NCBI GenBank assembly: GCA_016803235.1
Contig: JADCLI010000001.1
Coordinates: 225,605-289,604 of the forward strand
Reading direction: 5' to 3'
From: Pimelobacter simplex
Lineage (GTDB): Bacteria; Actinomycetota; Actinomycetes; Propionibacteriales; Nocardioidaceae
DNA: 64,000 nt
A model generated the notes under the pieces. It worked only from the letters and a program-made list of their open reading frames with translations, was not told the DNA's origin and did no database searches. Below, one piece after another: positions 1 to 64,000 of the stretch. Numbering within the stretch: the first letter of the stretch is position 1; the number at the start of each line of letters is the position of its first letter. The translations under genes and the position numbers were made by a program.

Positions 1-300
1 ATGCACCTGCGACCGGAGGAGCCGTGGACCGTCGATCGCCTCGCGGCGCTGGCCGCCCTGTCGCGAGCGGCCTTCGCGAGCCGGTTCGGCCGGCTGGCCG
101 GGGAGTCGCCGGGCAGGTACCTGCAGCGGCTGCGCCTCGCGCGGGCCGCCGATCGGCTCGCGACCACCAAGGAGTCGGCGGGCAGCATCGGGCGGGCGGT
201 CGGCTACGCCTCCGAAGCCGCGTTCTCGCGGGCCTTCGCGCGCGAGTACGGCGCCGCGCCGCGAGCCTGGCGGGCGAGGAGTGGGAGGGTGGAGCCATGA
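1..300 (+). CDS. AraC-family HTH regulator, C-terminal part (cut by window edge)
   Basis: The 99 visible residues form an AraC/XylS-type DNA-binding domain. The first helix-turn-helix lies around residues 13-33 (tvdrLAALAALSRAAFASRF) and the second around 60-85, with the family pattern IGRAVGYASEAAFSRAFARE followed by G..P..WR near the end. Family members of this kind normally carry an N-terminal ligand-binding domain of 150-200 residues, so the gene very probably begins upstream of base 1 and the ATG at base 1 is an internal methionine. The stop TGA (298-300) overlaps the ATG of the next gene (297), so the two are translationally coupled. The effector is unknown; the coupled partner is a small monooxygenase-fold protein. 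Confidence 0.85.
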   Translation: MHLRPEEPWTVDRLAALAALSRAAFASRFGRLAGESPGRYLQRLRLARAADRLATTKESAGSIGRAVGYASEAAFSRAFAREYGAAPRAWRARSGRVEP

Positions 301-596
301 TCCTCGAGCACGCCGTCCTGCCCGTCCTGCCCGGCCGGGAGGCCGACTTCGAGGTGGCCTTCGGCCAGGCCCGCCCGATCATCTCCTCGATGCCGGGCTT
401 CCGCAGCCTGGCGCTGCGTCGCTCGCTCGAGTCGCCGAACCTGTACCTGCTGCTGGTCGAGTGGGAGACGGTGGAGCACCACACCGAGGGTTTCCGGGGG
501 TCACCGCAGTACGACGAGTGGCGGGCCCTGCTGCACGAGTTCTACGACCCGTTCCCGGTCGTGGAGCACTACGTCGACGTGCTCACAGCATCGTGA
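297..596 (+). CDS. Antibiotic biosynthesis monooxygenase (ABM) domain protein
   Basis: This 99-residue protein has the dimeric alpha/beta-barrel ABM pattern: strand (ILEHAVLPVLPGREADFEVAF), helix (QARPIISSMPGFRSLALRR), strand (NLYLLLVEWETVEHH), then a terminal helix and strand ending in a PFPVVEHY-type motif. Proteins of this size act as cofactor-free oxygenases or haem/quinone-binding proteins; the substrate cannot be read from sequence. Its ATG overlaps the stop of the upstream AraC-type regulator by 4 bases, which suggests co-expression. Its 3' end overlaps the convergent TauE/SafE gene by 14 bases, leaving no room for a separate terminator. Confidence 0.85.
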   Translation: MILEHAVLPVLPGREADFEVAFGQARPIISSMPGFRSLALRRSLESPNLYLLLVEWETVEHHTEGFRGSPQYDEWRALLHEFYDPFPVVEHYVDVLTAS

Positions 597-1341
597 TCGC
601 GACCACCACACCCGCGAGCACGACCGCACCGCGGAACACCCGGGCCGGGAGTCGGCGCCCGATCCGGGCGCCGAGGTAGCCCCCGACCACCGAACCCGCG
701 GCGAGCAGCCCGACGGCTGCCCAGTCGAGGTCGGCGACGGCGACGAAGATCGCCCCGGCGACGAGGTTGCCGGACAGGAGCGCCAGGGTCTTGAGCGCGT
801 TGACGACACGCAGCTCGATGTCGGTCCCCAGCCCGAGCACGGCCACCATCATCACGCCGGCGCCGGCACCGAAGTAGCCGCCGTAGACCCCGGTCAGGCC
901 GGCGAAGAGCGTCGTGACCGGTGTGAGGTGGTGCCGGGGGCCGGCGTCCTCGGCGCGGTGGCGGGCCACCCGGCGTGCGAGCCACGGCTGGGCACCGACC
1001 AGGCCGCACGCCAGCATGATCAGCCAGGGCACGGCCGCCTCGAAGCTCGCGGCCGGGAGGGCGAGCAGGAGCACCGCGCCGGCGACCGCGCCGAGGGCAC
1101 AGCAGAGCAGCACGACCTTGGTGGCGCCGGGGTGCTCCCGCAGCTCGGACCGGTACCCGAACGAGCCGCTCAGCCCGGCCGGGACCAGCCCCACGGTGTT
1201 GGACGCGTTCGCCACGACCGGCGGGAGGCCGACGGCGAGAAGGACGGGGAAGCTGAGCAGCGAGGCGACACCGACGGTGGAGCTCAGGATGCCGCCGCCG
1301 AGCCCCGCGCCCAGGACGGCCAGCTGCTCGAGGCCGCTCAC
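583..1341 (-). CDS. TauE/SafE-family membrane transporter
   Basis: A 252-residue integral membrane protein with about eight hydrophobic segments and two homologous halves, each beginning with the family's glycine-rich G-G-G-x-L/F motif (GAGLGGGILSSTVGVASLLSFPVLL near the N-terminus; FAGLTGVYGGYFGAGAGVMMV in the middle). The TauE/SafE family exports or imports sulfur-containing anions such as sulfite and sulfoacetate, but many members are uncharacterised. The ATG at 1341 is divergent from the HD-domain gene at 1401. There is no neighbouring sulfur metabolism gene to fix the substrate. Confidence 0.88.
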   Translation of the reverse strand: MSGLEQLAVLGAGLGGGILSSTVGVASLLSFPVLLAVGLPPVVANASNTVGLVPAGLSGSFGYRSELREHPGATKVVLLCCALGAVAGAVLLLALPAASFEAAVPWLIMLACGLVGAQPWLARRVARHRAEDAGPRHHLTPVTTLFAGLTGVYGGYFGAGAGVMMVAVLGLGTDIELRVVNALKTLALLSGNLVAGAIFVAVADLDWAAVGLLAAGSVVGGYLGARIGRRLPARVFRGAVVLAGVVVAITML

Positions 1342-1400
1342 GGACGCATCCTAGGCGGCGGGTGCGGCCCGGGCCGCAGGGTGGGTGGCAGGGTGGGCGC

Positions 1401-2036
1401 ATGGACGACGACGCCCTGCTGATCGACCGCCAACCACTTCCGGCCGGCGTACCCTCGCGCCTGGGGGAGCAGATCCGGTTCCTCGCCGAGGCGGACAAGC
1501 TGAAGACGATCCTGCGGGCGTCGCTGCTCGCCGCCGACGACCGGCGCGAGAACGATGCCGAGCACTCGTGGCACCTCGCGTTGATGGTGATCCTGCTGGC
1601 GGAGTACGCCGACGAGCCGATCGACGTCGGCCACGCGATGAAGCTCGTGGTGGTGCACGATCTCGTGGAGATCTACGCGGGGGACAGCCCCGTGTTCGTG
1701 CCGGGTGCGGCCGACGACCAGCAGGAGCGCGAGCTGGCCGCGGCCGAGCGGCTGTTCGGCCTGCTGCCCGAGGACCAGGCGGCAGCGATGCGAGCGCTCT
1801 GGGACGAGTTCGAGTCCGCCGTGACGGCCGAGGCCCGGTTCTGCAAGGCGATGGACCGCCTCCAGCCGATGCTGCTCAACTGGCTCAACGGCGGCGGGAC
1901 CTGGGAGATGCCCGGCGCCACCGAGGCGCTGGTCCGGGCTCGTGAGGCCGGTGTGGTCGCCGGCTCGACCACGCTCGGCGGCTTCACGGGGCTGCTCGTC
2001 GACGAGGGCGTACGCCGCGGCTGGATCCGCCCGTGA
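1401..2036 (+). CDS. HD-domain phosphohydrolase (YfbR/HDDC2-like)
   Basis: This 211-residue protein has the HD-domain metal ligands in order: H in the NDAEHSWHLAL segment, the HD pair in VVVHDLVEIYAGD, and a distal D in KAMDRLQPMLLNW. The spacing matches the YfbR/HDDC2 group, which removes the 5'-phosphate of deoxynucleotides. The ATG at 1401 is chosen because the upstream in-frame stretch (from 1362) is glycine-rich and unlike the family N-terminus. It is followed 43 bases later by a DinB gene on the same strand. The exact nucleotide substrate is an inference from family. Confidence 0.85.
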   Translation: MDDDALLIDRQPLPAGVPSRLGEQIRFLAEADKLKTILRASLLAADDRRENDAEHSWHLALMVILLAEYADEPIDVGHAMKLVVVHDLVEIYAGDSPVFVPGAADDQQERELAAAERLFGLLPEDQAAAMRALWDEFESAVTAEARFCKAMDRLQPMLLNWLNGGGTWEMPGATEALVRAREAGVVAGSTTLGGFTGLLVDEGVRRGWIRP

Positions 2037-2079
2037 GCGCCCCGGAGCGCTGGACCCGTGCCGCTGTCCACCCCGACAC

Positions 2080-2589
2080 ATGTGGCTCGATCCCGCCGAG
2101 GATCCGCGCGAGGCCGCGCCCGACGGTGAGGGGGAGCGGGCCACGCTCGAGGACTACCTGCGCAGCTACCGGCTCACCCTGCGGCTCAAGTGCGACGGCC
2201 TCGACGCCGCGCAGCTCGCTCGCCGCTCGGTCCCGCCGTCGACGATGTCGCTGCTCGGCCTGGTCCGCCACCTCGCCGAGGTCGAGCGCGACTGGCGCAA
2301 CTGGATCACCACCGACTCCGTCGCCGAGGGGCTGTACGGCGAGCTGGACGGCGACTTCCTCGGTGCCGTCGGCGACGACACGGTCGTCGAGTCGGCCTGG
2401 GCGGACCTGGCCCGCGAGCAGGCGGCGACCGACGCGGTGCTGGCGCCCGTGGAGGACCTGTCGACGGTCCTGGGGCGCTCGCAGGTCGTCGTACGCGACC
2501 TGATGGTGCACCGGGTCGAGGAGTACGCCCGGCACTGTGGCCACGCGGACCTGCTGCGCGAGTGCATCGACGGGCGCGTGGGTCAGTAG
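2080..2589 (+). CDS. DinB-family (DUF664) protein, probable mycothiol-dependent transferase
   Basis: A 169-residue four-helix-bundle protein of the DUF664 branch of DinB. The motif TMSLLGLVRHLAEVERDWRNW carries the first metal-binding histidine, and VRDLMVHRVEEYARHCGHADLLRE carries the other histidines typical of this branch. Actinobacterial DUF664 proteins are often annotated as mycothiol S-transferases that conjugate the low-molecular-weight thiol to electrophiles. The ATG at 2080 is preferred because the DinB fold begins about 20 residues later. A second, unrelated DinB-type gene is at 23651-24451. Confidence 0.85.
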   Translation: MWLDPAEDPREAAPDGEGERATLEDYLRSYRLTLRLKCDGLDAAQLARRSVPPSTMSLLGLVRHLAEVERDWRNWITTDSVAEGLYGELDGDFLGAVGDDTVVESAWADLAREQAATDAVLAPVEDLSTVLGRSQVVVRDLMVHRVEEYARHCGHADLLRECIDGRVGQ

Positions 2590-2611
2590 CGCGGGGTTGT
2601 CACACGTTATG

Positions 2612-2995
2612 TCAGCCCTTCGGCTGGAACAGCTCCACGAGGTTCCCGGAGGGGTCCGCCAGGAGGATCTGGCTGCCGCCCGAGCCGCTCACGAGGCCAC
2701 TGGCGAAATCGACGCCCGCGGAGCCGAGCCGGTCGACCTCGGCCTCGAGGTCGTCGACGACGAGGTGGATCCGGTTGCGTCCCGGCGACGACGCCAGGTC
2801 GGCGGGTGTCACTCGAGCACCGGAGCTCGCGGCGCCCGACAGCAGCAGCCTCAGCGGTCCGCGGGTCACGTCGGCGAAGGCCGGCGCGGCGCTCATGTTG
2901 AGCGTGAAGCCCAGGTGCGTGGTGTAGAACGCGATCGCGGCGTCCACGTCGTCGACGAGGTAGCGGACGCCGACAGGGGAGTCAGGGGTCGTCAT
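2612..2995 (-). CDS. VOC (glyoxalase/bleomycin-resistance) superfamily protein
   Basis: This 127-residue protein has two beta-alpha-beta-beta-beta units: VRYLVDDVDAAIAFYTTHLGFTLN at the N-terminus and NRIHLVVDDLEAEVDRLGSAGVDF in the middle, ending with the common LLADPSGNLVELFQP motif that carries a metal-binding glutamate. The start at 2995 is favoured by a consensus Shine-Dalgarno (AAGGAG on the minus strand at about 3003-3008); an upstream in-frame ATG at 3058 would lie inside the promoter palindrome. Function is unassigned: such proteins range from dioxygenases to drug-binding proteins. Confidence 0.87.
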   Translation of the reverse strand: MTTPDSPVGVRYLVDDVDAAIAFYTTHLGFTLNMSAAPAFADVTRGPLRLLLSGAASSGARVTPADLASSPGRNRIHLVVDDLEAEVDRLGSAGVDFASGLVSGSGGSQILLADPSGNLVELFQPKG

Positions 2996-3044
2996 GGGAG
3001 AGCTCCTTCCCGACGGCTCCACGGTAACCCCGATCGGCATTATC

Positions 3045-3057
3045 TGACATAATGTCA
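3045..3057. promoter_or_regulatory. Perfect palindrome upstream of the VOC gene (candidate operator)
   Basis: TGACAT-A-ATGTCA is an exact 6-1-6 inverted repeat about 50 bases upstream of the VOC start. It is AT-rich against a GC-rich background and lies next to a possible minus-strand -10 (GATAAT). It is a good candidate for a dimeric repressor site. No cognate regulator is identifiable nearby. Confidence 0.45.
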
Positions 3058-3257
3058 CTTATCGGCGAACAATTGCCGGGAGAGCGCGCACCCGTTGGCA
3101 CGTCCACCTGTATCGGTTCGACACGTGTTGTTTTGCAGCTCGGTTGTCCAATTTCCACGGTCGATGGCCTGCGCAGACGAAACCATTGGGGAGTCGACCT
3201 GCTCCGCTGTTGTACTGACGCCATCGAGAGTCAGGCGTGTGACGGGAGGTAAGCGTT
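3058..3257. other. Lower-GC intergenic stretch without a supported gene
   Basis: About 200 bases between the VOC promoter and the methyltransferase. Short open frames exist on both strands but none has a recognisable domain, a good ribosome site or the strong GC3 bias of neighbouring genes. The base composition is visibly less GC-rich than the flanks. The methyltransferase Shine-Dalgarno (GGGAGGT, about 3243-3249) is at its right end. Confidence 0.5.
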
Positions 3258-4013
3258 GTGACCAGCTATAGCGACCTTGGCGAGGTGTACGAGTACCTGA
3301 TCTCGGAAGCAAAGCTGGCGCCGGCCGAGTTCGCCGCGTCGTTTGACGACGTCCTCAGCCTCCTTCCACCGCACGCCCAAGTCCTCGATAGTTCCTGCGG
3401 CACCGGACAGTTGGCGGTGGGCCTCGCCGGTCGCGGGATGCGGGTCGTCGCGACGGACGCCAGCGAAACGATGGTGCGCCGGACCAAAGAGCTGTCCGAG
3501 GAGTTCAGGGCCCCGCTACAGGCGTTACGAGCGAACTGGCAAGAGTTGCCCGACCACTTCGATGACGACACTTTCGACGTGGTGTTCTGCGTTGGCAATT
3601 CCCTCCACCATGCCGCCGGGGCGAGAGGCAGGGCTGCCGCTCTGCAGTCGATGTCAAGGCTTCTGCGCCGCGGCGGACGCCTGGTGGTCACTTCGCGCAC
3701 TTGGGAACTCGTGCGGGCTCGCGGTTCCCGGCTGGAAATCAGTGACCGACTCGTCCGCCGGAACGGTCGCGATGCCCTCGTGATCTACCGCTGGCACATC
3801 GCGCCGAACTGGCAAGACGAGCACCACATCGAGATTGCGATCGCCCAAATGGATGCAGATGGGTCGGTTCTGACCCGCTCAGAGCTTCTGTCGAGTTGGC
3901 CCTACCGACATGACGAACTCGAAGCCGAGTTGCGGCAGGTCGGACTCCAGACAGAAGTGAGCACGTTCAACCTCGAGGCCGAGAACTACATGGTGGTTGC
4001 GCGCAAGGCATAG
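3258..4013 (+). CDS. Class I SAM-dependent methyltransferase
   Basis: This 251-residue protein has a standard Rossmann methyltransferase core: motif I VLDSSCGTGQLAVGLAGRG (residues about 40-58), an acidic residue after strand 2 (VVATDASETMV), and FDVVFCVGNSLHH (motif IV) followed by LLRRGGRLVVTSR (motif VI). The overall pattern resembles glycine/sarcosine or small-molecule N-methyltransferases, but the substrate is not determinable. The GTG start at 3258 has a good ribosome site 8 bases upstream. Codon third positions are clearly less GC-rich than in flanking genes (many tat, gaa, ttt and agt codons), which suggests acquisition by transfer. Confidence 0.85.
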   Translation: MTSYSDLGEVYEYLISEAKLAPAEFAASFDDVLSLLPPHAQVLDSSCGTGQLAVGLAGRGMRVVATDASETMVRRTKELSEEFRAPLQALRANWQELPDHFDDDTFDVVFCVGNSLHHAAGARGRAAALQSMSRLLRRGGRLVVTSRTWELVRARGSRLEISDRLVRRNGRDALVIYRWHIAPNWQDEHHIEIAIAQMDADGSVLTRSELLSSWPYRHDELEAELRQVGLQTEVSTFNLEAENYMVVARKA

Positions 4014-4239
4014 ACGCCGCGCTCCCGCCCCTTGGGAGCGTGCGCTTCGCGATTGGCATCGGCGTCCCGAGGAAGCGCGGTTCCGCCAATACATGCGTCC
4101 AAGGCTCATGGCGCTCAACCTGGCTCAGGACCGCGAACGCGACGTCAACCGCGTGCTCGAAGGGCTGCTCGACGTTGCGATGCTCGCGCTCAGCGACCGG
4201 ACCGACGTCGCAGTGGGATTCGTGAGCCACGACATCTGA
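3997..4239 (+). CDS. Possible small gene or gene remnant
   Basis: An 80-codon frame overlapping the end of the methyltransferase. The first 25 or so residues are Arg-rich and look like out-of-frame translation. The last 55 residues (from about 4066, ending DVAVGFVSHDI) have ordinary protein-like composition with amphipathic helices. No domain is recognised and there is no clear ribosome site. It may be the degraded 3' end of a transferred gene, consistent with the lower GC of this patch. Confidence 0.2.
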   Translation: MRARHRRRAPAPWERALRDWHRRPEEARFRQYMRPRLMALNLAQDRERDVNRVLEGLLDVAMLALSDRTDVAVGFVSHDI

Positions 4240-4399
4240 CCATGCACTCGCTCTCACCAATGTTTGGACACCGGTGCTGACACGGGGAGCGCGCCACGCC
4301 CTATCGGCTCCCGGTAAGGCTGCTGGACAACTGGTTGGTCATTAGACAGCGACCCTGGAAAGCAACAACACGTCTCTCGACGGCTTCGGCGGGCGGCGT

Positions 4400-4405
4400 T
4401 AGCGT
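4400..4405 (+). promoter_or_regulatory. Candidate -10 element for a leaderless PhoX-like mRNA
   Basis: TAGCGT lies 5 bases before the ATG at 4411 and no Shine-Dalgarno is present. This geometry places the transcription start at or next to the initiation codon, as in leaderless actinobacterial mRNAs. The 160 bases further upstream (4240-4399) contain no gene that I can support. Confidence 0.4.
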
Positions 4406-4410
4406 GGTCC

Positions 4411-5844
4411 ATGGCCATCGATCGACGCACACTCTTCAAGTCCGTCGGCGCCGGTGCCGTCCTCGGGGGGCCGTTCGCCGGGTTCCTCAGCTCCACCGCC
4501 GCCGCAGCGCCTTCCTTCCGCTCGTTGGGGCCGGTCCCCGACGCACGGGACGGCGTGGTCCGTCTCCACCTGCCCGCAGGCTTCTCGTACCGGTCGTTCC
4601 ACGACACCACCACGCCCGTCGTCCACCCCGACGGCACGACGCTGCCGGGGCGTCATGACGGGATGGGCGCGTTCCCGGGACCGTCCGGACGATCCGTCCT
4701 CGTGCGCAACCACGAGATCAACGGGCCCGTGCCCGCGTTCGCCAGCACCGCTCCCGTCTACGACCCGATGACCGGAGGCGGCACCACCACGGTCGACGTC
4801 GACGGCACCGGCAACGTGGCGAGCTGGCGGCCGAGTCTCGCCGGGACCCAGATGAACTGCTCGGGCGGCCAGATGCCGTGGGGGTCGTGGATCACGTGCG
4901 AGGAGACCGTGAACGGCCCCGACGTCGGCCCGGACTTCACCGGGGCCCCCAACGTCGCGCTGACGAAGCCGCACGGGTTCATCTTCGAGGTGCCCGCTGC
5001 CGGTGAGGCCAGCGGCGAGCCGATCCGGTCGGCGGGCCGGTTCGCACACGAGTCGGTCGCCTACGACCCCGTCGGCAACGCGCTCTACCTGACCGAGGAC
5101 GACTTCTCGTTCCCGTCCGGGTTCTACCGCTACCTGCCGCCGACCGACGCGATGGCGGAGGGCCGCCTCGACGACGGTGGACGGTTGCAGATGCTGCGCG
5201 TCGTCGGGATGCCGAACGCCGACCTCGCGGCCGCGCAACGGCGCCGCGCGACGTACGACGTCGACTGGGTGGACATCGAGGATCCTGCCCCTGTCTTCCC
5301 CTACACGCCCGGTGCGACGGCGCCCACGTCGAACAACACGGCGATCCAGTACGTCTCCGCGCAGGGACTGGCGCAGGGCGCCGCCAGGTTCTCGCGGCTG
5401 GAGGGATCGGCCTACGACAACGGCGTCGTGTACTTCTGCTCCACCCAGGGTGGCGGCGCGCCGGAGGGCGGTCCGAACCCGCTGGTCGACGGCTGGGGCA
5501 CCGGCTTCGGGCAGATCTGGGCCTACCGGACCGAGGAGCAGGTCCTGCAGCTGATCTACCAGTCCCCCGGCCGCGACACGCTCGACTTCCCCGACAACGT
5601 GACGACGAGCGCCCGCGGCACCCTCGTCGTGTGCGAGGACCACGACCAGGACAACTACCTGCGTGGCCTCAGCCGCGGTGGGCAGATCTTCGACCTCGCG
5701 CTGAACCGGATGGCGGGACGCTTCGGCGACGAGTTCGCCGGCACGACCTTCTCACCGGACCACAGGACGCTGTTCGTCAACATCCAGGCCAGCCGCGGGC
5801 TGACCTTCGCGATCTGGGGACCGTGGACGAGGATCGGGGTCTGA
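4411..5844 (+). CDS. Tat-exported PhoX-like phosphatase (DUF839 family)
   Basis: A 477-residue secreted protein. The N-terminus has a twin-arginine signal (DRRTLFKS, then a hydrophobic AGAVLGGPFAGFLSS stretch and an AAAAP cleavage region). The mature part has the PhoX/DUF839 layout: VLVRNHEINGPVP, GGTTTVDVDG, TWGSWITCEET-like segment (GSWITCEETVNGP), GRFAHESVAYDPVGNALYLTEDD and a late VVCEDHDQDNYLRG segment, with acidic residues that bind calcium/iron in characterised PhoX enzymes. Folded cofactor-bearing proteins of this kind are typical Tat substrates, and tatA/tatC are encoded at 49151-50274. Phosphatase activity is inferred from family. Confidence 0.88.
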   Translation: MAIDRRTLFKSVGAGAVLGGPFAGFLSSTAAAAPSFRSLGPVPDARDGVVRLHLPAGFSYRSFHDTTTPVVHPDGTTLPGRHDGMGAFPGPSGRSVLVRNHEINGPVPAFASTAPVYDPMTGGGTTTVDVDGTGNVASWRPSLAGTQMNCSGGQMPWGSWITCEETVNGPDVGPDFTGAPNVALTKPHGFIFEVPAAGEASGEPIRSAGRFAHESVAYDPVGNALYLTEDDFSFPSGFYRYLPPTDAMAEGRLDDGGRLQMLRVVGMPNADLAAAQRRRATYDVDWVDIEDPAPVFPYTPGATAPTSNNTAIQYVSAQGLAQGAARFSRLEGSAYDNGVVYFCSTQGGGAPEGGPNPLVDGWGTGFGQIWAYRTEEQVLQLIYQSPGRDTLDFPDNVTTSARGTLVVCEDHDQDNYLRGLSRGGQIFDLALNRMAGRFGDEFAGTTFSPDHRTLFVNIQASRGLTFAIWGPWTRIGV

Positions 5845-5849
5845 CACGG

Positions 5850-5855
5850 TAGAAC
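5850..5855 (+). promoter_or_regulatory. Candidate -10 element, leaderless GTG gene
   Basis: TAGAAC ends 7 bases before the GTG at 5863, and no ribosome binding site precedes the start. The spacing fits a leaderless transcript beginning at the initiation codon. Confidence 0.4.
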
Positions 5856-5862
5856 TGCATCC

Positions 5863-6639
5863 GTGCCCTGGACCTGGCCCCGGCTGCGCTCGACGATCGT
5901 GGCCCTGGAGCTGCCCGAGGGCCAGTACGTCGTCGGCCTGGCCGGGGCCATGCTCGCCAACGACTCCGTCGAGCGCACGGCCGAGGTCGTGCTGCTCGCG
6001 ACCGACCGTTTGCGCGAGGAGCTGGCGAACGGCGGATGGCCGTACAGCCCGCACCGCGGCGGACTGACGAGTCCCGGCGAGCCCGGCCTGGTCGTCGTCG
6101 GCGGCGACGTCAGCGACACCTACACGGCACCGATCGCCGGGCTGATCGCAGGTGCCTGGCACCACGACGGCGTCCCGGTCGTGTCCGTGATGCAGGTCGA
6201 CCGGCCCGCCCTGCAGGAGTTCCTCGCACAGGCCGCCGTCGCGACCGCGCCGGACCCGGGTGCCCTGACCTGGACGTGGCCGCGCCTGCGGGACGCCGTG
6301 ACGGCACTGGCGCTCCCCCGCGACGCGTACGTCGTCGGGGTCGCCGGCGCGCTGCTCGCCAACGACTCGCTGTCCGGGGTCGACGAGATCGAGCTGCTCG
6401 TCACCGAGGAGCTCCGCGACGACCTCGTGCGGGACGGCTGGCCCGTCGACACTGAAGGCGTGCTGTGGTGCCCGACCGAGGACGACCTCCGTGCGCGTGC
6501 CGACGGCGTCGGCGACAGCTACCGGCTCGGCGTGACCGACCTCGTGGCCGACGCCTGGAGCCGCGACGACGTGCCGCTCGTCTCGATGGTGCAGGTGCTT
6601 CCTGATGCCCTCGACGCCGTGCTCAGGCCGGGTCGCTGA
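5863..6639 (+). CDS. Uncharacterised protein made of two tandem homologous repeats
   Basis: This 258-residue cytoplasmic protein consists of two repeats of about 118 residues (roughly 3-121 and 137-254). Each begins W-T-W-P-R-L-R, continues with AL.LP...YVVG.AGA.LANDS, an E..LL.T..LR.(E/D)(E/D)L segment and a GWP motif, and ends with (D)DVPLVSM-Q-V-type residues. No enzyme motif or membrane segment is seen and I do not recognise a named domain. The duplicated architecture suggests an intramolecular dimer. The GTG start is supported by the leaderless promoter spacing and by repeat 1 beginning at residue 3. The 3' end overlaps the convergent acetyltransferase pseudogene. Confidence 0.75.
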
Positions 6640-7177
6640 GCTGCTTGCGGACCACGACGCTGGTGGCGGTCACGACACACATCGGCGGGTACGTCGGACG
6701 CCACCACCGCGCCCGCACCGACCACCGAGCCGCGCCCGATCGTCACACCCGGTGCCACCGTGACGCCGGCGCCGATCCACACGTCGTCCTCGATCACGAT
6801 CGGTGCGTGGGTGATGAAGTCGAACGCTCGCCCGGTGCCACCGGGTGCCCGGCGGTGCTGAGCGTGACCCGTGGCCCGATCAGGACCCGGTCGCCGATCG
6901 TGATGCCGCCGAGGTCGAGGAAGAAGCAGCCCTGGTTGATGAAGACCCGCTCGCCGAAGGAGGCGCCGAGCCCGTAGTCGCAGTGGAACGGTGGCAGGAT
7001 CGACAGTGACTCCGGCAGCTCGGCGTCGAAGATCTGGCAGAGCAGCGCGCGACGTCCGTCGAGGTCGTCGAACGGCAGCGAGTTGAGGCGTGCGGTCAGC
7101 TCCATCACGGCCGTCACCCGTGCTGCGAACGCCCGGGACTCCGGCGTCCGTGTCGGGATGCGTTGCTCGTGGCGCAC
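6623..7177 (-). pseudogene. Maltose/galactoside O-acetyltransferase-like gene with two compensating frameshifts
   Basis: The minus-strand reading from GTG at 7177 gives an N-terminal helical segment followed by the left-handed beta-helix hexapeptides of the maltose acetyltransferase family ([35 protein letters not shown]). At about 6823-6826 the match jumps to another frame (a one-base deletion relative to the expected GER[27 protein letters not shown]). At about 6680-6690 it jumps back (one extra base before [17 protein letters not shown]), ending at the stop at 6623-6625. As written, translation stops at 6794. This is either a decayed gene or two sequencing errors. It follows the GNAT gene by 17 bases on the same strand. 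Confidence 0.7.
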
Positions 7178-7194
7178 GGTGTCGACCTTCCGCG

Positions 7195-7674
7195 TCAGGG
7201 CAGCAGCACGGGAACGGCGGTGCTCGCGGAGAACCCGAGACGCTGCCACAGCGCGGTCGGCACGAGGGCGAGCCCGTCGGGATCGAGCACCGCCGCCCTC
7301 CCCCGCGCCGCGATCCGCTTCACGCACTCCGTGAGGAGGTAGCGCGCGATGTTGCGCTCGTGCTTCATGGGCCGCACGAACAGGCGGCCGATCACCAACA
7401 GGTCCGCGGGATCCGTCCCCGCGTCCGCCGCCACCTCGGGCACCCACGGCGCTGCGGGGTCGGCGGAGCAGACCTGCACGTGACCGACGACGTTGCGCGT
7501 CGGCGCGACGCTCACCGGCGCCTGGTCGAACACCCAGGTCACGTCGGCGGCTCCGTCGGCCTCCGTCAGCCAGGACAGCGGAGACCGTCCGGCCAGCACG
7601 TCTGCCGCGCCGTCGACCTCGAGCAGTGCGGCCGCGAGTCGGTCGAGGTCTGGGTCCATGCGATCGCGGATCAT
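7195..7674 (-). CDS. GNAT-family N-acetyltransferase
   Basis: A 159-residue protein with the GNAT signature in its middle: VGHVQVCS (strand), then [35 protein letters not shown], in which the R/Q-x-x-G/N-x-G/A acetyl-CoA pyrophosphate loop appears as the diverged KHERNIA, followed by [16 protein letters not shown] near the C-terminus. The substrate is unknown. The ATG at 7674 is used; an internal ATG at 7659 is possible. It lies immediately upstream of the disrupted acetyltransferase and is probably co-transcribed with it. Confidence 0.82.
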
Positions 7675-7725
7675 CGTGGACGACCCTAGTCGTAACACCC
7701 GCGGCCGGCCGGACACTACAAGGAC

Positions 7726-8280
7726 ATGAGCACTCCCGAGGACGCCCACGAAGCAGCGTTCAGCGAGGCGTGGCGCCGTGACGGCCCCCGCGTCGCGGCC
7801 TACGTGCGCCGCCACGTCACGTCCGACGACGTCCAGGACGTCGTCGCCGAGACGTTCCTGCAGGCGTGGCGCCGCTGGGACGACGTCCCGGACCCGCCGA
7901 TCGGCTGGCTGATCGCGACCGCACGCAAGGTCGTCGGCAACAGCCGGCGCTCGACCCGCCGCCACACCGCCCTCCGCGACCGGCTCGGCCTGCTCGAGCA
8001 GGCGGCCCGCCCCGAGGCCGATGCCGGCATGCTCGCGACCGACCGGATGGCGGCGCTGCAGGCACTGGCCGCCCTTCCCGACCACCACCGCGAGGCCCTG
8101 CTCCTGGTCGCCTGGGACGGCCTCTCCCCCGATGCCGCCGCGGACGTCCTCGGCGTGCGCCCGGGCACCTTCCGGGTCCGCGCCCATCGCGCCCGCGCGG
8201 CCCTCGCGGACCTCGAGCCACCGGCGGACCTGCGCGCCGCCCCCGCCAGCCGACCCCTCACCGAAGGTGGACTGCGATGA
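7726..8280 (+). CDS. ECF-type RNA polymerase sigma factor
   Basis: This 184-residue sigma-70-family protein contains region 2 (VAAYVRRHVTSDDVQDVVAETFLQAWRRWDDVP, the core-binding and -10-recognition helices) and region 4 (ALAALPDHHREALLLVAWDGLSPDAAADVLGVRPGTFRVRAHRARAAL, the helix-turn-helix that binds the -35). It lacks regions 1 and 3, as expected for the ECF group. The ATG is preceded by AAGGA at a good distance. The TGA overlaps the ATG of the next gene, a single-membrane-span protein of the kind that often acts as the cognate anti-sigma factor. Confidence 0.92.
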   Translation: MSTPEDAHEAAFSEAWRRDGPRVAAYVRRHVTSDDVQDVVAETFLQAWRRWDDVPDPPIGWLIATARKVVGNSRRSTRRHTALRDRLGLLEQAARPEADAGMLATDRMAALQALAALPDHHREALLLVAWDGLSPDAAADVLGVRPGTFRVRAHRARAALADLEPPADLRAAPASRPLTEGGLR

Positions 8281-9035
8281 CCACGGACTCCCTCACCACC
8301 CGCATCACGGCGCTCTCGCCCACTCCTCCGACGCTCGACCCGGACTGGTCCGAGGCGACCCTGGCCGGGATCCTCGCCGACGACCGCGCCGCCGCCCGGA
8401 CCGCGGCGGTACGACGCCGCCGGGCCCGCCGTCGTACCGCGATCGGCCTCGGCCTGGCGCTCTCGGCCGTCGGCACCACGACCGCGGTGGCCCTCGACGG
8501 ACCGATCGAGGTGGTGTCCGGCGCGATCATGGACTTCGCCCGCCAGCCCAACACCACCGGCAACGGGCTCGGCGAGCTGCACGAGCCCGAGCTCGTCGCC
8601 CAGTTCGACACCGACCACGGCGTCTTCGCGTTCTGGGTGGCGACCTCCTCGAGCGGCAAGGTCTGCTACGCGATGAGCGACGGGGTCTGGGACGGTACCG
8701 GCACGCCGACGAAGCAGGAGCTGGAGTACGGCTGCGGAGGTGCGATCTGGGTCAGCGACGACCTGCCGCCCCAGGAGCTGACCGCTCCCGAGCAGCTCGG
8801 CGGCTACTTCACCGACAGCGAGCCGCTCGTCTACGGCATCTCCCCGTGGCCCGCGGCCACCCAGGTGCGCGTCCAGGCAGCCGGGGTCGACCGGTTGCTG
8901 GAGGTCCGGGCCGACTCGCACGGCTACGGCGCGGCCCTCCCGGAGGCAGCCGGCGTCCCGCGGGTCACGTTGACCTTCCTCGACGCGCACGGCCGCGTCC
9001 TGGGGACCCAGGTCAAGGTCGCCCCGGTGGGCTAG
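8277..9035 (+). CDS. Membrane protein coupled to an ECF sigma factor (possible anti-sigma)
   Basis: A 252-residue protein with a cytoplasmic N-terminal segment of about 60 residues, a very basic stop-transfer region (VRRRRARRRTA), one transmembrane helix at about 59-74 (IGLGLALSAVGTTTAVAL) and an exterior domain containing two cysteines (GKVCYAM and EYGCGG). Its ATG overlaps the sigma-factor stop by 4 bases. Position and topology suggest an anti-sigma or sensor role, but the N-terminal part has no recognisable zinc-binding anti-sigma (HxxxCxxC) motif, so this is inference. It ends 6 bases before the convergent protease gene. Confidence 0.8.
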   Translation: MTTDSLTTRITALSPTPPTLDPDWSEATLAGILADDRAAARTAAVRRRRARRRTAIGLGLALSAVGTTTAVALDGPIEVVSGAIMDFARQPNTTGNGLGELHEPELVAQFDTDHGVFAFWVATSSSGKVCYAMSDGVWDGTGTPTKQELEYGCGGAIWVSDDLPPQELTAPEQLGGYFTDSEPLVYGISPWPAATQVRVQAAGVDRLLEVRADSHGYGAALPEAAGVPRVTLTFLDAHGRVLGTQVKVAPVG

Positions 9036-9041
9036 CGTCCG

Positions 9042-10769
9042 CTACTCGGTGGCGGCCTCCGCGTCGACGATGCCGTGACCGTAGTTGCTGTTGTAGGCGG
9101 GCGTGCCGGTGCAGCTCGCGTTCCAGTCTGCCGGCCGGCCCTCCTGCGTGTAGTCCAGCAGCGCCGGGTCAGGGCACGCCGTCTCGGTCGCCGTGCCGGT
9201 CAGGACCGCGTGGACGGCGTCGGGCGACATGCTGAACCCACCGGCACCGTCGGGCGTCCCGTGGGCGGCGACGATCAGCGCCGCCACTCCCGCGGCGTGC
9301 GGGGAGGCCATCGAGGTGCCCTGCAGGTACTGGTAGTAGGCGCACCCGCTGCGGTCGCACTCGCGCAGGTAGAAGTGCGGGTCGTTGAGCCCACCGCCGG
9401 GGTTGACCGCGCCCTCCTCGGTCGCGACCTTCGCCGGGTACGTCGACAGCACCATGTTCTCCGGCTCGCGGAAGTCGTTGGTCCCGAAGCCGTCGCGGAA
9501 CCAGCCACCGGGCGCCGCCACGTCGATCGATCCCAGGCCCCAGGTCGAGTAGTCGGCCTTCACCGTCGACGGGCCGATCGACGACACCTGGATCACCCCG
9601 GGCGCCTCGGACGGGAGGTCCAGACAGTTGCTGGTGACGGTCCGCGGTGCCGCGACGCCGACGGGGTAGTCGGGGCTGGTGTCGTCGAAGCGGGTCGGGG
9701 CGGCGAGGTCCGTGTGCTGGTTGCCGGCCGCGGCCACGAGGGTCACGCCCTGTGCACGGGCGAAGGCGACGGCGTCGAGCAACCCCTGACGGATCGCCGC
9801 CTGCTGCTCGATCTCGGCTGTCGTCGGTGTGCCGGCGACGTAGTCGGCGGCCGACGCACAGTTGTAGAGCCACGGGTCGGTGTAGAAGCTCATGTTCACC
9901 ACGTCGAGCCCGGCGTTGCCCGAGTAGACCAACGCGGCGACGGTCTCGAAGAAGAAGAAGTACCCGGAGTCCTGGCCGGCGCGGACGTTGACCAGCGTGG
10001 CGTCCGGGGCGACACCGGCGATGCCGCGGCCGTCGTACGCCGCCGCGATCGTCCCGGCGACGTGGGTGCCGTGCCCGCCGTCGTCGACGTCGGCCGGGTC
10101 CTGGCAGCTGGCGACCTCGCAGGGCCCGTCGATGTCGGGGATGTCGGTGGTGAAGTTTCGGCTCAGGGCGGCGTCGAAGTTGGGCGCCAGGTCGGGATGG
10201 CTGGCGTCGATGCCGGTGTCCATGACGCCGACCAGGACGCCCTCGCCGGTCGTGCTCCGGTGGGCGCCGTCGGGGGTGGCGCCGATCATCCGCATGTCCC
10301 ACTGCAGCCAGGAGAACGTCTCCGGGCCGGACTTCTTGTCCTTCGGCCCGGTCGCCCCGGCCTTCCCGGCCTCGGCCGCGTACGCCGCACGGTCGGCCAG
10401 GGCCCGCTCGTCGGCGAAGCGGTGCTGCATCCCCTGCGTGCCGAGCCCGACGGCGTGGTTGCGCACGACGGCGCGGACCGCGCCGGACCGCAGCACAGCG
10501 GCGGAGAAGCCGCTGTCGGCGGTCGTCACCTTGGCGATGCCGACCTGTCTGACCTCGTCCTGGACGACGCCGCCCGCGCTCGCGATCGCCTGCCGCGCCT
10601 CGGCCGCGCTCACTCCGTCGGCGTAGAAGACGACGAACTCGCCCGTGCCGCCCGTGGCGGCCGTGGCGCCGGAGACCGCGCGCGGACCGGCCTGCGCGGT
10701 CGTGCCTGGGAACGCGAGGGCCAGTGCCGAGACGAGCACGGCCAGGACTCCGATGTGGTGCCGACGCAT
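9042..10769 (-). CDS. Secreted S8 (subtilisin-like) serine protease
   Basis: A 575-residue preproprotein. A signal peptide (MRRHHIGVLAVLVSALALAFPGTTAQAG) is followed by an inhibitor-I9-like propeptide (EFVVFYADGVSAAEARQAIASAGG) and the catalytic domain. The catalytic triad is visible: D184 in GVMDTGID, H233 in GGHGTHVAGT and S486 in QGTSMASPHAAG, with the oxyanion N350 in AAAGNQH. The ATG at 10769 is chosen because it begins the signal peptide; an in-frame ATG at 10802 would add 11 hydrophilic residues. It is released by Sec export and probably functions extracellularly. It is monocistronic. Confidence 0.95.
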   Translation of the reverse strand: MRRHHIGVLAVLVSALALAFPGTTAQAGPRAVSGATAATGGTGEFVVFYADGVSAAEARQAIASAGGVVQDEVRQVGIAKVTTADSGFSAAVLRSGAVRAVVRNHAVGLGTQGMQHRFADERALADRAAYAAEAGKAGATGPKDKKSGPETFSWLQWDMRMIGATPDGAHRSTTGEGVLVGVMDTGIDASHPDLAPNFDAALSRNFTTDIPDIDGPCEVASCQDPADVDDGGHGTHVAGTIAAAYDGRGIAGVAPDATLVNVRAGQDSGYFFFFETVAALVYSGNAGLDVVNMSFYTDPWLYNCASAADYVAGTPTTAEIEQQAAIRQGLLDAVAFARAQGVTLVAAAGNQHTDLAAPTRFDDTSPDYPVGVAAPRTVTSNCLDLPSEAPGVIQVSSIGPSTVKADYSTWGLGSIDVAAPGGWFRDGFGTNDFREPENMVLSTYPAKVATEEGAVNPGGGLNDPHFYLRECDRSGCAYYQYLQGTSMASPHAAGVAALIVAAHGTPDGAGGFSMSPDAVHAVLTGTATETACPDPALLDYTQEGRPADWNASCTGTPAYNSNYGHGIVDAEAATE

Positions 10770-10843
10770 GGGCTTCTCCGATCGGTGCTGGATCCTTCGC
10801 ACACTACGCCCGCGACCGACGCCGGAGAATCCTCAAAAACCGG

Positions 10844-11305
10844 TCAATCGAGGCAGAACTCGTTGCCCTCCGGATCGGCCATCACGATGTGGCCGGCGGA
10901 CATCGGCGGCACCGGCTCGTGCCGCTCGATGCGCCGCGCGCCCAGGCCGACCAGGCGTGAGCACTCCGCCTCCAGAGCGCTCATCCGCTCCTCCCCCGCG
11001 AGCCCCGGCGCCGCGCGCACGTCGAGATGGACCCGGTTCTTGGTCACCTTGTCCTCGGGCACCCGCTGGAAGAACACCCGCGGCCCCGTCCCATCCGGAT
11101 CCTCGACCGCCGAGCGGGAGTTGCGCTCCGACTCGGGGACGCCGATCCGCTCGAGGAAGGCGTCCCACGCCGCCAGCGGGTCGTCCCCCTCGGCGAGCGG
11201 CACCCCGGGCGGGCCTGGGATGACGTAGCCCAGCGCCGCGCTCCAGAAGATCGAGAGGGCGCGCGGGTCGTGACAGTCGAACGTGATCTGGAGGTCTCGG
11301 CTCAT
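10844..11305 (-). CDS. VOC-family protein (glyoxalase-6 type)
   Basis: This 153-residue protein begins with the typical QITFDCHDPRALSIFWSAALGY segment and contains VFFQRVPEDKVTKNRVHLDVRA and the closing MADPEGNEFCLD motif. This is the arrangement of single-chain actinobacterial VOC proteins with no assigned substrate. It is divergent from helR, with the inverted repeat at 11367-11389 between them, so the two could share regulation. Confidence 0.87.
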   Translation of the reverse strand: MSRDLQITFDCHDPRALSIFWSAALGYVIPGPPGVPLAEGDDPLAAWDAFLERIGVPESERNSRSAVEDPDGTGPRVFFQRVPEDKVTKNRVHLDVRAAPGLAGEERMSALEAECSRLVGLGARRIERHEPVPPMSAGHIVMADPEGNEFCLD

Positions 11306-11366
11306 GCTCCGGTTCTACCGGGCGCCGCCGACACAGCTGCCTACCGTCTTCAACGTATAGCGCACA

Positions 11367-11389
11367 GGGGGTCTTGCCGCAAGGCCCCC
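11367..11389. promoter_or_regulatory. Inverted repeat resembling the rifamycin-associated element (RAE)
   Basis: The core GGGGTCTTGCCGCAAGGCCC (from 11368) is an inverted repeat centred on one base, with arms GGGGTCTTGC and GCAAGGCCCC (one mismatch). From memory it closely matches the rifamycin-associated element, a conserved inverted repeat upstream of rifamycin-induced genes in actinomycetes. It sits 52-74 bases before the helR start. A TATAGC sequence just upstream (about 11355-11361) may be a -10. Confidence 0.7.
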
Positions 11390-11441
11390 TGGAGCAGGCA
11401 GAATCCCGGTCTCCCCCGAGCGGAGGAGCCACGAAACCCCC

Positions 11442-13604
11442 ATGGGAGCTGATGATTTGACCCACGCGACGACCCGCGCGTTCGACCTGCACGACCACCC
11501 CGCGAAGGCCGACCCGGACCTCATCGCGAGCGACGAGGAGCACTTCGCAGCGATCGAGGCCAGCCTCGAGCACACCGTCGCCGAACTGGAGGACCGCCTG
11601 GCCGACGTACGACGACAGCCCGGCGGCAGCGGCCAGGAGGCGATGGAGCGTGACCTCGAGGTGCACCGCCTCAGCACCCGGCTCAAGGCGCTGCGCCGCT
11701 ACCGGCTCGACCTGTGTCTGGGCCGGATGGTCACGACGGACGGCGAGACCGTGCACGTCGGCCGGTTCGGCCTCACCGCCCCCGGCGGCCGGCGGCTGCT
11801 CGTCGACTGGCGCTCCCCCGCGGCCGAGCCGTTCTTCGGCGCCACCCACGCCGATCCGATGGGACTGGCCAGCCGGCGCCGGTACCGCTGGACGAACGGC
11901 CGCGTGACGGACTACTGGGACGAGGTGTTCACCGCCGACGCGCTCGCGGCAGCGGGTGCGGCCCTGGACGACCAGTCGGCCTTCGTCGCCAGCCTCGGCA
12001 GCAGCCGCTCGACGCGGATGCGCGACGTGCTGGCCACCATCCAGGCCGACCAGGACGCGATCATCCGAGCCGGCTCGCGCGGCACCCTGGTCGTCGACGG
12101 TGGCCCGGGGACCGGCAAGACGGTCGTGGCCCTGCACCGCGCGGCGTACCTGCTGTACGCCGACCCGAGGCTCGGCGACGGGCGCGGCGGCGTGCTCTTC
12201 GTCGGCCCGCACGAGCCCTACCTGTCCTACGTCGCCGACGTGCTGCCCAGCCTCGGCGAGGAGGGGGTCCGCACCTGCACCGTGCGCGACCTCGTCGGGG
12301 AGGGCGCGACGGCACACCAGGAGACCGACCCCGAGGTCGCGAGGCTGAAGGCGGACCACCGCATGGTCGGTGCCGTCGAGCCGGCCGTCCGGCTCTACGA
12401 GGAGCCGCCCGCCGAGGGCATGGTGGTCGAGACCGACTGGTCCGAGGTGTGGCTGAGCCCCGGCGACTGGGCCGAGGCGTTCGGGGCGCCGGACCCGGGC
12501 ACGCCCCACAACGAGGCACGCGACCAGGTCTGGGGCGCGCTGCTCGACATCCTCGTCGACAAGCACGACGACACCGACGCGACCGAGGCTCAGCTGCGCC
12601 GATCGTTGCGCCGCAACGCCGAGCTGGTCGAGGCGGTCACCCGGGCCTGGCCGATGATCGAGGCGACCGACCTCGTCGGCGACCTGTGGGAGGTCCCGGC
12701 GTACCTGCGTCACTGCGCGCCGTGGCTCTCCCCCGACGAGGTGCGCGCCCTCCGCAGGAACGGGCCGCAGGCATGGACCACCGCCGACCTGCCCCTCCTC
12801 GACGCCGCCCGGGCCCGGCTCGGCGACGCCGACGCCGCGCGCGCTCGACGCCGGCAGGAGGCCACCGCCGCCCGCGAGAAGGAGGAGATGGACCGCGTCG
12901 TCGACCACCTGATCAGCACCGACGACTCCGACCTGATGATCATGTCGATGCTGCGGGGTGCGGACCTGCGCGGTGCCCTCGCCACCGACCAGCAGCCGGC
13001 CACAGACCCCGACCGGTACGCCGGTCCGTTCGCCCACGTCGTCGTCGACGAGGCCCAGGAGCTCACCGACGCCGAGTGGCAGATGCTGCTCCGCCGCTGC
13101 CCGTCGCGCTCCTTCACCGTCGTCGGCGACCGCGCCCAGGCCCGGCACGGGTTCACCGAGACCTGGACCGAGCGCCTCGAGCGGATCGGCCTCCACGACA
13201 TCGACCTCGCCTCGCTCACCGTCAGCTACCGCACGCCGGCCGAGGTCATGGCGGCCGCGGCGCCCGTCATCCGGTCCGTCCTGCCCGACGCCAACGTGCC
13301 GACCTCGGTGCGCAGCAGCGGGCTCCCCGTCGAGCACGCCGATCGCGCGGACCTCGGCATGATCCTCGCTGAATGGGAGGCGAGCCACCCCGAGGGCATC
13401 GCCTGCGTCATCGGCGATCCCGCCTTCCGACCGACCGGGCGCGTCCGCTCGCTGAGTCCCGAGCACGCCAAGGGACTCGAGTTCGACCTCGTCGTCCTCG
13501 TCGAGCCGGAAGGGTTCGGGACGGGTGTCGAGGGCGCGGTCGACAAGTACGTCGCGATGACCCGCGCGACCCAGCGGCTCGTGGTGCTCGAAGGGTCCCG
13601 ATGA
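11442..13604 (+). CDS. helR: HelR-type RNA polymerase recycling ATPase (HelD/UvrD-like)
   Basis: A 720-residue superfamily-1 helicase-like ATPase. The N-terminal arm is a coiled coil (EEHFAAIEASLEHTVAELEDRL and a second helix to about residue 90) that in HelD-class proteins inserts into the RNA polymerase secondary channel. Walker A is GPGTGKT (221-227), Walker B is VVVDEAQELTDAEW (about 528-541), and the C-terminal SF1 motifs include VSYRTPAEV, the AKGLEFDLVVLVEP segment and YVAMTRATQRLVVL. HelR proteins eject rifamycin-bound RNA polymerase from DNA and give rifamycin tolerance. The RAE-like repeat upstream supports this subgroup. Length is typical for the family. Confidence 0.88.
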   Translation: MGADDLTHATTRAFDLHDHPAKADPDLIASDEEHFAAIEASLEHTVAELEDRLADVRRQPGGSGQEAMERDLEVHRLSTRLKALRRYRLDLCLGRMVTTDGETVHVGRFGLTAPGGRRLLVDWRSPAAEPFFGATHADPMGLASRRRYRWTNGRVTDYWDEVFTADALAAAGAALDDQSAFVASLGSSRSTRMRDVLATIQADQDAIIRAGSRGTLVVDGGPGTGKTVVALHRAAYLLYADPRLGDGRGGVLFVGPHEPYLSYVADVLPSLGEEGVRTCTVRDLVGEGATAHQETDPEVARLKADHRMVGAVEPAVRLYEEPPAEGMVVETDWSEVWLSPGDWAEAFGAPDPGTPHNEARDQVWGALLDILVDKHDDTDATEAQLRRSLRRNAELVEAVTRAWPMIEATDLVGDLWEVPAYLRHCAPWLSPDEVRALRRNGPQAWTTADLPLLDAARARLGDADAARARRRQEATAAREKEEMDRVVDHLISTDDSDLMIMSMLRGADLRGALATDQQPATDPDRYAGPFAHVVVDEAQELTDAEWQMLLRRCPSRSFTVVGDRAQARHGFTETWTERLERIGLHDIDLASLTVSYRTPAEVMAAAAPVIRSVLPDANVPTSVRSSGLPVEHADRADLGMILAEWEASHPEGIACVIGDPAFRPTGRVRSLSPEHAKGLEFDLVVLVEPEGFGTGVEGAVDKYVAMTRATQRLVVLEGSR

Positions 13605-13639
13605 GCGAGACCACACCTCGGACGGCACCACCCGCTGCC

Positions 13640-13645
13640 TAGTTT
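13640..13645 (+). promoter_or_regulatory. Candidate -10 for a leaderless GTG transcript
   Basis: TAGTTT ends 7 bases before the GTG at 13653 and no ribosome site is present. It would give the three-gene operon 13653-16800 its own promoter just after helR. Confidence 0.35.
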
Positions 13646-13652
13646 CCGCCGG

Positions 13653-14849
13653 GTGACGCAAGAGATCGGGATCACGACCAGCGCCGGCGCGACCCTGCTC
13701 GCCGAGGCCATCCAGGAGGCCGAGCGCGTCCTGCTCGGGGCGCCGCACGTGCGCACCGAGCGGGACGTCGCGGAGGGCCTCGACTATCTCGCCGGGCTGG
13801 TCCGGGTGGGCCTGGCGAGCGCCTGGGCCGGCGACCCGGCCGACCCGCACTTCGCGCGGCCGTCGACGCAGTGGACCAAGATGGGGCTCGACAACCCCGA
13901 CACGCTCTACTTCGCGGCGCAGATCTGCGGTGACGCCGAGTACGTCGTCACCGGCACCCGCGGCACCAGCGCCGACCTCGTCTTCCAGGTGCTCGCCGGA
14001 TCCCACGCCGGCAACACCGCGCCGGCCAGCCACCTGGCCTTCGACGACCGCGACTTCCCGGTCGCCGAGGACGGCAGCTTCGAGATCCGGTTCGGGCCGC
14101 GGAAGGACGGCGGGCCCGGCTACTTCACCCTCGCCCCCGACGCCCAGCGGCTGCTGGTCCGACAGACCTTCAGCGACTGGACCACCGAGCGCGCCGGCAC
14201 CCTGCGGGTGCAGCGGGCCGAGCGGATCGGCGTGCCGGGCGAGCCGGTCACCCTCGCGACGATCGAGGGCCGCTACGCCCGTGCCGCACGCACCCTCCTC
14301 GGCTACGCCCGGACCTTCCTGGAGTTCGTCGAGCGGTTCTACCTCGACCAGCCGGTGAACACCATGTACGCCCCCAAGATCACCCCCGGCGGACTCGCCA
14401 GCCAGTACAGCTCGGCCGGTCACTTCGACCTCGCCGACGACCAGGCACTGGTCATCACCGTGCCGGCCTCCGGCATGCCCTACCAGGGGATGCAGCTCGG
14501 CACGAAGTGGTACGTCTCGCTCGACTACGTCAACCACCAGACCAGCCTCACCGCCGACCAGGCGCAGGTGGACCCCGACGGTCGGATCCGGTTCGTGGTC
14601 AGCCGGCAGGACCCCGGGCTGGCCAACTGGCTGGAGACCACCGGCCTCACCGAGGGCTACCTGCAGATCCGCTGGCAGCGCGTCGACCGGCCGCTCACCG
14701 CCGAGGACGGTCCGACCACCGAGGTGGTGCCGTACGCCGAGCTCGCGCAGCGGCTGCCCTTCCACGACCGGCAGCGGGTCACCGCGGCCCAGTGGGGGCA
14801 TCGGATCGCGGCCCGCCAGGCCGCGATCGGCGACCGGATGATGTCGTGA
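13653..14849 (+). CDS. DUF1214-domain protein
   Basis: This 398-residue protein has no signal peptide. The central and C-terminal region has the DUF1214/DUF1254-like beta-rich pattern (TLYFAAQICGDAEYVVTGTRG, FEIRFGPRKDGGPGYFTL, WYVSLDYVNHQTSL, RIRFVVSRQDPGLANWLETTGLTEGYLQIRWQ). The last motif, D-P-G-(L/H)-x-N-W-L-(D/E)-T, is characteristic of these proteins. Biochemical function is unknown. In actinobacteria they often neighbour short-chain dehydrogenases and sulfotransferases of lipid or steroid-type metabolism, as here. The GTGA overlap with the next gene indicates coupling. Confidence 0.85.
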   Translation: MTQEIGITTSAGATLLAEAIQEAERVLLGAPHVRTERDVAEGLDYLAGLVRVGLASAWAGDPADPHFARPSTQWTKMGLDNPDTLYFAAQICGDAEYVVTGTRGTSADLVFQVLAGSHAGNTAPASHLAFDDRDFPVAEDGSFEIRFGPRKDGGPGYFTLAPDAQRLLVRQTFSDWTTERAGTLRVQRAERIGVPGEPVTLATIEGRYARAARTLLGYARTFLEFVERFYLDQPVNTMYAPKITPGGLASQYSSAGHFDLADDQALVITVPASGMPYQGMQLGTKWYVSLDYVNHQTSLTADQAQVDPDGRIRFVVSRQDPGLANWLETTGLTEGYLQIRWQRVDRPLTAEDGPTTEVVPYAELAQRLPFHDRQRVTAAQWGHRIAARQAAIGDRMMS

Positions 14850-15637
14850 GCGATCCGGTCACCGGTGTGCTCACCGGCAAGGCCGTCCTCGTCGCGGGCG
14901 TCGGTCCCGGCCTGGGCCACGCCCTCGCCGTCCGCAGCTCGGTCGCGGGCGCGGACGTGGTCCTCGCCTCCCGCAACGCAGACCGGCTCGAGACCGTCGC
15001 CGAGGAGGTCCGGGCGACCGGGCGCCGGGCCGTCGTCGTACCGACCGACCTCACCGACCCGTCGGCGGTGCGTCGCCTCGTCGACACCACCGTCGACGCG
15101 TTCGGCCGGCTCGACGCCGTCCTGCACAACGCCTACCTCCCGCCCAGTCGCGAGACCCTGCTCGACTCCGGGCTCGACCGGGTCCGTGAGGAGCTCGCCT
15201 CGCCGCTGATGGCGCTGGAGATGGTCCGCCGGGCGGCGCCCGCGCTGGTCGCGAGCCAGGGCTCGGTCGTCGTGGTCAACTCGATGATCCTGCGCAACCG
15301 GCTCCCGCTGTTCGGCGCCTACCGGATGACCAAGGCCAGCCTGCTGGCCCTCGCCCGCGGGCTCTCGATCGAGCTCGGGCCCCAGGGGGTCCGGGTCAAC
15401 TCGATCGCGCCCGGCTACATCATGGGCGACGCCGTCGAGGCCAGCTTCGCGAAGGCGGCGCGTGCCCGCGGCGTCACGCCCGAGGTGATCCACGACGAGA
15501 TCGCCGCCGAGACCGACCTGCGGCGCCTGCCCCGTCCCGAGGAGATCGCCGACGCCGCGGTCTTCCTCGCCTCCGACCTCGCCCGGGCGATCACCGGGCA
15601 GTGCCTCGACGTCACGTCCGGCGCCACCCACCACTGA
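14846..15637 (+). CDS. Short-chain dehydrogenase/reductase (SDR)
   Basis: A 263-residue Rossmann oxidoreductase. The nucleotide-binding motif is VLVAGVGPGLGHALA (a GxxxGxG variant), ASRNADRLE follows strand 2, and the catalytic serine and YxxxK appear as VVVNSMI and YRMTKASLL. The end of the protein has the usual VNSIAPGYIMGD and ITGQCLDVTSG segments. The expected NNAG motif is replaced by HNAYLPP, a feature of one actinobacterial SDR subgroup. The GTG start overlaps the preceding stop. The substrate is unknown. Confidence 0.9.
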   Translation: MSDPVTGVLTGKAVLVAGVGPGLGHALAVRSSVAGADVVLASRNADRLETVAEEVRATGRRAVVVPTDLTDPSAVRRLVDTTVDAFGRLDAVLHNAYLPPSRETLLDSGLDRVREELASPLMALEMVRRAAPALVASQGSVVVVNSMILRNRLPLFGAYRMTKASLLALARGLSIELGPQGVRVNSIAPGYIMGDAVEASFAKAARARGVTPEVIHDEIAAETDLRRLPRPEEIADAAVFLASDLARAITGQCLDVTSGATHH

Positions 15638-15648
15638 GAGAGCACACG

Positions 15649-16800
15649 ATGAACCTCGCAGACGAGCTCCACGAGCGCGCCACCACCCGCACCGGACTGA
15701 CCGACTTCGGCGACGACGAGTACGTCGAAGGGCTGCACGCCCTCCTCGACGGCTACGAGTACGAGGCCGGCCTGACCGAGAAGGGCCGCGCGAAGGTCGA
15801 GGGCGCGCTGGCCAACGCGCTCGCCGGACGGCTGCGCACCGAGTCCGCCTGGCGCGAGCACCCGGCCCACGCCGAGACCCCGGTGACCCGGCCGATCTTC
15901 GTGACCGGCCTCCCCCGTTCCGGCACCACGGCGCTGCACCGCCTGCTCTGCGCCGACCCGCGCCACCAGGGCCTCCAGCTCTGGCTGGCCGCCGCGCCGC
16001 AGCCGCGGCCCCTGCGCGACCACTGGGCGTCGAACCCCGACTTCCAGGCGATGCAGGCCCAGATCGACCGCCGCAACGCCGCCGTGCCGGGGCTGAAGGG
16101 CATGCACTTCATGGCACCCGAGGTCGTCGAGGAGTGCTGGTGGCTGGAGCACCAGTCGATGCGCTCGCTCGCGTTCCCGAGCGTCGCCCACCTGCCGTCG
16201 TACGCCGCGTGGCTGGGCGAGCAGGACCTGAGCGGCACCTATCGCCGGCACCGCCGGATCCTCCAGCTGATCGGCATGACCAGCCCCGAGAAGCGCTGGG
16301 TCCTCAAGAACCCCGGCCACCTGTTCTCGCTCGACGCGTTGATGACGGCCTACCCGGACGCGCTCGTGGTCCAGACCCACCGCGACCCGCGCACGGTCGT
16401 CGCGTCGGTCAGCAGCCTGACCTCGAAGACCTCGGCGGGGAGCTCGAGCGTCTTCCACGGCGCCACCGTCGGGCGCGACAGCCTCGACCTGTGGGGCGCC
16501 GCCGCCGACCGCTTCCTCGATGCCCGGGCGAAGCACGACCCCGCCCAGTTCGCCGACGTGCGCTACGAGGAGTTCATCGCCGACCCGGTCGGCACCGTCG
16601 AGCGCGTGTACGACGCCTTCCGGCTGCCCTTCGACGACGAGACGCGGGCCGCGGTGGCGGCCGCCGACGACGTCAGCCGGCGCGGCGAGCGCCGCCCCGA
16701 CCACGCCTACTCGCTCGAGGAGTTCGGCCTGAGCGCCGGCGAGGTCACCGAGCGCTTCGGTCGCTACCTGGCGGCCTTCCCGGAGCTGGCCCTCAGCTGA
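15649..16800 (+). CDS. Sulfotransferase family protein
   Basis: This 383-residue protein contains the PAPS 5'-phosphosulfate loop GLPRSGTT (residues 87-94) after a helical N-terminal domain. The 3'-phosphate-binding segment is VVQTHRDPRTVVAS, preceded by RWVLKNPGHLFSLDAL and followed by ADVRYEEFIADPVGTVERVYDAFRLPF. The layout matches the large actinobacterial sulfotransferase_3 group that acts on unknown lipids or small molecules. It is the last gene of an operon with the DUF1214 and SDR genes (11-base gap) and its 3' end overlaps a convergent gene by 8 bases. Confidence 0.9.
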   Translation: MNLADELHERATTRTGLTDFGDDEYVEGLHALLDGYEYEAGLTEKGRAKVEGALANALAGRLRTESAWREHPAHAETPVTRPIFVTGLPRSGTTALHRLLCADPRHQGLQLWLAAAPQPRPLRDHWASNPDFQAMQAQIDRRNAAVPGLKGMHFMAPEVVEECWWLEHQSMRSLAFPSVAHLPSYAAWLGEQDLSGTYRRHRRILQLIGMTSPEKRWVLKNPGHLFSLDALMTAYPDALVVQTHRDPRTVVASVSSLTSKTSAGSSSVFHGATVGRDSLDLWGAAADRFLDARAKHDPAQFADVRYEEFIADPVGTVERVYDAFRLPFDDETRAAVAAADDVSRRGERRPDHAYSLEEFGLSAGEVTERFGRYLAAFPELALS

Positions 16801-17269
16801 TGGAGAGCCCGGTGGCCGGCGTGGGGAGCACCCGGAAGCCGGGCAGGTCGGCGATCGACACCGACGTCTCGCAGAAGCGCCGGTAGGAGATCTCCGCGAT
16901 CAGCCAGCCCCGCTCGGGGTCGCGGCGGTAGCGGTCGGTCGAGAGGGACGCGCCCTCGACGACGTACCCGACGTCGGTGCACACCGTCCGGTCCGACACC
17001 GTCCAGGTGCCGGTCGCCTCGTCACCGTCGATCTCGATGCTCGGGTTCCCGACCTGGTGCACGGTGATCCGCTCGTCGGTGAGCCGGCCGCGCAGTTCGG
17101 CGACCAGCGCGTCGGCGCCGTCGGTGACCAGGTCGGGGCGGTACCGCGCGACCATCTCGGGGGCCAGGGTCGCGGCGAGGGTGTCCCAGTCGCGGAGGTC
17201 GACGCTGCGCATGTAGCGGTGCCGCAGCTCCATGATCGCCCACCGGTCGGCGGACTGCGGGTCGTGCAT
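16793..17269 (-). CDS. NTF2-like/SnoaL-like domain protein
   Basis: A 158-residue protein with the cone-shaped alpha+beta NTF2 fold pattern: RWAIMELRHRYMRSVDLRDWDTLAATLAPEMVARY at the N-terminus and the strands VHQVGNPSIEIDGDEATGTWTVSD and GWLIAEISYRRF later. Such proteins may be ketosteroid-isomerase-like enzymes or ligand carriers. The ATG at 17269 is preferred over an in-frame start at 17287 because a GAGGAGT ribosome site lies immediately upstream. It is convergent with the sulfotransferase. Confidence 0.85.
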   Translation of the reverse strand: MHDPQSADRWAIMELRHRYMRSVDLRDWDTLAATLAPEMVARYRPDLVTDGADALVAELRGRLTDERITVHQVGNPSIEIDGDEATGTWTVSDRTVCTDVGYVVEGASLSTDRYRRDPERGWLIAEISYRRFCETSVSIADLPGFRVLPTPATGLSIS

Positions 17270-17432
17270 CGGGACTCCTCGGCTCACTCAGGGGATCGGA
17301 GGAGCGAGCCTGTCGCAGCGCGCGCCACGGACGTGACGACCTCCCGACCAGCGGGATCGCCAGAAGTGGCGATGCGTGGCCGGCCAGGTCCGAGGAGAGT
17401 GGGGCGCTGGGGAGGACCCCGGAGGAGGAGCC

Positions 17433-17846
17433 ATGGACCGAACCGTCACCCGCATCGCCGCCGTCGGAGCAGCAGCGGCCGCCACCTGCCTCGTCGCTCC
17501 CGCACCCGCGCACGCCACGGTGCACGAGATCATCGCCCAGTGGTGCGCCGGCCACGGCCCGCTGGACCCGCCGGGCATCAGCGGCGGCAGCAACGCCGAC
17601 AACTTCGCCAAGCCCCTGTTCGCCAGCGGCTTCATCGGCGAGCCGGTGCCCTTCGACCCGCCGGGCGACCAGGCGGCCGGGATGCTGATCCCGTTCGACT
17701 TCGACGCGCCCAACTCCAAGACGGTCGGCACCGGCAACTACTTCGCCATCGACCAGTCGCCCGCCGGCCCGGTGTACATCGAGCAGATCGCACCGGACCC
17801 GAGCTTCCCGGCATTCCGGCACTGCCCGCGCCTGACCACCGGTTAG
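17433..17846 (+). CDS. Small secreted protein of unknown function
   Basis: This 137-residue protein has a Sec signal peptide (MDRTVTRIAAVGAAAAATCLVAPAPAHA, cleavage after AHA at about residue 28) and a mature part of about 109 residues rich in Gly, Pro and Asp with two cysteines (QWCAGHG and RHCPRLTTG) that could form one disulfide. A strong ribosome site (GGAGGAGGAG) precedes the ATG. No domain is recognised. The stop overlaps the convergent PPOX gene by 4 bases. Confidence 0.8.
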   Translation: MDRTVTRIAAVGAAAAATCLVAPAPAHATVHEIIAQWCAGHGPLDPPGISGGSNADNFAKPLFASGFIGEPVPFDPPGDQAAGMLIPFDFDAPNSKTVGTGNYFAIDQSPAGPVYIEQIAPDPSFPAFRHCPRLTTG

Positions 17847-18310
17847 GGCGCGAGCCACTCCCCCGCCCGCAGGATCGTGCGCCCCGCGATCTCGTTCGAC
17901 TCCCGCCACGCCTGCACCCGTTCCGCGCGCAGGACGAGGTAGACGTAGCCGGGCAGGCCGCGCGGGTCCCAGTCGGCCTGCGCGGCGTACGCCTCGCCCA
18001 GCTCGACGTCGTCGTCCACGCCGACCGCGCGCTCGAGGACGGCGTCGATCATGGCGACGTCGCGGGTCGGGCCGACGCCGAGGCGGGCGACGCCGGCCGC
18101 GAGGAGGTTCTGCGCCGTGATCGACCGCGACTCGACGGCGATCACGACCCGCTCCCCCACCCACGCCAAGGACACCGGCACCAGGTGGGGGACGCCGGCC
18201 GCGGACGCCGTCGCGACCCACACGTCGATCGCCGGTGTCGCCAGCAGGGCTCGCGTGTCGGCCTGCCGCGTGGCGCGGTCGCGGGCCGGTGGCGGGTCGA
18301 AGACGGTCAC
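17843..18310 (-). CDS. Pyridoxamine 5'-phosphate oxidase-fold protein
   Basis: This 155-residue split-beta-barrel flavin-binding protein has VDVWVATASAAGVPHLVPVSLAWVGERVVIAVESRSITAQNLLAAGVARLGVGP, the common N-terminal half of the PPOX/F420-binding family, and a shorter variable C-terminal half. The cofactor could be FMN or F420; actinobacterial homologues are often F420-dependent. It is the last gene of the operon that begins with the TetR gene at 20595. Confidence 0.82.
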   Translation of the reverse strand: MTVFDPPPARDRATRQADTRALLATPAIDVWVATASAAGVPHLVPVSLAWVGERVVIAVESRSITAQNLLAAGVARLGVGPTRDVAMIDAVLERAVGVDDDVELGEAYAAQADWDPRGLPGYVYLVLRAERVQAWRESNEIAGRTILRAGEWLAP

Positions 18311-18325
18311 GGCAGCCCGATCGCC

Positions 18326-18745
18326 TCAGACCGCCTGGTTGATGCGGACGTGGTTGCCCGCCGGGTCGCGGAACGCGCAGTCGCGCACGCCGTAGGGCTG
18401 GTCGATCGGCTCCTGGATGACCTCGGCGCCGGTGGCCTGGATCCGGTCGAAGGTGCCGTCGAGGTCGGGGGTGCTGAGCACGAGGGTGGCGTAGGTGCCC
18501 TTCGCCATCATCTCGGCGATGACCCGCTTCTCGTCCTCGGTGATGCCGGGATCGGCCGCCGGCGGGCAGAGCACGACCGACGGGGCCGACTGGCCCTTGG
18601 GGGCGACGGTGATCCACCGCATCTCGCCGTACCCGACGTCGTTGAGGATCTCGAAGCCGAGCACGTCGCGGTAGAAGGCCAGCGACGCCTCGGGGTCGGT
18701 CTGCGGGAGGAAGCTGTGCTGAATGCTGATGTCCATGTCGCTCAC
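18326..18745 (-). CDS. VOC-family protein
   Basis: A 139-residue protein with IQHSFLPQTDPEASLAFYRDVLGFEILND at the start, ATLVLSTPDLDGTFDRIQATGAEVIQEPIDQPYGVRDCAFRDPAGNHVRINQ at the end. The closing R-D-P-A-G-N-H-V-R-I motif is typical of VOC proteins paired with AraC-type regulators, and the AraC gene ends 1 base upstream. Possible roles are antibiotic binding or dioxygenase-type chemistry. The substrate is unknown. Confidence 0.87.
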   Translation of the reverse strand: MSDMDISIQHSFLPQTDPEASLAFYRDVLGFEILNDVGYGEMRWITVAPKGQSAPSVVLCPPAADPGITEDEKRVIAEMMAKGTYATLVLSTPDLDGTFDRIQATGAEVIQEPIDQPYGVRDCAFRDPAGNHVRINQAV

Positions 18746-18746
18746 G

Positions 18747-21478
<2,732 letters not shown>

Positions 21479-21482
<4 letters not shown>

Positions 21483-21874
21483 CCGCACCGCCCCCGCCGC
21501 CGCCCGGATTCCTCCGCATCCACCTCCAGGGGAACCGGATGCTCTCCATGATCACCCCGAGCGTGCAGGTCAACGGCTACTCCGTCCCGGCGCGGTTCGG
21601 GCCCAACGTCGTCCCGATGCCGCCCGGCGTCCACACCGTGTCCGCCCACGCGCAGTGGATGTGGACCTACGGACAGGCGAGCCAGCAGGTGCAGGTCGCG
21701 CCCGGCCAGACCGTCGACGTGTACTACGCCGCACCCGTGTTGACCTTCATGCGAGGGGCGATGGGGTCGACGAAGCAGAAGGTCCCGGGGCTGGTGCCCT
21801 TCGTCCTCGTGATCGTCCTCCTGGTGCTGCTGCTCATCGGCGTCCCGGTCGTCGCGATCCTGGCCACGGCGTGA
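21479..21874 (+). CDS. Small membrane protein with a C-terminal transmembrane helix
   Basis: This 131-residue protein begins with a run of prolines, has a beta-rich domain of about 80 residues (IHLQGNRMLSMITPSVQVNGYSV, VPMPPGVHTVSAHAQWMW, VQVAPGQTVDVYYAAPV) and ends with one transmembrane helix (VPFVLVIVLLVLLLIGVPVVAIL). The repeated actinobacterial pattern of a polyproline start, a small beta-domain and a single span suggests a tail-anchored membrane protein of unknown role. ATGA and GTGA overlaps couple it to both neighbours. Confidence 0.75.
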
Positions 21875-23463
21875 CACCGGCGAGCGCGCGTTCCTGGTGG
21901 GGCTGGGGCACCGACGCAGCCCGGGTCGACGGTGCGGAGGCGGTCGCGCTCGTCGAGCGGGTAGCGCTGCTGCTGCCCGGGCACGACCTGACCGACCACG
22001 CCCCGCCCGACCCGCGCTCGCTCGGCGTACCGGAGCCGCGGGTGGCGCCGCCGGCCGCGCTGGCGCCGCTGTGCTCCGCCGACGTCGTCGACCGGCTGGG
22101 CCACGCCCGCGGCAAGGCCTTCCGCGACGTGGTGCGCAACCTCCACGGCGCCGCCGCCCACGTCCCCGACCTGGTGGTGCGGCCCCGCACCGAGCAGGAC
22201 GTCGTCGACGTCCTCGACTGGTGCACGGTGAGCGAGCTCCCCGTCGTTCCGTACGGCGGGGGCAGCTCGGTGGTCGGCGGCGTCGAGCCGCGCTTCGACG
22301 GGCCGGCCGTCACGCTGGACCTCGCCGCGCTCGACCGGGTCCTCGAGGTCGATCCGGTCAGCCGGGCCGCACGGATCCAGGCCGGCGCCCACGGCCCTGT
22401 GCTCGAGGACCAGCTGCGCCCGCACGACCTCACCCTGCGCCACTTCCCGCAGTCCTTCGAGTTCTCCACGCTGGGCGGCTGGCTCGCGACCCGCGCCGGG
22501 GGCCACTTCGCGACGCTGGCCACCCACATCGACGACCTCACCGAGTCGATCCGGGTCGTGTCCCCCACCGGCGTCGGCGAGTCCCGCCGGCTGCCCGGAT
22601 CGGGCGCCGGGCCCTCTCCCGACCGGATGTTCCTCGGCTCGGAGGGTGCCCTCGGCGTGATCACCGAGGCCTGGATGCGCCTGCAGCGGCGCCCGCAGTG
22701 GCAGCGCACGGCGACCGTCGGCTTCACGTCGTACGACGCCGCGGTCACCGCGACCCGCGCCGTGGCCCAGGCCGGGCTGTACCCCGCCAACTGCCGCCTG
22801 CTGGACCCGGCCGAGGCGCTGATCAACGCTGGCACCACCGTCGCCGGCGGACTGCTCATCCTCGCCTTCGAGTCCGCGGACCACCCGGTCGGTCCCTGGC
22901 TGGACCGCGCGCTCGAGCTGGTCGGCGACCACGGCGGCGAGGTGCTGGCGACCCGTGACCGCGCGACAGGCGGCGACGGCGGGGCCGACGCCTCCCGGTC
23001 GTGGCGCTCCGCCTTCCTCCGCATGCCCTACCAGCGCGACGCGCTCGCGCGGCGCTCGATGGTCGTGGAGACCTTCGAGACCGCGTGCACGTGGGACGCC
23101 TTCCCGGCCTTCCACGCCGCGGTGACCGCTGCGGCCCGGCGGGCGATCGACGAGGTCTGCGACGGCCGGGGGGTGGTGACCTGCCGGTTCACCCACGTCT
23201 ACCCGGACGGCCCGGCGCCGTACTACGGGATCTACGCCGGTGGCCGCTGGGGCAGCACCCTGACCCAGTGGGACGAGATCAAGGCCGCCGTGTCGTCCGC
23301 GATCGCCGACCACGGTGGCACGATCACCCACCACCACGCCGTCGGGCGCGACCACCGCCCCTGGTACGACGCCCAGCGGCCCGAGCCGTTCGGCGCGGCG
23401 CTGCGGGCGGCCAAGGCGGCGCTCGACCCCACCGGGATCCTCAACCCCGGCGTGTTGGTGTGA
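21871..23463 (+). CDS. FAD-binding oxidase, alkylglycerone-phosphate-synthase-like
   Basis: A 530-residue VAO-family flavoprotein. The PP-loop FAD domain contains VVRPRTEQDVVDVLDWCTVSELPVVPYGGGSSVVGG (about 106-141) and the second FAD segment HFPQSFEFSTLGGWLATRAGGHFATLATHIDD. The C-terminal cap has YYGIYAGGRWGSTLTQWDEIK and ends with the family motif LDPTGILNPGVL. The SFEFSTLGGWLATRAGG segment and overall length match bacterial homologues of alkyl-dihydroxyacetonephosphate synthase, which make ether lipids in eukaryotes; activity here is inferred. The GTG start overlaps the previous stop. Confidence 0.88.
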   Translation: MTPASARSWWGWGTDAARVDGAEAVALVERVALLLPGHDLTDHAPPDPRSLGVPEPRVAPPAALAPLCSADVVDRLGHARGKAFRDVVRNLHGAAAHVPDLVVRPRTEQDVVDVLDWCTVSELPVVPYGGGSSVVGGVEPRFDGPAVTLDLAALDRVLEVDPVSRAARIQAGAHGPVLEDQLRPHDLTLRHFPQSFEFSTLGGWLATRAGGHFATLATHIDDLTESIRVVSPTGVGESRRLPGSGAGPSPDRMFLGSEGALGVITEAWMRLQRRPQWQRTATVGFTSYDAAVTATRAVAQAGLYPANCRLLDPAEALINAGTTVAGGLLILAFESADHPVGPWLDRALELVGDHGGEVLATRDRATGGDGGADASRSWRSAFLRMPYQRDALARRSMVVETFETACTWDAFPAFHAAVTAAARRAIDEVCDGRGVVTCRFTHVYPDGPAPYYGIYAGGRWGSTLTQWDEIKAAVSSAIADHGGTITHHHAVGRDHRPWYDAQRPEPFGAALRAAKAALDPTGILNPGVLV

Positions 23464-23505
23464 CCTGCGTCACCCTTGGGATGTGACGTGCGTCATGCAA
23501 GGGTG
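23461..23505. promoter_or_regulatory. Repeated TGAC-TGCGTCA motif and inverted repeat before a small membrane-protein gene
   Basis: Two 12-base direct copies, TGACCTGCGTCA (23461-23472) and TGACGTGCGTCA (23484-23495, itself a 5-2-5 palindrome), are spaced 23 bases apart. An inverted repeat CACCCTTG (23471-23478)/CAAGGGTG (23498-23505) is interleaved with them. Together they fill the gap between the FAD oxidase stop and the ATG at 23511. They may be a regulator site or a stem-loop. Confidence 0.45.
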
Positions 23506-23510
23506 AGCAC

Positions 23511-23666
23511 ATGAGTCTCCTCGCCGTCGTCGTCGTGCTGGCGCTCGTGCTGCTGCTCGTGCTCGCGATCGGCGCCCTGTTCGGCGTCGTGCTGGTGGCC
23601 GGGCGCTCCGGTCGCAAGGCGCAGACGGCGCAGGCCGCCGAGCCCCACCCTCAGTCGATCGCCTGA
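23511..23666 (+). CDS. Small single-span membrane protein (51 aa)
   Basis: The frame from ATG 23511 encodes 51 residues: a strongly hydrophobic N-terminal helix (residues about 3-31, rich in V, L, A and G), then a basic stop-transfer segment (GRSGRKAQ) and a short polar tail ending QSIA. Such an uninterrupted transmembrane pattern with a positive-inside tail is unlikely by chance. The 3' end overlaps the convergent DinB gene by 16 bases. The role is unknown. Confidence 0.6.
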   Translation: MSLLAVVVVLALVLLLVLAIGALFGVVLVAGRSGRKAQTAQAAEPHPQSIA

Positions 23667-24451
23667 CCCAGCACCGCCCCGACGTGGGCGCGGACGTCGT
23701 CGTCGCCGCTGATCGTCACCCGGTCGTCGCCGACCCGGTGCCACAGCCAGGCATCGAGGTCGGCTGCCGTGCCGGAGACCACCAGGCCGGCGGGCACGCC
23801 GGGGTCGTCGACCACGTGCTGGTCGGGCTCGCCGCTGCGCTCGACGCCGTCGGGAGTGGTCCCGGAGAAGGTGCCGAGCTGGACCCACACGGAGGTCGCG
23901 GTGTCGGTGGCGCGGAACTCGGCGTACTGCGGGCGCGGGGCGAACCGACCCCACGGCGGCAGGCCGCCGTACATGACCGCGAGGGCCTCGTCGATGCCGT
24001 CGGCGGCCAGTGCGGTCGGCAGCTCGGTGACCTGCCCGGCGGCGAGCTCCGCGTCGAGACGGTGGATCAGCGCCTCGTGGGCCTGGCGCCGGAACGTGAA
24101 CCCGACGCGCTGGTCGCCCGGCACGGACCAGGACCACGCCGGGTCGGCCGGATCGGCCGCGTCGAGCGCGGCCACGAAGGCGGCATGGGTCGCGTCGAAG
24201 GCGGCGAGCACCTCGGCGTACGTCGCGGGCCGCTCGGGCTCGGCGTAGGTCTCCGGCGGTGCGGGCCGGTGGGTGACGACGTGCTCCCAGAAGTGCTGCA
24301 CCTCGGTGAGGTGCCAGGCCAGGTCGGCTGCGTCCCAGTCGGGGCACGACGGGACCCGGACGTCGGGCGGGCAGGACGCGAGGACCTCCGCGAAGCGCGC
24401 GGACTCGGTGCGGATGTGGGCGAGGTAGGCGGCGGGATCGAGGCGGGTCAC
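23651..24451 (-). CDS. Maleylpyruvate isomerase/DinB-type protein (TIGR03083-like)
   Basis: A 266-residue protein. The N-terminal DinB four-helix bundle shows the mycothiol-dependent maleylpyruvate isomerase pattern (VRVPSCPDWDAADLAWHLTEVQHFWEHVV, then FTFRRQAHEALIHRLDAELAAG), including the metal-binding histidines. The C-terminal domain (VWVQLGTFSG...GTAADLDAWLWHRVG...VTISGDDDV) is the SCP2-like or MDMPI C-terminal domain normally found with it. It presumably uses mycothiol as cofactor. The GTG start overlaps the upstream alcohol dehydrogenase stop by 4 bases. Confidence 0.88.
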   Translation of the reverse strand: MTRLDPAAYLAHIRTESARFAEVLASCPPDVRVPSCPDWDAADLAWHLTEVQHFWEHVVTHRPAPPETYAEPERPATYAEVLAAFDATHAAFVAALDAADPADPAWSWSVPGDQRVGFTFRRQAHEALIHRLDAELAAGQVTELPTALAADGIDEALAVMYGGLPPWGRFAPRPQYAEFRATDTATSVWVQLGTFSGTTPDGVERSGEPDQHVVDDPGVPAGLVVSGTAADLDAWLWHRVGDDRVTISGDDDVRAHVGAVLGQAID

Positions 24452-25464
24452 GGCTGGAGCAGCACCTTGATCGCCCGGCGCTCGTCCATCGCCCGGTAGC
24501 CGTCGGGCGCCTCGTCGAGCGGCAGGGTCAGGTCGAACACCCGGCCGGGGTCGATCCGGCGGTCGAGGACCATCGGGAGCAGCTCGGGCAGGTAGCGGCG
24601 TACCGGCGCCATGCCACCGCGGACGCCGACGTTCTTGTCGAAGAGCCGCCGCGCGGACAGCTCGACACCGTGGGGCGCCCCGACGAACCCGACGCCGCCG
24701 CCGGGGCGGGTCACCTCGATCGCCGTGGTCATCGCGTCGTTGGTGCCGACGCACTCCAGTGCCGCGTCGACCCCGACGCCGTCGGTCAGCTCGCGCACCT
24801 CGGCGACCGCGTCCTCGCCGCGGGCCGACACGACGTGGGTGGCACCGAAGGCCTTCGCGACGGCCTGGCGGGGCTCGTGCCTCGACATCGCGATGATCCG
24901 CTCGGCGCCCATCACGCAGGCCGCGAGGACGCCCGACAGGCCGACCGCTCCGTCGCCGACCACGACGACGGTGGCACCCGGCTTCACGCCTGCCGAGACC
25001 GCGGCGTGCCAGCCGGTCGGCATCACGTCGGAGAGCGCGAGCACCGAGGGCACGAGGTCGGCGTCGGGGACGCCGCCCGTGCTCACCAGGCTGCCGTCGG
25101 CCTGGTTGACCAGGGCGTACTCCGCCTGACCGCTCGCGGTGAAGCCGAGGTTGGTGCACACTGACTGCGCGCCGTTGCGGCAGTGCGCGCAGGTGTTGTC
25201 GCAGTGGCAGAACGGGACGACCACGAAGTCGCCGACCCGGACCTCGCGGACCTCGCTGCCGACCTCCTCCACCACACCGATGCACTCGTGGCCGATCGTG
25301 GCGCCCGGGCGGATCGGGTTCTCGCCGCGGTAGGGCCACAGGTCGGAGCCGCAGATGCAGCCCGCGGTGACCCGGACGATCGCGTCGGTGGGTCGGCGCA
25401 GGGTGGGGTCGGGGACCTCGTCGACCCGGATGTCCCGGGCTCCGTGGATCGTCGTGGCACGCAT
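24448..25464 (-). CDS. Zinc-dependent alcohol dehydrogenase
   Basis: This 338-residue medium-chain dehydrogenase carries the catalytic zinc ligands in GCICGSD (Cys) and IGHECIG (GHE motif), the structural-zinc cysteines in CHCDNTCAHCRNGAQSVC, and the Rossmann loop VVVVGDGAVGLSGVLAACVMGAERIIAMSRHEPR. The R in ...MSRHEPR suggests NADP(H) rather than NAD(H). The ATG is 64 bases from the divergent XRE-MurA gene, with a palindrome in the gap. It is probably co-transcribed with the downstream DinB gene. The substrate is unknown. Confidence 0.92.
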   Translation of the reverse strand: MRATTIHGARDIRVDEVPDPTLRRPTDAIVRVTAGCICGSDLWPYRGENPIRPGATIGHECIGVVEEVGSEVREVRVGDFVVVPFCHCDNTCAHCRNGAQSVCTNLGFTASGQAEYALVNQADGSLVSTGGVPDADLVPSVLALSDVMPTGWHAAVSAGVKPGATVVVVGDGAVGLSGVLAACVMGAERIIAMSRHEPRQAVAKAFGATHVVSARGEDAVAEVRELTDGVGVDAALECVGTNDAMTTAIEVTRPGGGVGFVGAPHGVELSARRLFDKNVGVRGGMAPVRRYLPELLPMVLDRRIDPGRVFDLTLPLDEAPDGYRAMDERRAIKVLLQP

Positions 25465-25503
25465 GGGGGGATCCTTCCAGATCGCCGTGGCGGCTTGCGT
25501 TAT

Positions 25504-25515
25504 CTCACATGTGAG
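25504..25515. promoter_or_regulatory. Perfect 12-bp palindrome between divergent genes
   Basis: CTCACATGTGAG, flanked by partly symmetric TTAT and TTAC, lies midway between the alcohol dehydrogenase ATG (25464) and the XRE-MurA ATG (25529), and it is AT-rich for this genome. The downstream protein carries its own XRE-type DNA-binding domain, so autoregulation is a natural hypothesis. Confidence 0.55.
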
Positions 25516-25528
25516 TTACCGTCGTCGC

Positions 25529-27070
25529 ATGACGTTCGACGTGCCGCACGAGGACTACAAGGGCCGCATCGGCAACCTGATCCGCGACGCCCGCAAGCAC
25601 CGCGGCCTGACCCAGGCCCAGCTCGCCGAGCGGCTCGGCACCAGCCAGAGTGCCATCAACCGGATCGAGAAGGGGCACCAGAACCTGTCCCTGGAGATGC
25701 TCGCCCGGATCGGGGCGGCGCTCGACTCCGAGATCGTCGCGCTCGGCGCCGGCCCGACCCACCTGCGGGTCAAGGGCCCCACGACACTGTCGGGCAGCAT
25801 CGACGTCAAGACCTCCAAGAACGCCGGCGTGGCCCTGCTGTGCGCCTCGCTGCTCAACCGCGGCCGCACCACGCTGCGCAAGGTCGCGCGGATCGAGGAG
25901 GTCAACCGCCTGCTCGAGGTGCTCGACAGCATCGGCGTGCAGACCCGGTGGATCAACGCCGACAACGACCTCGAGATCATCCCGCCCAAGGACCTCGACC
26001 TGACCAGGATCGACGAGGAGGCGGCGCGGCGTACCCGCTCGGTCATCATGTTCCTCGGCCCGCTCCTGCACCGCGCCGACACCTTCGAGCTGCCGTACGC
26101 CGGCGGCTGCAACCTCGGCACCCGCACCGTCGAGCCGCACATGTCCGCGCTGCGGCCCTTCGGGCTCGACGTGAAGGCGACCGACGGCTGGTACCACGCC
26201 CAGCTCAACCGGGCCATCGTCCCCGGCCGCCCGATCGTGCTCACCGAGCGCGGCGACACGGTCACCGAGAACGCCCTCATGGCCGCCGCGCTCCACCCCG
26301 GCACCACCGTGATCCGCAACGCCTCGTCCAACTACATGGTCCAGGACCTGTGCTTCTACCTGCAGGCGCTCGGCGTCGAGGTCGAGGGCATCGGGACGAC
26401 GACCCTCACCGTCACCGGCCGCGAGTCCATCGACGTCGACGTCGACTACTCCCCCAGCGAGGACCCGATCGAGGCGATGTCGCTGCTCGCCGCAGCGATC
26501 GTCACCCGCTCCGAGATCACCATCCAGCGGGCGCCGATCGAGTTCCTCGAGATCGAGCTCGCGGTGCTCGAGGGGATGGGCTTCCGCTACGACCTGTCCG
26601 AGGAGTACGTCGCCGCCAACGGCCGCACCCGCCTGGTCGACATCACCACCCGCGCCTCCGACCTGGTGGCGCCGGGCGACAAGATCCACCCGATGCCGTT
26701 TCCCGGCCTGAACATCGACAACCTGCCCTTCTTCGCCGTGATCGCGGCCGTCGCCGAGGGCACGACCTACCTCCACGACTGGGTCTACGACAACCGGGCC
26801 ATCTACCTCACCGAGCTCAACAAGCTCGGCGGCCGGGTCACCCTGCTCGACCCGCACCGGGTCCAGATCGACGGCCCGACGTCCTGGACCGGCACCGAGC
26901 TGGTCTGCCCGCCGGCACTGCGGCCCGCGGTCGTCGTGCTGCTGGCGATGCTGGCGAGCAAGGGCACCTCGGTGCTGCGCAGCACCTACGTCATCCACCG
27001 TGGCTACGAGGACCTCGCCGAGCGCCTCAGCTCGCTCGGCGCGGACATCGAGACCTTCCGCGACATCTGA
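25529..27070 (+). CDS. UDP-GlcNAc 1-carboxyvinyltransferase (MurA-like) with N-terminal XRE DNA-binding domain
   Basis: A 513-residue fusion. Residues about 12-66 form an XRE/Cro-type helix-turn-helix (IRDARKHRGLTQAQLAERLGTSQSAINRIEKG). From about 78 the protein is a complete EPSP/MurA fold. Expected MurA residues are present: K97-N98 (TSKNAG), the catalytic Cys194 and R199 (GGCNLGTRTVE), D397 in FPGLNID and R465 in PPALRPAV. The enzyme domain would catalyse the first committed step of peptidoglycan synthesis, phosphoenolpyruvate transfer to UDP-GlcNAc. The DNA-binding extension suggests a bifunctional or moonlighting regulator. The ATG at 25529 fits the HTH domain boundary. Confidence 0.88.
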   Translation: MTFDVPHEDYKGRIGNLIRDARKHRGLTQAQLAERLGTSQSAINRIEKGHQNLSLEMLARIGAALDSEIVALGAGPTHLRVKGPTTLSGSIDVKTSKNAGVALLCASLLNRGRTTLRKVARIEEVNRLLEVLDSIGVQTRWINADNDLEIIPPKDLDLTRIDEEAARRTRSVIMFLGPLLHRADTFELPYAGGCNLGTRTVEPHMSALRPFGLDVKATDGWYHAQLNRAIVPGRPIVLTERGDTVTENALMAAALHPGTTVIRNASSNYMVQDLCFYLQALGVEVEGIGTTTLTVTGRESIDVDVDYSPSEDPIEAMSLLAAAIVTRSEITIQRAPIEFLEIELAVLEGMGFRYDLSEEYVAANGRTRLVDITTRASDLVAPGDKIHPMPFPGLNIDNLPFFAVIAAVAEGTTYLHDWVYDNRAIYLTELNKLGGRVTLLDPHRVQIDGPTSWTGTELVCPPALRPAVVVLLAMLASKGTSVLRSTYVIHRGYEDLAERLSSLGADIETFRDI

Positions 27071-27076
27071 GCTGCG

Positions 27077-27100
27077 CGCTGCCGAGCTCGCGAGGCAGCG
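27077..27100 (+). terminator. Hairpin after the XRE-MurA gene
   Basis: Arms CGCTGCC (27077-27083) and GGCAGCG (27094-27100) are perfectly complementary around a 10-base loop, starting 6 bases after the stop codon. There is no U-run, as is common in high-GC actinobacterial terminators. Confidence 0.45.
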
Positions 27101-27111
27101 GATCCTGCAGC

Positions 27112-27170
27112 CAGATCGAGTAGCGCCGCGACCGAGCCTGCGAGGTCGCGACGCGCGTATCGAGATCGAC
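27112..27170. repeat. Intergenic inverted repeat of the GATCGAGTAGCG type
   Basis: The stretch begins GATCGAGTAGCG and ends CGCGTATCGAGATCGAC, with GC-rich interior symmetry. I recognise this TCGAGTAG...GTATCGAGA layout as a dispersed intergenic repeat common in Nocardioidaceae and related actinobacteria. Only one copy is in the window. The rest of the gap up to 27187 holds nothing else that I can name. Confidence 0.5.
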
Positions 27171-27186
27171 CAGCGAGGCCTACGAC

Positions 27187-27978
27187 ATGACCTACCTCCC
27201 TCACGGCAAGGTGCTGGCATTCGCCCACCGCGGCGGGGCCTACCACCCCGAGATCGAGGGCCTCGAGAACACCCTCGCCGCGTTCCGGCACGCCGCCGCG
27301 CTCGGCTACGACTACCTCGAGACCGACGTCCACCTGACTGCAGACGGCGTCCTCCTCGCCTTCCACGACGAGGTGCTCGACCGGGTGACCGACCTGCAGG
27401 GTGCGGTCCGCGACCTCACCCTGGCGCAGGTACGCCGCGCGCGGATCGCCGGGCGCGAGGAGGTCCCCACGCTCGTCGAGCTCCTCGACAGCTTCCCGAC
27501 AGCCCGGTTCAACATCGACCTCAAGTCCGACGGAGCCGTCGACGCGCTCGCCGAGCTGGTGCGCGAGCGCGACCTGTGGGACCGGCTCCTCGTGGCCTCC
27601 TTCTCGCGCAAGCGGATCCGCCGGTTCCGGGCGCTGACCGACGGCCGGGTCCCCACCGCCGCCGACCCGTGGCAGATCGTGGTCTTCCGGGTCTCCCCCA
27701 GCACCCGGCTGGCCCGGCTGCTCGCCGGCGGCGGGTTCGCGGCCTTCCAGGTCCCCCACCGGCAGCGTGGGCTCACCGTCACGACGCCGGGCTTCGTGCG
27801 CCGCGCACACGCCGCGGGCCACCAGGTGCACGTGTGGACCATCGACGACCCCGCCGAGATGACGGCCCTCCTCGACCGCGGCGTCGACGGGATCTTCACG
27901 GACCGCACCGATCTGCTCAAGGATGTCCTCCAGGGACGCGGCCAGTGGTGGTCCGCCCGGGGAGGGACATCAGCATGA
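27187..27978 (+). CDS. Glycerophosphodiester phosphodiesterase (GDPD)
   Basis: A 263-residue TIM-barrel phosphodiesterase. The catalytic AHRGG (residues 13-17), ENTLAAF, the metal-binding pair in LETDVHLTADGVLLAFHD and the late HVWTIDDPAEMTALLDRGVDGIFTDR are all present and in GDPD order. It hydrolyses glycerophosphodiesters derived from phospholipids to glycerol-3-phosphate and an alcohol. No signal peptide is visible, so it is probably cytoplasmic. The stop overlaps the UMF1 transporter start by 4 bases, which suggests that the transporter may handle a related metabolite. Confidence 0.93.
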   Translation: MTYLPHGKVLAFAHRGGAYHPEIEGLENTLAAFRHAAALGYDYLETDVHLTADGVLLAFHDEVLDRVTDLQGAVRDLTLAQVRRARIAGREEVPTLVELLDSFPTARFNIDLKSDGAVDALAELVRERDLWDRLLVASFSRKRIRRFRALTDGRVPTAADPWQIVVFRVSPSTRLARLLAGGGFAAFQVPHRQRGLTVTTPGFVRRAHAAGHQVHVWTIDDPAEMTALLDRGVDGIFTDRTDLLKDVLQGRGQWWSARGGTSA

Positions 27979-29330
27979 ACGCATCGGCGCCCATCGCCGA
28001 CCTGGGGCCGCTCAACCGCGCGCGGGAGCAGCGGTCCTGGTACTTCACCGACTGGGCTGCCTCGGCGTTCCAGACCACCGTCGCGGGCGTGCTGTTCGCC
28101 CCCTACCTCATCTCCGTGGCCGAGAACGCCGTCGGCGAGCACGGACGGATCCACGTCCTCGGGCTCTCCATCGCGCCCGGCTCGCTGCCGTCGTACGTCA
28201 TCACGGTGTCGACGCTGCTCAGCGCGCTCATCTTCCCGATCATCGGCGCCCTCGCCGACCGGACCGCCCGCAAGCCCGACCTCCTCCTCGGCCTGTCCTG
28301 GCTGGGCGCGACGGCGGCCGGCCTGCTGTTCTTCATGAGCGGCGAGAACTGGCTGTTCGGCAGCATCGCCTTCATGGTCGCCAACCTCGCCGGCGGCGCG
28401 GCGATCGTGGTCAGCGACTCGATCCTGCCGCTGATCTCGACCGAGGACGAGCGGGACCGCACCTCGTCGATCGGCTGGGCCTACGGGTACGCCGGCGGCG
28501 GGCTGCTGCTCGCGGTGAACTTCGCCGTCGTGACCTTCCACGAGGCGCTCGGCCTCGACAAGGAGATGGCGGTCCGCCTCTCCCTGCTGTCGGCGGCGCT
28601 GTGGTGGGCGGCCTTCATGATCATCCCGTGGCGCGGCATCCGCCGGCACCAGCCGGTGGCCGTCGAGCAGGTCGAGGGCGGCCTGATGGCCCGCTCCTTC
28701 GGCCAGCTCGCCGCGACCCTCAGGGACCTGCGCAACTATCCGGTCGCCCTCACCTTCCTGCTCGCCTACCTCTTCTTCAACGACGGCATCCAGACCGTGA
28801 TCGCCTCCGCGTCGACCTTCGGCATCGAGGAGCTCGACTTCGAGGAGGGCACGGTGCTCGGCACCTACCTGCTCGTCCAGCTCGTGGCGATGCTCGGCGC
28901 GATCGGGTTCGGCCGGGCCGCCGCCCGGTTCGGCGCCAAGAAGGTCATCCTGACCGGACTCGTCGGCTGGATGGGCATCGTCACGGTGGCGCTCGTCGTC
29001 CCCAAGGGCCAGCTGGTGCCGTTCCTCGCCCTCGGCGTCGCCATCGGCATCGTCCTCGGCGGCACCCAGGCGCTGGCCCGGTCCTACTTCTCGCTCTTCA
29101 TCCCGCGCGGCAAGGAGGCCGAGTACTTCAGCCTCTACCACGCCATGGACCGCGGCACGTCCTGGTTCGGGACTCTCACCTTCGGCCTCGTCTACCAGCT
29201 CACCGACTCCTACCGGCCCGCGATCTTCGCGCTGATCGCGTTCTTCGTGCTCGGCGGCCTGCTGCTGCTCCGGGTCGACACCGAGCGCGGCATCCGTGAG
29301 GCCGGCAACGCCCGTCCGGCCGTCATCTGA
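27975..29330 (+). CDS. MFS transporter, UMF1/Atg22-like
   Basis: This 451-residue protein has about 12 hydrophobic segments. The beginning (SWYFTDWAASAFQTTVAGVLFAPYL) and IIGALADRTARKPDLLLG (the cytoplasmic GxxxD(R/K) MFS loop) match the UMF1 family, the prokaryotic relatives of fungal Atg22. The second half contains a duplicated loop at GRAAARFGAKKVIL. The substrate is unknown; fungal relatives export amino acids from vacuoles. It is translationally coupled to the GDPD gene. Confidence 0.9.
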   Translation: MNASAPIADLGPLNRAREQRSWYFTDWAASAFQTTVAGVLFAPYLISVAENAVGEHGRIHVLGLSIAPGSLPSYVITVSTLLSALIFPIIGALADRTARKPDLLLGLSWLGATAAGLLFFMSGENWLFGSIAFMVANLAGGAAIVVSDSILPLISTEDERDRTSSIGWAYGYAGGGLLLAVNFAVVTFHEALGLDKEMAVRLSLLSAALWWAAFMIIPWRGIRRHQPVAVEQVEGGLMARSFGQLAATLRDLRNYPVALTFLLAYLFFNDGIQTVIASASTFGIEELDFEEGTVLGTYLLVQLVAMLGAIGFGRAAARFGAKKVILTGLVGWMGIVTVALVVPKGQLVPFLALGVAIGIVLGGTQALARSYFSLFIPRGKEAEYFSLYHAMDRGTSWFGTLTFGLVYQLTDSYRPAIFALIAFFVLGGLLLLRVDTERGIREAGNARPAVI

Positions 29331-29335
29331 GGCCT

Positions 29336-29359
29336 CCGGTCCCCACTGGTCTGGACCGG
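29336..29359 (+). terminator. Hairpin after the UMF1 gene
   Basis: CCGGTCC (29336-29342) and GGACCGG (29353-29359) form a perfect 7-bp stem with a 10-base loop, 5 bases downstream of the stop. It separates the GDPD/UMF1 operon from the rbpA promoter. Confidence 0.5.
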
Positions 29360-29385
29360 GGTCCCGACCTCTCCCGTTCCGGATT

Positions 29386-29411
29386 GGAACCTTTTCGCGC
29401 TGGGTAGCGTT
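29386..29411 (+). promoter_or_regulatory. SigR-type promoter for rbpA
   Basis: GGAAC (29386-29390) and GTT (29409-29411) are separated by exactly 18 bases. This fits the SigR/SigH-class consensus GGAA(T/C)-N18/19-GTT of the oxidative-stress ECF sigma factors. From established knowledge, rbpA of Streptomyces is a SigR target. The leader from here to the ATG is about 30 bases and includes a GGGAGGTGGAG ribosome site. Confidence 0.7.
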
Positions 29412-29445
29412 GAGGGGATAGACGAAACATGGGAGGTGGAGTCTG

Positions 29446-29835
29446 ATGGCTGAGCGCACACTGCGCGGTGCCCGACTGGGAGGCCAGTCCTTCGAGGACG
29501 AGCGGGGTATCGAGTTCGCAGCCCGGCAGCAGGTCGGCTACAAGTGCCCGCAGGGACACGAGTTCGAGATCACCATGTCCATCGAGGCCGAGGTCCCCGC
29601 GATCTGGGAGTGCCCGCGCTGCGGCCTGGAGGCCGAGTCGACCGCCGGCATCGAGCGTGAGGTGAAGGCCGAGAAGCCCCAGCGCACGCACTGGGACATG
29701 CTGCTCGAGCGCCGCTCCGAGAAGGAGCTCGAGGAGATCCTCACCGAGCGCCTCGAGCTGCTCCGCGGCGGGGAGATCGGTCCCGCGCACCTGCACCGGG
29801 CCAACGCCCGCAAGAAGAAGCCGGCGAAGGCCTGA
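29446..29835 (+). CDS. rbpA: RNA polymerase-binding protein RbpA
   Basis: A 129-residue actinobacteria-specific transcription factor. It contains a zinc-binding core domain with CPQGHEF and ECPRCG (cysteine/histidine ligands), a linker, and a C-terminal sigma-interaction domain (THWDMLLERRSEKELEEILTERLELLRGG) followed by a basic tail (ARKKKPAKA). RbpA binds RNA polymerase and group I/II sigma factors and stabilises open complexes. The ATG has an excellent ribosome site. The upstream SigR-type promoter predicts induction by thiol-oxidative stress. It is monocistronic and ends before a strong 13-bp stem that lies inside the convergent fxsA gene. Confidence 0.96.
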   Translation: MAERTLRGARLGGQSFEDERGIEFAARQQVGYKCPQGHEFEITMSIEAEVPAIWECPRCGLEAESTAGIEREVKAEKPQRTHWDMLLERRSEKELEEILTERLELLRGGEIGPAHLHRANARKKKPAKA

Positions 29836-29846
29836 TCACCGCTCGA

Positions 29847-30317
29847 TCACTGCTCATCGACGACCTCGCCCCGGACCACGCTCGGTCCGGGGCGAGTGCC
29901 GTCTCCGGGCGGGTACGACGCGCTCGTGCGGCGCACGACCTGCCGGCCGGCGTACGACACCAGCAGGCCGCGGAACAGCGGCCGGGTGAGCGGCAGGATG
30001 AGCAGGATGCCGAGCAGGTCGGTCACGAAGCCGGGGCTGAGCATGAACGCGCCGCCCAGCACGACGAGGACACCGTCGGCGAGCTCGCGGTGCGGGAGCC
30101 GCCCGGTCTCGACCCGCTCGCGCAGCGCCAGCCAGGCCTTGCGGCCCTCGCGCTTGATCAGCCACGCGCCGACGATGCTGTCGAGGACGAGCAGCAGGAT
30201 GGTCCACCACGGGCCGATCGCCTGGCCGACCTGGATCAGCACGACGATCTCGAGGATCGGCATCACCACGAAGGCGAGGAACAGCAGCACCGCTGCCCGC
30301 CGGCTCCTCCTGCTCAT
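29847..30317 (-). CDS. fxsA: FxsA-family membrane protein
   Basis: This 156-residue cytoplasmic-membrane protein has helices at about 9-30 and 33-52 (LLFLAFVVMPILEIVVLIQVGQAIGPWWTILLLVLDSIVGAWLIKREGRKAW), then HRELADGVLVVLGGAFMLSPGFVTDLLGILLILPLTRPLFR, the conserved FxsA core. E. coli FxsA relieves exclusion of phage T7 by the F plasmid; its normal role is unclear. The final codons (from about 29896 down to 29865) contain a perfect 13-bp inverted repeat that probably terminates rbpA transcription from the other strand. Confidence 0.93.
   Translation of the reverse strand: MSRRSRRAAVLLFLAFVVMPILEIVVLIQVGQAIGPWWTILLLVLDSIVGAWLIKREGRKAWLALRERVETGRLPHRELADGVLVVLGGAFMLSPGFVTDLLGILLILPLTRPLFRGLLVSYAGRQVVRRTSASYPPGDGTRPGPSVVRGEVVDEQ
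29865..29896. terminator. Strong stem-loop terminating rbpA, inside the 3' end of fxsA
   Basis: CTCGCCCCGGACC (29865-29877) pairs perfectly with GGTCCGGGGCGAG (29884-29896) around a 6-base loop, 30 bases after the rbpA stop. It lies within the fxsA reading frame (its last 17 codons), so the terminator and protein-coding functions are superimposed. Confidence 0.6.
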
Positions 30318-30330
30318 CTCGACCTGCCTC

Positions 30331-31116
30331 TCATCGTGACGACTGCAGCTCCCTCGTCGGGGCGACCTGCGGCTGTCCCTTGACCTGGTTCCAGCGCTGG
30401 CGCAGACCCCACCAGGTGATCCGCTTGAGGGACTCCACGGCGACCTGGCCGCTCATCTTGGACTCCCCACGGACCCGCTCGACGAACTCGATGGGGACCT
30501 CGCGCACGGTCAGCCCGGCCTGCAGGGTCCGGGTGACCAGGTCGGTCTGGAAGACGTAGCCGGTCGAGCGCACCTGGTCGAGGCGGATCGCCTCCAGCGT
30601 GGAGCGGCGGAACAGGCGGTAGCCCGCGGTGGCGTCGCGCACGCCGATCCCGAGCAGCAGCCGGACGTACAGGTTGCCGCCGCGGGAGAGCAGCTCGCGC
30701 TGCCAGGGCCAGTTGACGACCGAGCCGCCGGGCACCCAGCGGGAGCCGATGACCAGGTCGGCGTCGTGGAGGCCCGCGAGCAGCCGCTGCAGCTGCTCGG
30801 GCTGGTGCGAGCCGTCGGCGTCCATCTCGCCGATGACGTCGTAGCCCGCGTCGAGGGCCCACGCGAAGCCGGCGAGGTATGCCGCACCGAGGCCCTCCTT
30901 CGCGGTGCGGTGCAGGACGTGGACGTGCGGGTCCGCCTGGGCGATCCCGTCGGCAATGGCGCCGGTGCCGTCGGGCGAGTCGTCGTCGACGACGAGCACG
31001 TCGACGTGCGGCTGGGCGGTGCGGACGCGCTCGATGATCCACGCGAGGTTGGCGGCCTCGTCGTAGGTGGGGATGACCATCACCGTACGGCCCGGGGTGG
31101 AGTGCTGATCAGACAA
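30331..31116 (-). CDS. Polyprenol-phosphate mannosyltransferase (dolichol-P-mannose synthase-like)
   Basis: A 261-residue GT2 glycosyltransferase. The GT-A nucleotide-binding region is VMVIPTYDEAANLAWIIERV and DVLVVDDDSPDGTGAIADGI (DDDSPDGT binds GDP-mannose and the metal). GEMDADGSHQPEQLQ and DLVIGSRWVPGGSV follow, the latter typical of polyprenol monophosphomannose synthases. The product is the membrane mannose donor for lipomannan and protein mannosylation. The TTG at 31116 gives a family-sized protein and overlaps the lnt stop by 8 bases; a farther ATG at 31185 would overlap lnt by 77 bases. In Mycobacterium tuberculosis the two domains are fused in one protein. Confidence 0.9.
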   Translation of the reverse strand: MSDQHSTPGRTVMVIPTYDEAANLAWIIERVRTAQPHVDVLVVDDDSPDGTGAIADGIAQADPHVHVLHRTAKEGLGAAYLAGFAWALDAGYDVIGEMDADGSHQPEQLQRLLAGLHDADLVIGSRWVPGGSVVNWPWQRELLSRGGNLYVRLLLGIGVRDATAGYRLFRRSTLEAIRLDQVRSTGYVFQTDLVTRTLQAGLTVREVPIEFVERVRGESKMSGQVAVESLKRITWWGLRQRWNQVKGQPQVAPTRELQSSR

Positions 31117-32692
31117 CGGGTGCCTCACTCGGGGTCGGGGAGAGCGCGGGCGGCTCCTCGTCGGGCGCCTCCTGCGCGGGGCCATCGAACTCTCGCCTTC
31201 GACGGTACGTCACGGCACCTGACACGAGAGCGGCGAGCGTCAGCAGGGTGAACATCCGTGACGGCCACGCGCCCAGCCTCATGGCCGGGGTCAGTGCGGT
31301 GCTCAGCCCGACCGTCTCCACCAGGACCGCGGTGGTGCGTGGCCGCGCCGACGCGACCACGCTGCCGTCGGGCGCGATGACGCCGCTCTGGCCGTTCGTG
31401 GAGGCCACCGCGAGCCAGCGCCCCGCCTCGATCGCCCGGAGCCGCGTGATCGCGAACTGCTGCTCGATCTGGTGGGTGAAGATGAAGCTGGCGTTGCTGG
31501 TCTGCACCGTGAGCAGCTCGGCGCCGTCGCGCACCTGTGGCGGCATCACGTCGTCGTAGGCGACGTCGAAGCAGATCGCGTCGCCGACCCGGACGCCCGC
31601 GACCCGCAGCGGCGCGGTGCGGGTGCCGCTCTTCATGTCCCGCGAGATGAGGGCGAGCTGGCCGAACTTGGGGTCCCAGATGTCACGGAACGGGATGTAC
31701 TCGCCGTAGGGCACGGGGTGGTGCTTGGTGTAGCGGTCCCCCGGCCCGGTGACCGGGTCCCATACGACGCCCTGGTTGAGCACGTGCTCGGGGCCGTCGT
31801 CGACGATCCCGCCGACGACGACCGGCACCCGCACCGCGTCGACGGCCTCGTGGATCCCGGCGTTGACCTGGCCCGCCCCGAAGGGGTCGACGGCGGTGGA
31901 GTTCTCCGGCCACAGCACGAAGTCGGGCTGAGGCACCCGGCCGGCGGCCGCGTCGGCGGCCAGGCGGGTCGTCGCGTCGACGTGGTTGCGGGTGACCTGC
32001 TCGTGGTCCCACAGGATGTCGTTGCCGGGGCCGGGGACGTCGCCCTGGACGACGGCGACGGTCGTGGAGCCCGTCTCCGGGATGTCGTACGGCAGCACGG
32101 CCGGGGTCACCAGCAGCGCCAGCACGCCGACGGCAACGGCCGCCGACGCCCGGCGCCGCTCGCGGGCCAGGGCGGCCTCGACGAACCGGGCCACGCAGAA
32201 CCCGGCGAGGGCGAGCAGGAACGACAGGCCGGTCATGCCGACGTACGCGACCGCCGGAGCGACGGGCGTGTCGATCGCGGCGAAGGCGAGGCGGCCCCAC
32301 GGCATCCCGCTGAACGGCCAGCCGCTGCGCAGGGTCTCCATCGTGGCCCAGGCCGCGGCCAGCCACAGCGGCCACGCGGGCAGTCGACGGAGCAGGGGCA
32401 CGGCGAGGCCGAGCAGCCCGTAGAAGAGCGCCTCGACGGCCGACAGCGCGAGCCACGCGTCGGGCCCGATCGAGTCCTTCATCCAGGAGATGTGGCTGAA
32501 GTAGAACGCCACCCCGAACACGAGGCCGACCAGGCCGGCGCGTCGCACCGTCTGGTCGCGGGTGGCCAGGGCGTAGCAGGCGACGCCGAGAGGCAGCACC
32601 CAGGGCAGGGCGACCGGCTCGAAGGAGGCGGTCAGGAGTGCGCCACCGACGGCAGCGAGGCCGACGGCCGGAAGAAGGGGGCGCTGCACCAC
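31109..32692 (-). CDS. lnt: Apolipoprotein N-acyltransferase
   Basis: This 527-residue membrane enzyme has about six N-terminal transmembrane helices followed by an extracytoplasmic nitrilase-like domain. The catalytic triad is E in DFVLWPENSTAVD, K in DRYTKHHPVPYGEYIPF and C in VGDAICFDVAYDD. It N-acylates the diacylglyceryl cysteine of lipoproteins, completing their maturation. The UrtA (34716) and FKBP (52379) products here are likely clients. The C-terminal 30 residues are acidic and proline-rich. The gene is upstream of the mannosyltransferase with an 8-base overlap. Confidence 0.94.
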   Translation of the reverse strand: MVQRPLLPAVGLAAVGGALLTASFEPVALPWVLPLGVACYALATRDQTVRRAGLVGLVFGVAFYFSHISWMKDSIGPDAWLALSAVEALFYGLLGLAVPLLRRLPAWPLWLAAAWATMETLRSGWPFSGMPWGRLAFAAIDTPVAPAVAYVGMTGLSFLLALAGFCVARFVEAALARERRRASAAVAVGVLALLVTPAVLPYDIPETGSTTVAVVQGDVPGPGNDILWDHEQVTRNHVDATTRLAADAAAGRVPQPDFVLWPENSTAVDPFGAGQVNAGIHEAVDAVRVPVVVGGIVDDGPEHVLNQGVVWDPVTGPGDRYTKHHPVPYGEYIPFRDIWDPKFGQLALISRDMKSGTRTAPLRVAGVRVGDAICFDVAYDDVMPPQVRDGAELLTVQTSNASFIFTHQIEQQFAITRLRAIEAGRWLAVASTNGQSGVIAPDGSVVASARPRTTAVLVETVGLSTALTPAMRLGAWPSRMFTLLTLAALVSGAVTYRRRREFDGPAQEAPDEEPPALSPTPSEAPVV

Positions 32693-32832
32693 GGCCCGAG
32701 CCTAGATGACCCCTGGCGAGCCCCGGTCACCGCTCTGCAGGCGGCGGAAGGACCCAGGACACCTTCGGACCATCCCGGCTCCCGACTGGCTGCCGACGCG
32801 CGCGACGTTGTCTAGGGGGACCCGGGTCCTTC

Positions 32833-32857
32833 CGGTTCGCTCTCGAGGAGCGAACCG
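32833..32857. other. Perfect 9-bp inverted repeat upstream of lnt
   Basis: CGGTTCGCT (32833-32841) and AGCGAACCG (32849-32857) with loop CTCGAGG. It is 140-165 bases upstream of lnt. It may be a leader structure, a regulator site or a terminator remnant; no poly-T follows on either strand. Confidence 0.35.
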
Positions 32858-33079
32858 ACCTCCGCGAACCGTCCCCGTGCGGAGCTGGTGCTACTCCGCC
32901 GACATACGGCCACTCGGACGTCGGTCCGCCGGCCACGACCTGCACGAGCGAACGCCTCCGTACTCTGGTGACGCAGGCCACTCCTGTCAACCGTCCCCTG
33001 ACCTGCGGTGATACGCGTTCTCGCAGGTCAGCGCGGGCCCCGCGAGTCGCAAGATGTCGCAAAAAATCCGGCCATCCAC

Positions 33080-33102
33080 GGCGTGTCGCGCGGCGACACG
33101 CC
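33080..33102 (-). terminator. Terminator downstream of the Lrp-family gene
   Basis: GGCGTGTCGC (33080-33089) and GCGACACGCC (33093-33102) form a perfect 10-bp stem with a 3-base loop, 34 bases after the Lrp stop on the minus strand. A run of six T (minus strand, 33060-33066) follows 14 bases later, so it is a reasonable intrinsic terminator. Confidence 0.6.
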
Positions 33103-33135
33103 GGACGTCGGGCCGTCGCCCGGGCGCACCGGTGG

Positions 33136-33600
33136 TCAGTGACCGACCGGGCGGTTCTCGTAGTACGTCGAGAGCACGATCGTCGTGCGCGTCGAGACGT
33201 TCGCCGCCGCCCGGATCCGGCCCAGGAGGAGCTCGAGCTCGACGGGCGTGGTGGTGCGGACCTTGAGGAGGTAGGACTCCTCCCCCGCGACCGACCAGCA
33301 GGACTCGATCTCCGGGATGTCGACCAACCGCTCCGGGCAGTCGTCGGGCTGCGAGGGGTCGATCGGACGGATCGCGATGAAGGACGTCAGCGGGACGCCG
33401 ATCTCGGCGTAGTTGACGGTGGCTCCGTAGCCGAGGATCAGGCCGCGCTGCTCGAGGCGCTTGACCCGCTGGTGCACCGCCGAGGTCGACAGGCCCGTGG
33501 CCCGACCGAGGTCGGTGTAGGACATCCGGCCGTCCTTGGCCAGGAGCTCCAGGATCTGCCGGTCCGTCGCCTCGACCGCTGGATTGCTGCTCTGACTCAC
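33136..33600 (-). CDS. Lrp/AsnC-family transcription regulator
   Basis: A 154-residue regulator with an N-terminal winged HTH (VEATDRQILELLAKDGRMSYTDLGRATGLSTSAVHQRVKRLEQRGLILGY, residues about 9-58) and a RAM ligand-binding domain (IPEIESCWSVAGEESYLLKVRTTTPVELELLLGRIRAAANVSTRTTIVLSTYYENRP). It senses an amino acid, not identifiable here. The GTG start at 33600 is leaderless: a -10 on the minus strand (TAGGCT, 33613-33608) ends 7 bases before it. The same palindrome supplies the -10 of the divergent exonuclease. Confidence 0.92.
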   Translation of the reverse strand: MSQSSNPAVEATDRQILELLAKDGRMSYTDLGRATGLSTSAVHQRVKRLEQRGLILGYGATVNYAEIGVPLTSFIAIRPIDPSQPDDCPERLVDIPEIESCWSVAGEESYLLKVRTTTPVELELLLGRIRAAANVSTRTTIVLSTYYENRPVGH

Positions 33601-33604
33601 ATCG

Positions 33605-33623
33605 CGCAGCCTAATAGGCTGCG
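33605..33623. promoter_or_regulatory. Perfect 9-1-9 palindrome containing two overlapping divergent -10 elements
   Basis: CGCAGCCTA-A-TAGGCTGCG. The right arm contains TAGGCT (33615-33620), a plus-strand -10 with a CTGACT -35 at 33592-33597 and a 17-base spacer. The left arm gives the identical TAGGCT on the minus strand (33613-33608). The exonuclease and Lrp genes therefore start from promoters whose -10 boxes are one base apart, and both transcripts would be leaderless or nearly so. Confidence 0.6.
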
Positions 33624-33625
33624 GC

Positions 33626-34555
33626 GTGATGACTGAGCGCCTTCTACTCCTCGATACGGCCAGCCTGTACTTCCGGGCCTACTTCGGCTCCCCGGAGATC
33701 CTCGCCCCGGACGGCACCAACGTGAACGCGGTGCGGGGACTGCTGGGCTACATCTCCCAGCTGGTCGACCAGTACCGGCCGACCCACCTGGCCTGCTGCT
33801 GGGACGACGACTGGCGTCCGCAGTGGCGCGTCGACCTGATCCCGACGTACAAGGCACACCGGGTGGTCGAGGAGGTCACCGGCGCTCCCGACGTCGAGGA
33901 GGTCCCCGACCCGCTCGAGCTGCAGGTCCCGATCATTCGCGAGGTCCTGGCCGCGTTCGGCATCGCCGTCGTCGGTGCGCCCGGCTACGAGGCCGACGAC
34001 GTCATCGGCACCCTGGCCACCGGCGCCGGGATGCCCGTCGACGTGGTCACCGGCGACCGCGACCTGTTCCAGCTCGTCGACGACGCCGCCGGTGTGCGGG
34101 TGCTCTACGTCGGCAAGGGCGTCGGACGCCACGAGCGGGTCGACGAGGCGTGGGTGGTGGAGAAGTACGGCGTGCGTGCCGACCAGTACGCCGACTTCGC
34201 CACCCTGCGGGGCGACGCCTCGGACGGCCTGCCCGGCGTCAAGGGCGTCGGCGAGAAGACCGCGGCCTCGATGCTGCAGAAGTACGGCGACCTCGCCGGC
34301 ATCGTCGCCGCCGTCGACGACCCGACCAGCGACCTCGGCCCCGGGCCACGCACCAAGATCCGCGACGCCGCGCCGTACCTCGCCGTGGCGCCGAAGGTCG
34401 TCGCCGTCGCCCGCGACATCGACCTCCCGCGCGACCACCTCGCGTTGCCCCAGGCTCCTACCGACCCGGAGGGGCTCGCGGCGCTGGTCGAGCGGTGGTC
34501 ACTCGCCTCGCCGGTGGAGCGGCTCACCGGCGTGCTGGGATCACTCGTCGTGTAA
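33626..34555 (+). CDS. 5'-3' exonuclease (PolA N-terminal/flap endonuclease type)
   Basis: This 309-residue protein corresponds to the 5'-nuclease domain of DNA polymerase I without the polymerase. Metal-binding acidic residues are visible: LLLDTASLYFRAYF at the N-terminus, ACCWDDDWRPQWR, GYEADDVIGTLA and VVTGDRDLFQLVDD. The DNA-binding helix-hairpin-helix is DGLPGVKGVGEKTAASMLQKYG. It removes RNA primers or flaps in replication and repair. GTG 33626 or ATG 33629 may be the start. The divergent -10 palindrome links it to the Lrp gene. Mycobacteria also keep a stand-alone copy near the proteasome/Tat region. Confidence 0.92.
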   Translation: MMTERLLLLDTASLYFRAYFGSPEILAPDGTNVNAVRGLLGYISQLVDQYRPTHLACCWDDDWRPQWRVDLIPTYKAHRVVEEVTGAPDVEEVPDPLELQVPIIREVLAAFGIAVVGAPGYEADDVIGTLATGAGMPVDVVTGDRDLFQLVDDAAGVRVLYVGKGVGRHERVDEAWVVEKYGVRADQYADFATLRGDASDGLPGVKGVGEKTAASMLQKYGDLAGIVAAVDDPTSDLGPGPRTKIRDAAPYLAVAPKVVAVARDIDLPRDHLALPQAPTDPEGLAALVERWSLASPVERLTGVLGSLVV

Positions 34556-34580
34556 CACGCGGTGAGGATCGCGAAACACC

Positions 34581-34627
34581 GATTTCATTCCATTTGGCAG
34601 GAATCGGAAATCACCCCTTCCTAGGTT
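34581..34627 (+). promoter_or_regulatory. Candidate operator and promoter of the urt-ure operon
   Basis: An imperfect inverted repeat, GATTTCATTCC (34581-34591) and GGAATcgGAAATC (34600-34612), is notably AT-rich. It is followed by a possible -10 TAGGTT (34622-34627). The repeat overlaps the expected -35 and is a candidate nitrogen-regulator site. I could not match it convincingly to the GlnR consensus. Confidence 0.4.
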
Positions 34628-34632
34628 CATCG

Positions 34633-34692
34633 CCACCGGGGCCCGGCGTCGTGCCCCCTGGCCCAGCACCCGTCCCCCGAGAGGGCGGGTGC
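34633..34692 (+). other. Structured 5' leader of urtA (two stem-loops)
   Basis: Stem 1 pairs GGGGC (34638-34642) with GCCCC (34653-34657), with outer CCA/TGG pairing. Stem 2 pairs GCACCCG (34666-34672) with CGGGTGC (34686-34692), with an inner CCC/GGG. The AGAGG ribosome site (34701-34705) follows directly. It may stabilise the mRNA or control translation. It does not match any riboswitch I can identify with confidence. Confidence 0.35.
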
Positions 34693-34715
34693 GATGACCG
34701 AGAGGGTTGTCCCAC

Positions 34716-35963
34716 GTGTTCCAGTCCCGTACCCGCTTCGCCACCGGCACCGTCCTCGCTCTCACCGCGGCGCTCAGCCTGAGCGCCTGCGGGGGCTCGA
34801 AGTCCGGAGAGGCGAGCGCCTCCTCCGCGAGCTGCGTCGACACCTCCGGCGACACCATCAAGCTCGGCTTCCTCAACTCGACCTCCGGGGCGATGGCGAT
34901 CAGCGAGCAGACCGTCCGCGACTCGCTGTCGCTGGCCGCGACGCAGATCAACGCGGCCGGCGGCATCCTCGGCAAGAAGATCGAACCGGTCGTGGAGGAC
35001 GGTGCCAGCGACCCGGCGGTCTTCGCCGAGAAGATCGAGAAGCTGCTCACCGGGGACTGCGTCGCCGCGGTGTTCGGCGGTTGGACGTCGGCGTCGCGCA
35101 AGGCGATGCTTCCGGTCGTCGAGGCCGACAACGGTCTGCTGTTCTACCCGGTGCAGTACGAGGGCCTCGAGGCCTCGAAGAACATCTACTACACCGGCGC
35201 GACGACCAACCAGCAGATCATCCCGGCCATGGACTTCCTCAAGTCCAAGGGGGTCAAGACGCTCTTCCTGGCCGGTTCCGACTACGTCTTCCCGCGCACT
35301 GCCAACAAGATCATCAAGCAGTACGCCGCCGAGCTCGGCATCGAGATCGTCGGCGAGGAGTACGTCCCGCTGGACGACGACGACTGGACCACGCAGGTCG
35401 CCAAGATCGTCGAGGCGAAGCCCGACTTCGTGTTCAACACGATCAACGGCTCCTCCAACGTCGGCTTCGTCAAGGCCTACTACGAGCAGGGCCTGAGCGC
35501 GAAGACGACGCCCATCATCTCGGTCTCCATCGCCGAGGAGGAGGCGCCGGCGATGGGCAAGGACGTCACCGGCCAGTTCGCCGCCTGGAACTACTTCCAG
35601 TCCGTGAAGAGCCCCACCAACGACGCCTTCATCAAGGCCTTCCAGGACGAGTACGGCGCCGACCGGCCGACCTCGGACCCGATGGAGGCCGCCTACACCT
35701 CGCTGTACCTGTACAAGGCGCTGGTGGAGAAGGCCGACTCGTTCGACGTCGACGAGATCAACGACGCGGCCGACGGCGTCACCTTCGACGCCCCGGAGGG
35801 CACGGTCACCATCGACGGCGAGAACCACCACATCGCCAAGACCGCGCTGATCGGCCAGATCAACGCCGACAACCAGTTCGACGTCGTGTGGTCCTCGGAG
35901 AAGCCGATCGAGCCGGACCCGTTCCTCGAGGGCTACGCCTGGTGGGACCCGAGCGCGGAGTGA
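34716..35963 (+). CDS. urtA: Urea ABC transporter substrate-binding lipoprotein UrtA
   Basis: A 415-residue periplasmic-binding-type lipoprotein. The signal ends in the lipobox LSAC, so Cys25 is the lipidated residue. The mature protein has the branched-chain-amino-acid-type fold with the UrtA hallmarks (KLGFLNSTSGAMAISEQTVRDSLSLAATQINAAGGILGKKIE, AVFGGWTSASRKAMLPVVE, YYTGATTNQQIIPA, GSDYVFPRTAN). It captures urea outside the membrane for UrtBC/UrtDE. GTG 34716 is chosen for its AGAGG ribosome site; TTG 34707 is an alternative. A stem-loop follows the stop and may raise urtA mRNA relative to the permease genes. Confidence 0.95.
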   Translation: MFQSRTRFATGTVLALTAALSLSACGGSKSGEASASSASCVDTSGDTIKLGFLNSTSGAMAISEQTVRDSLSLAATQINAAGGILGKKIEPVVEDGASDPAVFAEKIEKLLTGDCVAAVFGGWTSASRKAMLPVVEADNGLLFYPVQYEGLEASKNIYYTGATTNQQIIPAMDFLKSKGVKTLFLAGSDYVFPRTANKIIKQYAAELGIEIVGEEYVPLDDDDWTTQVAKIVEAKPDFVFNTINGSSNVGFVKAYYEQGLSAKTTPIISVSIAEEEAPAMGKDVTGQFAAWNYFQSVKSPTNDAFIKAFQDEYGADRPTSDPMEAAYTSLYLYKALVEKADSFDVDEINDAADGVTFDAPEGTVTIDGENHHIAKTALIGQINADNQFDVVWSSEKPIEPDPFLEGYAWWDPSAE

Positions 35964-36000
35964 CCTGAGCGTCCCCGCCCCGCTCGTCCCATCGCTCCCC

Positions 36001-36030
36001 GGGGTGCCGTGCCGTCCGGCGCGGCACCCC
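36001..36030 (+). terminator. Intercistronic stem-loop between urtA and urtB
   Basis: GGGGTGCCG (36001-36009) and CGGCACCCC (36022-36030) form a perfect 9-bp stem with a 12-base loop. Stem-loops here in ABC-transporter operons typically act as partial terminators or 3' stabilisers so that the binding protein is made in excess. Confidence 0.5.
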
Positions 36031-36053
36031 GGGCCACCCGTCAGGAGTCCTCC

Positions 36054-36938
36054 GTGGACGCGTTCACCACCCCGTTGCTCGCCGGTACGGCGACCGGCGC
36101 GCTCTTGCTCATCGCCGCACTCGGCCTCGCCCTCACGTTCGGTCAGATGGGGGTCATCAACATGGCCCACGGCGAGTTCCTCATGGCCGGCGCCTACACG
36201 ACGTACCTGACCCAGCAGGTGGTCACCAGCACCGACCTGTCGATCCTGGTCGCCCTCCCGGTCGCCTTCCTCGTGGCCGGCGCTCTCGGACTGCTGCTCG
36301 AGGTCGCGATCATCCAGTGGATGTACCGGCGACCGCTGGACACGCTGCTGGTCACCGTCGGCGTGAGCCTGCTGCTCCAGCAGCTCGCCAAGGACGTCTT
36401 CGGCGCCCAGGGCGACCCGGTGCACACGCCCGGGTGGCTCGACGGCAACATCGACGTGCTCGGCTACCACTGGCCGTTCCGGCAGATGTTCACCATCGTG
36501 CTCGCCGGCGCAGCGCTGGCCGGGCTCGGCGCGCTGTTGAGGTACACGGCCTACGGCCGGCGGATCCGAGCGACCGTGCAGAACCGGGACCTCGCCGAGA
36601 CGATGGGGGTCTCCACCCGGGCCGTCGACCGGGTCACGTTCTTCGTCGGATCCGGACTGGCCGGCATCGGCGGCGTGGCGGTGTCGTTGATCTCGGGGAC
36701 GAACCCGAACCTCGGGACGACGTACATCATCTCGGCGTTCCTCGTCGTCGTCGCCGGCGGCCTCGGCCAGCTCAGGGGCACGGTCATCGCCGCGTTCGCG
36801 GTCGGCGTCGTGACCGCGTTCTTCACCGACTGGTTCAGCTCCAGCATGGCGCAGGTGCTCACCTTCGCCCTGGTGGTCGTCTTCCTCCAGCTCCGGCCGC
36901 AGGGGCTGTTCACCGTTCGCGCCAGGGGGCTCGCATGA
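36054..36938 (+). CDS. urtB: Urea ABC transporter permease UrtB
   Basis: This 294-residue LivH-type permease has about eight transmembrane helices. It has the characteristic opening LLIAALGLALTFGQMGVINMAHGEFLMAGAYTTYL and the cytoplasmic EAA-like loop with RIRATVQNRDLAETMGVSTRAVDRVTFFVGSGLAGIGGV. It pairs with UrtC to form the urea channel. The GTG start at 36054 has AGGAG 6 bases upstream. The TGA overlaps the urtC ATG. Confidence 0.95.
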   Translation: MDAFTTPLLAGTATGALLLIAALGLALTFGQMGVINMAHGEFLMAGAYTTYLTQQVVTSTDLSILVALPVAFLVAGALGLLLEVAIIQWMYRRPLDTLLVTVGVSLLLQQLAKDVFGAQGDPVHTPGWLDGNIDVLGYHWPFRQMFTIVLAGAALAGLGALLRYTAYGRRIRATVQNRDLAETMGVSTRAVDRVTFFVGSGLAGIGGVAVSLISGTNPNLGTTYIISAFLVVVAGGLGQLRGTVIAAFAVGVVTAFFTDWFSSSMAQVLTFALVVVFLQLRPQGLFTVRARGLA

Positions 36939-38059
36939 AGCAGCTGCAGACATGGGGCCGCACCTGGGGCCCGTTGCTCGCCATCGCGCTCGTTGCCGTC
37001 GCGCTGCTCATGGTGGCGCCGGCCGTGCTCAGCCCGTTCCGGCTCAACAACCTCGGCAAGTACGTCTGCTGGGCGATCGCAGGTGTCGGCATCGGCCTGG
37101 CCTGGGGGCGCGGCGGCATGCTCGTCATGGGGCAGGGTGTCTTCTTCGGCCTCGGCGGCTACGCGATGGCCATGCACCTCAAGCTCGAGGCCGCGATGGC
37201 CAGCGGCGGTCCGGACGCCGTCCCCGACTTCATGGTGCTCTACGGCGACGGCACCATGCCGGGCTGGTGGGAGCCCTTCCGCAGCGGCGCCTTCACCCTG
37301 GCCGCGATCGTCGTGCTGCCGGCTCTCGTGGCCGTCGTCCTCGGCTGGGCGATCTTCAAGCGACGGGTCAAGGGCGCCTACTTCGCCATCCTCACCCAGG
37401 CGCTCGCCGTCGTCTTCGCGACGCTGCTGGTCGCCACCATCAAGCAGACCGGCGGGTTCAACGGGCTCAACCAGTTCACCCAGTTCTTCGGCTACAACCT
37501 CTACGACCCGGTGAACAAGCGGATGATCTACTCGATCGCATCGGTGGCGCTGGTGGTCTGCCTGGTCCTGGTCTGGCAGCTGTACCGCAGCCGGTTCGGC
37601 GAGCTGCTCGTGGCCACCCGCGACGCGGAGGAGCGGGTCAGGTTCCTCGGCCACGACCCGGCGAACATCAAGCTCGTCGCCTTCGTCCTGGCGGCGGTGA
37701 TGGCCAGCATCGGCGGAGCCCTGTTCGCACCGATCACCGGCATCATCTCTCCGTCGGACGTCGACGCGACCGCCTCGATCCTCCTCATCGCGGGCGTCGC
37801 GCTCGGTGGACGGGCCCTGCTCCTGGGACCTGCCCTCGGCGCCCTGGCCGTCGGCTTCGGCCGGACCACGCTGTCGGAGACCTTCCCGGACCAATGGACC
37901 TATTTCCTCGGACTGCTGTTCATCGTGGTGATCCTCTTCCTCCCCGCCGGCCTGGGCAGCATGTGGTCGCAGGCGCTCGGGCGGCTCCGGTCGTCCAGAC
38001 CGACCCCGACCAGGGCGTCCGCTCCGACGCCCACCGACGAGCTGGAGGTGGCCCGGTGA
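36935..38059 (+). CDS. urtC: Urea ABC transporter permease UrtC
   Basis: A 374-residue LivM-type permease with about nine to ten transmembrane segments. Characteristic stretches are LNNLGKYVCWAIAGVGIGLAWGRGGMLVMGQGVFFGLGGYAMAMHLKLE, FAILTQALAVVFATLLVATIKQTGGFNGLNQF and FGELLVATRDAEERVRFLGHDPANIKLVAFVLAAVMASIGGALFAP. It is longer than LivM, as usual for UrtC. It is coupled by a 4-base overlap to both neighbours. Confidence 0.95.
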   Translation: MKQLQTWGRTWGPLLAIALVAVALLMVAPAVLSPFRLNNLGKYVCWAIAGVGIGLAWGRGGMLVMGQGVFFGLGGYAMAMHLKLEAAMASGGPDAVPDFMVLYGDGTMPGWWEPFRSGAFTLAAIVVLPALVAVVLGWAIFKRRVKGAYFAILTQALAVVFATLLVATIKQTGGFNGLNQFTQFFGYNLYDPVNKRMIYSIASVALVVCLVLVWQLYRSRFGELLVATRDAEERVRFLGHDPANIKLVAFVLAAVMASIGGALFAPITGIISPSDVDATASILLIAGVALGGRALLLGPALGALAVGFGRTTLSETFPDQWTYFLGLLFIVVILFLPAGLGSMWSQALGRLRSSRPTPTRASAPTPTDELEVAR

Positions 38060-38817
38060 ATGACGACTACCTCGAGATCCGCGGCCTCACCGTCGAGTTC
38101 GACGGCTTCCGGGCGGTCGACGCCGTCGACCTGACCCTGCTCCAGGGCAGGCTGCACTTCCTGATCGGGCCCAACGGCGCGGGCAAGACCACCCTGGTGG
38201 ACGCCGTGACCGGCCTGGTCCCCGCCACCGGCCTGGTCCGTCACCGGCGCCAGGACCTGCTGCGCACCAAGCCGCACCGCATCGTGCGCGCCGGGATCGG
38301 CCGCACGTTCCAGACGGCGACCGTGTTCGAGGGTCTCTCCGTCCTGCAGAACCTCGACATCGCCGGCGGCATCCACCGCCGGGCCTGGCGGATGGGCTTC
38401 GCGCGACGCGGCACGCCGTCCTACGTCGAGGAGGCCCTCGAGATCATCGGCCTCGCCTCCCTGAGGGACCGCCCGGCAGGCGTGCTCGCCCACGGACAGA
38501 AGCAGTGGCTGGAGATCGGCATGCTCCTCGTGCAGGACGCCCGGGTGATGCTGCTCGACGAGCCCGTGGCCGGCATGAGCACCGAGGAACGGGAGGAGAC
38601 CGGCGACCTCCTCCGGCGCATCGGCAGCGAGCGGACCATCGTCGTCATCGAGCACGACATGGACTTCGTCCGCACCTACGCCGACGTCGTGACCGTGATG
38701 CATGCCGGCAAGGTCCTCGCCGAGGGGACCGTGGCCGAGATCCAGGCCGACCCGAGGGTGCAACAGGTCTACCTCGGTCGTGCCCACGAGCCCATGCAGG
38801 AGGCCGATCATGCTTGA
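38056..38817 (+). CDS. urtD: Urea ABC transporter ATP-binding protein UrtD
   Basis: This 253-residue ATPase has Walker A GPNGAGKTT, the Q-loop in GIGRTFQTATVFEGLSVLQNL and Walker B VMLLDEPVAGMS. As in other UrtD proteins the ABC signature is the H-G-Q-K-Q-W-L-E type (here AHGQKQWLEIGM) rather than LSGGQ. It energises urea import with UrtE. The GTG start overlaps the urtC stop; the stop overlaps the urtE ATG by 8 bases. Confidence 0.95.
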   Translation: MNDDYLEIRGLTVEFDGFRAVDAVDLTLLQGRLHFLIGPNGAGKTTLVDAVTGLVPATGLVRHRRQDLLRTKPHRIVRAGIGRTFQTATVFEGLSVLQNLDIAGGIHRRAWRMGFARRGTPSYVEEALEIIGLASLRDRPAGVLAHGQKQWLEIGMLLVQDARVMLLDEPVAGMSTEEREETGDLLRRIGSERTIVVIEHDMDFVRTYADVVTVMHAGKVLAEGTVAEIQADPRVQQVYLGRAHEPMQEADHA

Positions 38818-39490
38818 GCTGCGCGACGTGACGGCCGGCTACGGCCGGACCCGGGTCGTGGAGGACGTCTCGCTCGTGGTGCCCGAGGGCGGCGCCGTCG
38901 CCGTGATGGGGCACAACGGCGCGGGGAAGACCACGCTGCTGCGCGTCGCCGTGGGCCTGCTGCCGGTGATGCGCGGCCAGGTCCTGCTCGACGGCGAGGA
39001 CGTGACGCGACTGCGACCCAGCAAACGCGTCGCCCGCGGCCTGGGCTACGTGCCGCAGGGCCAGCTGTCCTTCCCCCAGATGACGACGCTGGAGAACCTC
39101 CAGCTGGTCACCACCGACCGCAGGGCTATCGACGGGGTGCTCGACACCTTCCCGGCCCTGCGCGACCTCCTCGGCAGGCGGGCGGGCCTGCTGTCCGGTG
39201 GCCAGCGCCAGCAGCTGGCGATCGCCCGTACCCTGCTCACGCGGCCGCGGCTGCTCATCCTCGACGAGCCCACCGAGGGCATCCAGCCCAACGTCGTCGC
39301 CGAGATCGAGGCGGTGATCACCGCCCTGACCGCCCGCGGCGACCTGTCGGTCCTGCTGGTCGAGCAGCACGTCGGATTCGCGTTGCGCAGCACCGACGCG
39401 TACGCCGTCCTCGAGTCCGGGCGGGTGACCTCCACCGGTGCCGGCGGTCCGGGCGCGCTCGACGCCGTGCGCACGGCGATGGCGGTGTGA
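38810..39490 (+). CDS. urtE: Urea ABC transporter ATP-binding protein UrtE
   Basis: A 226-residue LivF-type ATPase with Walker [10 protein letters not shown], signature [13 protein letters not shown], Walker [14 protein letters not shown] and the switch histidine in [11 protein letters not shown]. It pairs with UrtD. The ATG of urease subunit gene ureA is at 39492, one base after the urtE stop, so transport and hydrolysis genes are physically one operon. Confidence 0.95.
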
Positions 39491-39491
39491 G

Positions 39492-39794
39492 ATGCACCTG
39501 ACGCCCGCGGACACCGAGAAGCTGCTGCTGAGCGTCGCCGGCATGGTCGCCCGCGACCGGCTGGAGCGCGGCGTCCTCCTCAACTATCCCGAGGCCGTGG
39601 CGCTGCTGTCGTGCTGGGTGATCGAGGAGGCCCGGGCCGGCGGCAGCGTCTCCGACCTGATGGAGCGCGGCCGCGAGGTCCTGGTCCGCGACCAGGTGAT
39701 GCCGGGTGTCGCGGAGATGATCCTCGACGTCCAGGTCGAGGCCACCTTCGACGACGGCCGCAAGCTCGTCACCCTCCACCACCCGATCGCCTGA
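39492..39794 (+). CDS. ureA: Urease gamma subunit UreA
   Basis: This 100-residue protein starts [48 protein letters not shown], the signature opening of urease gamma, and ends with [20 protein letters not shown]. Length equals the free-standing gamma subunit of three-subunit ureases. It assembles with UreB and UreC into (ABC)3 and has no catalytic residues of its own. Confidence 0.97.
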
Positions 39795-39803
39795 GGAGCA
39801 CTC

Positions 39804-40134
39804 ATGGGAATCCTGACCGACGGCCCCGGGGCGACCCGCGCCGGGATCGGCACCGTGGTGCTCAACGGCGACCGGTCGCCGGACGAGCGTGGGCTGCTGG
39901 TGGTGACCAACACCGGGGACCGTCCCGTCCAGATCGGGTCGCACCTCCACCTGCCCGACGCGAACCCGGCCCTGTCCTTCGACCGCGCCGCGGCCCACGG
40001 GTTCCGACTCGACGTGCCGTCGGGGACCTCGCGCAGGTTCGAGCCCGGCGCGTCGCAGGAGGTGGCGATCGTCGCCCTCCGCGGCGCACGTCGCGTCCCC
40101 GGCCTCCAGGTCCGCACCAACGATGGTGCGCTCG

Positions 40135-40142
<8 letters not shown>
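39804..40142 (+). CDS. ureB: Urease beta subunit UreB
   Basis: A 112-residue protein with the beta-barrel motifs of urease beta: [83 protein letters not shown]. It lies between ureA (9-base gap) and ureC, which it overlaps by 8 bases. Length is typical. Confidence 0.97.
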
Positions 40143-41841
<1,699 letters not shown>

Positions 41842-41851
41842 CGGACCTGCC

Positions 41852-42511
41852 ATGCCCCATCCCGAGCTCCTCCTCCTGCTGCTGGCCGACGCGCGTCTGC
41901 CGGTCGGCGGTCACACCCAGTCCGGCACCTTGGAGGGTGCGCTGACGCACGGACTGACGGCAAACGACGTGCCCGGCTACCTGCGCACCCGGCTGCTGAG
42001 CAGCACCCGGGTCGAGGCGGGCACGGCGGTCGTCGCCCGGGCCACCGTCGAGCGGCACGGATCTCTCGACCAGGTCGAACGGGCCTGGGCCGCCCGCACG
42101 GTGTCGCCGGCCCTGCGCGAGGCGTCGCGGACCCAGGGCCACGCCCTCATGCGCCTGGTCCGGCGCACCTGGCCCGACCTGTCGCGCCCGCTCGACGACG
42201 TCGTCCGGCCGAGCCGGAGCACGGTCCTCGGCGCCGTGTCCGCCGGCCTCGGCCTCGGCGCCGCCTCCGTCGCCCGCCTCGTCGCGTACGACGACGTCCA
42301 GACGGTCTGCGCGGCAGCCCTCAAGCTGCTCCCCCTCGACCCGGTCACCGTCGCCGGCTGGGCCGCCGAGGCCCTCAACGGCATCGCGGACCTGGAGGCC
42401 GCGGTGTCGTGGGCGGAGCTTCCGACCGACATCCCGGCCTGCTCGGCCCCCCAGATCGAGGCATGGGCACAGGCCCACGCCGCCAGCACCAGGAGGTTGT
42501 TCCGTGCCTGA
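41852..42511 (+). CDS. ureF: Urease accessory protein UreF
   Basis: This 219-residue all-helical protein has [26 protein letters not shown] and later [29 protein letters not shown], matching the UreF family. It gates UreG GTPase activity during nickel loading. It follows ureC by 10 bases and overlaps ureG by 8. Confidence 0.92.
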
Positions 42512-43226
42512 CCACGCCCCTCACCGCCCACCCGCCGCACCTGCGGCTGCCCGGGCCGCACGCCCGCTGCGCCTCGGCGTGTGCGGCCCGGTCGGCACGG
42601 GCAAGAGCTCGTTGATCGCCCTGCTGTGCCGGGAGCTGTCCGGTCGCCTGGAGATCGCCGTCGTCACCAACGACATCTACACCGACGAGGACGCCCGCTT
42701 CCTCCGCTCGGCCGGGGTGCTGGCCCCCGAGCGGATCCGCGCGGTCGAGACGGGCGCCTGTCCCCACACCGCGATCCGCGACGACATCAGCGCGAACCTG
42801 AGCACCGTCGAGGAGCTCGAGGAGGACTACCCGGAGCTGGACCTGGTTCTCCTCGAGTCCGGCGGCGACAACCTCACCGCCACGTACTCGCCGGCCCTGG
42901 TCGACGCCCAGGTGTTCGTTCTCGACGTCGCGGGCGGCGGCGACGTCGCCCGCAAGGGCGGGCCCGGCATCGAGCGCGCGGACCTGCTGGTCGTGAACAA
43001 GACCGACCTGGCGCCGTACGTCGGCGTGGACGTGCCCGCGATGCTCGCCGACGCCACCGCCGCGCGCGGTGAGCGGCCGGTGATCGGGCTGTCCCGGACC
43101 GACCGGGCGAGCGTCGACCGGATCGTGGCATGGGTCGAGGAGGTCCGCCGCAGCCAGGCAGCCGGGGTCCTGGTCCCCTCGGACCCGGGCCCGATGGCGC
43201 GTCACGTGCATGCTCACGAGCACTGA
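42504..43226 (+). CDS. ureG: Urease accessory GTPase UreG
   Basis: A 240-residue SIMIBI GTPase. P-loop [10 protein letters not shown], the metal-binding CPH of the family in [36 protein letters not shown] (switch II) and [12 protein letters not shown] (guanine recognition) are present. It delivers nickel into the urease apo-enzyme. The GTG start at 42504 has AGGAGG 7 bases upstream. The C-terminal tail HVHAHEH contains histidines that could bind nickel, and no UreE is present in the cluster. Confidence 0.95.
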
Positions 43227-43962
43227 GCGCACCGCCCGCACCAGGATCCGCGTGTCCCCGGCGGACACCGGCCGGTGCCAGGTGCGCAGCACGGTCACTC
43301 TCTCCGACCCGACCGCGTCCTCGCTGCGCCCGGTTCTCGTCCAGCACGACCAGGCGGGTGCCCGGATCTCGCTGGTCCCGGAGGGCGCCCTGCTGCTCGC
43401 CGGCGACCGGGTCGAGATCGACATCGCGGTCGATGCCGGGGTCCGCCTCGACGTGGTCGAGCCCGGCGGCACGGTCGCCTTCGACATGCGTGGCGGCAGG
43501 GCGCGCTGGGACGTCCGGATCACCTTGGGGCGCGGTGCGGTCCTCACCTGGGCAGGCGAGCCGTTCGTCGTCTCCGCCGGTGCCGCGGTCCAGCGATCCA
43601 CCCGCGCCCGGATCCGCGACGGAGCGGTCGTGGCGCTGCGCGAGGCGCTCGTCCTCGGCCGGCACGGCGAGGAGTCCGGACGGGTGCAGCAGAGCACGGA
43701 GGTGCTGTCGGAGAGCGGGCCCGTCCTGGTCGAGGACCTCACCATCGATGCCTTGACGGCTCCGGCGCTGCTCGGTGGCCACCGCGTCATGTCCTCGGTC
43801 GTGCTGGTGGGCACGTCGCCGCCGGACGACCCGCCGGAGCACCGCTACGACCTCGACGCCGGTGCCGTGCTGTGGCGCAGGCTGGGCGTCCAGGCCCACG
43901 AGGCCGACCTGAGCGCGGCCTGGCGGGCCGTCCGTCGTACGACCGGGTCCGGTGAGGTCTAG
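43210..43962 (+). CDS. ureD: Urease accessory protein UreD
   Basis: This 250-residue beta-rich protein has [76 protein letters not shown] and a late [13 protein letters not shown], characteristic of UreD/UreH, which scaffolds the apo-urease for UreF/UreG. It overlaps ureG by 17 bases. Its stop codon (43960-43962) interlocks with the stop of the convergent UrtA-like gene, leaving no intergenic terminator. Confidence 0.9.
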
Positions 43963-45035
43963 TGCACCCGGGCGATCTGCTGCTCGACCCGGAAGCCCAG
44001 GCCGTCGGCAGCGGCGAGGTAGACGTCCTGGTCGACCAGGTTGCCGTCGAGCCGCATGAGGCCGCGCGGGCTGGAGTAGAAGTGTCCGTCGGGCAACGTC
44101 GCGGCCGCGGCCACGCTCAGCGAGCCGGTGACCTCCCCGAGCCGGGCGAGGAACATGATCGCCTCGTAGCACGACTCCCCCACCGCGTTCAGCGCAGGTG
44201 CCCACCGGCCCCAGCGCGCGTAGTAGTCGCGGGCCAGGGCCGAGCTCTCGGTGGTCGCGAGCCCGTCGAAGTAGGCCGCGGCGGCGTACATGCCCTCGCT
44301 GGCGGCCGGGCCCCCGGCGAGCAGGGTGTTCTCCTCGACCGCCGGGCTCAACCGCGGCAGCTGGGCGGTGAGGCCCGAACGGGCGAACTGCCGGTTGAAG
44401 TGCACGGCGTCCTGCCCCATCAGGAGCATGATCACGCCGTCGACGGGCTGGCGCGCGAGGTCGTCGATGACCGCCGTGAAGTCGCTGGTGCCGAGGGGCA
44501 CGTACGTCTCACTGACGACCTCGGACGGGGTGTCCTCGAGGGCCAGGCGGGCGGTCGTGCCGGTCACCCGCGGGAACACGTAGTCGTTGCCCAGGACCGC
44601 CCAGCGGCCGACGCCGAGCTCCTCGCGCATCCAGTGCGCCGCGGGCAGCAGCTGGTTGATCGGTCGCTCCCCGACCAGGAACACACCGGGCGTCGGGTCG
44701 CTGCCCTCGTGCATGGCGCCGAAGGCGTACACGACCCGGCCGCCGACCCGCCGGGTGATCGCCTGCCGCACCGCCGAGGTGTGCCACCCCGCGACCGCGT
44801 GCACCCGCCCACCGTCCACCAGCTGCCCGACCTCTGCTGCCACCACGGCCGGATCCCGACCACCGTCCACCACGACGAGGTCGACCTGGCGGCCGACGAT
44901 CCCCGTTCCGGAGTTGAGCTGTTCGACGGCGAGCTCACCGCAGGCCAGGCAGGACGGTCCGTAGATGCCGGTGGGCCCCTGGAGCGGCACGACGAGGGCC
45001 ACGGACAGCCGCTCGTCGTCGCACAGGTGGGGCAC
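43959..45035 (-). CDS. UrtA/AmiC-like ligand-binding protein without a signal peptide
   Basis: A 358-residue periplasmic-binding-fold protein. It begins VPHLCDDERLSVALVVPLQGPTGIYGPSCLACGELAVEQLN, with no signal peptide or lipobox, so it is predicted to stay in the cytoplasm. It shares UrtA landmarks, notably DYVFPR (residues 151-156; 189-194 in UrtA) and HTSAVRQAITRRV in place of GWTSASRKAML. The closest known model is AmiC, the cytoplasmic amide-sensing protein of Pseudomonas. Its gene is convergent with ureD and divergent from a MarR regulator, so a urea- or amide-sensing role is inferred. GTG start. Confidence 0.82.
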   Translation of the reverse strand: MPHLCDDERLSVALVVPLQGPTGIYGPSCLACGELAVEQLNSGTGIVGRQVDLVVVDGGRDPAVVAAEVGQLVDGGRVHAVAGWHTSAVRQAITRRVGGRVVYAFGAMHEGSDPTPGVFLVGERPINQLLPAAHWMREELGVGRWAVLGNDYVFPRVTGTTARLALEDTPSEVVSETYVPLGTSDFTAVIDDLARQPVDGVIMLLMGQDAVHFNRQFARSGLTAQLPRLSPAVEENTLLAGGPAASEGMYAAAAYFDGLATTESSALARDYYARWGRWAPALNAVGESCYEAIMFLARLGEVTGSLSVAAAATLPDGHFYSSPRGLMRLDGNLVDQDVYLAAADGLGFRVEQQIARVH

Positions 45036-45114
45036 GGATGCCTAGATTAGGGGCGGAACCGACCGATGCCCTCGGCGTTCACACGATTGTCACAAACAGC
45101 GCGAGGAGGTCGCC
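45036..45114. promoter_or_regulatory. Divergent promoter region, UrtA-like gene/MarR gene
   Basis: A 79-base gap that must hold both promoters. It contains a possible minus-strand TAATCTAG stretch (45043-45050) and the MarR ribosome site GAGGAGGT. No convincing palindrome was found. Confidence 0.35.
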
Positions 45115-45474
45115 GTGAGCCAGTCGCCACCGGGCAGCCTGGCCGTCCAGGTGCGGCAGGTCGAGGCCGGGCTGCGCCGGGTGCTCCAGCCCATCCTCGA
45201 CGAGCAGGGCTTGGCGATGGACCACTGGCGGATCATCGCGGTGATCGGCGACGACCCGGGCCTCGGCATGAGCGAGATCGCGGCAGCGGCCGTCGTTCCC
45301 GCGGCCACCCTCACCCGCCACGTCGACCGGCTGGTCACGCAGGGCATCGTGGTGCGGCGCATCGACCCCCACGACCGGCGTCGCGCGGTCGCGGCACTGT
45401 CCCCGCGGGGCGAGCAGTACGCCGCACGGTTGCGCGCAGCGGAGCAGGCGGTGGCCCCGGTCGACCTCGGCTGA
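45115..45474 (+). CDS. MarR-family transcription regulator
   Basis: This 119-residue winged-helix protein has the MarR core: LRRVLQPILDEQGLAMDHWRIIAVIGDDPGLGMSEIAAAAVVPAATLTRHVDRLVTQGIVVRRIDPHDRRRAVAALSPRGEQYAARLRAAEQ. The D-x-R-(R)-x-x-x-x-x-L/A-T/S-x-x-G wing motif is clear. It is shorter than average because the C-terminal dimerisation helix is truncated. GTG start with an excellent ribosome site. It is divergent from the UrtA-like protein and may be regulated by, or regulate, that gene. It ends 9 bases before the convergent helY stop. Confidence 0.9.
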   Translation: MSQSPPGSLAVQVRQVEAGLRRVLQPILDEQGLAMDHWRIIAVIGDDPGLGMSEIAAAAVVPAATLTRHVDRLVTQGIVVRRIDPHDRRRAVAALSPRGEQYAARLRAAEQAVAPVDLG

Positions 45475-45483
45475 CGCACTCCG

Positions 45484-48264
45484 TCAGCCCGTCGCGACGA
45501 TCCCCCGCCGGAGCAGCTTGACCAGCGCCCGCGCGGTGTCGCGCACCGGCGTGCCCGCGGCGGCGTCGGCGATCTGCCCGGCGAAGTCGATCAGCTGCTT
45601 CATCTGGCGCACGAAGTCGCCGGCGGTCTGGTCGTTGCGGGTGATGATCTCGTCGAGCTCCTGGCCCTCCGCCCAACGCCAGGCGGTCCAGGCGAAGCCG
45701 GCGTCGGGCTTGCGCAGGAAGTCGAGCCGGTGCTGGCGCTCGAGACGCTCGAGCTCACCCCACAGCCGCGTCATCTCCTCGATGGTGACCGCGATCGCAC
45801 CGCCCGGCACGCTGGGCGGTCCCTCGTCGGGCCGGCGGGCCTCGTAGACCAGCGCGGACAGCACGGCGCCGAGCTGGGACGGCGTGAGGTCGTCCCACAG
45901 CCCGGTGCGCAACGCCTCGGCGGCGACGAGGTCGAGCTCGGAGTAGATCCGCATCAGGCCGCGGCCGCGCTCGGTCACCTCGTCCTCGCGCAGGTAGTCG
46001 AGGGCCTCGAGCACCTCGCAGACCCGGTCGAAGGTGCGGGCGACGGTGTTCGTGCGCCGCTCGATCCGCGCGGTCAGCAGGTCGGTGTCCTTCTGCAGCT
46101 TGGCGTGCCGCTCGGCCCACCGGGCGTGGTCCTCACGGTCGGCGCAGCCGTGGCAGGGGTGCTCGCGGACCTGGGCCCGCAGCGCCTGGACCTGCCGGGC
46201 GACGTCCTCGTCGACCGGTCCCCGCTCGGCGCGGGGCCGGGTGACCGACAGCGGCAGCGACCGGACCGCCTCCCGGACCTGCTGCGCGATGTCCTTGCGC
46301 TGGTGGGGGTTGCGGGCGTCGACCCGCTTGGGCAGCTTGATCCGGGCCACCGGCTCGACGGGGGTCGGGAAGTCCATCATCGCCAGGCGCCGGCCCTGCC
46401 GCTCGGCCGTGATCACCAGCGGCCGGTGGCCGTGCTCGGACAGGCCGGGGTCCACGACGACGGCGGGCCCGGCGAACTTGCCGACGGGTACGACGATCAC
46501 GTCGCCGGGCTGGAGCCTCTCGAGCGAGGCCAGTGCCTCGTCGCGACGATCCTGCCGGCGTACCTTGCTCGACTCCTTCTCCAACTCGGAGATCCGGCGG
46601 CGCAGCGCGGAGTACTCCATGAAGTCGCCGAGGTGGCACTGCGCGGCGTCGGCGTACCCGGCGAGGGCGTCCTCGGCCTTGCGCAGCTGGCGGGCCAGGC
46701 CGACGACGGCGCGGTCGGCCTGGAACTGGGCGAAGGACTGCTCGAGCAGCTCGCGTGCCTGGTGGCGCCCGTAGGAGTGCACCAGGTTGACCGCCATGTT
46801 GTACGACGGCCGGAAGCTGCTGCGCAGCGGGTAGGTGCGCGTCGAAGCCAGACCCGCCAGCTCGCGCGGGTTCATCCCGGGCTGCCAGAGCACCACGGCG
46901 TGGCCCTCGACGTCGAGCCCGCGCCGGCCGGCGCGGCCGGTGAGCTGGGTGTACTCCCCCGGGGTGATGTCGGCGTGCGTCTCGCCGTTCCACTTGCTGA
47001 GCTTCTCCAGCACCACGGTGCGGGCGGGCATGTTGATGCCGAGCGCGAGGGTCTCGGTGGCGAAGACGATCTTGATCAGTCCGCGCAGGTAGAGCTCCTC
47101 GACGCACTCCTTGAACGCGGGCAGCATGCCGGCGTGGTGCGCGGCCACCCCGCGCGAGGCGGCATCGAGGAAGTCGTGGTAGCCGAGCACGTGCAGGTCG
47201 GCCGACGGCAGGCCGCCGAGCGTGCTCTCGACGTACGCGATCACCTCGTCGCGCTCCTCGGGCGAGGTGAGCCGCAGGTTGGCGTCGAGGCACTGCTGGA
47301 CCGCCGCGTCGCAGCCGGCGCGGCTGAAGATGAAGTCGATGGCGGGCAGCAGGTTGTCGCGGCGCAGTCGCTCGACCACGTCGAGCCGACCGGGGATCCA
47401 GATCCGGCGTCCGTTGCCGACGTTGCGGCTGCCGGGCCCGCCCTGCCGGGACCCCTTGGCGGTGCGGTGGCCCTTGAGTCGGGTGGAGGCCCAGTCGTCA
47501 CGGGCCAGCTTCATCAGCTCGTCGTTGACGGGGGCGCCCTCGCGGACGAACCCGGCGGCGGCGTCGACGTCGGTCGACGCGAACAGGTCGAGCAGGCGGC
47601 GGCCGACCATGACGTGCTGGAACAGCGGCACCGGCCGCCGCTCGGCGACGATGGTGCGGGTCGAGCCGCGCACGGTCTCGAGCCACTCGCCGAACTCCTC
47701 GGCGTTGGACACCGTCGCGGACAGCGAGATCACCGAGACCGACTCCGGCAGGTGGATGATCACCTCCTCCCACACGGCGCCGCGGGAGCGGTCGGCGAGG
47801 TAATGGACCTCGTCCATCACCACGAAGCCCAGGCCCACCAGGGTGCGCGAGCGCGCGTAGAGCATGTTGCGCAGCACCTCGGTGGTCATCACGACGACCG
47901 GCGCCTCGCTGTTGATCGTCGTGTCGCCGGTCAGCAGCCCGACGTTCTCCTTGCCGTGGCGGGCGGCGAGGTCGGCGTACTTCTGGTTCGACAGCGCCTT
48001 GATCGGCGTCGTGTAGAAGCACTTGCGATCCGTCTCGAGGGCGAGGTGGACGGCGAACTCGCCCACCACCGTCTTCCCGGCGCCGGTGGGAGCGGCGACG
48101 AGCACCCCGTCGCCGTCCTCGACCGCCTTGCAGCCCTCGACCTGGAACTCGTCGAGCGGGAAGTCGTAGCCGGCGGCGAAGTCGCGGAAGACCGGATGGC
48201 CCTTGTCCTTGCGGTACGCCGCGTAGCGCTGCGCCGGGCTGAGCTGGTCGTCGTGCTCGCTCAT
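45484..48264 (-). CDS. helY: DEAD/DEAH-box helicase HelY (Ski2/Mtr4-like)
   Basis: A 926-residue superfamily-2 helicase. Motif I APTGAGKT, motif Ia TPIKALSNQKY, motif II VVMDEVHYL (DEVH), motif III SLSATVSN, motif IV-VI in FATETLALGINMPARTVVLEK and GEYTQLTGRAGRRGLD. A C-terminal accessory domain with coiled coil and a CHGCADREDH segment follows. This is the actinobacterial HelY family, related to eukaryotic RNA helicases of exosome cofactors. Its position after tatA-tatC matches the mycobacterial gene order. The ATG overlaps the diacylglycerol kinase stop. Confidence 0.93.
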   Translation of the reverse strand: MSEHDDQLSPAQRYAAYRKDKGHPVFRDFAAGYDFPLDEFQVEGCKAVEDGDGVLVAAPTGAGKTVVGEFAVHLALETDRKCFYTTPIKALSNQKYADLAARHGKENVGLLTGDTTINSEAPVVVMTTEVLRNMLYARSRTLVGLGFVVMDEVHYLADRSRGAVWEEVIIHLPESVSVISLSATVSNAEEFGEWLETVRGSTRTIVAERRPVPLFQHVMVGRRLLDLFASTDVDAAAGFVREGAPVNDELMKLARDDWASTRLKGHRTAKGSRQGGPGSRNVGNGRRIWIPGRLDVVERLRRDNLLPAIDFIFSRAGCDAAVQQCLDANLRLTSPEERDEVIAYVESTLGGLPSADLHVLGYHDFLDAASRGVAAHHAGMLPAFKECVEELYLRGLIKIVFATETLALGINMPARTVVLEKLSKWNGETHADITPGEYTQLTGRAGRRGLDVEGHAVVLWQPGMNPRELAGLASTRTYPLRSSFRPSYNMAVNLVHSYGRHQARELLEQSFAQFQADRAVVGLARQLRKAEDALAGYADAAQCHLGDFMEYSALRRRISELEKESSKVRRQDRRDEALASLERLQPGDVIVVPVGKFAGPAVVVDPGLSEHGHRPLVITAERQGRRLAMMDFPTPVEPVARIKLPKRVDARNPHQRKDIAQQVREAVRSLPLSVTRPRAERGPVDEDVARQVQALRAQVREHPCHGCADREDHARWAERHAKLQKDTDLLTARIERRTNTVARTFDRVCEVLEALDYLREDEVTERGRGLMRIYSELDLVAAEALRTGLWDDLTPSQLGAVLSALVYEARRPDEGPPSVPGGAIAVTIEEMTRLWGELERLERQHRLDFLRKPDAGFAWTAWRWAEGQELDEIITRNDQTAGDFVRQMKQLIDFAGQIADAAAGTPVRDTARALVKLLRRGIVATG

Positions 48265-49130
48265 GCGATCACCTCCAACGCCCCGGGGACGGACTCGACC
48301 GTCAGCGGCAGCGGGCCGAAGCGCTCGCCGTCGGCGTACCCGACGATGCCGGAGCAGGCGACGGTGACCCGCCGCACCCGGTGGCGCTCGTACTGGGGAT
48401 GGGTCACGTGGCTCCCGTCGAACAGCTTCGGATAGGTCCGTACCAGCTCGCGCCGGCTCAGCGGCTTGATCAGCACCACGTCGAGCAGGCCGTCGTCGAG
48501 CTCGGCGCCGTGGGTGATCCGCAGGCCGCCGCCGAACGACGGCCCGTTGCCGACTGCCACCAGGGTCGCCTCGACCTGCCGCTCGACACCGTCGAGCTCG
48601 AGGACGTAGCGCAGCGGCCGGAGGACCGGCAGCTCGGCGAGGGTCGCGAGGTTGTAGCGCATCTGGCCCCTCGGCCAGCGCATCCGGTTGGCCCGTTCGT
48701 TGACGACCGCGTCGAAGCCGGCGGCCAGGACGCAGCCGAAGTAGCGACCGCCGGTACGGGCCAGGTCGACGGTGCGCGGGGCGCCGTGGAGGATCCGTAC
48801 GGCGGCCGCGGCTCCGTCCCCGCGGGGAAGGTCGAAGTAGCGGGCGAAGTCGTTGCCGGTCCCGGCGGGCAGGATGCCGAGCGGGACGCCGGTGTCGGCG
48901 ACGGCCTGCATCCCGAGGTTGACCATCCCGTCGCCGCCGCACACGACGAGCGCGTCCGGCTCCTCGGCGGCTGCCAGCCGGGCCAGGTCGAGGGCCTCGT
49001 CGGCGTCGCGGCCGGTGAGCGACGTCGTACGCCACCCGGCCCCGTGGAAGCGCGGCAACGCCTCGTCGCGCATCCGCGCGCCACGCCCCTTGCCCGAGGT
49101 GGGGTTGGTCAGGACGATCGCGCGGGGCAC
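48261..49130 (-). CDS. Diacylglycerol kinase catalytic-domain lipid kinase
   Basis: This 289-residue protein has LTNPTSGKGRGARM, the nucleotide-binding VVCGGDGMVNLGMQAV and GILPAGTGNDFARYFDL (DAGK catalytic motifs GGDG and GTxNDFAR), then VGNGPSFGGGLRITHGAELDDGLLDVVLIKPLSRRELV. It phosphorylates diacylglycerol or a similar lipid using ATP. It sits between tatC and helY and overlaps helY by 4 bases. Confidence 0.92.
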   Translation of the reverse strand: MPRAIVLTNPTSGKGRGARMRDEALPRFHGAGWRTTSLTGRDADEALDLARLAAAEEPDALVVCGGDGMVNLGMQAVADTGVPLGILPAGTGNDFARYFDLPRGDGAAAAVRILHGAPRTVDLARTGGRYFGCVLAAGFDAVVNERANRMRWPRGQMRYNLATLAELPVLRPLRYVLELDGVERQVEATLVAVGNGPSFGGGLRITHGAELDDGLLDVVLIKPLSRRELVRTYPKLFDGSHVTHPQYERHRVRRVTVACSGIVGYADGERFGPLPLTVESVPGALEVIA

Positions 49131-49150
49131 GGTTGAAGGCTAGCGCCGGG

Positions 49151-49993
49151 TCACAGGTCGAGTGGGCTGGCCTCGTCGGGCGACAGGCCGGCGTTGATCG
49201 CCCGGCGCTCCCGACGGCGGTCGTTGAGGCGGGCGATCACCTCGGAGACGAGGAAGAGCACGATCATCGGGACGGCCATGAAGGTCATCGTGAAGGGGTC
49301 GCCGGAGGGCGTCATGACGGCAGCGAAGATGAACGTGCCGACGATCATCCACGGCCGGTGCGCGCCGAGCGACTTGCCCTTGAGGAGGCCGGCCAGGTTG
49401 AGCAGCACCACGAAGACCGGGATCTCGAAGGCGATGCCGAAGCCGAGCAGTGTGCGGCTGAAGAAGGTGAGGTAGTCGTTGAACTCGACCAGGTTGGTCA
49501 ACCCCTCCGGGTTGAGCCCGATCAGGATCTCCAGGCCCTTCGGCAAGGTGACGTAGCCCAGCACGACGCCGGCGATGAACAGGGGTCCGGCGATGGCGGC
49601 GAAGATCCCGGTCCACCGCTTCTCGTTCGGGTGCAGCCCGGGGAGGATGAACGCCCAGATCTGGTAGAGCCAGACCGGGCTCGAGGCGACCAGCGCGGTG
49701 AGACCGCACAGCTTGAGATAGAGCAGGAAGCCGCCGGCGGGGCCGGAGGTGGTCGCCTCGCTGGAGCCCTCGGGCAGCTTGGCCTGCGCCGCGAAGTAGG
49801 GGTCGACGACGAGGTCGTAGACCCAGTCGAAGAAGAACAGCGCGATGCCGAAGGTCACCAGGACCGCGAACGCGGCCTTGAGCAGCCGCGCGCGCAGCTC
49901 GCGCAGGTGGTCGGACAGCGCCATCCGGCCGTCGTCGCCGACGGAATGGACGGGCTTTCCGATGAAGAGCTTGAGGAAACCCGTGAACGCCAA
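49151..49993 (-). CDS. tatC: Sec-independent protein translocase TatC
   Basis: A 280-residue membrane protein with six transmembrane helices. The N-terminal motif LSDHLRELRARLLKAAF, the conserved Pro-Gly in FILPGLHPNEKRW and the internal YLTFFSRTLLGFGIAFEIPVFVVLLN are TatC hallmarks. It recognises twin-arginine signals such as that of the PhoX-like protein at 4411. It follows tatA by 2 bases. An extended N-terminus (MAFTGFLKLFIGKPVHSVGDDGR) is typical of actinobacteria. Confidence 0.95.
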   Translation of the reverse strand: MAFTGFLKLFIGKPVHSVGDDGRMALSDHLRELRARLLKAAFAVLVTFGIALFFFDWVYDLVVDPYFAAQAKLPEGSSEATTSGPAGGFLLYLKLCGLTALVASSPVWLYQIWAFILPGLHPNEKRWTGIFAAIAGPLFIAGVVLGYVTLPKGLEILIGLNPEGLTNLVEFNDYLTFFSRTLLGFGIAFEIPVFVVLLNLAGLLKGKSLGAHRPWMIVGTFIFAAVMTPSGDPFTMTFMAVPMIVLFLVSEVIARLNDRRRERRAINAGLSPDEASPLDL

Positions 49994-49995
49994 GG

Positions 49996-50274
49996 TCAGG
50001 CGTTGTTCTCGCGGCGGTCCTCGACGATCTCGCCCTCGGCCACGTCATCGAGCCGGCCGTCGGCGGCGGCGTTGAGCTCGCCCGTCGACGTGGTGGGCTT
50101 CTTCTTCTTGTCCTCGTCGTCGCGCAGGCCCTTGGTCTCGGCCTTGAAGATCCGCAGCGCCTGACCCGTGCCTCGAGCGAGGTCAGGGAGCTTGGCCGCC
50201 CCGAAGACCAGGATCACGATCGCCAGGATGATGAGCCACTCGGCTCCCTGGGGCATTGCGAGCAGGGGAAACAT
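49996..50274 (-). CDS. tatA: Twin-arginine translocase subunit TatA
   Basis: A small protein, 92 residues from ATG 50274 or 86 from ATG 50256. It has one N-terminal transmembrane helix (EWLIILAIVILVFGAAKLPDLARG with the conserved F-G...L-P/G hinge), an amphipathic helix (QALRIFKAETKGLRDD) and a charged tail. TatA rings form the pore for Tat transport. It is immediately upstream of tatC and 59 bases downstream of pafC. Confidence 0.94.
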   Translation of the reverse strand: MFPLLAMPQGAEWLIILAIVILVFGAAKLPDLARGTGQALRIFKAETKGLRDDEDKKKKPTTSTGELNAAADGRLDDVAEGEIVEDRRENNA

Positions 50275-50333
50275 CGGCGGGGACCAACTCTCGATCGTCG
50301 GGTTGAGCTGACGGGGCCCATGCTACGCCCTCG

Positions 50334-51341
50334 TCACCTGTACAGCCTGAGGGTCTCCTGTGCGCGGGCGGTGAAAGTGTCGGTGAATTCCGCGGGGCGG
50401 ACGACCGTCGCGTGGGGTGCGAGCCGGAGCAGCAGCCGGGTCAGCCAGCGGCGGTCGACCACCACCAGGTCGACCTCCGCCGATCCGTCGTCCTGCGGTC
50501 GTACGTCGCGCACGGGGTAGTAGTCGGTCGCCCACCGCGCCGGCGGTCCCAGGCGAAGGGTGACCACGGTGGCGTCGGGTGTGAGGTCGTCGGCGAACAG
50601 GCCGTCGCTGAGGTCGCGCGGCTCCCTGGCGGGCGTGGTCCGGGCCGACGGGAGCAGCTCGGCCTTGGTGATCCGGTCCAGTCGGAACAGCCGGTCGGCC
50701 TCGGCGCGGTGGCAGTGCGCGTCGAGGTAGGAGAACACGCCGTGGGTCACCACGCCGAAGGGATCGACCACCCGCTCGGACTCCTCGTCACGCGAGGGCA
50801 CGAAGTAGAGCAGCCGCAGCTGCCGGCCGGACGCCACGGCCTCCTCGACCAGTGCGGTGAGCTGGGCCACGACGACCTGCTGCGCGTCGCGGGGCGAGGG
50901 CGTGACCTCGACGTGCGGAGCACCCGCGGCCGCCTCCAGCTTGGCCAGCACCCGGTCGACCAGCTCGGGGCTCGCGCCGGCGGACGCCGTGTCGCGGAGC
51001 ATCCGGAGCGCGACGATCATCGCCGATGCCTCGGTCGCACTCAGCCGCAGCGGCCGGGCCAGGTAGTCGGCGTTCTCGACCCGGATCACGCCCTCGGTGA
51101 CCGGGCTGCCCTCCTCGGTGACGATGGCGTCGAGGTCGACGTCGATCAGGTCGTCCGGCAGCCCGCCCGGCAGGCCGCACATGAACAGCACCTTGAGGTC
51201 CTGCACGACCTGCTTCGGTGTGGTGCCCAGCAGCTGGGCCGCCTCCTCGAGGCGGACGCCGTCGCGGTGGTGCAGGAAGGGCACCAGGGTCAGCAGTCGG
51301 GCGACCTGGTCGCGAGCCCCCGGTGCCGGCGTACGGCTCAT
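50334..51341 (-). CDS. pafC: WYL-domain transcription factor PafC
   Basis: This 335-residue protein has an N-terminal winged-helix (RDQVARLLTLVPFLHHRDGVRLEEAAQLLGTTPKQVVQDLKVLFMCGLPG), a WYL domain (LRLLYFVPSRDEESERVVDPFGVVTHGVFSYLDAHCHRAEADRLFRLDRI) and a WCX C-terminal extension. With PafB it forms the heterodimeric activator of the LexA/RecA-independent DNA-damage response in mycobacteria. The ATG at 51341 has a GAGGCG ribosome site. A paired-palindrome repeat separates it from pafB. Confidence 0.93.
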   Translation of the reverse strand: MSRTPAPGARDQVARLLTLVPFLHHRDGVRLEEAAQLLGTTPKQVVQDLKVLFMCGLPGGLPDDLIDVDLDAIVTEEGSPVTEGVIRVENADYLARPLRLSATEASAMIVALRMLRDTASAGASPELVDRVLAKLEAAAGAPHVEVTPSPRDAQQVVVAQLTALVEEAVASGRQLRLLYFVPSRDEESERVVDPFGVVTHGVFSYLDAHCHRAEADRLFRLDRITKAELLPSARTTPAREPRDLSDGLFADDLTPDATVVTLRLGPPARWATDYYPVRDVRPQDDGSAEVDLVVVDRRWLTRLLLRLAPHATVVRPAEFTDTFTARAQETLRLYR

Positions 51342-51360
51342 CTGACGCCTCCCCGGGGTC

Positions 51361-51421
51361 GCGGTTTGGTCCCAAACCGCACGACTTCTCGGCGTGTCGC
51401 TGCGGTTTGGGACCAAACCGC
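51361..51421. repeat. Paired palindrome, copy A (between pafB and pafC)
   Basis: GCGGTTTGGTCCCAAACCGC (51361-51380), a 21-base spacer ending CGGCGTGTCGCT, then the exact reverse complement GCGGTTTGGGACCAAACCGC (51402-51421). Each half is a 9-2-9 palindrome; together the RNA could form two small hairpins or one 20-bp stem. It is the best-preserved of four copies (see 56289, 57375 and 63863). Confidence 0.9.
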
Positions 51422-51435
51422 AACGCTCCGGCCGC

Positions 51436-52398
51436 TCACGAGACCACCTGCTCGAGACGCGCGACGACCTGCTCGCGTACGGCGAGCGGCTCGAGGAGCA
51501 CCACGTCGGGACCGTGCGAGAGCACCTCGTCGGCCAGTCCCTGGGTGGGGCGGACGAGCACGACCCGGTCCCAACCGGTGCGGTCGTCTGGACCGTCGAC
51601 ACCGACCTCGATCCGGTCAGCGGCACGGCGCAGGCCGTGCCCGGCGCCGTCGCGCACGAGCAGCACGGCGGTCGTGCTGGGGATCGGTGGGGCCATCCGC
51701 CGCGCGATCTCGCGCACGTCGGTCTCCGGCGGGACGTCGTAGGCCCGTGGCGGGCCGACGAGCTGGACCTCGCCCTGGACCCGCGACAGCCGGAAGACGC
51801 GCTCGGCGGCCCGGTCGGCGTCGTATCCGACGAGGTACCAGCGTCCGGAGTAGCGCACGACACCCCAGGGCTGGACCCGTCGGCGCATCGGCGCGTCGGC
51901 GTCGGGGCGCTGGTAGTCGAACTCGATGGCGTTGCGCTCGCAGACCGCCACCCAGCACTTCTCGAAGGCGGGCTCCTCGGCCGTGAGCAGCGGCCGGGCG
52001 ATCTCGAGCGCGTCGAGGTCGACCTCGATGCCGGCGGCGGTGAGCTTGCGTACGGCGTCGGTCGTCGCCTGCGCCATCGTGGCGTGCTGCCACACCCGCG
52101 AGGCGATCCCGACGACCGCAGCCTCCTCGGGCGTCAGCTCCACGTCGGGCAGGGCGAACGCCTCCGGCGGGATGCGGTAGCCGACCTCGTCCTCGAAGAG
52201 CGGGTCGATCGTCGCGACCTCGACGGGTACGCCGAGGCCGCGCAGCTCCTCCTTGTCCCGCTCGAACATCTTCTCGAAGGCGTCGAGGCGGGAGTCGGGG
52301 TACAGCAGCTCGCGGATCCGCTCCTTGGCGATCGGCCTGCGCTGCACCAGGAGCATGATCAGCAGGTTGAGGAGACGCTCACTCTTCGGTGCTGGCAT
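51436..52398 (-). CDS. pafB: WYL-domain transcription factor PafB
   Basis: A 320-residue paralogue of PafC with N-terminal HTH (SERLLNLLIMLLVQRRPIAKERIRELLYPDSRLDAFEKMFERDKEELRGLGVPVE), a WYL domain (NAIEFDYQRPDADAPMRRRVQPWGVVRYSGRWYLVGYDADRAAERVFRLSRV) and a WCX domain. The ATG at 52398 (MPAPKSERLL) is the family-like start and overlaps the FKBP gene by 20 bases. Together with pafC it regulates DNA-damage genes; its location beside pafA is conserved. Confidence 0.93.
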   Translation of the reverse strand: MPAPKSERLLNLLIMLLVQRRPIAKERIRELLYPDSRLDAFEKMFERDKEELRGLGVPVEVATIDPLFEDEVGYRIPPEAFALPDVELTPEEAAVVGIASRVWQHATMAQATTDAVRKLTAAGIEVDLDALEIARPLLTAEEPAFEKCWVAVCERNAIEFDYQRPDADAPMRRRVQPWGVVRYSGRWYLVGYDADRAAERVFRLSRVQGEVQLVGPPRAYDVPPETDVREIARRMAPPIPSTTAVLLVRDGAGHGLRRAADRIEVGVDGPDDRTGWDRVVLVRPTQGLADEVLSHGPDVVLLEPLAVREQVVARLEQVVS

Positions 52399-53485
52399 CC
52401 GTGCTCGGTTCGGGGGCGGGGGTGGTGGCGCCCTCGGTCGGGGCGGCACCGTCGGTCGGCGTGGCCTCCGGCGCGGGCTCCGGCTTGGGCGGGGTGTCGG
52501 CGGCGTCGAGGATGTCGACGACGAAGTAGAGCGTGGAGTTGGCGGGGATGTCCTCACCCTGGGCCTGGTCGCCGTACCCGAGCTTCGGCGGGATCTGGAT
52601 CATCACCCGGCTGCCCACCGGGAGCCCGACGAGGGCCTGCGACCAGCCCTTGACCACGGAAGCGTCCTTGCCGCCCACCACGGCCTCGAGACCGCGGCCG
52701 TCGGCGTAGCTGGCGTCGAACGGCTTCTCGGCGCCCGGGATCTGGCCGAGGTAGCTGACCAGGATGGTCTGGCCCTTGGTGACCGCCGGTCCTGTGCCCT
52801 TCGTGAGGGTCGCGACCTCGAGGTCGCCGCTCGGCTTCGGTGCGTCCGCGAAGTCGAGGCTGGCCGGCAGGCCGGCGTCCTCGACGATCTTCGGCGCCCA
52901 GGCCGGCGCCGCCTCCTCGGTGCCCTCCGGGCCGGCGACACCGACGATGTCGGCGACGAAAAGCAACCCGTCCTCGTTGCCGATGTCGAGGCCCGCGAGC
53001 AGGCCGGCGGCCTGACTGCCGAGGTAGCCACCGAAGGCGACGTCGCTGCCGACGGTCACCGCGAGCCGGCTGCCGACCTTCTGGCCCGCCTTGATCTGGT
53101 CGGCGAAGCCCAGTGAGAGCAGGTCGGTGAGGGTCTGCGGCTCCTTCTCGGTGCCGACCTTGACCAGGGTGCTGAGCGAGTCGGCGGCGTAGCTGTCGAA
53201 CGGGACCTTGTGGGTCCAGCCGTCGGCGAGGGTGAACTCGACGCGGACGACGTCACCCTTCTTCAGCGTGGCGCCGTCACCCTCGGTGACCACCTTCGTC
53301 ACCGGCTTCTCCGCGGTCATCACGGACTTCCAGTCCAGCTTCGGCGCCTCGCCGACCGAGCCACTGATCGTGACCGCGTCGAGGCCCTTGGCCTGGTCGG
53401 AGTCCGAACCGCCGCACGCCGCGAGGGCGAGACTGGCCGGCAGCAGGGTCGAGAGGAGGAGCATCGAGGGACGTCGCAGGCGCAT
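52379..53485 (-). CDS. FKBP-type peptidyl-prolyl isomerase lipoprotein (two FKBP-like domains)
   Basis: This 368-residue lipoprotein has signal peptide MRLRRPSMLLLSTLLPASLALAACGG (lipobox LAAC). A first, degenerate FKBP-like domain (LKKGDVVRVEFTLADGWTHKVPFDSY...GQKVGSRLAVTVGSDVAFG) and a canonical second one (VTKGQTILVSYLGQIPGAEKPFDASYADGRG...VVKGWSQALVGLPVGSRVMIQIPPKLGYGDQ...NSTLYFVVDILD) follow, then a Thr/Pro/Glu-rich tail. It probably helps fold exported proteins at the outer face of the membrane. The neighbourhood (pafA, pafB) is conserved in actinobacteria. The ATG at 53485 is preferred over a TTG at 53497. Confidence 0.92.
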   Translation of the reverse strand: MRLRRPSMLLLSTLLPASLALAACGGSDSDQAKGLDAVTISGSVGEAPKLDWKSVMTAEKPVTKVVTEGDGATLKKGDVVRVEFTLADGWTHKVPFDSYAADSLSTLVKVGTEKEPQTLTDLLSLGFADQIKAGQKVGSRLAVTVGSDVAFGGYLGSQAAGLLAGLDIGNEDGLLFVADIVGVAGPEGTEEAAPAWAPKIVEDAGLPASLDFADAPKPSGDLEVATLTKGTGPAVTKGQTILVSYLGQIPGAEKPFDASYADGRGLEAVVGGKDASVVKGWSQALVGLPVGSRVMIQIPPKLGYGDQAQGEDIPANSTLYFVVDILDAADTPPKPEPAPEATPTDGAAPTEGATTPAPEPSTDASTEE

Positions 53486-53524
53486 CAGCACGCGCAAACC
53501 CTACCGAGTGCCCGAAGGCTTGTG

Positions 53525-54886
53525 TCACATGCCGTCGATCAGGCGTTGCACCCGCTCGTCGTACGCCCGGAACGGGTCCTTGCAGAGCACCGTGCGCTGC
53601 GCCTGGTCGTTGAGCTTGAGGTGCACCCAGTCGACCGTGAAGTCCCGGCGGCGCTCCTGGGCGCGGCGGATGAACTCGCCGCGCAGGCGGGCACGAGTGT
53701 TCTGGGGCGGGACCGACTTGGCCTCGAAGATCTTCAGGTCGCTGGTGACCCGGGCGACGGCGCCGCGCTTCTCCAGCAGGTAGTAGAGGCCGCGACCGCG
53801 GTGGATGTCGTGGTAGGCCAGGTCGAGCTGGGCGACCCTCGGGTGGCTCAGCGGGATGCCGTGCTTGGCGCGGTAGCGGTCGATCAGCTTCCACTTGATG
53901 ACCCAGTCGATCTCGCGGTCGACCAGGCTGAGGTCGTCGGACTCGACCGCCTTGAGGCCGCGCTCCCACAGGTCGAGCGCGCGCTCGATGACCGGTGTGG
54001 AGACGCCGCGGCGGTCGACGAAGTCGCGGGCCTTGGCGAGGTACTCGCCCTGGATGTCGAGGGCGCTGGCCTCCCGGCCGTTGGCGAGGCGGACCTTGCG
54101 GCGGCCGGTGACGTCGTGCGAGATCTCGCGGATCGCGCGGATCGGGTTCTCCATCGTGAGGTCGCGCATCACCACGCCCTCCTCGATCATCCGCAGCACC
54201 AGGTCGCAGGAGGCGACCTTGAGCATCGTGGTGGTCTCGCTCATGTTGGAGTCGCCGACGATGACGTGGAGGCGGCGGTACTTCTCCGCGTCGGCGTGCG
54301 GCTCGTCGCGGGTGTTGATGATCGGGCGGCTCCGCGTGGTCGCGCTGCTCACGCCCTCCCAGATGTGCTCGGCGCGCTGGCTGACCGAGTAGCTGGTGCC
54401 CCGGGGGGTCTGGGTGACCTTCCCGGCGCCGACGATGATCTGCCGGGTCACCAGGAAGGGGATCAGCACGTCGGCGAGGCGACTGAACTCCCCGGCCCGG
54501 CTGACCAGGTAGTTCTCGTGACAGCCGTAGGAGTTGCCGGCCGAGTCGGTGTTGTTCTTGAACAGGTAGATCTCGCCCGCGATGCCCTCGTCGTGCAGCC
54601 GCTGCTCGGCGTCCAGCAGCAGCCCCTCGAGGACCCGCTCCCCCGCCTTGTCGTGCGTCACCAGCTCGGTCACGTCGTCGCACTCGGGCGTGGCGTACTC
54701 CGGGTGGCTGCCCACGTCGAGGTAGAGGCGCGCTCCGTTGCGGAGGAACACGTTGCTGCTGCGCCCCCAGCTGACGACCTTGCGGAACAGGTAGCGCGCG
54801 ACCTCGTCGGGACTGAGTCGCCGCTGTCCGCGGAACGTGCACGTGACGCCGTACTCGTTCTCGATCCCGAAGATCCGACGGTCCAT
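53525..54886 (-). CDS. pafA: Pup-protein ligase PafA
   Basis: A 453-residue glutamine-synthetase-fold ligase. The opening [18 protein letters not shown] holds the ATP/metal glutamates (GIENEYG), [16 protein letters not shown] contains the catalytic D57, and [22 protein letters not shown] and [30 protein letters not shown] follow, as in the PafA/Dop family. It joins Pup's C-terminal Glu to substrate lysines. A leaderless promoter (TAATGT, 54898-54893 on the minus strand) lies 6 bases before the ATG. Confidence 0.97.
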
Positions 54887-54892
54887 GTACGC

Positions 54893-54898
54893 ACATTA
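54893..54898 (-). promoter_or_regulatory. -10 element of a leaderless pafA transcript
   Basis: TAATGT on the minus strand, 6 bases upstream of the pafA ATG (54886), with no ribosome binding site between. The opposite-strand oxidoreductase begins within 45 bases. Confidence 0.45.
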
Positions 54899-54930
54899 CT
54901 GCTGTGGTGGGCAGCGGGTACCTCACTCGC

Positions 54931-56280
54931 ATGGAAGCGCCGCAGGAGTTCTCGGAGTCGTACGACGTCGTCGTGGTCGGAGGGGGTGCGGCTGGCCTGC
55001 TCACCGCACTGTTGCTGGCTCGCGGAGGCTGCTCGGTGGCGGTCCTGGAGGCCCGGCGGATCGGTGACGGCACCACCGGTCACAGCACCGGGAAGGTCAG
55101 CCTGCTGCAGGGCACGAAGCTGAGGCGGGCGTTGCGCACCAACCCGCTGTCGGTCGTCCGGCGCTACGTCGAGGCGGGGACGGAGGGCCAGGCGTGGCTG
55201 CGCCGCTACTGCGAGGGACATGGGTTGCCGGTGCCGGGACGGGTGGCCTCGACGTACGCCGTGACCGAGCGGGGCGAGGACCGAGCCCGGGCCGAGCTCG
55301 AAGCCGCGCGGCAGGCGGGCCTGGCCGTCCGGTGGACGTCGGACACCGAGCTGCCGTTCGCGGTGCGAGGTGCGGTCGAGCTCGACGACCAGTTCCAGGT
55401 GGACCCGGTCAGGATGCTGAACCTCCTCGTCGCCGACGTCGTGGCCGAGGGCGGGCAGGTGCACGAGCAGGTCCGGGCCATCGGCGTGCACCACGCCGGC
55501 GACGGGGTCCGGGTGCGGACCGACGACGGACGGGACCTGCGCGCCGGCGTCGCCGTCGTCGCCACGAACCAGCCGGCGCTGCTGCGGGGCCTCTTCTTCG
55601 CCCGCCTGCAGGCCACGCGGTCGTACGCCGCGACCTTCGCCGGCGCCTGGGCACCCGCCGGGATGCACCTCTCGGCGGACGACGACGTGCGCTCGCTGCG
55701 GTCGGTCGACACCGGCGGGGAGCGTCTGCTGATGGTCGGCGGCGCCGGCCACGTGACCGGACGCGGCGCGGCGGCCGCGCACCGCGACCGCCTGCTGGAC
55801 TGGGCGCGCGAGACCTTCCCGGACGCGACGCTGCGTGAGGCCTGGTCGGCCCAGGACCAGTCCCCGGTCGACGGCCTGCCGTACGTCGGCCCCGCCGTCC
55901 CCGGCGACCACCGGATCCACGTGGTGACCGGCTTCGACAAGTGGGGACTCAGCACGGCACCGGCGGCCGCGCTGCTGCTCGCCGCCGACCTGCTCGGCGG
56001 CAGTCGTCCGGACTGGGCGGACGCCCTGCGCAGCTGGTCCCCGCGGCAGGTGCTCGCTGCGCCACGGGCGGCCGCTGCCAACGCCGAGGTCGGCTGGCAG
56101 CTCGCCTGCGGGCACGCCGGGCGACTGCTCGCCGGCGACCGGCCACCGCTGTGCACCCACCTCGGCGGCGTACTGACCTGGAACGACGCGGAGGACTCCT
56201 GGGACTGCCCCCTCCACGGCTCCCGGTTCGGCGCGGACGGGGAGGTGCTCGAGGGGCCTGCCACTCGCCCGTTGCGGTGA
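54931..56280 (+). CDS. FAD-dependent oxidoreductase with C-terminal Rieske [2Fe-2S] domain
   Basis: A 449-residue protein (458 if started at GTG 54904). The FAD-binding motif is VVVVGGGAAGLLTALLLARGGCSVAVLE, followed by a DAO-type fold (VAVVATNQPALLRGLFFARLQATRSYAATF and late VDGLPYVGPAVPGDHRIHVVTGFDKWGLSTAPAAALLLA). The C-terminal Rieske motif is CTHLGGVLTWNDAEDSWDCPLHGSRF. This combination occurs in amine or glycine oxidase-like proteins of unknown substrate. It is divergent from pafA and convergent with the Vsr/DUF559-like gene, so it is an insertion into the proteasome region relative to the usual order. Confidence 0.88.
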   Translation: MEAPQEFSESYDVVVVGGGAAGLLTALLLARGGCSVAVLEARRIGDGTTGHSTGKVSLLQGTKLRRALRTNPLSVVRRYVEAGTEGQAWLRRYCEGHGLPVPGRVASTYAVTERGEDRARAELEAARQAGLAVRWTSDTELPFAVRGAVELDDQFQVDPVRMLNLLVADVVAEGGQVHEQVRAIGVHHAGDGVRVRTDDGRDLRAGVAVVATNQPALLRGLFFARLQATRSYAATFAGAWAPAGMHLSADDDVRSLRSVDTGGERLLMVGGAGHVTGRGAAAAHRDRLLDWARETFPDATLREAWSAQDQSPVDGLPYVGPAVPGDHRIHVVTGFDKWGLSTAPAAALLLAADLLGGSRPDWADALRSWSPRQVLAAPRAAAANAEVGWQLACGHAGRLLAGDRPPLCTHLGGVLTWNDAEDSWDCPLHGSRFGADGEVLEGPATRPLR

Positions 56281-56288
56281 CCGGTGAT

Positions 56289-56349
56289 GCGGTTTGGTCC
56301 CAAACCGCATCAATTCGGGCCCAGATCATGCAGTTCCTGCCCAATCGAC
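56289..56349. repeat. Paired palindrome, copy B (right half degenerate)
   Basis: GCGGTTTGGTCCCAAACCGC at 56289-56308 is exact and is extended by TGA-T/A-TCA flanks to 13-bp arms. After 21 bases a degraded partner (about 11 of 20 bases matching) occupies 56330-56349, overlapping the 3' end of the convergent gene. The spacing equals that of copies A, C and D. Confidence 0.75.
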
Positions 56350-57288
56350 GGGCGTGGTCGAGCGGTACCAGCGGTTCATCACCCTGGCCCGGCCGGTCTC
56401 CGAGTAGAGCGAGTCGTCGACGAGGGCGCGCCACCTGCGCAGGCGCTCGGCCTGGTGCGGGCGATCGAGGACACGGTCGAGTTCGTGCATCAAGGTGGCC
56501 GCGTGGTTGAGGAGGTCGTCCAGCGTGTAACCACGACGCACGTACGCCGTACTCGCCAGCGCCCGCTCTCGGCGGAGGTCTCGGCGATGGACACTTGGTT
56601 CTCGGTGCACCCCGCCGTCGTACTCGTGGATGTTCAGGGTGCCGACCACGACGAGATCGGCGCGGCACACGAACCGCCCGCTCTCGTCGTGGATGTACAC
56701 CTGAGCCTCCGTCGGGACGTCCATGGCGTCGTGGAACTTCCGCAGGAGCGTCTCGCCAGCGGACTCGGCCAGGGAACTGCGGCTCTTCCAGACCCGGCGC
56801 AGGCGGCGAGTTCCGGGCCGTTTGGAGGCCAGCACCTTCTTGACCGCCGCCTCGTCGACGTGTCCGAGGTGTGCCGCGGAGTCGACCATGACGGCAAGGT
56901 CGAGGTCGCCGAAGTCTCGTGCCGCCCGCAACAGGATCTCCGCGGGCTCGTCGACGGGCAGTCCGTGCACGATCCTCGGCCGTGCCTGGTGGGTCAGTCT
57001 CGAGCAGATCAGGCCGGGCCGCCGCGGCCGGCAGTCCCCGCGCACTGCGGCGAAGTGCGGAACCTGTTCGGGCAGCACGGGGACCTGCCACCCGAGAAGA
57101 CGTGCCGCCGTGACGTGGGTGTACACCGCGCCGGGCGGCAGGACGAGGAGCAGAGCGCTGAGGTCGCGTAGGAAGTTCGCCCACGGAGTCAGGTGCGGCG
57201 TCTCCAGCCGGTAGAGGCCGTGCGCGACGCGCTGGTTCCCGGGCGCGCGGACCTCTCCGCGAATGGCTCCATCCGGCCCGATCTTCAT
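56326..57288 (-). CDS. AbiEi-like/DUF559 (Vsr-fold) protein, possible nuclease or antitoxin-like regulator
   Basis: This 320-residue protein has an N-terminal region of the AbiEi/DUF559 type common in actinobacteria (PPGAVYTHVTAARLLGWQVP, around residues 51-70). The C-terminal half has a Vsr-like core: GETLLR (E179), RADLVVVGTLNIHEYDGGVHREPSVHRRDLRRERALASTAYVRRGYTLDDLL with candidate catalytic D211, E222 and D224 (H-E-Y-D-G). Proteins of this class are often called AbiEi antitoxin-like or very-short-patch-repair-like; no toxin partner (AbiEii) lies next to it. It is flanked by palindrome copies B and C and interrupts the proteasome gene order, suggesting insertion. Confidence 0.72.
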   Translation of the reverse strand: MKIGPDGAIRGEVRAPGNQRVAHGLYRLETPHLTPWANFLRDLSALLLVLPPGAVYTHVTAARLLGWQVPVLPEQVPHFAAVRGDCRPRRPGLICSRLTHQARPRIVHGLPVDEPAEILLRAARDFGDLDLAVMVDSAAHLGHVDEAAVKKVLASKRPGTRRLRRVWKSRSSLAESAGETLLRKFHDAMDVPTEAQVYIHDESGRFVCRADLVVVGTLNIHEYDGGVHREPSVHRRDLRRERALASTAYVRRGYTLDDLLNHAATLMHELDRVLDRPHQAERLRRWRALVDDSLYSETGRARVMNRWYRSTTPVDWAGTA

Positions 57289-57374
57289 GACGAAAGAGTC
57301 GGTGCCTGGTGTACGTCGGGCAAGAGCCGCCTGCGCGCCTGTGGAAACGTGCTTGGGCGGTCGTTCGTCCGATC

Positions 57375-57435
57375 ACCGATTGGGCACAAACCGCCTCCGG
57401 GGCCGGCGTGTCGCTGTGGTTTGGGACCAAACCGC
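57375..57435. repeat. Paired palindrome, copy C (between the DUF559-like gene and prcA)
   Basis: The left half at 57375-57394 matches 15 of 20 bases; the right half GTGGTTTGGGACCAAACCGC (57416-57435) matches 19 of 20. The 21-base spacer ends in the same CGGCGTGTCGCT as copy A, which shows that the copies are related as whole units rather than as single palindromes. Confidence 0.85.
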
Positions 57436-57455
57436 AACGACAGGCCGACCACGCG

Positions 57456-58334
57456 TCACAGGGGCGGGGCGACAGGAGGCTCGCCGGAGGGCGGCTCGCC
57501 GTTGGTGGGGTGCTCGAGGGGCGGGACGTTGCCGGAGACCTGGTCGGTCGGGTCGGCGGGGTCGTCGCTGTCGGAGCCCGAGGCGCCGGAGCCGGAGGCT
57601 CCGTCCTCGGGGAGGGGGGCGGCGTGCTCGGGGGTGCCGCGCGGGCCGAGGAGCTCGGCGACCCGAGCCGGGCGCAGCCGTGAGAACTTCCGCGGCTGGG
57701 TGCGGGTGCGGTCGAGGACGGCGACCTCGAGGTCCTCGACCGGGATCACCCGGTCTCCGTCGCCGGTGTGGCCGAGCGCGGCCACGGCGACGCTGAGGGC
57801 CTCGCCGAGCGAGGCACCGGCGGCGTAGTGCGAGGACAGGTACGACGACACCGTCTCGCTGTCGCCGCCCATCACCGCGAAGCCGTGCTCGTCGGCCACC
57901 CGGCCCTCGTAGGTGAGCCGGTAGATCTGGTCCTCGTCTGCACTCGAGCCGACCTCGGCGACGAAGATCTCGACCTCGTACGGCTTCTCGCCGCCCGAGG
58001 AGAAGATCGTGCCGAGGGTCTGCGCGTAGGCGTTGGCGAGGCCGCGGCCGGTGACGTCGCGGCGGTCGTAGGCGTACCCGCGCATGTCGGCCAGCCGGAC
58101 GCCGGCGATACGGAGGTTCTCGAACTCGTTGTAGCGGCCGACCGCTGCGAACGCGAGCCGGTCGTAGAGCTCGGAGACCTTGTGCAGGGCCTGGGAGGGG
58201 TTCTCGGTGACGAGCAGGACGCCGTCGGCGTACTGCACCGCAGCGAGGGACCGGCCGCGGGCGATGCCCTTGCGGGCGAAGTCCGCCCGGTCCTTCATCA
58301 GCTGTTCGGGCGAGACGTAGAACGGGGTGCTCAT
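57456..58334 (-). CDS. prcA: 20S proteasome alpha subunit PrcA
   Basis: A 292-residue alpha-type proteasome subunit beginning [46 protein letters not shown], with the core [56 protein letters not shown]. It forms the outer gated rings of the core particle and docks the Mpa C-terminus. The C-terminal 60 residues are low-complexity Pro/Gly/Ser/Glu-rich, longer than usual. The ATG overlaps the prcB stop by 4 bases. Confidence 0.96.
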
Positions 58335-59185
58335 GCCTGCGTCTCCTCTCCCCCGCCGGGCAGGGGTGCGAGCGGACCGTCGGGTCGTTCGAAGCGGGCA
58401 CCGACGACCTGGTCGGCGAGCGCGCCGATGGCAGCCTCGTCGAGCTGGACGGCGCCGTCGGCGGTCACGACCCACACGATCGGGAAGATCCGGCGGGTCA
58501 GGTCGGGACCGCCGGTGGCGGAGTCGTCGTCGGCGGCGTCGTACAGCGCCTGCAGGCAGACCCGGACGGCGTCGTCGGACGACAGGCCCTCGTGCCAGAG
58601 CTTCTTCAGCGCGCCGCGGGCGAACAGCGAGCCCGAGCCGACGGTGAAGAACGACGCCTCCTCGTGGCGGCCGCCGGTGACGTCGTAGCCGAAGATCCGA
58701 CCGGTGCCGCTGTCGAGGTCGTAGCCCGCGAACATGGGGACGACGGCCAGGCCCTGCATCGCCATCCCGAGGTTGGCGCGGATGAGGGCGGAGAGCCGGT
58801 TGGCCTTGCCGTCGAGGGAGAGGATCGAGCCCTCGATCTTCTCGTAGTGCTCAAGCTCGACCTGGAACAGGCGGACCATCTCGACCGCGAGACCGGCGGT
58901 GCCGGCGATGCCGACCACGGAGTACTCGTCGGCGGGGAAGACCTTCTGGATGTCGCGCTGGGCGATCACGTTGCCCATCGTGGCCCGGCGGTCGCCGGCC
59001 ATCACCAGGCCGCCGGGGAAGGTCACCGCGACGATGGTGGTGCCGTGGGGCGCGATCTCGGCGGCGCTGCCGGCCGGCAGGGACCGGCGGGCGGGAAGGA
59101 GGTCAGGGGCGTTCTCGGCCAGGAAGTCGCTGAACGAGGAGGTGCCAGGGCGCAGGAAAGCGCCCGGGATGCGCGCGTCGCTCAT
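58331..59185 (-). CDS. prcB: 20S proteasome beta subunit PrcB
   Basis: This 284-residue precursor is processed at PHG-TTIVAV, exposing catalytic Thr49. The remaining beta-subunit features are [26 protein letters not shown] (D and K catalytic helpers), [17 protein letters not shown] and [18 protein letters not shown]. The 48-residue propeptide assists assembly. It starts 6 bases downstream of pup and overlaps prcA. Confidence 0.97.
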
Positions 59186-59191
59186 CGGGGG

Positions 59192-59389
59192 CTACTCGCC
59201 GCCCTTCTGGATGAACGACTTCACGAAGTCCTCGGCGTTGGTCTCGAGGACGTCGTCGATCTCGTCGAGGATCGCGTCGACGTCGTCGTCGAGGGCCTCC
59301 TTGCGCTCGGCCACGTCGGACTCGGGAGCGACCTCGGTCGTCTCCTCCGCCTCGTCGGACTTGCGCGGCTGCTTCTGCTCCTGAGCCAT
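59192..59389 (-). CDS. pup: Prokaryotic ubiquitin-like protein Pup
   Basis: A 65-residue disordered, acidic protein (EQKQPRKSDEAEETTEVAPE... and the helix DDDVDAILDEIDDVLETNAEDFVKSFIQKGGE). It ends in GGE, the ligation-ready form, so unlike mycobacterial Pup (GGQ) it needs no deamidation. The C-terminal Glu is coupled to lysines by PafA and the helix binds the Mpa coiled coil. A leaderless promoter lies 6 bases upstream of the ATG. Confidence 0.97.
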   Translation of the reverse strand: MAQEQKQPRKSDEAEETTEVAPESDVAERKEALDDDVDAILDEIDDVLETNAEDFVKSFIQKGGE

Positions 59390-59395
59390 GACGCC

Positions 59396-59401
59396 AGCCT
59401 A
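59396..59401 (-). promoter_or_regulatory. -10 element of a leaderless pup-prcB-prcA transcript
   Basis: TAGGCT on the minus strand ends 6 bases before the pup ATG. The same hexamer precedes dop (60957-60952) and both sides of the Lrp palindrome. Confidence 0.5.
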
Positions 59402-59436
59402 TCCACTCAGACCCCAACGCGTCGGCCCATCCCGGC

Positions 59437-60945
59437 CTAACGGCTGAGTGCGCGGACCAGCTCGTCCGCCGTGGCACACCGATCGATCAGCTCGCCGACG
59501 TGGGCCTTGCTGCCCCGCAGCGGATCGATCGTCGGGACCCGCTGCAGAGACTCGCGTCCGGGCAGGTCGAAGATCACCGAGTCCCAGGACGCGGCGGCGA
59601 TGTCGGGGGCGTACTTCTCCAGACAGCGGCCGCGGAAGTACGCGCGGGTCTGCTCCGGCGGGTTGGTCATCGCCTGCTCGACGTCGTCGTCGGTCAGTAG
59701 GCGCTGGATCCGCCCGGCGCCGACCAAACGGTGGTAGAGGCCCTTCTCGGGACGGATGTCGGAGTACTGGTAGTCGATCAGCTGCAGCTTCGCGTCGTCC
59801 CAGGCCAGCCCGTCGCGGGAGCGGTACTGCTCGATCAGCTTCAGCTTCGCGACCCAGTCGAGCTGGTCGGCCAGCGACATCGGGTCGGACTCGAGTCGGG
59901 CGAGGACGTCCTCCCAGCGATGGAGCACGTCGACGGTCTGGGGGTCGGCATCCGCGCCGTACCTGTCCTCGACGTACTTCTTCGCCAAGTCGAGGAACTC
60001 CAGCTGGAGCTGGATGCCGGTCAGTCGGCGCCCGTCGGCCATGGTCACGGTCTGGCGAAGGGACGGGTCGTGGGAGACCGCGCGCAGGGCCGACACGGGT
60101 GTGTCGACGGCGAGGTCGCGGGTGATGAACTTCTCCTCGATCATCGCCAGCACGAGCGAGGTGGTGCCGACCTTGAGGTAGGTCGCGATCTCGGACAGGT
60201 TCGCGTCGCCGATGATCACGTGCAGCCGGCGGTAGCGCTCGGGGTCGGCGTGGGGCTCGTCGCGGGTGTTGATGATCGGCCGCTTGAGCGTGGTCTCCAG
60301 ACCGACCTCGACCTCGAAGAAGTCGGCGCGCTGGCTGATCTGGAAGCCGTGCTCACGGCCGTCCTGGCCCTTGCCGACCCGGCCGGCGCCGCAGAACACC
60401 TGCCGGCTGACGAAGAACGGGGTGAGGTGGCGGACGATGTCGGCGAAGGGGGTGGACCGGCGCATGAGGTAGTTCTCGTGCGCGCCGTACGAGGCACCCT
60501 TGTTGTCGGTGTTGTTCTTGTAGAGAACGATCTGCGGGTTGCCGGGCAGCTGCTGCGCACGGCGGGCGGCGTCGAGCATGACCTGCTCCCCCGCCTTGTC
60601 CCAGCGGACGACGTCGAGCGGCGTGACCACCTCGGGGGTGGAGTACTCCGGGTGCGCGTGGTCGACGTACAGCCGGGCGCCGTTGGTCAGGATGACGTTG
60701 GCGAGGCCCAGGTCCTCGTCGGTCAGCTGCGTCGGGTCCGCGATCTGACGGGACATGTCGAAGCCGCGGGCGTCGCGCAGCGGCGACTCCTCCTCGAAGT
60801 CCCACCGCGCCCGGCGGGCCCGCACCGTGGCGGTCGCGTAGGCGTTGACGACCTGCGACGACGCCACCATCGGGTTGGCTGTCGGCTGGCCCTGGACCGA
60901 GATGCCGTACTCCACCTCGGTGCCCATCACGCGGCGCACGCTCAT
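59437..60945 (-). CDS. dop: Depupylase/deamidase Dop
   Basis: A 502-residue PafA paralogue. The N-terminal [19 protein letters not shown] (metal-binding glutamates), the Dop-specific loop region around [23 protein letters not shown], the catalytic D95 in [41 protein letters not shown] and [30 protein letters not shown] are present. Because Pup here ends in Glu, the main task is removal of Pup from substrates. Starts with ATG 60945; GGAGGC and a TAGGCT -10 precede it. Confidence 0.96.
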
Positions 60946-60951
60946 GCCTCC

Positions 60952-60957
60952 AGCCTA
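60952..60957 (-). promoter_or_regulatory. Candidate -10 upstream of dop
   Basis: TAGGCT on the minus strand, 6 bases before the dop ATG, identical to the pup -10. The intervening GGAGGC may also serve as a short ribosome site. Confidence 0.4.
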
Positions 60958-61028
60958 CGGTGTCGGGCCGACCGTGCGGCGGGATGCCGACGCCTGGTTC
61001 GGGTAGCGGACAGGCCGGGGGTGACGCC

Positions 61029-61844
61029 GTGGGTGACACGCAGCAACAGACGGAGCACGCGGCTCGCGAGGCGCGCGACAACGCCGTGGTGAGCGTCGCC
61101 GCCCGCGTCGGGATGGCGGCGTACGGCATGGTCTACGTGATCGTGGCGTGGCTGGCCGCGCAGCTGGTCCTGGGCGATCGCGCCGGGTCGGCCTCGGGTC
61201 AGGGTGCGTTGCAGGAGGTGCGCGAGCAGCCGATGGGCGCAGCCGTCCTGTGGTTGGTCGCGGCCGGGCTCAGCGGCCTCGCGGTGTGGGAGGCCTGCCA
61301 GGCGATCGGCGGCCACCGCGACGAGGAGGGTCTGCGCCGGTGGGGTGCGCGGGCCGCCTCAGCCGGGCGGGCCGTGGTGTTCACGGTCCTCGCCGTGCTG
61401 GCGGTCCGCGTGGCCGGCGGCCACACCGGCTCCGGTGGCGGCGCGACCGGGCGGCTGATGGAGCTGCCGATCGGGTCGGCCGTCGTCGTGGTGGTGGGCC
61501 TCGGCATCGCCGGGGTCGGTGTCGTCAGCATCGCGCACGCGTTCTCGGACCGATGGCGGCGCGGCCTGGAGCCGGAGGCGCGCGGAGGCGCTCTCGGGAG
61601 CCTGGTCACCGTGCTGGCCCGGATCGGCTTCGCGGCCCGTGGCGCGGCGTTCCTGGTGCTGGCCGGGATGTTCGTGTGGAGCGCCGTCACCCACGACCCG
61701 GAGAAGTCGGGAGGCCTGGACCAGGCCATCGTCCGTTTCCGGGACGAGCCGTACGGCCCGCCGTTGCTGCTCGTGGTCGCAGCCGGACTGGGGTGCTACG
61801 GGGCCTTCCACGTGCTGCGGGCCGGCTTCCTCCGCGGGGAATGA
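61029..61844 (+). CDS. DUF1206 membrane protein (three repeats)
   Basis: This 271-residue protein has six transmembrane helices in three two-helix repeats, each beginning with a R-(I/V)-G-(M/F)-A-A-(Y/R)-G-type motif: ARVGMAAYGMVYVIVAWLAAQLVLG, AASAGRAVVFTVLAVLAVRVAGG and ARIGFAARGAAFLVLAGMFVWSAV. This is the DUF1206 pattern; function unknown. The GTG start (VGDTQQQTEHAAREARD) is inferred from the hydrophilic N-terminal segment. It is divergent from dop and ends before a strong bidirectional terminator. Confidence 0.85.
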   Translation: MGDTQQQTEHAAREARDNAVVSVAARVGMAAYGMVYVIVAWLAAQLVLGDRAGSASGQGALQEVREQPMGAAVLWLVAAGLSGLAVWEACQAIGGHRDEEGLRRWGARAASAGRAVVFTVLAVLAVRVAGGHTGSGGGATGRLMELPIGSAVVVVVGLGIAGVGVVSIAHAFSDRWRRGLEPEARGGALGSLVTVLARIGFAARGAAFLVLAGMFVWSAVTHDPEKSGGLDQAIVRFRDEPYGPPLLLVVAAGLGCYGAFHVLRAGFLRGE

Positions 61845-61860
61845 GCTCCCCCGGGAACGT

Positions 61861-61892
61861 CACGTGCCGGGCCCCGAGGGGCCCGGCACGTG
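61861..61892. terminator. Very strong bidirectional stem-loop
   Basis: CACGTGCCGGGCCCC (61861-61875) pairs perfectly with GGGGCCCGGCACGTG (61878-61892), 15 bp with a 2-base nominal loop. It lies between the DUF1206 stop (61844) and the minus-strand peptide stop (61899) and can terminate both. Confidence 0.75.
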
Positions 61893-61898
61893 CGGGAG

Positions 61899-61973
61899 TC
61901 AGCGGCTCTTCGCGACCTTGACGGCGGCAGTGACGCCGAGCGCGACGAGGGCGACGATGATGAGCTTCTTCAT
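61899..61973 (-). CDS. 24-residue membrane peptide (DLW-39-like)
   Basis: The minus-strand frame from ATG 61973 reads MKKLIIVALVALGVTAAVKV then AKSR and stop. It is a short hydrophobic helix with a basic end, resembling the N-terminal half of actinobacterial DLW-39 family peptides but without the terminal D-L-W. A perfect AGGAG (minus strand, 61985-61981) lies 7 bases upstream of the ATG, which argues that it is translated. It lies 69 bases downstream of mpa and ends before the 15-bp terminator. Confidence 0.55.
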   Translation of the reverse strand: MKKLIIVALVALGVTAAVKVAKSR

Positions 61974-62042
61974 GGGATGGCTCCTGAAGGATGGGGTGCG
62001 GACGGGACGTGGCCCACCCTAGGCGAGCGGGGCAAGCGTGAC

Positions 62043-63806
62043 CTACAGGTACTGGCCCGTGTCGTTGACGGTGTCGATCGAGCGGCCCGGCTCGGTGCCC
62101 TGCTTGCCGGTGATGAGGGTGCGGATGAACACGATGCGCTCGCCCTTCTTGCCCGAGATCCGCGCCCAGTCGTCGGGGTTGGTCGTGTTGGGCAGGTCCT
62201 CGTTCTCCTTGAACTCGTCGACGCAGGCCTGGAGCAGGTGCGACACGCGCAGGCCCTTCTGGTCGTGCTCGAGGAAGTCCTTGATCGCCATCTTCTTCGC
62301 ACGGTCGACGATGTTCTGGATCATCGCGCCGGAGTTGAAGTCCTTGAAGTAGAGGACCTCCTTGTCGCCGTTGGCGTAGGTCACCTCGAGGAAGCGGTTC
62401 TCCTCGGTCTCGGAGTACATCCGCTCCACGGTCGCCCGGATCATGCCGCCGACGGTCGCCTTGCGGTCGCCGTTGAACTCGGCCAGGTCGTCCGCGTGCA
62501 GCGGCAGGCTCTGGGTGAGGTACTTGCTGAAGATGTCGCGGGCGGACTCCGCGTCGGGCCGTTCGATCTTGATCTTCACGTCGAGGCGACCGGGGCGCAG
62601 GATCGCCGGGTCGATCATGTCCTCGCGGTTGGAGGCGCCGATGACCAGGACGTTCTCGAGCAGCTCGACGCCGTCGATCTCGCTGAGCAGCTGCGGGACG
62701 ATGGTGTTCTCGACGTCGGAGGAGACACCGGAGCCGCGGGTGCGGAACAGCGAGTCCATCTCGTCGAAGAACACGATGACCGGCGTACCGGTGCTGGCCT
62801 TCTCCCGCGCCCGTTGGAACACCAGCCGGATGTGGCGCTCGGTCTCGCCGACGTACTTGTTGAGCAGCTCGGGGCCCTTGATGTTGAGGAAGTACGACTT
62901 CCCCTCCTGGCCGGTCTTCGCCGCGACCTTCTTGGCCAGCGAGTTGGCGACGGCCTTCGCGATCAGCGTCTTGCCACACCCCGGAGGGCCGTAGAGCAGG
63001 ATGCCCTTGGGCGGCTTGAGCTCGTGTTCGGCGAAGAGCTCGGGGTAGAGATACGGCAGCTCGACGGCGTCCTGGATCGCCTCGATCTGGTTGCCGAGGC
63101 CGCCGATGGTGTCGTAGGTGATGTCGGGGACCTCTTCGAGGACCAGCTCCTCGACCTCGGACTTCGGGACCTTCTCGTAGACGTACCCGGCTCGGGAGTC
63201 GAGCAGCAGCGAGTCGCCGGCCCGCAGGGTCTCGGTGAGCAGCGGGTCGGCCAGGCGGACGACGCGCTCCTCGTCGGCGTTGGCGATGACCAGGACGCGC
63301 TCGCCGTCGGCGAGCACCTCCTTGAGCATGACGACCTCGCCCACGGTCTCGTAGTCGAACGCGGCGACCACGTTGAGGGACTCGTTGAGCATCACCTCCT
63401 GGCCGCGCCGCAGGGTCTCGAGGTCGACGTTCGGGCTCGCCGTCACCCGCAGTTTGCGGCCGCCGGTGAACACGTCGACGGTGTCGTCCTCGTTGCGCTG
63501 CAGGAAGGTGCCGAAGCCCGCCGGGGGCTGTGCCAGACGGTCGACCTCCTCCTTGAGCTTGAGGATCTGGTCGCGGGCGTCGCGCAGGGTCCCGGCGAGG
63601 CGCTCGTTCTGGGACGTCACCGCCGCCAGCGAGCGCTGGGCCTCGGCGAGCCGGGCCTCCAGCGAGCGCGCCGCTCCGGTCGGGCTGTCGACGAGTCGAC
63701 GGCGCAGATCGCCGACCTCCTCCTCGAGGTAGCGCACCTGGTCCTCGAGCTCCTCACGGCTCGGGGAGTGGTGTCCGCCGGTCGTGCCTTCTCCCATGCT
63801 CGTCAT
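62043..63806 (-). CDS. mpa: Proteasome-associated AAA+ ATPase Mpa/ARC
   Basis: A 587-residue unfoldase. An N-terminal coiled coil ([29 protein letters not shown]... to about residue 95) binds Pup. Two OB-fold domains follow, then the AAA module with Walker A GPPGCGKT, Walker [11 protein letters not shown] and sensor/arginine-finger residues ([20 protein letters not shown]). The protein ends in GQYL, the motif that docks on the PrcA ring. A very good ribosome site (AAGGAGGT) precedes ATG 63806 and a -10 (TAATGT, 63831-63826) lies upstream. It hexamerises and feeds pupylated proteins to the core. Confidence 0.97.
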
Positions 63807-63825
63807 GGCACACCTCCTTGATCCG

Positions 63826-63831
63826 ACATTA
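63826..63831 (-). promoter_or_regulatory. Candidate -10 of mpa
   Basis: TAATGT on the minus strand, 20 bases upstream of the mpa ATG, leaving room for the AAGGAGGT ribosome site; the same hexamer precedes pafA. Confidence 0.35.
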
Positions 63832-63862
63832 CTCGGGCGGGTGTTACATGGAAGTGATTAAC

Positions 63863-63923
63863 GCCCTTTGGGCAGAAACACCATGTACCAGGCCGGAATT
63901 GTTGCGGTTTGGGACCAAACCGC
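63863..63923. repeat. Paired palindrome, copy D (upstream of mpa)
   Basis: The right half GCGGTTTGGGACCAAACCGC (63904-63923) is exact and extended to 12-bp arms by GTT/AAC. The left half (63863-63882) is degenerate (about 13 of 20). The spacer is again 21 bases. It lies between mpa and the gene truncated at the window end. Confidence 0.75.
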
Positions 63924-63936
63924 AACCTCCGCCGGC

Positions 63937-64000
63937 TCAGTCGTCGGCCGGGGTCTCGGGCACGCCGGGCGGCCGGGGGCCGGTGTAGTCGGGGCCGTAC
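63937..64000 (-). CDS. C-terminal end of an upstream gene (cut by window edge)
   Basis: The last 20 codons before a TGA stop read YGPDYTGPRPPGVPETPADD, a proline-rich tail. In many actinobacteria the gene before mpa on this strand is the tRNA (adenine-58-N1)-methyltransferase TrmI, which often has such a tail, so trmI is a guess from gene order. Nothing else can be shown from 64 bases. Confidence 0.35.
   Translation of the reverse strand, partial: YGPDYTGPRPPGVPETPADD

Follow-up and report, generated by a model that had tools for sequence, protein, structure and literature searches.

A nuclease-like gene and dispersed ~61-bp paired-palindrome units around the proteasome locus of Pimelobacter simplex and its relatives

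A nuclease-like gene bracketed by paired palindromes

Within the window (the whole 64-kb stretch of DNA of the soil bacterium Pimelobacter simplex analyzed here), a 20-bp palindromic arm that we call P (GCGGTTTGGTCCCAAACCGC or its complement) occurs at positions 51361, 51402, 56289, 57416 (with one mismatch) and 63904. The original prediction had placed exact or near-exact palindromes at these five positions and none in the rest of the window, and both claims hold: the same five positions are the only matches at up to 3 mismatches, compared with a mean of 0.02 expected from dinucleotide shuffles. The five arms form four units of ~61 bp, A to D (Table 1), in each of which a partner arm starts 41 bp away, confirming the predicted inverted partner at a fixed 21-base spacing; the partner is perfect in A and degenerate in B, C and D (12/20, 15/20 and 13/20 matches to the palindrome, respectively). 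Units A and C do have the segment CGGCGTGTCGCT in common. As predicted, the units occupy intergenic or gene-end positions: all are intergenic apart from the inner partner of B, which falls within the 3' end of a minus-strand ORF. The description of the units as four copies of one element needs revision, as B and C bracket that ORF and A and D stand alone. The gene between B and C, which was absent from the original prediction, is the key to the locus. Unit A sits between the start of pafC and the stop of pafB, and unit D, counterparts of which with similar flanks are present in several relatives, lies upstream of the proteasomal ATPase gene (62043-63806, minus strand).

Table 1. Positions of the palindrome units and the bracketed gene in the window
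Feature	Position	Strand	Description
Solo unit A	51361..51421	.	Perfect 20-bp palindromic arms 51361-51380 and 51402-51421; 21-nt spacer
Composite element	56289..57435	-	Unit B, nuclease-like ORF and unit C; orthologues bracketed likewise
Flanking unit B	56289..56349	.	Outer perfect palindrome 56289-56308; inner partner GCAGTTCCTGCCCAATCGAC 56330-56349 overlaps ORF 3' end
Nuclease-like ORF, 320 aa	56326..57288	-	AbiEi C-terminal-type domain and EDxHD/Vsr-type nuclease domain
Flanking unit C	57375..57435	.	Inner partner 57375-57394; outer palindrome 57416-57435, one mismatch
Solo unit D	63863..63923	.	Degenerate partner 63863-63882; perfect palindrome 63904-63923

The product of the bracketed ORF is predicted to consist of an AbiEi C-terminal-type domain (residues ~37-171) followed by an EDxHD/Vsr-type nuclease domain (~176-275), and its best matches among solved folds are the homing endonuclease I-Bth0305I, AbiEi and Vsr. 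The conserved acidic and His residues of the EDxHD/Vsr-type fold are present, and the nuclease-type residues are invariant. The protein alignment contains 40 of the 54 extracted proteins (the 14 omitted were L200 and others that were interrupted, near-duplicate, badly bounded or not supplied). The AbiEi match (6y8q) spans chain residues 55-195 only, without the N-terminal DNA-binding part, and the winged helix is apparently absent. A PDB sequence search with the alignment gave only weak matches (3hrl, E 0.61), the PADLOC match to AbiEi was also weak (E 1.3e-4), and neither Pfam nor NCBIfam gave a transposase match. Pairwise dN/dS values of 0.11-0.27 over nine orthologues (36 pairs) show that purifying selection acts on the gene; interrupted copies were present in three genomes (G204, G242 and G135). 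Among the ten ORFs at 50.3-63.8 kb scanned against Pfam, we found no DUF1814 (AbiEii) partner and saw no toxin or modification gene, and no intron was found in the window.

Linkage, dispersal and clustering of the units

Across 294 genomes of the family, P was detected at ≤1 mismatch in 25, all within the window's own genus, while the backwards-sequence control gave zero in every genome. Arms per P-bearing genome ranged from 4 to 45, except for two genomes with a single arm. Using a cut-off of ≥290 bits, which 42 of the 294 genomes passed (the next score in the list was 243), we found the palindrome in 23 of the 42 orthologue genomes, compared with 2 of the 252 others (G280 and G272). Conversely, the gene was present in 14 of 16 palindrome-bearing genomes tested, at a single place in each; two orthologue genomes (G108 and G076) contain an additional, more distant homologue. 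The 19 orthologue genomes without P at ≤1 mismatch are not devoid of units, as diverged paired sites were found in all 14 examined (e.g., CACGTTTGGTCCCCAACGAC / GTCGTTGGGGACCAAACGTG in G194). When 34 orthologue loci were read by eye, allowing up to 5 mismatches, 32 had sites flanking the gene on the left and right and the other 2 had sites on a single side. The ORF was found in 31 of 32 regions examined, always adjoining pafA, and it adjoins prcA wherever the stretch included prcA (30 regions). We did not find a locus that shows a clean state from before insertion of the gene.

In some genomes, pafA and the nuclease-like gene are separated by a DAO-Rieske oxidoreductase gene (54904-56280 in the window), which we did not find at this place in other genomes. 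In G272, the nuclease-like gene is missing and the DAO gene adjoins prcA, with one altered 19-base palindrome, GCGGTTCGGGCCGAACCGC, between them (L063:13349-13367); we read this single palindrome at a gene-less locus as a scar.

The genome from which the window was taken (5.36 Mb, 82 contigs) contains 16 P arms at ≤1 mismatch on seven contigs, and the predicted confinement of the element to the proteasome locus is therefore rejected; backwards-sequence controls at 3 mismatches gave 1 and 2 matches, compared with 16 and 18. Two sites in this genome (L001 and L015) have, by the arm score used, no clear palindromic partner at 41 bp. Of 33 listed arm pairs, 30 are spaced by 41 bp, two by 42 and one by 40, so the genome and family searches did not reveal single palindromes at random spacing. 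The prediction that the full ~61 bp is the unit was right. Arms within one genome tend to that genome's own variant, such as GCCGTTTGGTCCCAAACCGC in 12 of the 13 listed G131 arms (20 counted).

Although it is not the sole site, the proteasome locus is the center of unit density in five chromosome-level relatives. The arm-hit region was the proteasome locus in all four genomes inspected (G131, G029, G204 and G272). In the five chromosome-level relatives, with units <2.5 kb from the gene omitted and sites within 1 kb merged, the units lying ≤150 kb from the gene numbered 8/25 (G286), 10/23 (G258), 7/18 (G203), 7/17 (G177) and 7/12 (G278), compared with an expected share of ~5% (p from 3e-5 to 8e-8; other radii were also significant). 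Arms were taken as listed, with one G278 arm absent, and G177 and G203 are near-identical.

Alignment of 92 units from nine genomes delimited a conserved stretch from ~-3 to +58, with information near background outside it; conservation of P in this set is biased, because resemblance to P and the 41-bp register were the criteria for selecting units. Many units have a distinct second-arm form, GCRGTYTSTGCCCAATCGA, in common. A further short palindrome, ACTGGTCAGACCA, occurs just to the right of the second arm in many units (at ~+61 to +75; L113, L114, L145, L150 and others) and is similar to the arm cores found with distant homologues (AACTGGTCA). In several genomes, whole units are arranged in tandem at steps of ~122-154 bp (L145, L168, L170).

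Presence and absence of a unit between relatives could be followed at the pafB/pafC junction (34 regions, 2 of which were dropped for missing one gene). In 8 of the 32 genomes read, including the window's, the gap is exactly 97 bp and contains a unit; it is 241 bp with two units in G204 and 97 bp without a unit in G239, the two genes overlap by ATGA or GTGA in G286, G213 and G191, and the remaining gaps are 5 to 56 bp. From comparison with the relatives that have overlapping codons, we read the unit as a putative 98-bp insertion, on both sides of which lies a TGAGC-like sequence; this duplication was seen at pafB/pafC only. Because G286 is close to the unit-bearing G177, absence of the unit there may represent loss. 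Among seven of the eight unit-bearing junctions (the near-duplicate G203 was left out), the first arm is 100% identical and the second 74%, with 59% identity in the left flank, 54% in the spacer and 45% in the right flank. In the window (51342-51435), unit A sets pafB and pafC 94 bp apart, where some relatives overlap stop and start codons, and with the unit in place the two PafBC subunits may no longer be translated in a coupled manner.

Other differences in unit presence between relatives have ragged ends. A unit found in G203 but not G177 (L173) was rejected as a clean insertion, as an intergenic stretch is replaced instead, and the L105/L134 difference was rejected as a unit event, its breakpoint lying ~30 bp from the unit. 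The insert that distinguishes L108 from L131 was likewise rejected as a parent element: it is an unrelated IS-like insert of ~2.3 kb in G177 (L108:1680-3958) that starts with GGCTCTTCCC in the middle of a palindrome arm and contains, by eye, an AraC-like ORF, and the arm is intact in the near-identical G203 (L131).

Private units beside distant homologues

A sequence-free scan for inverted 20-nt arms beside distant homologues of the gene detected dyads whose arm sequences are unrelated to P. Spacers of 17, 19, 21 and 23 nt gave 47, 46, 46 and 44 matches, compared with 3-5 for nearby even spacers; the scan fixes only the parity of the spacer, with the same dyads being found with shifted arms, and the 21-nt register is taken from the arm coordinates. 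A unit lies near the gene in 15 of 30 distant loci (Nocardioides, Cellulomonas, Microlunatus, Propionibacteriaceae and others), and the 30 loci gave 21 matches in 27 kb near the gene, compared with 7 in 131 kb far from it and 0.45 in base shuffles. Fifteen of the 21 gene-side matches are 3' of the gene and six are 5'. A class-wide search found a homologue match in 39 of 394 genomes; 17 of 22 loci from this search, a set without a separate shuffle run that overlaps partly with the 30 distant loci, have an inverted-repeat unit in a flank. Outside the family, 10 of 12 such loci have a unit, on both sides in five.

Dispersed copies of the private units were found in three of four genomes tested, with backwards controls of zero in all four. 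The 25 arms in G344 comprise 12 pairs exactly 40 bp apart and one arm with a poorer partner, and 11 of the 13 units are on contigs other than that of the gene. In G606 there are 27 arms on seven contigs, a count that includes double-counted places at contigs ending in a unit (C12/C9, C89/C2), and at least four places are away from the gene; at least three units of G284 lie apart from its gene, whereas G146 has no dispersed unit. Nested arrays with 31- and 40-bp steps and the arm order - - + + occur in G606 (L330, L349), compared with simple pairs elsewhere.

Comparison with known systems and possible explanations

The element resembles REPIN/RAYT systems, which have been described as short inverted doublets, many per genome, with an enzyme gene beside its cognate repeats and with different RAYT enzymes accompanying different groups of REP repeats (PMC3116915): here, too, an enzyme gene stands beside cognate inverted doublets of near-fixed spacing, and each enzyme has private repeats. 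The enzyme, however, is EDxHD/Vsr-like, and a search at E ≤ 0.001 for a Y1_Tnp gene (RAYT, PF01797) gave nothing in any of 18 genomes, compared with positives in 5 of 14 control genomes, leading us to reject a RAYT/Y1 transposase as the driver. Moreover, the units cluster around the gene, whereas REP doublets are reported to be randomly distributed in extragenic space (PMC3116915). With no Rfam family at gathering score in the window and no Y1_Tnp in the 18 genomes, a known REP/RAYT family does not explain the element. The original readings as a REP-like mobile element and as a protein-binding site both survive.

The predicted fold and the conserved acidic and His residues liken the 320-aa protein to EDxHD homing endonucleases such as I-Bth0305I. 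It differs in that a unit lies on each side of the gene with no target visibly split (and no intron found in the window), that short gene-less units are dispersed, and that an AbiEi-type domain precedes the nuclease. AbiEi antitoxins of type IV AbiE systems differ in turn, as their N-terminal DNA-binding part is unmatched, a nuclease-type domain is fused here, and no DUF1814 partner was found among the ten ORFs scanned. With respect to insertion sequences and MITEs, the units flank the ORF and also recur without it, and the ORF lacks a Pfam or NCBIfam transposase match. In mitochondrial double-hairpin elements, adjacent hairpins likewise constitute the mobile unit; those elements are organellar, and we know of no EDxHD gene associated with them. 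As no Y1_Tnp gene was found in the 18 genomes, no split target was seen and no toxin partner occurred among the ORFs scanned, we provisionally place the pairing outside the known kinds, and no description of such a nuclease gene with its units appeared among the matches listed in titles and abstract openings of the open-licence literature. The combination of a nuclease gene and a self-spreading site looks like a previously undescribed kind.

We consider it probable that the palindrome pairs are the ~61-bp dyad recognition unit (a pair of 20-bp half-sites in inverted orientation, spaced by 41 bp) of the gene at 56326-57288, forming a REPIN/RAYT-like system with an unrelated enzyme and mostly local dispersal. 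The complete element would be the gene with its two flanking units, and A, D and the other genomic copies would be short, gene-less units. A dyad of 61 bp with two half-sites fits EDxHD enzymes, which are reported to dimerize on targets almost 60 bp long (PMC3943268), and we propose that the nuclease may bind the two half-sites as a dimer. It would then cut either a unit, at or near it, or a target still lacking one, and a unit would be inserted or restored when the break is repaired from a nearby (linked) copy. Spread would accordingly be mainly to linked positions, and the half-sites of a genome would remain alike.

The units could instead serve as operators for a regulator that binds DNA or for a chromosome organizer, with the AbiEi-like protein binding paired sites and thereby controlling the neighboring (proteasome) genes or organizing the region, as parS or matS sites do. 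This is the strongest alternative, although we judge it unlikely. Clustering near the gene would fit it, as would the invariant first arm amid diverged flanks and spacer at seven pafB/pafC junctions, and the promoters of AbiEi proteins contain paired 23-bp inverted repeats to which these proteins themselves bind; those repeats, however, are 3 or 13 bp apart (PMC7319586), compared with 21 here, and the AbiEi match lies outside the N-terminal DNA-binding part. The alternative is further weakened by the variation of unit positions between relatives, by the predominance of matches 3' of distant homologues, which is unlike an autoregulatory operator, and by the invariant nuclease-type residues, which it leaves unexplained. 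It is improbable that the units are passengers of another mobility enzyme or of palindrome recombination, with the ORF as cargo. Two mobile units flanking a gene can form a composite element, and the IS-like insert did land in one palindrome, yet private units also accompany homologues at other places, in different genera and families, and cargo would not pick one gene family repeatedly; Y1_Tnp, the only transposase family sought in the 18 genomes, was found in none of them.

The nuclease-type residues and the weak PADLOC match would suit a defense role, with foreign DNA as the substrate of the nuclease and with chromosomal units that mark or titrate it, but a scan of ten window ORFs showed neither a toxin gene nor a modification gene, and we regard this as very improbable. 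An RNA-level function as terminators or processing hairpins is also highly unlikely. The single strands of unit A fold much better than shuffled sequences (z -6.8 and -8.6), those of B and D moderately so (-3.3 and -2.9) and those of C little (-1.8), and palindrome extension across 40 ORF-flanking arms gave a run of 2.6, compared with 1.1 in shuffles (0/2000). Across all 92 units, however, the excess is slight (5.23 compared with 4.89 of 12 positions), so we do not use hairpin covariation as support; in G344, a genome from another family, position 15 is unpaired in 5 of 13 units and pairing is not maintained at the inner positions of the arms. With unit D upstream of a gene, unit A within an operon and no match in Rfam, the evidence leaves the predicted processing or attenuation role weakly supported at best.

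Extending the recognition-unit reading to the class, we see an even chance that an EDxHD-type nuclease with an AbiEi-type domain disperses, across Actinomycetes, its own ~60-bp dyad site rather than its gene, preferentially near the gene and with a site private to each lineage. If so, an enzyme class other than Y1 transposases could drive short bacterial interspersed repeats, what a homing-type nuclease propagates could be its target site and not its gene, and the local bias would be a bacterial example of short-range hopping. It would also account for the interruption of the pafB/pafC operon and for an actinobacterial protein family that is mostly unnamed in Pfam and NCBIfam. The gene and its private, easily read 61-bp site in many lineages would constitute ready pairs for the study of protein-DNA specificity.
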